DNA of 33,556 bases from Candidatus Stahliibacteriota bacterium (GTDB lineage: Bacteria > Hydrothermota > Tepidihabitantia > SM23-42): assembly GCA_030606265.1 (NCBI GenBank), contig JAUWGT010000006.1, forward strand, positions 1 through 33,556, read 5' to 3'. The position numbers and the translations under genes were made by a program. Shown here piece after piece: positions 1 to 33,556 of the stretch; position 1 is the first letter of the stretch; each line of letters begins with the position of its first letter. Below the pieces are notes generated by a model. The model was not told the origin of the DNA, searched no databases, and saw only the letters and a program-made list of their open reading frames with translations.

Positions 1-1344
1 ATATACATCAGCAGCATATTTTATTGAGGTCTGATGATTAAACAAGAAGTAAGATGTGGTATCAATCACAAAACCACCAGGGTCAAGCACCACACCGGAC
101 TGAGAAACTCTGGCACCATAAATACCAGAATAAGCAAGCCAGACAACAAGATAATCTGTACCATCACAGGTAATGACTGGATAGCACTGCGAACTGCCTG
201 CAGTCGAAATCGCAATACCTGATGTATCAATTACATTGCCAGATAACGATACACTCGCACCATAGATATCAAAATTATCCAAACCATTACGCCGGTCCTG
301 CCATGTGATAAAGTAGTCAGTTCCAGTAAATCCTATTGATGGATGGGTTTGAGAATAATCAGCCGTCGATATCTCTATACCGAAAGTATCAATGACAATT
401 CCCGATGTATTAACCCTGGAACCACAGATATCAAACATAGTTGTGTCAATTTGTTTATCTTGCCAGACCACAAAATAATTTGAACCATCAAACGAAACTG
501 ATGGGGAACACTGGCGGCAAGTGGTATCCACCATGATTTCAATGCCAAGAGTATCGAGCACAATACCAGACGTGCTAACCCGGGCGCCATAGATATCGCC
601 ATTTTTCCACTGCCACCATTGATTCCTACTATCTTCCCATACTACCAAGAAATTATTCCCATCAAAAGCAATACTCGGTGAACGTTGGAAAAACCCAGCG
701 GTTGAGATCGGAATGAAATTCGTGTCCAGAACTTGACCAGTCTGCGAAACACGTGTTCCATAAAGACCTGATATCCAACACCAAACAACAAGAAAATTAG
801 TGCCATCAAATGCCAGCGTTGGATTTCTCTGCCTCCCATACGTGGTGTTCAGAGGGATACCATCGGGATCAAGGACTTGACCGTTTGTTGAAACGCGTGC
901 GCCATAGATGTTCGCTTTATAGTCTCGATAATCTTGCCATATGACAAAATAGTTCGTGCCGTCAAATGCAACTGCTGGATTTTGCTGCGATTCACTGGCA
1001 AATGATATACAAATTGCCGAAGAGTCGAGCAATATACCTTCCTGTGTTACTCTCATGCCATAAATACGTGGTGTACCGTGACGATATTCAGTATACACAA
1101 TAAAATAATTCGTACCGTCAAAAGCCACGTCTGGAAAACGCTGTTCACCAATTCCTGGAATGGATGTAATACTTGTATCAATTAAAAAATCAGGTTGCTG
1201 CAGGTTCGAAAAATCGGTTCTGTTTGCTCTACTAATCAACTGCGTTGGCTCAAACGGTATCCTGAAATTAGTTAGGTTCTGGGCAAATATAAACCCGATA
1301 TATGAAACAAGTATACTCAAAAAGATATTTTTTCTCATATGCAT
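1..1344 (-). CDS. Secreted ~52-residue-repeat protein, C-terminus cut by window edge
   Basis: The 448-codon open frame runs off the left edge, so the C-terminus is missing. The chosen ATG at 1344 follows AAGGGGG (1355-1349); a second ATG six bases on is also possible. The N-terminus is a signal peptide (MRKN, then a hydrophobic stretch ending FIFAQ at about residue 22). From residue 68 there are at least seven tandem repeats of about 46-58 residues. Each carries AFDGTNYFVVWQD, then IYGARVS, G.VLD and GI.IST; FDG occurs near residues 75, 127 and 179. Such repeats are common in secreted bacterial proteins and would suit a beta-propeller (inference). No catalytic motif is visible. The gene stands alone behind a sigma54-like promoter (1368-1383), so it may be co-regulated with the pilin at 17436-17960. 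Function unknown; surface or exported protein likely. Confidence 0.85.
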   Translation of the reverse strand, partial: MHMRKNIFLSILVSYIGFIFAQNLTNFRIPFEPTQLISRANRTDFSNLQQPDFLIDTSITSIPGIGEQRFPDVAFDGTNYFIVYTEYRHGTPRIYGMRVTQEGILLDSSAICISFASESQQNPAVAFDGTNYFVIWQDYRDYKANIYGARVSTNGQVLDPDGIPLNTTYGRQRNPTLAFDGTNFLVVWCWISGLYGTRVSQTGQVLDTNFIPISTAGFFQRSPSIAFDGNNFLVVWEDSRNQWWQWKNGDIYGARVSTSGIVLDTLGIEIMVDTTCRQCSPSVSFDGSNYFVVWQDKQIDTTMFDICGSRVNTSGIVIDTFGIEISTADYSQTHPSIGFTGTDYFITWQDRRNGLDNFDIYGASVSLSGNVIDTSGIAISTAGSSQCYPVITCDGTDYLVVWLAYSGIYGARVSQSGVVLDPGGFVIDTTSYFLFNHQTSIKYAADVY

Positions 1345-1367
1345 AATACCCCCTTAATAAATATACA

Positions 1368-1383
1368 TACAATACCTATGCCA
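1368..1383 (-). promoter_or_regulatory. Sigma54-like promoter of the left-edge repeat protein
   Basis: Minus-strand TGGCATAGGTATTGTA has the -24 GG and -12 TTG at the spacing of the consensus TGGCAC-N5-TTGC. The final GC is GT, a weaker -12. It matches 13 of 16 positions of the element upstream of the pilin. The predicted start, about 12 nt on, gives a leader of about 14 nt that still holds the Shine-Dalgarno. Confidence 0.6.
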
Positions 1384-1422
1384 AAATAATGTTCTAAATA
1401 CTGAGCTTTTTATATTCGGATT

Positions 1423-1457
1423 TGTCTCATTCTTGTCGCCTGTCGCATTATGAGACA
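1423..1457 (-). promoter_or_regulatory. Candidate upstream activator sites (TGTCTCATT boxes)
   Basis: TGTCTCATT (1423-1431) and TGTCGCATT (1441-1449) are direct repeats 18 bp apart. An inverted ATGAGACA follows at 1450-1457. The boxes begin 40 bp upstream of the -24 element, where NtrC-family activators usually bind. The same boxes at the same period lie upstream of the pilin promoter. Confidence 0.55.
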
Positions 1458-1624
1458 GACTTAAGCATCGAATAATGGCATTTTCTTAATATGGACGATG
1501 TAGGACCATAATAAATAAAAACTTATCCCTTAACATAATCCATATAATCTTGTCTAAACTTTGTGATAACACGTACGGTCTTTTCAAAATTCATGGTTTC
1601 TTTTCCTGAAAATGATGAAAAAGC

Positions 1625-1652
1625 TTGACAGAATTATAATTCTGGATAAAAT
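1625..1652 (+). promoter_or_regulatory. clpC promoter with palindrome in the spacer
   Basis: TTGACA (1625-1630), a 16-nt spacer and TAAAAT (1647-1652) form a sigma70-type promoter. Most of the spacer is a perfect 16-bp palindrome, CAGAATTATAATTCTG (1629-1644), a candidate operator. A leader of about 15 nt holds the AGGAGG used by clpC. Confidence 0.65.
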
Positions 1653-1674
1653 ATGCAAAATATAGGAGGATTAG

Positions 1675-4074
1675 TTGCAAGAACGCTTTACTGAAAGAGT
1701 TAGGAAAATATTGCATCTCGCCCGTGATGAGGCGCTCAAGACCAAGCAGAGCTTTATCGGTACAGAACAGCTTCTTCTTGCGATGATTAAAGAAGGAGAA
1801 GGTGTTGGTGCAATGGTTTTAATAAACTTAGGCATTGAACTCAACGAATTACGCAAAGGTATTGAAAATTCAGTAATCATCGGTCCGGGTGGCAAGATAG
1901 ATGTTCAATTGAGCAATGAAGCAAGGTTATGCTTAAATTATGCCATGGAAGAAGCTAAAAACTTCGGGCATTCTTATGTCGGAACTGAGCATCTTCTACT
2001 CGGGATTATAAGAACCCAAGGCAGCCTGGGTGCTCAGATATTAGAATCTGTAGGTATGGATTATGAAACCCTGAAGAATGAAATAATTCAACTCCTGCGT
2101 CCTGAAAGCGTGGTATCTGGTAAAACCAAGAGCAAACACCGAAGTTCTGCCTTAGAGCTATTTTCACGTGATCTTACCCAGCTTGCCCGTGATGATAAAC
2201 TTGATCCGATTATTGGCCGGGAAAACGAGATTGAAAGAGTTATTCAGATATTGTCACGTCGCAAAAAGAACAACCCCGTATTAGTTGGTGAAGCCGGTGT
2301 TGGTAAAACCGCAATTGTCGAAGGTCTTGCCCAGGACATAGTCGCCGCTAATGTCCCAGATTGTCTCAAGAATAAACGTGTGGTTTCTTTAGATATGGCT
2401 TCCATTGTTGCCGGCACAAAATACCGCGGGCAGTTCGAGGAGAGGCTAAAAGCGGTCATAAACGAGGTTAAAAATAATAAGAAAATTATAGTATTCATTG
2501 ACGAACTTCACACTATTGTTGGTGCTGGTGCTGCCGAAGGCGCTATAGACGCCTCAAATATGCTAAAGCCAGCTCTGGCAAGAGGTGAACTCCAATGTGT
2601 GGGTGCCACAACCCTTGAAGATTACAGAAGATATATAGAAAAAAATGGAGCGCTTGAGCGTAGGTTTCAACTGATTGTCGTAAATCCGCCGACTCTTCAA
2701 GAGACAATAAGTATCTTGCATGGTTTGAAGTCAAGATATGAAGACCACCACCACATAACTTACACTGATGAATCCCTGGAAGCAGCTGCACGTCTATCAG
2801 ATCGTTATATTGCAGATCGTTTCTTGCCAGATAAGGCAATCGATGTAATAGATGAAGCAGGTGCTAAAGTAAAATTGTCCAAGATAGTTAAAGATGATCG
2901 AGTATCCATCCTTGAATTGGATTACGATTCAGTAAAGATGAAGAAGGAAAAAGCAATTGCCGATCAAAAGTTCGAAGAAGCAGCAAGGTTACGCGACGAA
3001 CAGAAAAAAATCAAGGAACAATTGACGGTCATTGAGAAAGATGATAGCATACCGCGTCCAACTGTACTTGACGAAGACATCGCTTTCGTTGTATCAAGAT
3101 GGACTGGTATCCCGGTAGCTAAGATAGAGGAAAAAGAATCCAAGCGCCTATTGAAGATGGAGGATGAAATAAGTAAAAAAGTCGTTGGTCAGACTGAGGC
3201 TATTAGTGCCATCGCAAAAGCGGTGAGACTAAGCCGGGCAGGCGTAAAAGACCCCAGACGACCGATCGGTTCTTTCATTTTTCTAGGACCTACGGGTGTC
3301 GGTAAAACCGAGTTAGCAAGACGGCTTGCCGAATTTACCTTCGGCGACACAAGTTCTCTGATAACACTTGATATGTCGGAATATATGGAGAAGTTTAATG
3401 TATCGAGGCTTATAGGCGCGCCACCTGGTTATGTCGGTTTTGAAGAAGGCGGTCAACTTACTGAGAAAGTTAAAAGAAAACCTTACTCAGTAGTACTGTT
3501 TGATGAAATAGAAAAAGCCCACCCAGATGTTTTTAATATTCTACTCCAGATTCTTGAAGATGGTCAGCTTACCAATTCCTACGGTCGTAAAATCAATTTC
3601 AAAAATACAATTATAATCATGACTTCCAATATTGGAACTGCTGAAATAGGAAAGGGTGATGGTTTGGGTTTTGCAAAGGACTCAGCCGATATTTCTTATG
3701 ACAAAATGAAAACAAGGCTTTTGGACGAAACCAAGAAGCTTTTCTCACCTGAATTCCTAAACAGAATTGATGAAATGATAGTATTCAGACAATTAAACAA
3801 AGAAAACATGATGGAAATAGTCGACATCCTGATTAGCGAAGTCGAGGAGCGCCTTAGCGAAAGAAAAATGCTACTTGAGCTTAACGACTCGAGTAAGGAA
3901 CTTCTGGTTGATCAAGGCTTTGATCCTGAATTTGGTGCACGTCCCATCAAGAGAACAATACGCCGTTTGATAGAAGACCCGCTTTCTGAAGCCATCCTGA
4001 AAGGTGAAATCACAGATGGCAAATGTATTCGTCTTATTAGGTCCGGCGACAAAATAGAATTCAAAGAGAAGTGA
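1675..4074 (+). CDS. clpC: ATP-dependent Clp protease ATPase subunit ClpC
   Basis: Hsp100 unfoldase that feeds substrates to ClpP in the cytoplasm. The 799 residues have the ClpC layout. Two Clp-N repeats come first (about 1-75 and 80-145). AAA+ domain 1 has Walker A GEAGVGKT at 205-212 and Walker B VFIDE near 273. A UVR-type linker lies near 420-450 ([10 protein letters not shown]). AAA+ domain 2 has GPTGVGKT at 538-545 and VLFDE near 607. A Clp D2-small C-terminal domain ends the protein. The start is TTG at 1675, placed by AGGAGGA four bases upstream. The linker and double Clp-N separate it from ClpA and ClpB. No mcsA, mcsB or ctsR is adjacent; instead the stop overlaps the bamA start, so this ATPase is expressed with outer-membrane assembly genes. 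A perfect palindrome in the promoter suggests repressor control. Confidence 0.97.
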
Positions 4075-6269
4075 TTTTCCTTCTTTTTCTACTCAACTAC
4101 AAAATCATCGATATCGATGTCGATGTTCAATGGGCTGACCCACAATTGCTAATTGAAACATCAGGACTTAGAACCGGGGCAGAATTTCGCAATTCAGATA
4201 TACAGAATGCGATTCAGAACCTTTCTCGACTCAGGTTATTCAACTCTGTTGCTATTGATACAACGATAGTTGGTGACGGCATTTTTTTCAAAATCATTGT
4301 TGAAGAAGCGCCATTTCTAAAGAGCAAACCTGATTTCATCGGTACTGCAAAAATTAAGAAGAAAAATTTGAGGAAAAAGCTCCAATGGAGGGTTGGACAA
4401 GTGATTACCGATCGAGACATCTTCGAAGCAAAGTCTGATATCATAGATTTATATAAAGAAAAATCATTCTATTACACAACTGTTCAGGACAGCTCTATTA
4501 TTGACTCCCTTAACAAAATCGACGTCTTTTTTATCATTAAAGAAGGTGTTGAACCACGAATCGGTAAGATTGAAATCACTGGGAACGATGCTTTCACTGA
4601 TTCAAAAATTACGAAAATGATGCAAAATAAACCCAAAGCGTTTTTGCGAGGTGGTAAGTTAGATGAGGTCAAACTTCAGGAGGATGTCGCAAAAATTAAA
4701 TCCTTTTATAGAGATAATGGTTATCTTGATGCTGAAATCAATGAACCAATAATCGAAGTTGAGGAAGACCGATTTATCATCACAATAAACATCGAGGAAC
4801 ATGAACGGTATTACGTCGGTGAGATAACCTTTTCCGGTGACTCAGTATTCAACGCGCAACAACTCGCAAGAGTAGTGAAATACAAAAGCGGGGATGTATA
4901 CAATCTCAGTGAAGTTGAAGAAACCCACCAGGAATTGTATGGAGCTTATGCTGATGAGGGTTATATATACTGTTCGATTGCACAGAATGAAAATGTACGG
5001 GATAGTTTCATAGATATCGAATATGTTATCGATGAATCATCCCCGGCAACTATCAACCGCGTGGTAATCACTGGTAACTATAGCACCCGAGAAAATGTCA
5101 TCCGACGAGAACTAACAACCATCCCTGGAGAGAAATTTCGACGTTCAGACGTTATAAGAAGTCTACGAGAAGTCTTCAACCTCGGTTTCTTTGACAATGT
5201 TGAGCCCTTAACTGGAATTCCAGATGATAGCGGTCGGATAGACTTGATTTATAAAGTGACCGAGAAAGAAGGTGTTGCTACTGTAGGTGCTGGAGTTTCA
5301 TATTCAGCTCAGGACAAATTGACTGGCTATTTTGAACTTTCACACCCCAATATGTGGGGAAAAGGACAGCGGCTCTATACCAAGGTCGAATTGGGTGGCC
5401 GATTGACCAATTTCCAAGTGGGGTATACTGAACCGTGGTTTTTTAATACAAGAACAAGTGCTGGGATTGATCTATATTATACAAACCGATTTTGGGATTA
5501 CTACACAAAACGCGATATTGGTTTTGCCGGTCGCGTTTCTTTTCCGTTTTATCTGGACTATACAAGGCTTGGCTACACGCTGCGCGCTGAGAGAACTCAG
5601 ATACTTGATATTGCAACTTCATATACACCGCCGAGCAGCGGTTATAGTCTCTATGATGACACAATATCAAAGTGGACCGTATCGAATTCTTTCGTAATTA
5701 CGCGAGATTCCAGAGATTTTATCTTTAACCCGACAAGCGGCTCATATATGGCGTTGCGCGCCGAGGTTGCAAAGAAATTCTTATTTGCCAATGTCGACTA
5801 TAATCGGCTCACGTTTGAAGCACGCACTTATTTGCCGATATATTGGAAATTTGTGTTAATGGGTAGAATAAAGGCAGGTGTTGTAACGAGTACTGATGAG
5901 GTACCGCTCTATAAGAGATTCTATGCTGGAGGCGTGGGCGATGATGGTGTTCGAGGCTATTCAGACCGGTCCCTCTCCCCGGAGGTTGATGGTCGGCGTG
6001 TTGGAGGTTCTGCCCTGCTAATAAATAATTTAGAACTGAAGCTTAAACTTTCGCCAAGTCTATCATTTCTGGCGTTCTATGATGCAGGAAATGCTTTTGA
6101 GTCGTATAAGGATGTTAACCTGCATAATCTCTATCGAGGAGTTGGTGTGGGTGTGCGCATTGAGATACCGATGATGGGGATTCTCGGTTTTGATATGGGT
6201 TACGGTCTGGATCGTGAACAACCTGGTTTTGAACCTCATTTCCAGATCAATCCTTTTGGTATGTTCTGA
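4071..6269 (+). CDS. bamA: Outer membrane assembly factor BamA (Omp85)
   Basis: Inserts beta-barrel proteins into the outer membrane. The 732 residues contain about five POTRA repeats; clear POTRA starts are GKIEITGNDAF, GEITFSGDSVF and NRVVITGNYS, each ending in a GFFDNV or GYIYCS-like strand. A C-terminal barrel follows from about residue 400. The Omp85 L6-loop signature appears as GVRGY near residue 625, and the end is PHFQINPFGMF with a terminal aromatic. Translation starts at GTG inside the clpC stop (GTGA, 4-nt overlap), which implies translational coupling. The export signal is odd: a very short hydrophobic [11 protein letters not shown] with little basic charge. An upstream in-frame non-standard start cannot be excluded. 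The following gene is Skp/OmpH-like, the usual chaperone partner. Confidence 0.93.
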   Translation: MIFLLFLLNYKIIDIDVDVQWADPQLLIETSGLRTGAEFRNSDIQNAIQNLSRLRLFNSVAIDTTIVGDGIFFKIIVEEAPFLKSKPDFIGTAKIKKKNLRKKLQWRVGQVITDRDIFEAKSDIIDLYKEKSFYYTTVQDSSIIDSLNKIDVFFIIKEGVEPRIGKIEITGNDAFTDSKITKMMQNKPKAFLRGGKLDEVKLQEDVAKIKSFYRDNGYLDAEINEPIIEVEEDRFIITINIEEHERYYVGEITFSGDSVFNAQQLARVVKYKSGDVYNLSEVEETHQELYGAYADEGYIYCSIAQNENVRDSFIDIEYVIDESSPATINRVVITGNYSTRENVIRRELTTIPGEKFRRSDVIRSLREVFNLGFFDNVEPLTGIPDDSGRIDLIYKVTEKEGVATVGAGVSYSAQDKLTGYFELSHPNMWGKGQRLYTKVELGGRLTNFQVGYTEPWFFNTRTSAGIDLYYTNRFWDYYTKRDIGFAGRVSFPFYLDYTRLGYTLRAERTQILDIATSYTPPSSGYSLYDDTISKWTVSNSFVITRDSRDFIFNPTSGSYMALRAEVAKKFLFANVDYNRLTFEARTYLPIYWKFVLMGRIKAGVVTSTDEVPLYKRFYAGGVGDDGVRGYSDRSLSPEVDGRRVGGSALLINNLELKLKLSPSLSFLAFYDAGNAFESYKDVNLHNLYRGVGVGVRIEIPMMGILGFDMGYGLDREQPGFEPHFQINPFGMF

Positions 6270-6283
6270 TTTTGGGAGGTTAT

Positions 6284-7219
6284 ATGAAAGAGTTATCCCT
6301 TATCTTTGCGATTACCGTTGCCGCTGCTTTTGCTGCAGATGCAGGGACTGGTGTTGTTGATGGAGAGCGAATTTTCAGTGAATACCAAGCAACCGCCGCA
6401 GCGAATATCGAACTCAACGACTTCATTAAGACATATCGCGATTCAGCTTCGATAATGAGGCAAGGAATCGAAGATCTTAAAGCAGAGCTTAGCGACCAAA
6501 AGCTCATGCTTTCTGAAGAAGCAAGGTTAAGAAAGCTCGATGAGATAGAGATTCAGAAAATTATCTATGATAGGTTCCTGGAGGAATATTTTGGTGATGG
6601 CGGCAAAGTGGAACAGAAAAATGACGAATTGATGGCACCACTATTGAAGCAAATTAATGAAGCAGTTGGCAAAATCGCCCTGCAAGAAGGCTTTTCACTG
6701 ATCCTTGATCTATCTGAGAACGTTTTCTATACCTCCAGTGAATTAGACCTGACTGATTTAGTCATCGATGAGCTGAACCTTGAGTATGGTCCTCAAATCC
6801 TACCAACCGGTGAAGTGAAGAAATACGTTGCGATATTTCCGTTTCGCGAGGAAAATACTGAAGCAGCTAATGCAGATCTTGGCGAGCGTTGTCAGGATGA
6901 TCTATATAAGGTCGTCAGCATTTTCAGCAAGTTCAAATTCATAAGCAAGACAGACATAAAGCGCGAGATGTTCAACCGCCACTATGGTGTGAACATCACC
7001 GAGAGTCAAGCTAATGCGATGGGTGTCTACTTCCAATGCCACTACATAGTTGTTGGGAAAGTCACGAAACAGGCAAGCAAGATTGATTATACTATTTCGA
7101 TAAGAAATGTGGAAAAGAATCAGGAAGTTGCTAAAAAGGTAACAACAGTTACTGATGAGATGAAGTTGTCAGAATTCCTGAACAACGATCTCAGAGCCCT
7201 TATCGGAAAAGTCCAATAA
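6284..7219 (+). CDS. Periplasmic OmpH/Skp-like chaperone fused to a CsgG/TolB-N-like domain
   Basis: Signal peptide MKELSLIFAITVAAAFAADA, then an OmpH/Skp-type region (about 20-170) with the expected helical coiled-coil pattern and the VVDGERIFSEY opening. This part should hold unfolded outer-membrane proteins for BamA. The second half (about 180-311) does not belong to Skp. KKYVAIFPF, an alternating core, then HYIVVGKVTKQ and DYTISIRNVE look like a CsgG/FlgO/TolB-N-type fold (inference from pattern). Skp is normally about 160 residues, so this is a fusion nearly twice as long. The start is ATG 6284 behind GGGAGG (6274-6279). An upstream in-frame TTG at 6272 would put the Shine-Dalgarno inside the gene and is rejected. 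It is the third gene of clpC-bamA-ompH, 14 nt after bamA. Confidence 0.82.
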   Translation: MKELSLIFAITVAAAFAADAGTGVVDGERIFSEYQATAAANIELNDFIKTYRDSASIMRQGIEDLKAELSDQKLMLSEEARLRKLDEIEIQKIIYDRFLEEYFGDGGKVEQKNDELMAPLLKQINEAVGKIALQEGFSLILDLSENVFYTSSELDLTDLVIDELNLEYGPQILPTGEVKKYVAIFPFREENTEAANADLGERCQDDLYKVVSIFSKFKFISKTDIKREMFNRHYGVNITESQANAMGVYFQCHYIVVGKVTKQASKIDYTISIRNVEKNQEVAKKVTTVTDEMKLSEFLNNDLRALIGKVQ

Positions 7220-7240
7220 GTCATCCAATCAGAGACTTAT
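7216..7240. terminator. Weak hairpin between convergent genes
   Basis: ATAAGTC (7216-7222) and GACTTAT (7234-7240) form a 7-bp stem with an 11-nt loop. It covers both stop codons, and a short T run follows on the plus strand. A weak bidirectional terminator is possible. Confidence 0.35.
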
Positions 7241-7686
7241 GGTTTTCGGTGTTTCTTTATTTTCCTAATCATTTCCCGGATTTCCTTATTAAACTCTTCA
7301 CGAAAAACCAGGAATTTTGCTCTCTGTACCGGTGTTAGTATCTGCCAAATTTCCTTCATTGTTTTTATTTGCTTTGCTAATTTAATCTTGTGCAACTCCT
7401 CGAATTTACCGACCTCTTCTAAAAGCTTTTTGTCAGACGCGTGTTCTTTAAGAAGCCCCTTCAATTTATGAATAATCTCCATTTTCCCTTCGCCGAACTC
7501 CCGTTCGATTTTCTGAAGATCGTTCAATTTCGGGAAAAATTCAATAGCCTGTTCGGTCGTTAGATCCAATTCCTGCGTAAGTCGGTATATTTTAACTTTT
7601 TCGATTATCGCACGGGGATCATCATTATTAAACGGTTGGGCTAAGCAGATAATAAACAGAGCTAATATAATTAGCATTCTTCTCAT
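7237..7686 (-). CDS. Spy/CpxP-like periplasmic LTxxQ protein
   Basis: A 149-residue exported protein with signal peptide MRRMLIILALFIICLAQ. The mature part is almost entirely charged helix and carries two LTxxQ motifs, LTTEQ and LTPVQRAKF, the hallmark of Spy/CpxP/heavy-metal-resistance sensors. These are ATP-independent periplasmic chaperones or stress sensors; which role applies here is unknown. Its ATG overlaps the stop of the anti-sigma factor gene (ATGA), with GGAGG upstream. It is the last gene of an ECF sigma, anti-sigma and Spy-like cluster, so it is probably either the sensor or an output of that envelope-stress circuit (inference). Confidence 0.8.
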   Translation of the reverse strand: MRRMLIILALFIICLAQPFNNDDPRAIIEKVKIYRLTQELDLTTEQAIEFFPKLNDLQKIEREFGEGKMEIIHKLKGLLKEHASDKKLLEEVGKFEELHKIKLAKQIKTMKEIWQILTPVQRAKFLVFREEFNKEIREMIRKIKKHRKP

Positions 7687-8234
7687 ACATCCTCCTGCAG
7701 TTTACTTAGTTCTTCATCTAAAATTCTCTTGAATTCACTCATCTCTTTATCGCTCAATTCAGCGATTGATTCATCAATATCAACCGGCAAATAGTCTTCG
7801 ACAATCTTCAGGTCGTTAAGCAACTTGTTGTCAACAATACCGCCAATACTTATTTCGGCAATGGTCTCGTCCTCAAGTAGAACAGCTGTCGGTACAGAAA
7901 GCTCAACAGTTTTTTCGGGACGCAAAATGTACAACGCAAGCATGGTAACAGCGAAAGCTGGTATTAGAACCTTTACCAGCCTTGGTAGGTTGAATTTGCG
8001 CAGTCGTATTTCTCGTTGCCTGATACTGATCTTTAGTCTATCAAAAAAAGCCTGTTCAGGCATTGGAATCATATCTTTATCGAGGAGTTCATAGAGTTTC
8101 TTGACTTTGATATACTCTTCCTGGCAATGTTTACACCTATTCAAATGTTCCTCAAACCTGCGGTACTCTTCTTGAGACATCGCATGCTCTAAGTAATCAA
8201 TAATCTCACGCTTAAACTCCTGGCATACTCTCAT
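7683..8234 (-). CDS. Zinc-finger anti-sigma factor, single-pass membrane protein
   Basis: The N-terminus has the ZAS anti-sigma domain: C4, then H30-x3-C34-x2-C37 (HLNRCKHC). One membrane segment follows at about 83-104, then an extracytoplasmic acidic domain of about 80 residues without an obvious fold. Length 183. The start is ATG 8234, overlapping the sigma stop as ATGA, with GGAGG seven bases upstream. A GTG six bases earlier is too close to that Shine-Dalgarno. It should hold the adjacent ECF sigma factor at the membrane and release it on envelope stress. The acidic outer domain ending in EELSKLQEDV might meet the downstream Spy-like protein (inference). Confidence 0.88.
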   Translation of the reverse strand: MRVCQEFKREIIDYLEHAMSQEEYRRFEEHLNRCKHCQEEYIKVKKLYELLDKDMIPMPEQAFFDRLKISIRQREIRLRKFNLPRLVKVLIPAFAVTMLALYILRPEKTVELSVPTAVLLEDETIAEISIGGIVDNKLLNDLKIVEDYLPVDIDESIAELSDKEMSEFKRILDEELSKLQEDV

Positions 8235-8752
8235 GTCCACGCCTCCAGCAGAACTCTAAGTTTCTTGACTGCGTGATGATGATTTGCCTTGGCAGCACCA
8301 GTTGTAATACCCATGATATCGGCTATTTCGAAAAAAGTATGACCTTGATAATGACGTAGAATAAAACACAACTTTTGCCGTTTGGGTAACTTCAATAGAG
8401 CATCATCAATTGCTATTTTCATCCTCACCCGCTTTCCTAAAGACACTGATTCCTTTGCCGGTTCCAAATCCAGAAGCGGTTTTTTCTGTTTACGTTTGAA
8501 TGAAAGACAGGTGTTAACAGTAATCCTGTATAGCCACGTGAAGAACTTTGACTTTTCCCTGAACTTATTGAGGTTATTATAGACCTTGATAAAGGTATCC
8601 TGTGTAAGTTCACGTGCATCAGCTTCATTCCTCGAGTATCTGTAGCAAATACTGTAAACAGACAATTGATACTTCTCAAATAGCTTATCAAAAGCTTTTT
8701 CATCACCGGTCTTGAATTTCCTGACATAAATAGCATCATCGTCGCCTTTCAT
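8231..8752 (-). CDS. ECF RNA polymerase sigma factor (RpoE-like)
   Basis: 173 residues. Region 2 is clear (AFDKLFEKYQLSVYSICYRY, then ELTQDTFIKVYNNL and FFTWLYRITVNTCL). Region 4 has a helix-turn-helix (LPKRQKLCFILRHY, then TFFEIADIMGITTGAAKA). There is no region 1.1 or 3, as in group 4 sigma factors. A run of histidines (NHHHAVKKL) sits in the recognition helix end. Its stop overlaps the cognate anti-sigma gene, which in turn overlaps the Spy-like gene. It starts 24 nt after glgA with no clear Shine-Dalgarno, so it may be read through from glgA or from an internal start that I could not place. Confidence 0.93.
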   Translation of the reverse strand: MKGDDDAIYVRKFKTGDEKAFDKLFEKYQLSVYSICYRYSRNEADARELTQDTFIKVYNNLNKFREKSKFFTWLYRITVNTCLSFKRKQKKPLLDLEPAKESVSLGKRVRMKIAIDDALLKLPKRQKLCFILRHYQGHTFFEIADIMGITTGAAKANHHHAVKKLRVLLEAWT

Positions 8753-8776
8753 TAGAATTAGACGTATGTTTGGTGG

Positions 8777-10186
8777 CTAATGGTTTAATCCCCCAGAACT
8801 ATTTTTTTTGCTCGATAACCTTGCTTTTTCATACAATTGGATATATTTCTTGGCGGATTTGTCCCATGAGAAATCGTACGTCATGCATTTTTCTGAGAGT
8901 TTTTCAAAAGCATCCGAGCAATTGTAAATCATCATGCTTCTCGACAAGACAGCAAGCAGATCTTTGCTTGCATATTCAGTGAAAACAAAACCGTTACCTT
9001 TGGTAGATATGGGGTCATAATCTTTGATCGTATCAGCCAACCCACCAGTACGCCGCACAATCGGTAGAGTACCGTATCTGAGGCTAATCAGTTGACCGAG
9101 ACCACAAGGTTCATATTTCGATGGCATGAGGAAGAAATCGCTACCCGCATATATACGATGGGCTAGTTTCTCATCGAATTTGATATTAACAGATACCCGT
9201 TGCGGATAAACACTCCCAAAAGTAGTCAATTTTTTATGGTAACTTTCGTCACCAGAACCGAGGATTATCATATTAAAACCCATATCAATTAAGGAATCAA
9301 ATACCTTAACAAATATGTCAAACCCCTTCTGTGCGGCAATACGGGAAACCATGCCAACCAAGGGTCGTGCACCTTTGAGACAGCATTCATCTATCAACTT
9401 TTGTTTATTTTTCTCTTTTCCGCTAAAATCAGTGTAGCTATTGTAGATCAGATCATCCGTTTCCGGGTTCCACTGATTATAATCAATACCGTTGACAATT
9501 CCGATCAAATTAGCTCGCCTTCTCCTCAGTACACCATCAAGTCCAAAACCCAATTCCGGTTTCTGAATTTCTTGAGCATAATTCTGTGAAACGGTAGTCA
9601 CCATATCACTATATAGGATACCGGCTTTTAAGAAATTAATATCTCCGTAATATTCAATACCTTCAGGTGTAAAATAATCACGATTAAGTCCGAGAATCGT
9701 CCACTTCTGCGCAGAGAAACGACCCTGATATCCCAAGTTATGGATCGTAAAAATGCTCCTCGCTGTGCTTTTACCGAGTTTCAGATACAATGGAACGAGA
9801 CCGGTTTGCCAGTCGTGGCAATGGACTATATCATACGAATCTCTTAGAACGAGTTCTGAGACCACCTTGGAGAATAGTGTAAAACGTTCACAATTGTCTG
9901 GAAAATCGCCTTTTTCAGTTCCATAAAGTCCGGTGCGTTTAAAAAAATCTGGATAGTCTATAAAATAGAATTCATTATCTTTGTATACATCAACCTCATA
10001 TCTCTTCCCCATTTCTATTGAGAGGTGGTCGCATAAAGTGCCTCCTATTCCATTATACCTTGGTAAAAAGACGGTGACGTCTAGACCGAGTTGTCTGAGT
10101 GAAATCGGTAAGGCACCGACAACATCAGCAAGTCCACCAGTCTTGGCATAAGGTGTAGCTTCAGATGCAATAAAAGCAATCTTCAC
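8777..10186 (-). CDS. glgA: Glycogen synthase (GT5)
   Basis: Transfers glucose from ADP- or UDP-glucose to the end of an alpha-1,4-glucan. The 469 residues match the bacterial enzyme in length. The N-terminal KTGGL sugar-nucleotide loop is at 15-19 (MKIAFIASEATPYAKTGGLA). The C-terminal GT-B half has the retaining GT5 E-x7-E region, EPCGLGQLISL, followed by RRTGGLADTI. The start is GTG 10186, without a convincing Shine-Dalgarno. It lies downstream of galT on the same strand, 232 nt apart, suggesting hexose-phosphate and glycogen metabolism are handled together. ADP- versus UDP-glucose preference cannot be read from the sequence. Confidence 0.95.
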   Translation of the reverse strand: MKIAFIASEATPYAKTGGLADVVGALPISLRQLGLDVTVFLPRYNGIGGTLCDHLSIEMGKRYEVDVYKDNEFYFIDYPDFFKRTGLYGTEKGDFPDNCERFTLFSKVVSELVLRDSYDIVHCHDWQTGLVPLYLKLGKSTARSIFTIHNLGYQGRFSAQKWTILGLNRDYFTPEGIEYYGDINFLKAGILYSDMVTTVSQNYAQEIQKPELGFGLDGVLRRRRANLIGIVNGIDYNQWNPETDDLIYNSYTDFSGKEKNKQKLIDECCLKGARPLVGMVSRIAAQKGFDIFVKVFDSLIDMGFNMIILGSGDESYHKKLTTFGSVYPQRVSVNIKFDEKLAHRIYAGSDFFLMPSKYEPCGLGQLISLRYGTLPIVRRTGGLADTIKDYDPISTKGNGFVFTEYASKDLLAVLSRSMMIYNCSDAFEKLSEKCMTYDFSWDKSAKKYIQLYEKARLSSKKNSSGGLNH

Positions 10187-10418
10187 AGCATCAAATATCT
10201 CGTTAATGGTTATACGGCATCGCTGCCAGCACAGCTATCTGTTTGTTGGCCTGGTCATTCTCGATGTCTCGTATAACGATGCCATAAAACGATACGGGCT
10301 GCCATGCCATACAACTAATAACCATATACTATTTCAAACATTCGTACAGGGAACAGCTCGATTGCCATTATCCTTGCTTTCCTTCATCGCCTTCTTGAGC
10401 CATCTTTGAGTCCCTTAT
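10187..10418 (-). other. Spacer between galT and glgA, no gene supported
   Basis: 232 nt. Minus-strand frames give only fragments of 17 and 35 codons without supported starts. Two 7-nt word pairs, GGCATCG/CGATGCC and TTATACG/CGTATAA, occur in the order A-B-A'-B', so they cannot nest as simple hairpins. No promoter was found for glgA. Confidence 0.4.
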
Positions 10419-11420
10419 CTATAGTATATTCTTGAGGTATGACGCAGATTCTTCAGGCGCAGTTGGATTTATGTAGAACCCCGTCCCCCACTCAAAACCA
10501 GCAATATGAGTAAGGACTGGTATGATTTCCAGGTGATAATGATAAAACTCAATACCACGCAGGGTAATCGGTGTCGTGTGTATAATATAGTTATACGGCG
10601 GTATATTGAGTGCCTTTTTTATCCTCAACAGGCAATCTTTGAGAATAGAAGCAAGGTCATCCAGCTCGCTTCTCGATGCATCTTCAAAGTTAGACATGTG
10701 ATTCCGTGGGAGTATCCATGTTTCGAATGGAAAACGCGGAGCAAACGGGCATATCAGGATAAATGTATTGTTTTCGCTGATCAAACGCTTTCTGACTTTG
10801 GTTTCCTGAACTACAATATCGCAAAAAATGCATCGTTCACGGTATTCATAGTAGCGTTTAGCGCCATCCATTTCCTCAATTACCCGTTTGGGAATGATAG
10901 GAGTTGCAATCAATTGAGAGTGGCTGTGCTCAAGTGAGGCACCAGCTGCCGCTCCAAAGTTCTTAAAAACCATGGTGTAGCGCAGTCTCTGGTCCTTTTT
11001 CAAATCAAGCATCCTTTCCTGGTAAGCATACAAGACATTCTGAAAATGCTCGATTTCCAGATCAGCAAGGTCCATGGAATGATCAGGGGTTTCTATTATT
11101 ACTTCATGGGCACCAATACCATTCATACGATCGTAGATTCCTTCACCCCGCCGGCTGATATCACCTTCGATAAGCAGAGCAGGGAATTTATTGGGGATGA
11201 CGCGTAAGGTCCAACCTGGTGTATTTGGCTTGGTTCCATCAGGACGGTATGCCATTATTTCCGGAGGTGTTGCAGCTTCATTACCAGGGCAGAAAGGGCA
11301 TTGATCAGGCGGCACTACTTTTTTCTCGGGGGTTGATTTAAAATCTTTTGGTCGTTTTGCCCGTTCTGTCGAAATAATAACCCAACGCCCTAAGACTGGG
11401 TCTTTGCGAAGTTCCGGCAT
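10419..11420 (-). CDS. galT: Galactose-1-phosphate uridylyltransferase
   Basis: Leloir-pathway enzyme: UDP-glucose + Gal-1-P to UDP-galactose + Glc-1-P, through a uridylyl-histidine. The 333 residues include the zinc pair CPFC (41-44) and the active-site motif as HSHSQ at 165-169, where H167 aligns with the nucleophile of the canonical HPHGQ. The later C-terminal domain has IIHTTPI and FYHYHLEIIPVL (His-x-His). The ATG overlaps the upstream stop (TAATG). The start is MPELRKDPVLGRWVII, typical of the family. The S-for-P substitution in HPH is known in bacterial relatives; some of those are broader hexose-1-P or ADP-glucose transferases, so the substrate is less certain than the reaction type. 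Confidence 0.92.
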   Translation of the reverse strand: MPELRKDPVLGRWVIISTERAKRPKDFKSTPEKKVVPPDQCPFCPGNEAATPPEIMAYRPDGTKPNTPGWTLRVIPNKFPALLIEGDISRRGEGIYDRMNGIGAHEVIIETPDHSMDLADLEIEHFQNVLYAYQERMLDLKKDQRLRYTMVFKNFGAAAGASLEHSHSQLIATPIIPKRVIEEMDGAKRYYEYRERCIFCDIVVQETKVRKRLISENNTFILICPFAPRFPFETWILPRNHMSNFEDASRSELDDLASILKDCLLRIKKALNIPPYNYIIHTTPITLRGIEFYHYHLEIIPVLTHIAGFEWGTGFYINPTAPEESASYLKNIL

Positions 11421-13390
11421 TAGTCTTGTGTACCCACTCCTTTTTTCTTGGATTGATCGCTTTCATCGAAGCTAGGTTTCTCGACTGGTTCAGGTTCACC
11501 CAAAAATATCTCGATCTTTGCTCCCTCACGTATGTTTTCAATAAAACTATTGGCTTTGTCACGTTGTTTTTCTCTTGTCAGATTAGTTTCGATGTTAGAC
11601 CACAACTCATCAAGAGTCTTATAGCCTTCTGCAGTGTAGTCAACGACATTCACAAACGTGTAGTTACCGTCATCGTTTTTGAAGACCGCGCTGATGTCGC
11701 CAGCTCTGAGTTTGAACACAATAGATTCAAATTTCTTGGAACGTACATTCCTTCTTATTGGACCAGTAATACCACCACGCTTTTTTGACGGTGCGATTGA
11801 ATGCTCTCTGGCAAGCGAATCCATGCACGATGGATTCTTAATAACGAGCTGTCTCAGCTCATCAGCCTTTGCTTTATTGTCGACAACAATCTCCTGACAA
11901 TGCACCATCTCCTGAACCTTAAGGTCTTCCCGGTGTTCATTATAAGAATCCACAACTTCCTGCGAATCTACTTTTACTGCTTCGACAACCACTTTCCCGT
12001 ACAAACCGTTTTCCATTATCTGCTTCAATGCAGCCTGCATTTTAATTATATAACCGTCTTTTAAGAAGTATTTATTTCGTTCCCCGAATTCTAATTTAAG
12101 GTCATCTTCGATTATCATATTTAGCAGTTTTTCGAATTCTTTCGGTTGTGTCAAATCAACACTACCAAAATTGGGTTGTGATTCGTTTCTCTTTTCAACA
12201 TCACTTCTTCTAATTTCTCTCCCATTTATAACTACTGCCACAGGGTCATCACTTGACTTGAGCAACTCGCTTAATTCACCTTCATACAACTTGATTTTGG
12301 CTTTCTTCCTCAGTTTCTTAATAAATTTCTCTTCAACCTCTTTAAGTTTTTCTGCTTTGAGCTGTGTTTCTATCTGGCTTTTCACTTTCTCATAATCCCT
12401 ATAACGTTCAGGTTTGTAACCGGTTACCATATAGATACCGTACTTTTCATCAAAGGAAATAACTCCGATCAATTCGTTGAGCTTTGCCTTAAATAGTATT
12501 TTATCAACTGGTTCTGGTTTTACGCCCTTGAAAACGACACCCATATTACCTTTATTCTTGCTTGAGTGGACAGTAGAGTAGGCAGTGGCAAGGGTATCAA
12601 AACTTTCGACATGTTTTTTCAGCGAATCAAGTAGGAAATTAGCCAGGCTTTCAGATTCAACCACCATTTCTTTTCCTCTTATCTCGGCTTTGAGTAAATA
12701 GTTCTTGTTGTTTTTGTAGAATTTCTTCATCTCTCTTTCGCTCGGCTTGGCACGTTCAATTACTTCAACTGCATAAACCTCTTCAAGCAGCAACGACTTT
12801 CGTCGGTCACTCATTGCTTCATGGAAGAACTGTGTTGTGTCTATGCGGTAATTCATTGATTTTTCGAAAATCAGTCTACTGAGAATGATCCCGTCGAGAA
12901 CAGAATGTTCATCACGCCCACCAAACCCAAAGCGTTTTGACATTTCTTCGTCTAGTTCAAGCCTGGTTATATTATAGCCATTTATCGTAGCAACAAAATC
13001 CTGGTAATTTTTCTTGAAGCAACGTTCCACACCGCTTAGGGCAAATGAATCGATGGGAAATTTGCGATATTTTGTGGCTACTATTTCATAAGCCTTAGCC
13101 GCGCTCAAAAAATCCTCAGTCATCTCATAGGCTAATGCCAAGCGATAATACAACCAACCATCCTTTTTCCTGCGGTTTTCCATCAAATCCTTATATACTT
13201 CAACTGCCTTGTCAAAATCTGCAATTTTAGCAAAATAAAGATCACCTTTTTCTAAAGTCCAATCATAGACTTTCTTGCCTTTTTCAATCTTTTGCTCACA
13301 ATAACTTATAGCTTCATCATATTCACCTTTTAAAACAAGGTCAATATAGTCTTGCGGCAAGGCCATGAATATTAGTAGTATTAGATTCAT
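11420..13390 (-). CDS. SurA/PpiC-type peptidyl-prolyl isomerase with N-terminal TPR
   Basis: Exported foldase for envelope proteins. The 656 residues start with a short signal (MNLILLIFMALPQ). A TPR-like helical section follows (about 15-115: GEYDEAISYCEQ, DFDKAVEVYKDL, LALAYEMTEDF). Then comes a SurA-N-like helical region and two parvulin domains. The first, near 230-330, has KGNMGVVFKG and PVDKILFKAKLNELIGV. The second, near 525-615, has HCQEIVV, DSLAREHS, KKRGGITGPIRR and FKLRAGDISAV. The first parvulin lacks some usual residues and may be structural. The C-terminus is a charged tail. The start is ATG 13390 behind AGGAGGT. It has its own sigma70-like promoter and is coupled to galT, an unexpected pairing. 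Confidence 0.88.
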   Translation of the reverse strand: MNLILLIFMALPQDYIDLVLKGEYDEAISYCEQKIEKGKKVYDWTLEKGDLYFAKIADFDKAVEVYKDLMENRRKKDGWLYYRLALAYEMTEDFLSAAKAYEIVATKYRKFPIDSFALSGVERCFKKNYQDFVATINGYNITRLELDEEMSKRFGFGGRDEHSVLDGIILSRLIFEKSMNYRIDTTQFFHEAMSDRRKSLLLEEVYAVEVIERAKPSEREMKKFYKNNKNYLLKAEIRGKEMVVESESLANFLLDSLKKHVESFDTLATAYSTVHSSKNKGNMGVVFKGVKPEPVDKILFKAKLNELIGVISFDEKYGIYMVTGYKPERYRDYEKVKSQIETQLKAEKLKEVEEKFIKKLRKKAKIKLYEGELSELLKSSDDPVAVVINGREIRRSDVEKRNESQPNFGSVDLTQPKEFEKLLNMIIEDDLKLEFGERNKYFLKDGYIIKMQAALKQIMENGLYGKVVVEAVKVDSQEVVDSYNEHREDLKVQEMVHCQEIVVDNKAKADELRQLVIKNPSCMDSLAREHSIAPSKKRGGITGPIRRNVRSKKFESIVFKLRAGDISAVFKNDDGNYTFVNVVDYTAEGYKTLDELWSNIETNLTREKQRDKANSFIENIREGAKIEIFLGEPEPVEKPSFDESDQSKKKGVGTQD

Positions 13391-13417
13391 ATTAGAACCT
13401 CCTTTCTATAGAATAGT

Positions 13418-13445
13418 ATTGTATTTAAAATACCAATCATGTCAA
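13418..13445 (-). promoter_or_regulatory. Promoter of the PPIase-galT unit
   Basis: On the minus strand TTGACA (13445-13440), a 16-nt spacer and TACAAT (13423-13418). The start would be near 13411, giving a leader of about 20 nt with AGGAGGT. Confidence 0.65.
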
Positions 13446-13777
13446 GGGCGTTAGATACTTGGTGGTTTTAATGACGCGGAGTTTCGACGGAGATAGTTAT
13501 CTAACGGGATAAATTCGATAAAACCTGATAAATCAGGTAACTACATCATAAAGGAACTTCTCGATGCGCCCCCCTTCTGTGGGGCTTACTCGAAGAATAA
13601 GATAATCACTGTTCGAGCCTATCAAGAACATACATATCGTGGAGAACATAAGAACTATTCTATGTTCTCCTCTACTAATACGTCCTCTCCCTTTTTAAGG
13701 GAAACGCACATAATCTATTTCCTCTCCCTTTTTAAGGGAGAGGATAATGGTGAGGGTTTCCTAAGGCAAAATATTTG
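13446..13777. repeat. Structured intergenic region with hairpins and a repeated element
   Basis: No coding frame is convincing. In order: ACCTGAT/ATCAGGT hairpin with a 2-nt loop (13523-13538); a GCCCC/GGGGC hairpin (13568-13585) with partial outer pairing; a perfect 10-bp stem GGAGAACATA/TATGTTCTCC (13641-13670, 10-nt loop); and two copies of CCTCTCCCTTTTTAAGGGA, at 13684-13702 and 13721-13739. The second copy completes a 10-bp hairpin with a 3-nt loop to 13743. The last element looks like a dispersed palindromic repeat. None ends in a clear T-tract. Confidence 0.55.
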
Positions 13778-13805
13778 TTTACAAAACGTTCTTTATGAGT
13801 ATAAT
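13778..13805 (+). promoter_or_regulatory. Promoter of the ABC transporter genes, likely leaderless
   Basis: TTTACA (13778-13783), 16-nt spacer, perfect TATAAT (13800-13805). The ATG begins at 13814, eight bases after the -10, so the mRNA would start at or within two bases of the codon. No Shine-Dalgarno is present. Confidence 0.7.
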
Positions 13806-13813
13806 CTCAAGAA

Positions 13814-14563
13814 ATGGATGTGGCTATTGAATTGAAGAACATATCTCGGTCATTTAAGAGCCATTTTTGGCAAAGCAAGAAAGAGATCCTCAAAGATGTC
13901 TCATTGGAGATCACTAAAGGAGAGATATTCGGATTTCTCGGTCCAAATGGAGCAGGTAAGACAACAACGATAAAGATCATAACCGGATTGCTCAGACCTG
14001 ACTCGGGGAGTATTAGAATTTTCGGACACCCTGCGAATACGCTCGAAGCCAAGAAACGTATAGGTTTTCTACCTGAATCACCGTATTTTTACGGACATTT
14101 AACTGGCTATGAGTTTCTTAATATTCATGGACGGCTCGGTAATGTCAAAGACCACAAGCACGTGACAAATGACCTTTTGCACAAGGTCGGGATTGATTAT
14201 GCTGCTGATTTGCCTTTACGTAAATACTCTCGTGGTATGCTGCAAAGAATCGGCATTGCCCAGGCATTGATCAGTGAACCGGATCTATTCATCCTTGATG
14301 AACCTCTTTCTGGATTGGACCCGATTGGTCGAAAGGAAATAAAGGAATTGATAATTGAACAGAAAAACAAAGGAAAAACAGTTTTCTTTTCATCTCATAT
14401 TCTACCTGATGCTGAGGCTTTATGTGACCGTATCGGTATAATAATCAACGGTAAAGTTGTACATATTGGTAAGTTAAAGGATATCTTGAAAAAAGGCACC
14501 AAAACAGATGAAATTACGTTGGAAGAATGGTTCGTAAGACAAATCAAGGAAGAGCATGCATAG
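13814..14563 (+). CDS. ABC transporter ATP-binding protein (ABC-2 type)
   Basis: Cytoplasmic ATPase of 249 residues that powers the permease encoded next. Walker A GPNGAGKTT is at 43-51. The Q-loop position is unusual, reading LPESPYFYGHLT. The signature is YSRGMLQRIG (138-147), Walker B LFILDEP (158-164), and the H-loop histidine is at 195 in SSHIL. The family resembles DrrA/CcmA-like ABC-2 exporters of drugs, polysaccharides or lipids. The substrate cannot be told. It overlaps the permease by 8 nt. The start lacks a Shine-Dalgarno and lies directly after a TATAAT box. Confidence 0.95.
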   Translation: MDVAIELKNISRSFKSHFWQSKKEILKDVSLEITKGEIFGFLGPNGAGKTTTIKIITGLLRPDSGSIRIFGHPANTLEAKKRIGFLPESPYFYGHLTGYEFLNIHGRLGNVKDHKHVTNDLLHKVGIDYAADLPLRKYSRGMLQRIGIAQALISEPDLFILDEPLSGLDPIGRKEIKELIIEQKNKGKTVFFSSHILPDAEALCDRIGIIINGKVVHIGKLKDILKKGTKTDEITLEEWFVRQIKEEHA

Positions 14564-15323
14564 AATCTGGGCGATTTGTGAAAACGCCTTTAAGGAAGGA
14601 CTAAGGCAGCGGATACTTATCATATTACTGATCTTTGCGGTTCTGATTTTAGTAATTTCAGTATTTCTTGGGCCTTTTACTCTAGGTGAAGCACCCAAGA
14701 TTGCCAGAGATATTGGACTTGCTGCTACTTCGTTCTTCAGTGTATTGATCGTCATTATCATCGGCTCAACCTTGATACACAAGGATATTGAAAAACGAAC
14801 GATCTATACAGTAGTGACCAAACCAGTAAGGCGGAGTGAAATAATCATCGGCAAGTTCCTTGGCTTGTTCTTCCTCGTCGCTATGATTCAAGGTGGAATG
14901 ACCTTAATTCAGCAATTAGTGCTGTATATATTTGAGGGTTCATTCGACCTATCCCTTCTGTTTGCTCTGCCGTATTCTTTTATGGAAATAATGATCCTGA
15001 TAGGGATTCTTCTCGTATTTTCGTCATTTTCATCACCAACCCTAAGCGCAATAATGGGCGTGATATTCTATGTGATTGGTCATGCCACTCCTGACATTAA
15101 ATTATTCGCTGACCAGACAGAAGCGGTAATATTAAAGTACTGTGCCAATGCTTTTTATTATATTTTGCCGAATCTTGAGAACTTTAATCTGAGAATTGAT
15201 TTAGTCCATAAACTACCTTTATATCCAGACCAGATACTTTTTTCAGTATGCTATGGGTTCATTTACACGATTTTTCTTATCTATCTGGCAATTATTATTT
15301 TTGAGAGACGTGAATTTAAGTAA
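14556..15323 (+). CDS. ABC-2 type transporter permease
   Basis: 255 residues with about six membrane segments: near 18-40, 58-75, 103-125, 130-155, 160-180 and a last one around 225-248. The cytoplasmic motif DIEKRTIYTVVTKPVRRSEIIIG, between segments 2 and 3, is typical of ABC-2/NosY-like permeases. It starts at ATG 14556 inside the ATPase gene. Its stop codon TAA is also the first three bases of the word repeat TAAAGAATGAAGTT, shared with the 3' end of the NtrC-type gene, so the downstream element appears to abut the gene end exactly. Confidence 0.93.
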   Translation: MHRIWAICENAFKEGLRQRILIILLIFAVLILVISVFLGPFTLGEAPKIARDIGLAATSFFSVLIVIIIGSTLIHKDIEKRTIYTVVTKPVRRSEIIIGKFLGLFFLVAMIQGGMTLIQQLVLYIFEGSFDLSLLFALPYSFMEIMILIGILLVFSSFSSPTLSAIMGVIFYVIGHATPDIKLFADQTEAVILKYCANAFYYILPNLENFNLRIDLVHKLPLYPDQILFSVCYGFIYTIFLIYLAIIIFERREFK

Positions 15324-15428
15324 AGAATGAAGTTTAGAAGTTATGAAGATGAGAAGTTTGGATAAAGATTGAAGATAAGGAGAAACAGAAGTTGGTAAGT
15401 TACGAAGTTAAGAGGATATGAGGATATG
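15321..15428 (+). repeat. Purine-rich degenerate repeat, left arm of the IVP element
   Basis: About 108 nt of almost pure purine words (GAAGTT, GAAGATAAGG, GAGGATATG). The segment 15399-15428 is complementary to 15834-15863 on the other side of the IVP-like gene: 23 of 30 positions match and three more can form G-U pairs. The arm includes the gene's Shine-Dalgarno-like GAGGA and its ATG. Confidence 0.6.
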
Positions 15429-15821
15429 CGTACAGCAAAAGCAAAAAGGAAGACACTAAAGCATTTTCGAGATTTAGAAGTTTATCAAATGGCATTTGAT
15501 TCTGCTATGAAGATATTCAAAATGACCAGAGACTTTCCTATGGAGGAAAAATATTCAATAATAAACCAAATCAGGCGATCATCAAAATCAGTATGTTCGA
15601 GCATAGGTGAGGCTTGGAGAAAAAGGAAATACAAGGCTTATTTCAAAAACAAACTGACCGATGCGATGTCTGAAGCGTCAGAAACTCAAACTTGGTTTGA
15701 TTTTTGCCTTGCTTGCAAATACATAGACCGAGAAGTATACGAAGAAATGGACAATACATATGAGATAATCATTGCGAAACTCAACGCGATGGAGAGAAAA
15801 GCTGAAAGTTTCTGCTTCTAA
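15426..15821 (+). CDS. Four-helix-bundle protein, 23S rRNA intervening-sequence (S23/IVP) family
   Basis: 131 residues. The family pattern is plain: FRDLEVYQMAFDSAMKIFKMT, then DFPMEEKYSIINQIRRSSKSV, CSSIGEAWRKRKYKAYF and a last helix ending NAMERKAE. This is a small basic four-helix bundle first found in ORFs inside intervening sequences of 23S rRNA, related to the Avd accessory protein of diversity-generating retroelements. Its molecular role is unresolved. Here it is not in rRNA but between an ABC permease and a TPR gene, flanked by purine-rich and pyrimidine-rich arms that could fold into a stem, as an rRNA intervening sequence does. The insertion separates genes that otherwise look like one unit (inference). 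Confidence 0.9.
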   Translation: MRTAKAKRKTLKHFRDLEVYQMAFDSAMKIFKMTRDFPMEEKYSIINQIRRSSKSVCSSIGEAWRKRKYKAYFKNKLTDAMSEASETQTWFDFCLACKYIDREVYEEMDNTYEIIIAKLNAMERKAESFCF

Positions 15822-15875
15822 GTTTCGTATCTTCATATCTTCATATTTTCATAACCTCATATCTTCGGATTTTCT
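15822..15875 (+). repeat. Pyrimidine-rich right arm of the IVP element
   Basis: Tandem-like words TTCGTATC, TTCATATC, TTCATATTTTC, ATAACCTCATATC. Read on the minus strand they are GAAGATATGAAG words matching the left arm. 15834-15863 pairs with 15399-15428. The next gene starts straight after, without a Shine-Dalgarno. Confidence 0.6.
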
Positions 15876-16697
15876 ATGAAGAATATCATTATTGTCCTCC
15901 TGTTACTTCTTCTAATCGGCAATTTGTCATACCGTATTGACCTTGGCAAATCACCACATGAATTGATTGGGGAGCTGATGTACTTCCCGTCCGGAACCGC
16001 GCTCAGGGCTTTGTCCATGGGATTTTATGCACCACTTGCAGACTTGGTCTGGCTTCGCTTTATTCAATATTATGGTGAACACCGGATGAGTGATGCACGA
16101 TTTGAACTCATGTACCATATTTTGGACATCCTGACAACCCTTGACAATAGATTCATGTATGCCTATACCTTGGGTGGCTTGATGTTGACCCATGATGCGC
16201 AAAGACCAGATCAGGCACGGATGTTAATGAAAAAGGGGATGCAGGCAAATCCTGATGATTGGCGTCTTCCATTCATGTATGGTTTTATTCATTATGTATT
16301 TTTGCATGAACATCGTATTGCACAGAGATATTTTCGTATTGCTTCACAAAAACCAGATGCGCCGGATACGCCCAAACGCTGGGCAGCATTTGTTACCTAT
16401 TATAGGCTCGGAGATTTAAAGACCGCACTTGCTTTGTGGCTGGATCTCTACAATAATACAAAAAATCCTGAAGAGAAAACAATTGCCGAGAAGTACATTA
16501 AAAAAATAAAGATGAAAATTGATATCGAATTACTGAATAAAAAAATAGAAGAGTTTACAGAACTGACAGGTCGCAAACCGTTTAATTTGAAAGAGCTAAT
16601 TACCAATGGTATTATTGATTCGATACCTACTGAACCACACGGATGTCACTATTTACTGCGAAACGGCGAAGTGTATTCGACGTTCCAAACCGACTAA
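15876..16697 (+). CDS. Membrane-anchored TPR-like protein
   Basis: 273 residues. An N-terminal hydrophobic segment (about 3-18) acts as signal or anchor. A conserved-looking block follows: SGTALRALSMGFYAPLADLVWLRFIQYYG (rough positions 39-67). Helical repeats come next (MYAYTLGGLMLTH, QANPDDWRLPFMYGFIHY, AQRYFRIASQKP). The end, TELTGRKPFNLKELITNGIIDSIPTEPHG, resembles the C-terminal part of GspG-like and related periplasmic proteins (pattern only). Proteins of this shape often sit beside ABC-2 exporters, and here it follows one after the IVP element. It probably works with that transporter. Exact function unknown. Confidence 0.75.
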   Translation: MKNIIIVLLLLLLIGNLSYRIDLGKSPHELIGELMYFPSGTALRALSMGFYAPLADLVWLRFIQYYGEHRMSDARFELMYHILDILTTLDNRFMYAYTLGGLMLTHDAQRPDQARMLMKKGMQANPDDWRLPFMYGFIHYVFLHEHRIAQRYFRIASQKPDAPDTPKRWAAFVTYYRLGDLKTALALWLDLYNNTKNPEEKTIAEKYIKKIKMKIDIELLNKKIEEFTELTGRKPFNLKELITNGIIDSIPTEPHGCHYLLRNGEVYSTFQTD

Positions 16698-16831
16698 ACA
16701 GAAAATGTAGATGAATTTCCGCAATGCGTGAGCAGGCAGGCAACTACAGCTGTAAAGGCGAACATATGATGTTCAGTTATTAAATAAAGCAGTTATTGAG
16801 TAACTGAGTAATTTAGTTATTAAAAGACGTT
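16698..16831. repeat. Degenerate AGTTATT/GAGTAACT word array
   Basis: From 16774 to 16826 the sequence is built of AGTTATTAAA, AGTTATTGAGTAACTGAGTAA and TTTAGTTATTAAAAG words. At 16830-16862 it passes into CATTCGTTTAGTTCGTTTCGATCG words, which read on the minus strand as CGAAACGAACTAAACGAATG. The second array forms the last codons of the decayed pilin frame. Confidence 0.5.
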
Positions 16832-17364
16832 TCATTCGTTTAGTTCGTTTCGATCGTTTATCTGGGTTGTCTTCAGCGAAGCGTGCACGAAATATGCCTT
16901 AATCTCCGATTGAGCTGCAGATTTCAGTGTATCGAACGAATGTGAGATGTCTTTAACAGAATCATGTCTCCAGCCGAAGGCATGTCTTAAGGCATATCTT
17001 CCTAACCCCGGATGAGGCCTGAGTAATGCATTAGCAGGAAATGGCGGTACACGCACGCCCGCTGCAAGTGACATATCCCCTATATTCCCGGGGATGGTCG
17101 GATCAACCTGGTTTACGCGGGTATCAATGTCTCCTGGATACGATCCTATCACCAGTGTATTAAATTCCTCTACTGCCATGTGAATTGAATGCATATTGGC
17201 TTTTGTACTGGCTTCACGAGCCCGGCTTTTTAAGGCAATATAATTGGGTACAGCTATGCTAGTAGGATTCCAATTATTGTAACAACGACCATGAGCTCTA
17301 TTAAAGTAAAAGCAGATTTACACTTGTTTTGATCAAGAAATTCAAATGGGGTCAGATCATACAC
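16832..17364 (-). pseudogene. Decayed type IV pilin-like gene (frameshifted)
   Basis: On the minus strand the prepilin motif is readable as KSAFTLIELMVVVTIIGILLA, then hits TAG at 17256-17254. Shifting frame near 17257-17269 continues the protein as AVPNYIALKSRAREASTKANMHSIHMAVEEF. That parallels the intact pilin's AIPNFISMQKRAKEASVKSNMHTLQLASEDF. The next ~90 residues stay open but are unlike the neighbour. The tail (NDRNELNE) comes from a word repeat. The cleavage-site glycine is alanine, there is no Shine-Dalgarno, and the only upstream start (GTG 17364) lies against the terminator of the intact pilin. A tandem pilin duplicate lost by frameshift is the best reading. A sequencing error could explain the shift, but not the missing start. 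Confidence 0.72.
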
Positions 17365-17408
17365 AGGACAAGACAACAGAGGCAAGGGTATCTTGACCCT
17401 CGCCTCTG
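17362..17408 (-). terminator. Intrinsic terminator of the pilin gene
   Basis: CAGAGGCGAGGGT (17408-17396) pairs with ACCCTTGCCTCTG (17389-17377) over 13 bp with a 6-nt loop. The single non-Watson-Crick position is G-U only in minus-strand RNA, so the stem suits that strand. A T-rich TTGTCTTGT follows. It starts 28 nt after the pilin stop. Confidence 0.75.
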
Positions 17409-17435
17409 CGTTGTTCTTCAGAAAAATGTTCTTTA

Positions 17436-17960
17436 TTATTGACCCGAAGTGAGTGTAAGCGCTAAAACCGCATCCACGCCATTCCCAGTAATTGAGTAAC
17501 TCACGACAGTATTTTGGCCAGCTGCCTGATTACCAGTTACGTCAAGCGATGCGTAATAGACAGCACCCGCATCCGCTAGGAGAAAAGCAGCAACAGCCGG
17601 AGAATATCCAGCAGGTGCAGCAGCGGCGGAGAGCACCGGGTTTTTGAAGCTGGTCGGCAACAAGATATTAACAACACCCGCCAACATCTGCCAGTTTGCG
17701 CCACCGGCTATGCTGCGCAAGTCAGCAGGATTCAGGGTAATCGCACCTACCTGGACTCCACAATCAAACGCATAGATACCCTCGGTCAATGTCGAGAAGT
17801 CTTCAGATGCAAGCTGGAGTGTGTGCATATTGCTCTTTACTGATGCTTCTTTTGCTCTTTTCTGCATACTGATGAAATTGGGGATAGCGATTGCCGCCAA
17901 AATACCGATAATCACCACCACAACCATCAGTTCGATCAGGGTGAATCCCTTTTTCTTCAT
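17436..17960 (-). CDS. Type IV pilin / pseudopilin (PilA/GspG-like)
   Basis: 174 residues with a class III signal: MKKKG, cleavage before FTLIELMVVVVIIGILAAIAIPNF, with E at +5 of the mature protein. The hydrophobic helix is about residues 6-28. The C-terminal globular domain is rich in Ala, Gly and Val and has one cysteine only, so there is no disulfide-bonded loop. The start is ATG 17960 behind AAGGAGGAA. It is a monocistronic unit: sigma54 promoter at 18184-18199, a leader of about 214 nt, and an intrinsic terminator. An NtrC-type activator lies just upstream, as PilR does in other bacteria. It could be the major pilin. No pilus assembly genes are in the window. Confidence 0.93.
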   Translation of the reverse strand: MKKKGFTLIELMVVVVIIGILAAIAIPNFISMQKRAKEASVKSNMHTLQLASEDFSTLTEGIYAFDCGVQVGAITLNPADLRSIAGGANWQMLAGVVNILLPTSFKNPVLSAAAAPAGYSPAVAAFLLADAGAVYYASLDVTGNQAAGQNTVVSYSITGNGVDAVLALTLTSGQ

Positions 17961-18021
17961 GATACTTCCTCCTTCATAACGAGATTTTGAATCATCTTCA
18001 TTATGTCCCGGTATTGCTAGT

Positions 18022-18036
18022 GGTTACAAAGTAACC
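18022..18036 (-). promoter_or_regulatory. Inverted repeat in the pilin mRNA leader
   Basis: GGTTAC-AAA-GTAACC, a perfect 6-bp inverted repeat with a 3-nt centre, about 60 nt upstream of the pilin start and inside the predicted leader. It could be an RNA hairpin or a protein site. Confidence 0.3.
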
Positions 18037-18183
18037 CGGTCTAAAACTCAGGCTTTGAGACATAATCCATAATGGTCAGGCAAGTAACAGCCTTTTCCAT
18101 TAACAATAAAGCCTAAACAAACATATCTATGAAAAGACATTTGTCAACAGATAAGTTGTGAAAGATCAGTCATTATATTCATA

Positions 18184-18199
18184 TGCAATACTCATGCCA
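18184..18199 (-). promoter_or_regulatory. Sigma54 promoter of the pilin gene
   Basis: Minus-strand TGGCATGAGTATTGCA matches the sigma54 consensus TGGCAC-N5-TTGCA at all -24 and -12 core positions with exact spacing. Transcription would start near 18174. Pilin genes are classic sigma54 targets. Confidence 0.82.
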
Positions 18200-18248
18200 G
18201 TATTAACATAAATAAGTTATGGTTTTTCATAGGCTTCTTGAAGTAGTA

Positions 18249-18275
18249 TGTCTCATTAATGGATACTGTCTCATT
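18249..18275 (-). promoter_or_regulatory. Candidate activator-binding boxes upstream of the pilin promoter
   Basis: Two identical TGTCTCATT boxes (18249-18257 and 18267-18275), 18 bp apart, begin 50 bp upstream of the -24 element. The left-edge gene has the same boxes at the same period 40 bp upstream of its promoter. They are likely sites of an NtrC-family activator. Confidence 0.62.
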
Positions 18276-18327
18276 TTGATACACTTAAGCCTCGCTTATT
18301 TACGGCTTCTCAATAGGCTTACCGAGA

Positions 18328-18415
18328 ATGTCGAAATTTGTGGGAGTAGAGCCTTTAGGCTCGTTAAATGTGATTAAATTTCGACATATTTTCACTGGCG
18401 TAAACGCCCTACTCC
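18328..18415. repeat. Paired REP-like units in opposite orientation
   Basis: Two units each consist of GGAGTAG followed by a small hairpin with a TTTA loop (AGCC-TTTA-GGCT; GGCG-TTTA-CGCC on the minus strand), one on each strand. A 12-bp inverted repeat, ATGTCGAAATTT (18328-18339) and AAATTTCGACAT (18376-18387), is interleaved with them. This resembles a bacterial interspersed mosaic element. Confidence 0.5.
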
Positions 18416-18429
18416 TAATTATCGGTCAG

Positions 18430-18535
18430 CCTGTCAACTTCCAAGCTTCGTATTTTCTCAACTTCATTCTTTAGCGTGTCTTCGTATCTTCTTAACTTCT
18501 CTTTTCCCTATCTTCCTTCGTTTCTGTGATCCAAT
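18430..18535 (-). repeat. Purine-word repeat overlapping the 3' end of the NtrC-type gene
   Basis: On the minus strand the words GAAGTTAAGAAGATACGAAG, TAAAGAATGAAGTT, GAGAAAATACGAAG and CTTGGAAGTTG follow each other. TAAAGAATGAAGTT (18473-18460) is identical to 15321-15334. The segment 18499-18479 matches 15404-15424 at 18 of 21 positions. Confidence 0.6.
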
Positions 18536-19783
18536 TCTTCTATACAAAGTTGCCCGACCCACACCGAGTATCTTAGCGGCCTTGCTAACATTACCGCTAC
18601 ATTCTTCCAAAATCCTTTGGATCTCAGCTTCCTGTAATTCATCAAGACTCTTTCTGTATCCGCTTGTTGACACCCCAAGATGCTCGGCTTTGATATAGAA
18701 CGAATCACTCAAGATCGCCGCTCTCTCAATGACGTGACGCAATTCTCTTATATTACCCGGCCAATCGCGTCTTTTTAAGGCTTCAAGGACAGTCTTTGAA
18801 AACTTCCTCTCCCCCAAACCCTCCCTACTACAGACCAATTTTAGGAAATGTTCAGCGAGTAGTGGAATATCTTCTCGTCGTTGTCTTAAAGGCGGTAAAA
18901 CAATTGGAATGACATTAAGTCGATAATAAAGGTCTTCCCGAAACCTTCCTTTTCTAACCTCATCCATAAGATTTTTGTTAGTTGCCGAAACTAAACGCAC
19001 ATTAACGCGTATGGGTTTTGTCGAACCGAGTGGTACTATCTCCTTTTCTTCTAATAAACGCAGGAGCTTCATCTGAATTGTTGTTGGTGCATCGCCTATT
19101 TCATCGAGGAAACAAGTTCCGTTATCAGCAACGCAAAACAGTCCTTTCTTATCCGCTCCCGCACCAGTAAAGGCACCTTTTTTATAACCAAATAGTTCAC
19201 TCTCCAGCAGAGTCTCTGGTAATGCAGCACAAGAGATCGTAACGAATCTATTCCCTGAACGCTTTGAAATATTGTGTATTTCCCGGGCGATCAATTCCTT
19301 ACCAGTACCTGATTCACCAAGGATGAGAACTGTAGTTTCAGTATTCGCAATTCTCTTGACCATATCAAGTACGTCTCTGATCTGTTTGCTTTTTCCAATC
19401 GTCTGACAAGATGCTTCTACTGGTTTAACTATATTGGCTCTTATGCGTAAGAGTAGTTCATCAATACCAAATGGTTTGAGGATATAGTCACTTGCTTTAT
19501 CACGTAGTGCATTGACTGCCGATTCCATAGAACCGTAGGCAGTTATGAAAATAAGCGGAATGTCCGGGTAGATCTTTCTGACCTTTTTTAAAAATGCAAA
19601 GCCATCGATATCTGGCATTCTGATATCGCTGATAACGAGGTTATATTTAGTTTCTCTCAGCGCCTGGAGCGCAGTCTTTGGTTCAGTAGTAGCAAATACG
19701 TCATAACCTTTTTGCTCTAATGCATAGGAAAGCCACTTAATAAGGCTTTCCTCATCATCGAGTATTAAAATCCTATGTTTCAT
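18464..19783 (-). CDS. NtrC-family sigma54-dependent response regulator (PilR-like)
   Basis: 439 residues. The receiver domain (1-120) has acidic D9/D10, phospho-acceptor D53 (ISDIRMP), T81 and K103. The AAA+ domain has GESGTGKE (156-163), the sigma54-contact loop GAFTGA (203-208) and FLDEIG near 225-230. A Fis-type HTH follows near 395-415 (GNVSKAAKILGVGRATLYRR). All parts needed to activate sigma54 polymerase are present. No histidine kinase is adjacent. The pilin with a sigma54 promoter is the next gene on the strand, so pilin activation is the likely task. After the HTH a basic tail (GSQKRRKIGKREVKKIRRHA) is encoded by a degenerate intergenic repeat and is probably an acquired extension. 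Confidence 0.95.
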   Translation of the reverse strand: MKHRILILDDEESLIKWLSYALEQKGYDVFATTEPKTALQALRETKYNLVISDIRMPDIDGFAFLKKVRKIYPDIPLIFITAYGSMESAVNALRDKASDYILKPFGIDELLLRIRANIVKPVEASCQTIGKSKQIRDVLDMVKRIANTETTVLILGESGTGKELIAREIHNISKRSGNRFVTISCAALPETLLESELFGYKKGAFTGAGADKKGLFCVADNGTCFLDEIGDAPTTIQMKLLRLLEEKEIVPLGSTKPIRVNVRLVSATNKNLMDEVRKGRFREDLYYRLNVIPIVLPPLRQRREDIPLLAEHFLKLVCSREGLGERKFSKTVLEALKRRDWPGNIRELRHVIERAAILSDSFYIKAEHLGVSTSGYRKSLDELQEAEIQRILEECSGNVSKAAKILGVGRATLYRRIGSQKRRKIGKREVKKIRRHAKE

Positions 19784-19849
19784 CCTGATCCGTCAGATAA
19801 GTTTTGTCACATACAAAGGTTTGTGTCTATTACGACAGAAAACACTCTG

Positions 19850-20815
19850 CTATTTCCTTCTTCGAGCGAAGAGCTCAGTCAAAATAAGTTTGATCTCAGG
19901 GCTAATCCTCAGCTCCCTCAATACCCCTTTATTCTTGAGCGAGAGCCCAAGGTCAAATGTTAATGTTCCAATCCGTTTCATCGGTATCGCAAGCGATACG
20001 TCAATACCGTGTTCTGCTATATTCTGCAGATACCAGGGATTGTAAAAATAACTGACTGCAAACCGTTCTCTGGAAAAACCCAGTTTGAACCTGTACGGCG
20101 ACCGAAATTCATTTATCTCGTTATCATCTTGCCAGAATGAATGTTCCAAAAACAATGTCAGTCTTCCACCCATGAGCTTTTTCTGGGGAGTGATACCGAA
20201 TGATACTCGGGCAGGCAAATCAATCATTGTATCAGAATCTTGTCTTTCCATTACAATACTACCAAAAGCTTCGCCGAACAAAGAAACATCAAACAGCTCT
20301 CTGGCTCTTAGTTTAAGCCCTGCAGAAAAGATCTTTCCCTCATATTTGTACAAAAAGGAATCAACCAGATAATAATTAGAAACGTAATAATGCCATATTT
20401 CAGATGCATTACCGAACAGATACGATCCGCGTAAGGCAGCTTCACCCAGGCCAAAATCATTATTGAGGTTGAGATAAATTTCCTCAATGCCACCTTTCCC
20501 TTTCAGATGAATGTCCAGGTCATCTTCGCTGAAGAAGATATCGAATGATTGATTAAACCTTGTTAGATTACCTGCACCAAAAATAAAGCCCTTGGTAATG
20601 GGTATCGCTAATTTCAGGGTGAAAGGGTTGGTCCAGACTAGTCCCCGGAAATCTGAATCCTCACTGAGTATATTGAACTCAGGTCGCAACGCCAATTCGA
20701 TCCGAGCTTTTCCTTTTACTCCAAGGAAGGGATATCTGAATATACTATTGTCTTCTCCGATACCACCAAGCGCAAATATAGATGCATTAATAAGAAAAAT
20801 CAGCAATGCGCCCAC
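19850..20815 (-). CDS. Predicted outer-membrane beta-barrel protein
   Basis: 321 residues. A signal-like N-terminus (GALLIFLINASIFALGG) is followed by many alternating amphipathic strands ending in aromatic residues: RIELALRPEF, FTLKLAIPI, AALRGSYLF, RLTLFLEHSFW, RFKLGFSRERFAVSYFYNP, GTLTFDLGLSL. This is the pattern of a small barrel or PorV/UPF0164-like protein. I do not recognise a named family. Its GTG start overlaps the upstream stop (TAGTG) with AAGGTAGG before it, so it is translated with the DNRLRE-type protein. That partner, the FecR-like gene before it and the pilin regulator after it suggest a surface-structure locus. Confidence 0.65.
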   Translation of the reverse strand: MGALLIFLINASIFALGGIGEDNSIFRYPFLGVKGKARIELALRPEFNILSEDSDFRGLVWTNPFTLKLAIPITKGFIFGAGNLTRFNQSFDIFFSEDDLDIHLKGKGGIEEIYLNLNNDFGLGEAALRGSYLFGNASEIWHYYVSNYYLVDSFLYKYEGKIFSAGLKLRARELFDVSLFGEAFGSIVMERQDSDTMIDLPARVSFGITPQKKLMGGRLTLFLEHSFWQDDNEINEFRSPYRFKLGFSRERFAVSYFYNPWYLQNIAEHGIDVSLAIPMKRIGTLTFDLGLSLKNKGVLRELRISPEIKLILTELFARRRK

Positions 20816-21888
20816 TAATACCTACCTTGCGGTGGTGGGATATATCCCACTTTCAGAGTGTGTGAACCACTGATCATTTTATAGTTAGCAATCTCATAAT
20901 TTTCAGGCGATAATACAATAAAGAAACCAAAATTAGAATCCGGCTCTTCAATAATATGTTGAATATGTCGAACAATGTCGATATTGAACACCGTGTCGTC
21001 AGCGGCAAATCTTACAAGCGCAATAAGCGGCCCTGTCGCAGTATTAAAATCATCAAGTGGAGCTAACAGTTGCTTGACACCGATTTCAATAGAGTCGCGC
21101 ATAATAAAATGCTGTTCAGGTCTGAACGTCAATTCAGCATAGATCGCCTTCTTATCATCTAAGATGGAATCGTATTCAAACTTGACATAGTTGCGATACG
21201 GTATACCAGAACCTATCCAGCTTTCGGTATAAAATGGTTCTGGGCCAGTGACGATGTAACAATCATTGCTCAAAGGCATAGAGGAAGTAACACCGTTCTT
21301 GACAAGCAGAAATTTAGGCACATAACCGCCTTCTTTTGAATAGAAGTGGCTGAAACCAGAGTCAACCGGGATTATTATCATACCGTCGGCATTGATGATC
21401 TCATCGAGCTCAATGTAATTGAATGTAACAAGCAGAGAATCGCCCTTTAATTCTGCAAAACGCAAAGAATCGTCGTTAAAATCTCCGCCTTCGCTTTCCC
21501 AAGATTCACCACTCATCCTTTGAAACCAATTTGCCTGGTCCTCGTCAAATTCATGGGTCAGTAAATGTATACTCACTTTTATAGTATCATTGTTAAAATT
21601 CAGATTAGTCTGGAGGATTAACTTTATTTCATCGAGGCCTTGATATGAGCTATCTCCAAAATCGAATTCCAAAAGCATCCTTGACTCATAGTCGTTGTTC
21701 TTACCAACAACCAGGTTGGTTGATTTACCAAGGTTGGCGAATTTATCGAATTCAGTGAGGGTATTATTAAGGGTTAATTCAAGTTCCTGTGCATCAAAAT
21801 TACCTCTAATATTCAATTCTTCCTCACCGATCGGCAGCTCATTGCAGCAGATAAAAAGGAGAACTGTTAATAATGCAAATCGTATCAT
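20815..21888 (-). CDS. Exported DNRLRE-like protein, possible lipoprotein
   Basis: 357 residues. The signal MIRFALLTVLLFICCNELPIG has two cysteines; C15 could be lipidated, although the lipobox is poor. The body looks like a DNRLRE/CBM96-type jelly roll: ANLGKSTNLVVG, then SRMLLEFDF, GLDEIKLILQT, and VSIHLLTHEFDEDQANW, the usual 'W-D-E-x-x-x-TW' position. A second, similar half may follow (YRNYVKFEYD, KKAIYAELTFRPEQ). These modules occur in large secreted proteins; a stand-alone lipoprotein form is less usual. Its promoter overlaps the stop of the FecR-like gene and ends six bases before the ATG, so its mRNA may be leaderless. The next gene overlaps it by 1 nt. Confidence 0.7.
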   Translation of the reverse strand: MIRFALLTVLLFICCNELPIGEEELNIRGNFDAQELELTLNNTLTEFDKFANLGKSTNLVVGKNNDYESRMLLEFDFGDSSYQGLDEIKLILQTNLNFNNDTIKVSIHLLTHEFDEDQANWFQRMSGESWESEGGDFNDDSLRFAELKGDSLLVTFNYIELDEIINADGMIIIPVDSGFSHFYSKEGGYVPKFLLVKNGVTSSMPLSNDCYIVTGPEPFYTESWIGSGIPYRNYVKFEYDSILDDKKAIYAELTFRPEQHFIMRDSIEIGVKQLLAPLDDFNTATGPLIALVRFAADDTVFNIDIVRHIQHIIEEPDSNFGFFIVLSPENYEIANYKMISGSHTLKVGYIPPPQGRY

Positions 21889-21894
21889 AATCAG

Positions 21895-21922
21895 ATAATA
21901 TTCAAATATTCAAACAAGTCAA
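21895..21922 (-). promoter_or_regulatory. Internal promoter for the DNRLRE-like gene, likely leaderless
   Basis: TTGACT (21922-21917), 16-nt spacer, TATTAT (21900-21895), then six bases to ATG 21888. The -35 box contains the TGA stop of the upstream gene. There is no Shine-Dalgarno before the ATG. Confidence 0.55.
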
Positions 21923-22857
21923 GGATGCGTGATCGTCGTCTTGGATAAGTTCAAGAATGCATCACCGAGTTCGGGGATGCCAAGCTCATAATATATCTCA
22001 GCCATAGCTTTATAGAGAACTGGTTCATTCGGTTTAACGCCAATAAGTTTGTTATAATTATCCATTGCCATTAGCATCAATCCATTTCTTTTAAACAAAA
22101 CAGCTTTCAAAAGGTGAAGCGTGAAGTAATCAGGTTTCCGTTGTCCGATATTGTCACTAATCTTGCGCAAATCGTGGATTGCCGTGCTGTCAAGGATATC
22201 TATTGAACATGTAGCTGTATACAAAGTGTCGCTATTGCGGATTGCAAGAACCTTTATCGTGTACATACCAATCAAATCTTCCACGTTCTCGGGAAACAGG
22301 AAAACAGTATCGGTGGTTGCTATGCTGGAGATGATTTGTTTGCCTTGCTGCAATCTCATATTATACCAATTTGCACCTGGATATTTACTCCATGTGATAT
22401 CAGGTCTTGGATCGATCAAAACAGTATTGCCCGGGCGTTGAATGACCATTTGCAGGGTATCCTTTTCCTGTTTAGCTAAGCTTCTAGATATCATTTCTCC
22501 ATTCCATTCTTTCAATTGGTGCAACTCCCTAAAAAGTCCAAGTACCTTGTTTGATGTAGCTGGTACGTCAGATGTGATACCTGATGTATCGAGTGCGGGT
22601 ATTGCGAAAGACTCGATCGAATTGATAACGTCTAGCCTGCCATCCCGGTAAAAGATAGTAGTAGATCCAGAATCACCGAGGATCAATGTGTCATCTTCAA
22701 AAAGAAAATCAAGTACCTGGACCTTGACGAGGGTTGTTTCACCAGGGTGGACGAGCATTACGCCACTATTCACTGCAGTAATGATACCTGTTGGATAAAC
22801 TGGTTGTTCTGCAAAAACCGTCAATAAAGATCCTAACAATACCAAATAGAGCCTCAT
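21919..22857 (-). CDS. Exported FecR-like protein with TPR-like C-terminus
   Basis: 312 residues with signal peptide MRLYLVLLGSLLTVFA. Residues about 25-90 resemble a FecR domain (LVHPGETTLVKVQVLD, then DTLILGDSGSTTIFYRDGRLDVI). A beta-rich stretch with a WSKYPGANWYNMRL core follows (about 150-225), perhaps Fn3-like. TPR-like helices follow at the end (HLLKAVLFKRNGLMLMAMDNYNKLIGVKPNEPVLYKAMAEIYYELG). It is not a FecI/FecR anti-sigma arrangement, since no membrane segment or sigma gene accompanies it. It heads the minus-strand cluster with a near-perfect sigma70 promoter and AAAGGAGA before the ATG. Specific role unknown. Confidence 0.7.
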   Translation of the reverse strand: MRLYLVLLGSLLTVFAEQPVYPTGIITAVNSGVMLVHPGETTLVKVQVLDFLFEDDTLILGDSGSTTIFYRDGRLDVINSIESFAIPALDTSGITSDVPATSNKVLGLFRELHQLKEWNGEMISRSLAKQEKDTLQMVIQRPGNTVLIDPRPDITWSKYPGANWYNMRLQQGKQIISSIATTDTVFLFPENVEDLIGMYTIKVLAIRNSDTLYTATCSIDILDSTAIHDLRKISDNIGQRKPDYFTLHLLKAVLFKRNGLMLMAMDNYNKLIGVKPNEPVLYKAMAEIYYELGIPELGDAFLNLSKTTITHP

Positions 22858-22915
22858 AATCTCCTTTCACTATGCACTGATTATCCACTAAGTTCAGTTA
22901 TTTTTAATGCATTCA

Positions 22916-22943
22916 ATTATAATGGAATACTAATCTATGTCAA
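22916..22943 (-). promoter_or_regulatory. Strong sigma70 promoter of the FecR-like gene
   Basis: Exact TTGACA (22943-22938), 16-nt spacer, exact TATAAT (22921-22916). The start would be near 22909, giving a leader of about 52 nt. The divergent sufS promoter lies 37 bp away. Confidence 0.75.
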
Positions 22944-22979
22944 TATTGCACTTGCTTGAATGTTTATGAAATGATAGCC

Positions 22980-23007
22980 TTGAAATTGAAACTGATTTAA
23001 CTATAAT
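22980..23007 (+). promoter_or_regulatory. sufS promoter, likely leaderless
   Basis: TTGAAA (22980-22985), 16-nt spacer, TATAAT (23002-23007), then only five bases to ATG 23013. No Shine-Dalgarno could fit. Confidence 0.7.
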
Positions 23008-23012
23008 AATCT

Positions 23013-24206
23013 ATGGATATAGAAGAAATACGAAATGACTTTCCTCAATTGTCACAGGGTTTCATATATTTCGATTCTGGCTCTACTTCACTAAAACCCA
23101 GATCGGTCATAAACAAAATGAAAGAATATTATGATACTTCTTCAGTGAGTATTGGTCGCGGCTTACATAGTCCTTCCACTATCGTTACCAACGCCTATGA
23201 AAAAGCACATGAAAAAGTCCGTGCTTTTTTCAGCGCCAACGGTGATATTATTTTCACCAAAAATTGCACTGAAGCAATAAATATTGTGGCACATGGATTA
23301 ACCTGGAATAAGGGTGACAAAATTGTCACGACTTACCTTGAGCATAATTCCAATCTTCTACCGTGGTTAAACCTAATATCATCTGGTGTAAAAGTCGAGC
23401 TCATAAAATGCCGAGCTGACGGAACAATCAACCTGAATGAGCTTAAAGGTGCAATTGATGAAAATACCAGACTCGTAGCCATCGCGCATACATCGAATGT
23501 CCTAGGTTCAATCGTCCCAGTTGAGGACATCACAAAAATGGCAAAAGAAAAGAACGCTTTGGTACTTATCGATGGCGCCCAAGCTGCTCCCCATCTAAAG
23601 GTTGATTTAAAAGCAATTGGCTGTGATTTCTACGCAGCATCAGGTCATAAAATGCTTGGCCCTTCCGGCACCGGTGTTCTATTCATCAGAGATTGCACCG
23701 TTGAAAAACTAAAACCTATGATAATAGGTGGAGGTTCAGCTACGGATCTTACGCTCGACAAAATAACCTATACGACAGGATATTCAATATTCGAAGCTGG
23801 TACGCCAAATATCGCTGGTGGTATTGGTCTTGGCGCTGCAGTTGATTACCTTACTGATATAGGCATGGACCAAATAAGGAAACATGAGTTAGAACTCATC
23901 GGCTATCTAATAGACAAACTTCGCACATTTGATAAAGTCAAAATATACGGACCTGATGACATGAATATACGATCCGGCGTTGTGTCTTTTACGATCAAGG
24001 GTGTCCCCGCCCATCGAATTGCGATTATCCTCGATGACCTCGGTAAAATAGCAATACGTTCTGGATTCCATTGTGCATTTCTACTCAATCGCTATATCCT
24101 GAAGGAACCAGATGGTACAGCCAGGGTTTCGCTCTACCTCTACAATACGCTTCAAGAAGTTGATATATTGATTGATATACTAAAGGATATCGTGAAAAAT
24201 GCGTGA
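23013..24206 (+). CDS. sufS: Cysteine desulfurase, SufS type
   Basis: PLP enzyme that takes sulfur from cysteine for Fe-S cluster assembly. 397 residues, group II. The PLP lysine is K213 in SGHKMLGPSGTG, the cofactor contacts are H111 (LEHNSN) and D187/Q190 (DGAQ), and the persulfide cysteine is C354 in RSGFHCA. The motif before the cysteine is RSGFHC rather than the usual RxGHHC. No sufB, sufC, sufD or sufU is adjacent. The next gene, overlapping by 8 nt, is a 90-residue protein that may be a partner. Transcription starts from a promoter abutting the ATG. Confidence 0.94.
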   Translation: MDIEEIRNDFPQLSQGFIYFDSGSTSLKPRSVINKMKEYYDTSSVSIGRGLHSPSTIVTNAYEKAHEKVRAFFSANGDIIFTKNCTEAINIVAHGLTWNKGDKIVTTYLEHNSNLLPWLNLISSGVKVELIKCRADGTINLNELKGAIDENTRLVAIAHTSNVLGSIVPVEDITKMAKEKNALVLIDGAQAAPHLKVDLKAIGCDFYAASGHKMLGPSGTGVLFIRDCTVEKLKPMIIGGGSATDLTLDKITYTTGYSIFEAGTPNIAGGIGLGAAVDYLTDIGMDQIRKHELELIGYLIDKLRTFDKVKIYGPDDMNIRSGVVSFTIKGVPAHRIAIILDDLGKIAIRSGFHCAFLLNRYILKEPDGTARVSLYLYNTLQEVDILIDILKDIVKNA

Positions 24207-24471
24207 TTTTCAATACCGCCTAATAAAGATATGCAGCCTTGCAGGAAAAGAGTATTTTCACGTCTCTCCTGCTCAACCATTCGACAAAATGCCTAAAGAT
24301 TGGCAGGGTTTAGTAATAAAAGACCAACATACGAAATTCGTCGTTATTGCTTTTGACGATTGTGACGTGACCGTATTTGTTTCTGGTCGGATGCTCATCG
24401 AACATATCCCCGCAGGATGTGAACAACGGGCACATGCAATAGTCAAGCAAATCATCAAACTATGGCAATAA
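24199..24471 (+). CDS. Small TBP-like-fold protein coupled to sufS
   Basis: 90 residues, no signal and no zinc motif. The opening (FQYRLIKICSLAGKEYFHV, then PFDKMPKDWQGLVIKD) is followed by KFVVIAFDDCDVTVFVSGRMLIEHIP and a C-terminal helix (EQRAHAIVKQIIKLW). The F.SGRM.I core, followed by a helix of spaced Ala and Ile, is strikingly like one repeat of a TATA-binding-protein fold, where the sequence is F.SGKM.I before a long helix. Bacterial TBP-like domains occur in RNase HIII and some glycosylases. The assignment is by pattern only. It overlaps sufS by 8 nt, so it is made with the desulfurase. A sulfur-acceptor role is not supported: only two cysteines are present and no CxxC. Confidence 0.72.
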   Translation: MRDFQYRLIKICSLAGKEYFHVSPAQPFDKMPKDWQGLVIKDQHTKFVVIAFDDCDVTVFVSGRMLIEHIPAGCEQRAHAIVKQIIKLWQ

Positions 24472-24484
24472 ACAACTCGATGTA

Positions 24485-24512
24485 TTGACAGATATTCATA
24501 TTTGATTATAGT
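24485..24512 (+). promoter_or_regulatory. Promoter of the glmU-like operon
   Basis: TTGACA (24485-24490), 16-nt spacer, TATAGT (24507-24512). A GTG in frame with the gene begins five bases later (24518), allowing a leaderless start. With ATG 24545 the leader would be about 27 nt. Confidence 0.65.
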
Positions 24513-24544
24513 TACCTGTGTCAACGCGCAAGAAGTTCCGGGCG

Positions 24545-25477
24545 ATGAATAAATTCAGTGTAATAATATTAGGGGCGGGTATTGGTAAACGCATGTATTC
24601 AAAAACACCTAAGGTCCTTCATAAAATTCTCGGTAGACCGTTAATTTCTTTTATAATCGGCAAGATCAATGCGATAAAATGTGATGAGATCATTGCTGTT
24701 ATCGGAAAGAATACGAAAAGCATCAAGAAAGAACTTGGCAAGACAGTTAGATACGCCGTTCAACCAATACCTCTGGGTACAGGTGACGCTGCAAGAAAAG
24801 GCATCGAGATCGCTACATGTACAAATGTTCTCATCCTCAATGGTGATATTCCTCTATTGAGTGAACATACTCTTAGAGGACTCATCGATCACCATCAACA
24901 GGAAAAAGCCCATTTGACAATCCTGACATGTCTTATGAAAAATCCCTTTGGTTACGGTCGGATATTGAAGGACAAACGCGGTCGGGTATCAGGTATTATT
25001 GAAGATACTGATGCAACGCCCAAACAGCAAAGGGTCAACGAAATCAATGTAGGCGCATACTGTGGAAATAAGCAAATGATTCTCAGCGCTCTGGACGATA
25101 TCAAGCCTCAGAACCAACAGGGTGAACTCTACTTAACTGATATCGTGAAAGAATTGTACAATCAAAGAAAGAGAATCGTTGGATTTAGAATATATGACGA
25201 AGATGAAATGATGGGAATCAATTCTCAATCAGATCTGACTCGTGCACGTCAGATTATTAAAACGAGATGGTTCAATGAACTCATGTCCCAAGGGGTTAGC
25301 ATTGAGGACCCAACAAGTACAGATATCGACCTTTCCGTTAAAGTTGGGAAATTCGTCAACATCAGACCGCACACGCTGATCGAGGGCAAAACCAAAATCA
25401 AGGACGGTACAACAGTAGGACCTTTCACGTGGATTGTCGACGGGAAGAAACGAGCAGTAAAACTCAATGTCAGATAA
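24545..25477 (+). CDS. GlmU-like UDP-GlcNAc pyrophosphorylase, short form
   Basis: Makes UDP-sugar (probably UDP-GlcNAc) from UTP and a sugar 1-phosphate. The Rossmann-like nucleotidyltransferase has VIILGAGIGKRMYSKTPKVLH near the start, QPIPLGTGDAA, LILNGDIPLL with the metal-binding D, and GELYLTDIV, all GlmU-like. After about residue 220 only two or three hexapeptide turns of a left-handed helix remain before the stop, so the acetyltransferase half of GlmU (normally about 456 residues) is missing. The start could be ATG 24545 or an upstream GTG at 24518. ATG is preferred because it begins the family's usual MNKFSVIILGAG. It overlaps the LytR_C gene by 11 nt, in an operon for the envelope and translation. 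Confidence 0.85.
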   Translation: MNKFSVIILGAGIGKRMYSKTPKVLHKILGRPLISFIIGKINAIKCDEIIAVIGKNTKSIKKELGKTVRYAVQPIPLGTGDAARKGIEIATCTNVLILNGDIPLLSEHTLRGLIDHHQQEKAHLTILTCLMKNPFGYGRILKDKRGRVSGIIEDTDATPKQQRVNEINVGAYCGNKQMILSALDDIKPQNQQGELYLTDIVKELYNQRKRIVGFRIYDEDEMMGINSQSDLTRARQIIKTRWFNELMSQGVSIEDPTSTDIDLSVKVGKFVNIRPHTLIEGKTKIKDGTTVGPFTWIVDGKKRAVKLNVR

Positions 25478-25919
25478 GCCGAGAACTAAAATAAGACAAG
25501 CACATACCGGAAAGATTATTATCTACGTATTGATTGTGTTATTAGGTATTTTCCTTGTTTCCTTGGTGCTCATGCTTACGAAAGCAGATCCACAGGAAAT
25601 ATACAAGAAAAATGCCAACATGAGAGTTGAAGTTCTTAATGGTTGTGGTGTCAATAGATTAGCTATCAAAGTAACGAATATCCTAAGGAAAAAGGGATTT
25701 AACGTCGTTCAAGTCGGTAATACCAAAAACCAAGATTTTGAGGAAACAGTAGTAATGGAAAGAAGTAACGAGAATATGATGAACGCAAATTATTTTGCCA
25801 AACAGATAGGTTGCCGGAATATCGATAAAGACGTTGATCCTGCCCTTTATATTGAGATTACTCTTATCATTGGACAGGACTACAAAAAGATTTTTGCCGA
25901 TGTCGAAAAAGAGTTCTGA
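25467..25919 (+). CDS. Membrane protein with LytR C-terminal (LytR_C) domain
   Basis: 150 residues. A basic cytoplasmic N-terminus is followed by one membrane segment (about 16-38) and an extracytoplasmic LytR_C domain: MRVEVLNGCGVNRLAIKVTNILRKKGFNV, then ENMMNANYFAKQIGC, and a closing beta strand YIEITLIIGQDYKKIF. The LytR-CpsA-Psr catalytic domain is absent. LytR_C domains are small cell-envelope modules of uncertain function, often peptidoglycan-associated. It lies between a UDP-sugar synthase and rsfS, overlapping both. Confidence 0.85.
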   Translation: MSDKPRTKIRQAHTGKIIIYVLIVLLGIFLVSLVLMLTKADPQEIYKKNANMRVEVLNGCGVNRLAIKVTNILRKKGFNVVQVGNTKNQDFEETVVMERSNENMMNANYFAKQIGCRNIDKDVDPALYIEITLIIGQDYKKIFADVEKEF

Positions 25920-26271
25920 GACGGTCCCTACCGAAATTTCGCCGACCATAGAGTTAGTCAGATACCTGGCAAAGTCGATCGATGAAAAAAAAGGACATGA
26001 TATCGTGATATTCGATTTAAGGGGAATATCACCGATCACCGACTACTTTGTGATCTGTACTGGATTATCAGATATTCACAATCGAACAATAGCTGAATCA
26101 CTTATTGAATATGAGGAAGCGGTCCATGTTGAGGGAATTGAATCTGGAAATTGGATTCTGCTAGACTACACCGATGTGATCGTTCATATTTTCATGGAAG
26201 AGACAAGACAATTCTACGGCTTGAGTAGACTCTGGGGAGATGCTCCGCAGGTGGATTACGATAGTGATTAG
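25900..26271 (+). CDS. rsfS: Ribosomal silencing factor RsfS
   Basis: Binds L14 (uL14) of the large subunit and blocks subunit joining in starvation. 123 residues from ATG 25900. Family marks are YFVICTGLSDIHNRTIAESL, then W-x-LLDYTDVIVHIFMEETRQFYGLSRLWGDAP. The open frame extends upstream, but family length and the 20-nt overlap with the LytR_C gene favour 25900. In many bacteria rsfS is next to a LytR-family gene and nadD; here it follows LytR_C and precedes argS. Confidence 0.93.
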   Translation: MSKKSSETVPTEISPTIELVRYLAKSIDEKKGHDIVIFDLRGISPITDYFVICTGLSDIHNRTIAESLIEYEEAVHVEGIESGNWILLDYTDVIVHIFMEETRQFYGLSRLWGDAPQVDYDSD

Positions 26272-27844
26272 ACAACAACTCAAAATAATTCTGCAGAAGC
26301 TCTTTCCAGAAGAAAAAATTACAATTGACCATGTACCAAGGGAAAAACAAGGGGATTATTCGACAAATATCGCATTTAGGATCGCGGCTCAGAAGAAAGC
26401 ACAGCCATATGAAACAGCACAGGAAATCGCTTCACGAATTCAGCATCCCATGATAGAGAGCATTTCTGTACACAAACCGGCATTTATAAATTTCACCATC
26501 AGCAATGACTATGTGCTCGAGAAACTACTCGGGGAACCAGAAGTGCTCGATATCGGAAAAGGACAGAAAATCATGATCGAATTCGTCAGCGCCAACCCGA
26601 CCGGACCAATCAATATTGTAAGTGCACGTGCTGCTGCAGTTGGTGACTCACTTGTTAGATTACTGAACCGGACTGGGTACAAAACAGTCTCTGAATACTA
26701 TGTCAATGATGGGGGCAAACAATCACGTCTCCTTGCTGAAAGCATCAGACAAAGGATCAGGGAACTGAATGGTAAAACTGTAGAGCTACCAAAGGGCGGC
26801 TATTATGGTGATTACATAATAGATTTAGCTAAGAAGATTAAAGAAAAAGGTATAACGGACCTTGAGAAAATAAGAGAATATGCAATCGAGTATTTCATAA
26901 AAGAACATAAGCAAATACTCCACAAGTTTGGCGTTGAATTCAACAACTGGATTCGGGAATCCGCGATATGTAAAAAAGGACGTGTCGATGAAGTGTTAGA
27001 TCTATTCCGAGAAAGAGACCTGAGCTATATGAAAGATGGTGCAGTCTGGCTAAGAACAACCAAGTTCGGTGACAACGAAGATCGCGTGATCATTAAGTCT
27101 GACAAAGACCATACATACACATACCTGCTAGTTGATGTTGCTTATCACCTTGATAAAATGAAGAGACGACATGATCGACTTATCAATATATGGGGACCAG
27201 ATCATCAAGCTCAAATAAAAAGTCTGCAATGCGGAATAATGGCCATTGGGTATCCTGGCGATACGCTTGAAGTATTCATTGTTCAACAGGTACACCTAAC
27301 AGAAGCAGGGAAATCAGTGAAGATGAGTAAGCGAGCAGGCACAATAAAAACACTTGTAGAATTACTAGACCATATACCAAAAGACGTGGTCAGATTTTTC
27401 TTGCTGATGAGATCCAATTCCCAGCACCTTGATTTTGATCTCGCTCTCGCATTGGAGCAGTCCGATGAAAACCCTGTATATTATGTTCAGTATGCTCATG
27501 CACGAATAAAGAGCATTATAAGAAAAGCCCAAGAACAGGGTATTGAATACAGCGATAATTTTGACAATAAGATCATAAAGGAACGGGAAGAAATCGTCCT
27601 TGCTAAAACCGTGCTCAAATATGCTGAAGTAATCGAAGATGCTGTAAGGAATTTCGAACCTTACATTCTCACTTATTATCTCATTGATCTTGCACGGATA
27701 TTCCATTACTTCTACCAGAAACAAAGAGTTATAAATGAGAACAGAGAACTTACGCAAGCCCGTCTTGCGCTAATTAATAAAACAGCAGAAACAATCAAAA
27801 GCGGGCTTGAAATACTTGGTATTTCATGTCCGGAAAGGATGTAG
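26264..27844 (+). CDS. argS: Arginyl-tRNA synthetase
   Basis: Class I synthetase charging tRNA-Arg. 526 residues from GTG 26264, which overlaps the rsfS stop; an upstream ATG at 26240 is less likely. Domains: N-terminal Add-1 region (1-85), Rossmann catalytic domain beginning IEFVSANPTGP, with EYYVNDGGKQ and HTYTYLLVDVAYHLDK, then KMSKR at 353-357, and a helical anticodon-binding domain ending with IFHYFYQKQRV and ALINKTAETIKSGLEILGI. The position of HIGH reads NIVS (117-120, GPINIVSARAA) instead of the H-x-GH of most ArgRS, while KMSKR is intact. The protein looks otherwise complete. Confidence 0.94.
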   Translation: MIRQQLKIILQKLFPEEKITIDHVPREKQGDYSTNIAFRIAAQKKAQPYETAQEIASRIQHPMIESISVHKPAFINFTISNDYVLEKLLGEPEVLDIGKGQKIMIEFVSANPTGPINIVSARAAAVGDSLVRLLNRTGYKTVSEYYVNDGGKQSRLLAESIRQRIRELNGKTVELPKGGYYGDYIIDLAKKIKEKGITDLEKIREYAIEYFIKEHKQILHKFGVEFNNWIRESAICKKGRVDEVLDLFRERDLSYMKDGAVWLRTTKFGDNEDRVIIKSDKDHTYTYLLVDVAYHLDKMKRRHDRLINIWGPDHQAQIKSLQCGIMAIGYPGDTLEVFIVQQVHLTEAGKSVKMSKRAGTIKTLVELLDHIPKDVVRFFLLMRSNSQHLDFDLALALEQSDENPVYYVQYAHARIKSIIRKAQEQGIEYSDNFDNKIIKEREEIVLAKTVLKYAEVIEDAVRNFEPYILTYYLIDLARIFHYFYQKQRVINENRELTQARLALINKTAETIKSGLEILGISCPERM

Positions 27845-27930
27845 TGAATAAAATACCTAAATACCTAAACACCTAAATACCTAAAAATTTAGGCAATTTA
27901 GGCATTTTGGACTTTTAGGTGTTTGCTTTT
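27845..27930 (+). repeat. CCTAAATA tandem array folding onto inverted TTTAGG copies
   Basis: CCTAAA occurs four times at exact 8-nt steps (27856, 27864, 27872, 27880). Three inverted TTTAGG copies follow (27888, 27897, 27914). The outer arms AAACACCTAAA (27867-27877) and TTTAGGTGTTT (27914-27924) are perfect complements, 11 bp. In RNA this would be a nested hairpin between argS and the EIIA gene. Confidence 0.7.
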
Positions 27931-27943
27931 TAAAGGAGGTTAG

Positions 27944-28411
27944 ATGAATCTTGCAAGTCTACTATCAAAGGATAGAATAATTCTATCTCTTAAACCAGGT
28001 AAAAAAGAAAAGGTTATAGAAGACCTGGTGTACGCAATTAAGAAAGGAACTGACGCAGAACTCATTGTTTCAACATTACTGAAACGAGAAGAACTTGGTT
28101 CAACCGGGATCGGCAAAGGTATTGCAATCCCCCACTGTCGTTCTCTGGCAGTTGACAAATTGGAAATCGCGGTCGGTCGAACGACAAAACCGATGAAGTT
28201 CAATGCTATTGACAAAAAACCTGTCTCTTTGATTTTTCTGATAATTGCACCACCGCAAGATCCAGGCAACCAATATCTGATTACCTTGGGCAAGATTGTG
28301 CAGATCGCAAAAGTAATGGCTAAGAAGAAACTGATCAGTAAACCGAACACACCAGATGAATTCATCACATTGATTAACCAGGTCGAAAAAGACCTCAAGA
28401 AAAGGAACTGA
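27944..28411 (+). CDS. PTS EIIA domain protein (PtsN/fructose type)
   Basis: 155 residues, single EIIA type-2 domain. The phospho-histidine is H64 in GKGIAIPHCR, preceded by LLKREELGSTGIG. The second conserved block is PVSLIFLIIAPP, followed by YLITLGKIVQIAK. No EIIB, EIIC or HPr is nearby, so it is more likely a regulatory (PtsN-like) phospho-carrier than part of a sugar transporter. The ATG at 27944 has AAAGGAGGT, one of the best Shine-Dalgarno sequences here, just after the CCTAAATA hairpin. It sits one base before the zinc-ribbon gene. Confidence 0.9.
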   Translation: MNLASLLSKDRIILSLKPGKKEKVIEDLVYAIKKGTDAELIVSTLLKREELGSTGIGKGIAIPHCRSLAVDKLEIAVGRTTKPMKFNAIDKKPVSLIFLIIAPPQDPGNQYLITLGKIVQIAKVMAKKKLISKPNTPDEFITLINQVEKDLKKRN

Positions 28412-28412
28412 T

Positions 28413-28760
28413 ATGTCATCGGGAATAGTAGAAATGCATCTCAAGTTACTCTTCGACCTCGACAATTTGCTGAATGACATAGATGAACCGAAGTATAAGA
28501 AAATCGGTTTCAAAGTGGAACAAGAGGAAAAACAATCTCTGCTTAGAACGAGAAAAGCTCTGCTGAAAAAACTGCCACGCGACATGGCCGATGTATATGA
28601 GCGTTTGAAAGAACGGTATCAACGCGCGATTGCACCAGTTGACAACGGTTTCTGCTTTGGCTGTTTTCAAAAACTACCGACTGAACTATTGACACAAACC
28701 AAAGGGATGATCACCTGTCCCAATTGCGGAAGGATTTTATACTGGCGGAAAAAACAATAA
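28413..28760 (+). CDS. Coiled-coil zinc-ribbon protein (C4 type)
   Basis: 115 residues. A helical, charged N-terminal two thirds (about 10-72) probably forms a coiled-coil hairpin. The C-terminal ribbon has C81-x2-C84 (CFGC) and C102-x2-C105 (CPNCGRILYW). It matches the short C4-type zinc-ribbon/CdsZ-like proteins proposed to bind nucleic acid; their role is not settled. This copy has a shorter coil than the usual ~240-residue proteins. It follows the EIIA gene by one base and overlaps the next frame. Confidence 0.82.
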   Translation: MSSGIVEMHLKLLFDLDNLLNDIDEPKYKKIGFKVEQEEKQSLLRTRKALLKKLPRDMADVYERLKERYQRAIAPVDNGFCFGCFQKLPTELLTQTKGMITCPNCGRILYWRKKQ

Positions 28761-30250
28761 ACCAAAAACTTCCTCTATTATTAATAATATTCACAATCAT
28801 TCTTATAAACATTGTTCATCTCGGTGATACAAGCCTAACAGACTGGGATGAAGGCGTCTTTGCCCTGCAAAGCCAATGGTTTGCAAGTCTTGGCGACCAG
28901 GGTAAACCATTCAACTTCCAGACCCCTCCCCTATACCAATTGCTTTTAGCAGGTTCATTCAAAATCTTCGGGTATAAGACATTCGTCTTACACCTCATTG
29001 CCTTGGTCGCTTCTTGCATCGGAGCATCTATCGTCTTCCATTTATCAAAGATGTTGTCTACTCAACAGGATGCTATTATCGCCACTATCCTCTTTGCCTC
29101 AACCGAGTTCTTTCTTTTTTTCTCAAGGTCTGGCTTGAGTGACGCAGTTTTTCTCTGTTTCTTTCTTGCATCTATTCTTTTCTTCTTCAGGTGTCTAAAA
29201 CTGAACATGGAAAGTCAGTTTCTATATGCTGGGCTGTTTCTTATTCTTGCTTCATACACCAAGTACTCGGCATTCCCTCTTTTCATTTCATATTTTATTA
29301 TTGGTTTACTACATAAGAAAAGCCTCAAAGCTAAATGGTTTTTTTATTCGCTTGTTCTGCCAGTACTCCTCATTTTACCATACTTCCTCTTGCTGATTAA
29401 ATTCCTCCCTCTGCATGAGCTCAGCACACGTCACATTAGTTTCTTGGGCATCAATCACATAAAATTCCTCTTCTACATTTTAGTATTCGCACCAATACCA
29501 TTCCTTTTTACTGTTCTATACATAATTTTCAATGTCAGGAACATCAAAAAATGGGATATCTACTTCATAATCTTATTAGCCATATTCATTTTTATTCTCG
29601 GCTTCTACTACCCATATTTCAGACTTGCATATCCGTTAATACCACTTTTCTCAATAATGGCTTATAGATTTGTCAAACAAACAAAACGATATAAACCCTA
29701 CATTATCGCAGCCTCGGTTATGATATCCTTGATACTGAGTGCAAAAACAGTTATATATAAAAGTAATGTACCAGAAAAAATCGGGGATTTTGTTAACAAT
29801 TATGTTAAACAAAATGATATAAAATATATTTATACAGTAGTACCACCAAATATTGATTTTTATATTGATGGATCAATCGCCATTCCTGAAGGACATCACT
29901 GGTTAACAATAGGCAATAGGTTCCCTGTATTCTTAAAGAATAGAAAGATTATCTATCGTGAAGAAAATGAATTACTGGAGGAAGAGAAAATACTTCTTGT
30001 ACACGCAACAATCTTCGATACTATTAAACACGATAATTCATCGCTTTATGATCTCGGCATAAAGTTGGTAAGCATTGAATTTATTGATGCTCCGGTATAT
30101 TATAAAGACATCTATAATCCAGAAAGAGCAATCAGACAAATCTATGAGGTTTATATCTTTGAAACTGAAAAGCTCAGTAAGGTGATTGATGATTTGTGGG
30201 CACTAGGTTTTAATCGTGAAGTACACATTAGATATCTAGATATACAATAA
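28724..30250 (+). CDS. GT-C membrane glycosyltransferase (PMT/GT39-like)
   Basis: 508 residues, about ten membrane segments, then a soluble C-terminal domain from about residue 350. The first periplasmic loop has the GT-C acidic motif DWDEGVFAL (D40-W-D42-E43), as in ArnT/PMT enzymes that use polyprenyl-phosphate sugars. The QTPPLYQLLLAGSFKIFG block is typical. The acceptor is unknown; protein or envelope glycan glycosylation is likely. The start is uncertain. TTG 28724 overlaps the zinc-ribbon gene by 37 nt and has no Shine-Dalgarno; an in-frame CTG at 28742 would lie seven bases after GGAAGG. It pairs with a second GT-C gene four bases on. Confidence 0.88.
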   Translation: MRKDFILAEKTINQKLPLLLIIFTIILINIVHLGDTSLTDWDEGVFALQSQWFASLGDQGKPFNFQTPPLYQLLLAGSFKIFGYKTFVLHLIALVASCIGASIVFHLSKMLSTQQDAIIATILFASTEFFLFFSRSGLSDAVFLCFFLASILFFFRCLKLNMESQFLYAGLFLILASYTKYSAFPLFISYFIIGLLHKKSLKAKWFFYSLVLPVLLILPYFLLLIKFLPLHELSTRHISFLGINHIKFLFYILVFAPIPFLFTVLYIIFNVRNIKKWDIYFIILLAIFIFILGFYYPYFRLAYPLIPLFSIMAYRFVKQTKRYKPYIIAASVMISLILSAKTVIYKSNVPEKIGDFVNNYVKQNDIKYIYTVVPPNIDFYIDGSIAIPEGHHWLTIGNRFPVFLKNRKIIYREENELLEEEKILLVHATIFDTIKHDNSSLYDLGIKLVSIEFIDAPVYYKDIYNPERAIRQIYEVYIFETEKLSKVIDDLWALGFNREVHIRYLDIQ

Positions 30251-30254
30251 TGAA

Positions 30255-31766
30255 ATGAATAAGCACAGTGTGCTGTTACTATTATCCCTAATTATTTTTC
30301 TTGGTGTTACTCTTTCAGTTTTCAGGATTAACCGTTCTCTCTGGTTGGATGAGGCTTTCAGCGTATATGTCGCAGAACAAGGTGTTCATGGAATAATCAG
30401 TAGCGCTGCGAACGACAGCAGCCCGCCATTCTATTACATGATTCTATCAATTTGGATTAAATGCTTTGGAAATAGTGAAATCTCCATTAGGGCTCTCTCT
30501 ACCGTGTTTTATTTACTTGGGATTATTGTAATCTACAAGTTAAGTGCTTCAATATTTGATAGTAGACTGAAAGGTTTGCTGTGTGCCTTCCTTCTTATGG
30601 TAAGCCCACTCGCAGTAGACCATGCGCAAAACGGCAGAATGTACGCTCTCTTGTGCCTCCTAACAATAGTCTCACTCTTTTTATTCTTGAAAATATTCTT
30701 GGGTAAGACAAATTCAATATGGCTCTTCACATTATATATAGTAATTAATACAATCGGAACGTTCACACACTACTATTTCTTTTTCGTCCTGTTTGCACAA
30801 GTGATTTCTGTTCTTACTTTGGCTGAGAAAAGAACAAGATGCCTACTCTCAATATTTATATCAATACTTCCCTTCCTGCTACTGTGGATGCCAATTCAAA
30901 TAGAACAGATGCATTCGGGCGCCACATCTTGGATCACAAAACCGAATTTGTATGCTTTACGAGGTGCTATATTATATTTCTATGGTGGTCGACTTTCGCT
31001 AGTGATATATGCAATAGTTCTCGTATTAATAGTTTTCAAAATTGACAAAAGAATAGCATTTCGCAGTCTAACCGAAATTAAAGAATTTTTCTGCGAAAAA
31101 CGATTGATCGTACTTCTGATATTTTTTCTGACATCACTTCTAACTCCATGGTTTATTTCGCAGCTACACCCGATCTTCCACGTAAGAAGAAGTGTGATCA
31201 TTGCACTACCCCCTCTGGCTACAGTGACTGCGGTCTGTATAGCGAAATTTGTAAATAAACGATTCTTTGTTTTGATAACCACCGTTTTTATTATATTATC
31301 ACAGCAAATTTGGATAAAAGATGTACTGAAACCAGAAAACTACAGTGATCGAACTACAGCCCAATATCTCAGTAATAAAATCAGAACGAGAGATGTGATG
31401 ATATTCACTAGTCTCAGCCGTCTATCCATCGAATACTATATGAAGAAAATTGGTTGGCATGACTCGCCAATCATGATTTCATACCCTAATGAAATAACAT
31501 CACACCCAGGGTGGAGGGATGTAAAAAGTATGCTAGATGCAAAGGACAGACTAGAACAAGAAGCTGACAGGTTAATAGATTCTATACGTGATCTACCAAC
31601 ATACAAAGATACTGTGGGAGTCTGGTTATTCTACGGCTTTGATACTAAGATTGGGAATATTATTAAGAACAAGTTGGAATCACAATTCACCTTTGAGAAA
31701 CAACTTTATTTAAAGGGATCCTTTTTTACCTCAATACTTAAATACAATGCTGTACAGAACAATTGA
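30255..31766 (+). CDS. GT-C membrane glycosyltransferase (GT39-like), second copy
   Basis: 503 residues, about ten membrane segments and a C-terminal soluble part from about residue 365. The GT-C motif is WLDEAFSVYVAE (D32-E33), followed by NDSSPPFYYMILSIWIKCFGNSEI, the usual second block. It differs clearly from the preceding gene and is not a recent duplicate. The two enzymes may act in sequence on one lipid-linked glycan (inference). It starts at ATG 30255 four bases after the previous stop. The 3' end converges on an FG-GAP gene 16 bp away, with no clear terminator between them. Confidence 0.9.
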   Translation: MNKHSVLLLLSLIIFLGVTLSVFRINRSLWLDEAFSVYVAEQGVHGIISSAANDSSPPFYYMILSIWIKCFGNSEISIRALSTVFYLLGIIVIYKLSASIFDSRLKGLLCAFLLMVSPLAVDHAQNGRMYALLCLLTIVSLFLFLKIFLGKTNSIWLFTLYIVINTIGTFTHYYFFFVLFAQVISVLTLAEKRTRCLLSIFISILPFLLLWMPIQIEQMHSGATSWITKPNLYALRGAILYFYGGRLSLVIYAIVLVLIVFKIDKRIAFRSLTEIKEFFCEKRLIVLLIFFLTSLLTPWFISQLHPIFHVRRSVIIALPPLATVTAVCIAKFVNKRFFVLITTVFIILSQQIWIKDVLKPENYSDRTTAQYLSNKIRTRDVMIFTSLSRLSIEYYMKKIGWHDSPIMISYPNEITSHPGWRDVKSMLDAKDRLEQEADRLIDSIRDLPTYKDTVGVWLFYGFDTKIGNIIKNKLESQFTFEKQLYLKGSFFTSILKYNAVQNN

Positions 31767-31782
31767 ACAAACTGTCCATCAG

Positions 31783-33556
31783 CTACCTTAACAATATTAC
31801 TTTCTTAAGCAGAGACTGATCCAAAAACTCCAATTCAGCAAAATAAACACCGGCAGAAACTTTCCGACCACAGTTGTCATCGCCGAGCCATATTACTTGG
31901 TTAAATGGTTGTATGGTTAGATTATTAAATTCCTTAACAAGCCGACCAGCAACATCGAATATTTTCAACGATTGATTTTGTGCCTTGTATCCTCCGCCCG
32001 CTACATTCCATTTTATCTCTACTGCGTTTAAAAATGGGTTTGGATGGACGTACATGCCAAAACTTATGGACTTAGTGATGTTATCGTGAGCATCCAAGAT
32101 GCTCAAATTCCCTGATCGATATGTACCAGTGTTATAGGAATCATACCGAAATTTTGGCCACTCAACCGCCGCTGTCTCAAGGTCAAAAACTGAAAAGGTG
32201 TAGTCATTTCCACCAGTCATTAATTCTAATCGACCATCAAGATCAATATCGAACATTGCGGCCGATGACTCGATACGATTGCCAAACTGAATAGGAAAAC
32301 CAGATGCCTGTGCACCATTCTTCTTATAGGCGTAGACGTTCCAGTCAACCGACCCGAGTACCACCTCAAAATCATTGTTGCCATCGACATCTCCAACTAC
32401 TGGTAATTTTGCATCATGAGTAATATCAGGAAAACCAACCAGGGTATTACCCAAGGAATCCAAGACCGTAAAACCTGATTTATAAGAGCATATTATTTCA
32501 GGTCTATCATCTCCTGTTATATCAGCGATGATCGGACTCCCTTCAATATCAGCAACATCACCTATCGGATTAAACCATTTAATTGAACCATCCACGTCTA
32601 CCAGGTAAACACCTTCTGTATTATCAGCATAAAAACAGATCTCAAGACGCTCGTCACCCAATACATCGCCGAGTACCACAGAGTAAGGTAGACCACCGGA
32701 CTGTATGTAGATAGGAAACGGCGCAAGATAATTACCATACCGATCCCAGACAAATAATGAATCCGAACCACTGCCACCACAACATACAATTTCCATATCA
32801 CCATCACGGTTTATGTCGCCGATAGCCAGTGTACCAAAAGCAATGCCAGGCATATTCTTCAACAATCCATCTGGTGAATATACACCAGTGCCATCATGAT
32901 GAAAAGCATAAATGTCAGAATACAGGGTCCAGATGAATATTTCCAGAGAATCGTCCTCATCAATATCAGTAAGGACAGGCGAGCCAATTATCCTGCCAGA
33001 GACCGATTTTGGCCAACCTGGCAAACACACACCTTGATTATTAATTAAATAAAGATTGTCAGTAGCACGTCGTACTCCAAAGACGATTTCGTATAGACCG
33101 TCGGCATTGACATCGCCCAGGGCCGGTGATGTCCAAACCTCAGCTGGGTGAATGTCGAAAAGTACTCCATCACCTATGACCGGTGTGCCATCATAGTGCC
33201 AGGCATAAACATAGCCTTCCTTACCACAAACCACGATCTCTAAACCAGGATAAAAAGGATCGATATCCGCGAAGTTGGGTGATGAAAACAAAAAGTCGTA
33301 TACTCTTTGCGGCCAGCCCTGAGCAAGCAAAGGGTTTGCCTTACCGCATACAGTATCTGAAGGTATACTGATATTCATCGACGAATCATACGCCACCACA
33401 TAATAATAATAACTGATACCCGGCTGCACTGTATAATCCTGGTAATAACTCACCACACCCAAATAACTACTCAATAAACTATAAGGACCACCCATGGATA
33501 AACCACGGTATACTCGATAACCAGATGCACTTTCATCGGGCAACCACTCTAATGAA
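31783..33556 (-). CDS. Secreted FG-GAP/Fn3 protein with C-terminal sorting module, N-terminus cut by window edge
   Basis: The frame continues past the right edge (SLEWLPDESASGYRVYRG), so the real start is outside. At least 591 residues are seen. First comes the end of an Fn3 domain (ASGYRVYRG, then YYYYVVAYDSS). Six or more FG-GAP/VCBS-like blades follow, with calcium-loop-like motifs: LGDVNADGLYEIVFG, LTDIDEDDSLEIF, IGDINRDGDMEIV, IADITGDDRPEII, VGDVDGNNDFEVV and FDIDLDGRLELM. The C-terminus is a FlgD-like/Por-type sorting module (VHPNPFLNAVEIKW, then LKIFDVAGRLVKEF, SAGVYFAELEF, KKVILLR). It should be exported to the cell surface. The convergent glycosyltransferases are a possible but unproved link to its modification. 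Confidence 0.92.
   Translation of the reverse strand, partial: SLEWLPDESASGYRVYRGLSMGGPYSLLSSYLGVVSYYQDYTVQPGISYYYYVVAYDSSMNISIPSDTVCGKANPLLAQGWPQRVYDFLFSSPNFADIDPFYPGLEIVVCGKEGYVYAWHYDGTPVIGDGVLFDIHPAEVWTSPALGDVNADGLYEIVFGVRRATDNLYLINNQGVCLPGWPKSVSGRIIGSPVLTDIDEDDSLEIFIWTLYSDIYAFHHDGTGVYSPDGLLKNMPGIAFGTLAIGDINRDGDMEIVCCGGSGSDSLFVWDRYGNYLAPFPIYIQSGGLPYSVVLGDVLGDERLEICFYADNTEGVYLVDVDGSIKWFNPIGDVADIEGSPIIADITGDDRPEIICSYKSGFTVLDSLGNTLVGFPDITHDAKLPVVGDVDGNNDFEVVLGSVDWNVYAYKKNGAQASGFPIQFGNRIESSAAMFDIDLDGRLELMTGGNDYTFSVFDLETAAVEWPKFRYDSYNTGTYRSGNLSILDAHDNITKSISFGMYVHPNPFLNAVEIKWNVAGGGYKAQNQSLKIFDVAGRLVKEFNNLTIQPFNQVIWLGDDNCGRKVSAGVYFAELEFLDQSLLKKVILLR

Follow-up and report, generated by a model that had tools for sequence, protein, structure and literature searches.

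A probable PilR-like sigma-54 regulon linking type IV pili with a T9SS-exported, predicted beta-propeller protein in a WOR-3 bacterium

The window analysed here (33,556 nucleotides) comprises all of contig C172 from a metagenome assembly of 2.28 Mb, designated G000; its relatives are designated G001, G002, G003 and so on. Those contigs of the relatives that match named-collection records belong to candidate division WOR-3, Stahlbacteria or TA06. At its left edge the window holds the 5' part of a gene for a secreted repeat protein, which is divergent from clpC, our synteny anchor. Farther right, the gene of an NtrC-class response regulator adjoins that of a major type IV pilin with a sigma-54 promoter, an arrangement conserved in more than 20 relatives (Table 1).

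Table 1. Features of the two promoter regions in the window and targets of the same operator in related genomes.
Feature	Position	Strand	Remarks
Secreted repeat protein gene (predicted beta-propeller), 5' part	1..1344	-	448 aa
Probable ribosome-binding site	1349..1355	-	AAGGGGG before ATG 1344; sequence
Left -24/-12 sigma-54 element	1368..1383	-	TGGCATAGGTATTGTA; -12 is TTGT, not TTGC
Left proximal activator half-site	1423..1429	-	TGAGACA, 39 bp upstream of TGGC
Left distal activator dyad	1441..1457	-	TGTCTCA-TAA-TGCGACA, 17 bp; TGTCTCATAATGCGACA read on the minus strand
CTTAAG flanking the left dyad	1460..1465	.	just outside the dyad
clpC	1675..4074	+	divergent neighbour of the left-edge gene
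Type IV pilin gene	17436..17960	-	MKKKGFTLIELM...
Pilin -24/-12 element	18184..18199	-	TGGCATGAGTATTGCA
Pilin proximal half-site	18249..18255	-	TGAGACA, 49 bp from TGGC
Pilin dyad	18267..18283	-	TGTATCA-AAA-TGAGACA, TGTATCAAAATGAGACA
CTTAAG adjoining the pilin dyad	18284..18289	.	
NtrC-class response regulator, probable activator	18464..19783	-	receiver, GAFTGA AAA+ and Fis-type HTH, helix GVGRATLYRR
G003 divergent pilin paralogue	contig C98, L085:9036-9584		MKKRGIIMLELM...; directly behind the propeller gene
G005 target			256 aa
G006 targets			718, 719, 865 aa; also a frame-shifted gene and an ORF of 87 aa
G025 targets			947, 923, 797, 1430 aa

The left-edge gene continues on contig C138, which carries its 3' part; 47 residues are identical at the joint, and the joined frame is open over 747 aa. 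The protein has repeats of ~52 residues. AlphaFold2 predicts four-stranded blades (mean pLDDT 75), and the top Foldseek matches are beta-propellers, for example arabinanases and TolB. The C-terminus is a T9SS type A tail (PF18962, E 1.1e-7; TIGR04183, 33.2 bits against a cut-off of 23). The SprA_N model of the translocon protein SprA exceeded its cut-off in G000, as it did in 23 of the 27 genomes searched. Between G000 and G003, dN/dS is ~0.24 for the repeat gene and 0.06 for clpC, with dS near saturation; judged from these sequences, the repeat gene is under purifying selection.

On the minus strand, the left promoter reads CTTAAG-TC-TGTCTCA-TAA-TGCGACA-N11-TGAGACA-N39-TGGCATAGGTATTGTA and the pilin promoter CTTAAG-TGTATCA-AAA-TGAGACA-N11-TGAGACA-N49-TGGCATGAGTATTGCA. 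The initial annotation had aligned the two -24/-12 elements (1383-1368 and 18199-18184) with 13 of 16 positions identical, and we verified this count. The 18-bp period that it gave for the boxes also holds at both loci: on the plus strand the left boxes are TGTCTCATT (1423-1431) and TGTCGCATT (1441-1449), and the pilin boxes lie at 18249-18257 and 18267-18275. The direct repeats it described are thus present, but the deeper unit had been missed, namely a 17-bp dyad with a third half-site (TGAGACA at the left gene, 11 bp from the dyad) and CTTAAG outside.

The two promoters differ in the -12 element and in spacing. As had been pointed out, the left gene carries a weak -12: GG is present at -24, and GT stands in place of the GC expected ten bases on, whereas the pilin and the G003 orthologue of the left gene have both GG and GC. 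TTGT at -12 also occurs in another sigma-54-like promoter of the same genome, on contig C160, which has kept its own palindrome. The distance from the last box to the -24 element is 39 bp at the left gene, 10 bp below the pilin and 12 bp below the orthologue. The 10-bp difference was given correctly in the initial annotation and roughly keeps the helical phase. Its argument from a common helix face holds for this gene specifically, since the orthologue uses 51 bp and a spacing of 39 bp occurs in no further copy. Because its -12 is TTGT and its spacing is unlike that of every other copy, the left promoter may be weaker, or may be decaying.

Twenty-one pilin promoters from families f1 and f2 keep the array, always 48-52 bp from the -24 element and with CTTAA invariant (21/21 aligned), and it occurs in the pilin promoters of nearly all genomes of the two families. 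We trained a promoter profile on these 21 pilin promoters only, so that the left gene stood outside the training set. Within the window, this profile scored the pilin promoter at 74.6 bits, the left gene at 31.8 (rank 2) and the next site at 7.9. A weight matrix of the dyad gave 27.0 bits for the pilin, 22.6 for the left gene and 9.7 for the next best window site. When the tandem pattern was scanned through the genome with up to three mismatches, the left-gene and pilin sites were the only ones with none. Across 31 genomes, the three-box pattern with up to three mismatches gave 19 matches against one for the reversed control. The search of the genome and its relatives for the composite motif, which had been suggested as a check, thus recovered the left site and found the boxes conserved in relatives. 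The sole match outside WOR-3 in the genome-collection scan, on a GC-rich Polyangiaceae contig (L102), had neither the spacing nor the dyad and was judged a chance hit.

One orthologue of the left gene was found beside clpC. It lies in G003 at the same junction of clpC and a TPR gene, with 62-63% identity. Comparison of its upstream region revealed a three-box array with no mismatch and, at 51 bp, a perfect sigma-54 site, TGGCATATTTCTTGCA. Its stop codon is followed after 16 bp, in the same direction, by a gene for a pilin paralogue of 182 aa (38% identity to the window pilin, E 8e-37), and the two genes form a putative operon. The equivalent place in the genome of the window has no pilin paralogue. 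In the two nearest relatives, G001 and G002, the TPR gene abuts clpC; the left gene is absent there and is therefore an accessory member.

Profile matches with the same boxes also precede secreted-protein genes in G005, G006 and G025 (the TA06 loci L095/L100 are part of G006 contig C135, with which they agree in length and sequence, and were counted once). If the genes of G000 and G003 are included, the non-pilin targets number 12 in five genomes, and nine of them carry a T9SS or FlgD-like tail by HMM. Genome-wide, G000 has 104 T9SS tails, which on an assumed total of ~2,100 genes is ~5%, so that T9SS cargo is strongly overrepresented among the targets.

The regulator matches PF00072, PF00158 (Sigma54_activat) and PF02954, which places it in the NtrC class, and the GAFTGA and acidic/phospho-Asp motifs are visible in its translation. 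No PilR model of NCBIfam matched it, and the ntrC, AtoC and ZraR models stayed below cut-off; we therefore term it PilR-like. Orthologues with 65-93% identity occur in 22 genomes of the two families, and a third family has a relative with 58% identity. In the window, G005, G011 and G023 alike, no kinase gene adjoins the regulator and the neighbouring ORFs encode the same non-kinase proteins, so that by gene order the regulator is an orphan. Upstream of it (window 19850-22857) lie genes for outer-membrane-like and lipoprotein-like proteins, whose order is kept in G005, G011 and G023. The rpoN gene is present in G000 but split over two contig ends, C93 (model positions 274-434) and C50 (4-271).

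In the orthologues, a recognition helix of the form G(V/I)(G/S/A)R(A/S)TLYR goes with a pilin operator of the form TGTNNCA..TGAGACA. G011, G015 and G016 (L019, L015 and L012) have GIDRKTLYN as the helix and, at the equivalent place, TGTGGAA..TTCCACA or TGTAGA..GTCCACA as the operator. Because the shift of the recognition helix from GVGRATLYR to GIDRKTLYN comes with a different pilin operator, the regulator beside the pilin is the likely activator. The covariation spans three genomes of two genera, and a tree of the remaining protein sequence fits one switch or two. Here an NtrC-class activator appears to have switched its specificity in nature, possibly in a single event. When G011, G012, G015 and G016 were searched for further targets of the switched operator, perfect matches came up at pilin copies only (none in G012), and other matches were no commoner than in the control.

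We then propose that one PilR-like sigma-54 regulon joins type IV pili to the T9SS-exported beta-propeller surface protein and that the regulator of the window activates both, a reading to which we assign a probability of about 0.78. Once activated, the regulator would bind the dyad (TGTCTCA-N3-TGAGACA) together with the third half-site, and would contact RNA polymerase-sigma-54 at the -24/-12 element through bending or looping of the DNA, with its GAFTGA ATPase opening the promoter. The left promoter would be active despite its TTGT, and the pilin and the propeller protein would act in one surface-attachment programme. Since both genes have the same rare combination of activator boxes and sigma-54 promoter and the link is kept in relatives, one regulator very probably switches on both pili and secreted surface proteins. 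A single regulon of pili and a secreted repeat protein had been suggested in the initial annotation, and the sequences support it: the array recurs in ~20 pilin promoters, the G003 orthologue has a perfect array and an intact sigma-54 site ahead of it and a pilin paralogue behind it, three other genomes add T9SS-tailed secreted targets, and activator helix and pilin operator covary. We also consider, as a conceivable though doubtful extension, that the propeller protein works together with the pilus, for instance as a pilus-associated or surface adhesin, that both belong to one attachment module under the PilR-like regulator, and that the G003 pair is the single-operon form of this module.

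Chance resemblance within AT-rich intergenic DNA would fit the finding that single boxes, with one mismatch allowed, are no more frequent here than in shuffled sequence, but the composite site has E-values of 5.5e-9 in the window and 3.6e-7 genome-wide (rough values), shuffling the 330-bp gap 5000 times never gave the score of the left dyad, and the orthologue conserves the array; we regard this explanation as negligible. It is less far-fetched, though still unlikely, that an ancestral functional array is now decaying in G000, where the loss of 12 bp from the spacer and the TTGT would weaken or kill the sigma-54 promoter and leave the gene silent or transcribed from elsewhere. The -12 and the spacer, both unique among the copies when set beside the TTGC and 51 bp of the orthologue, are what such decay would look like, and the gene has been lost in G001 and G002. 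However, the two-sided dyad, the third box and CTTAAG are all intact, the long frame is open and under apparent purifying selection, the 10-bp offset retains the approximate phase, and the C160 promoter likewise has TTGT.

A paralogous NtrC-class activator of equal box specificity could instead drive the repeat gene, so that the motif is shared and the regulator is not. A search of the genome with the regulator gave 20 matches at E <= 0.001, and the G003 assembly contains the repeat gene without a close regulator orthologue. That absence is explained by the assembly, as the G003 contig ends at the equivalent of window position 16814, short of the pilin and the regulator. Moreover, the nearest paralogue in G000 is 46% identical, and the remaining sigma-54 promoters of the genome have different palindromes, all of which makes a second activator quite improbable.

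The proposed regulon resembles the PilR-sigma-54 control of pilA in Pseudomonas aeruginosa and Geobacter sulfurreducens, in which an NtrC-class regulator adjoins the major pilin and the pilin promoter is of the sigma-54 type; in Geobacter, pilA lies immediately downstream of pilR (PMC2725144). The hallmark of PilR sites is a TGT-N11-A.A (AGA) dyad with GTCT elements (PMC6058289), and the array in the window is likewise a TGT-N11-ACA dyad containing GTCTC/GAGAC. In contrast to PilR-pilA, no PilS kinase lies beside the regulator, the array has three half-sites with CTTAAG, and a T9SS cargo protein takes the place of second target. Wider PilR regulons, in G. sulfurreducens and Dichelobacter nodosus, take in surface-exposed or cell-wall proteins besides pilin, according to work cited in PMC6058289, and thus reach beyond pilin to surface proteins as here. 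Unlike those, the present targets are mostly T9SS-tailed and belong to an uncultured phylum, and one relative has a target and a pilin paralogue in a putative operon. Sigma-54 control of both pili and secreted surface proteins also agrees with the general theme of a broad comparative survey, sigma-54 as a controller of the bacterial exterior (Francke et al. 2011, PMC3162934), to which the present case adds a specific operator and a candidate regulator in WOR-3. The main text of a 2025 sigma-54 survey (PMC12316311) mentions neither WOR-3 nor T9SS. Our literature search found no report of a PilR-like or sigma-54 link to T9SS cargo in WOR-3. PilR-like sigma-54 regulons are of a known kind, and what stands out here is the T9SS cargo and the covariation of helix and operator.

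WOR-3 bacteria are mostly uncultured, and we know of no assigned role or control for their many T9SS-secreted repeat proteins. An operator that ties some of these proteins to a pilus regulator suggests a testable function, surface attachment, and pili have been seen on one isolate of WOR-3 (PMC12285271). The conserved operator also offers a route to reading regulons from sequence in this phylum, and the joint change of recognition helix and operator provides a natural case of activator-operator co-change.

The mRNA leader of the pilin (window 17961-18183) would be unusually long, ~210 nt, and holds the inverted pair ATTATGTC/GACATAAT; an Rfam search for a riboswitch in this leader gave no match. 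Exact -24/-12 matches number 14 in the genome, against none for the reversed control. Other sigma-54 promoters of the genome (contigs C28, C51, C63, C66, C160 and C171; loci L133, L140 and L192-L203) have palindromes of their own at a similar distance: AGTGTRTCATTTTGAYACACT twice on C28, near an HD-GYP-like gene, and on C160; a TTGCACAA-like palindrome on C63 and C171; and TTATAACATATTATAC..TATAAC on C51 and C66. The profile matches on C160 and C28 were rejected as members of the pilin regulon and assigned to another sigma-54 regulon, because their palindrome differs (AGTGTRTCA..TGAYACACT) and an HD-GYP-like gene is near. A TGAAATTnCA-NN-ACTTTTT-like element recurs between the boxes and the -24 element, just upstream of the latter (window 18200-18235; L133, L139, L140 and L202). 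It is found with differing activator palindromes and is possibly a lineage-wide extension or bend of sigma-54 promoters.
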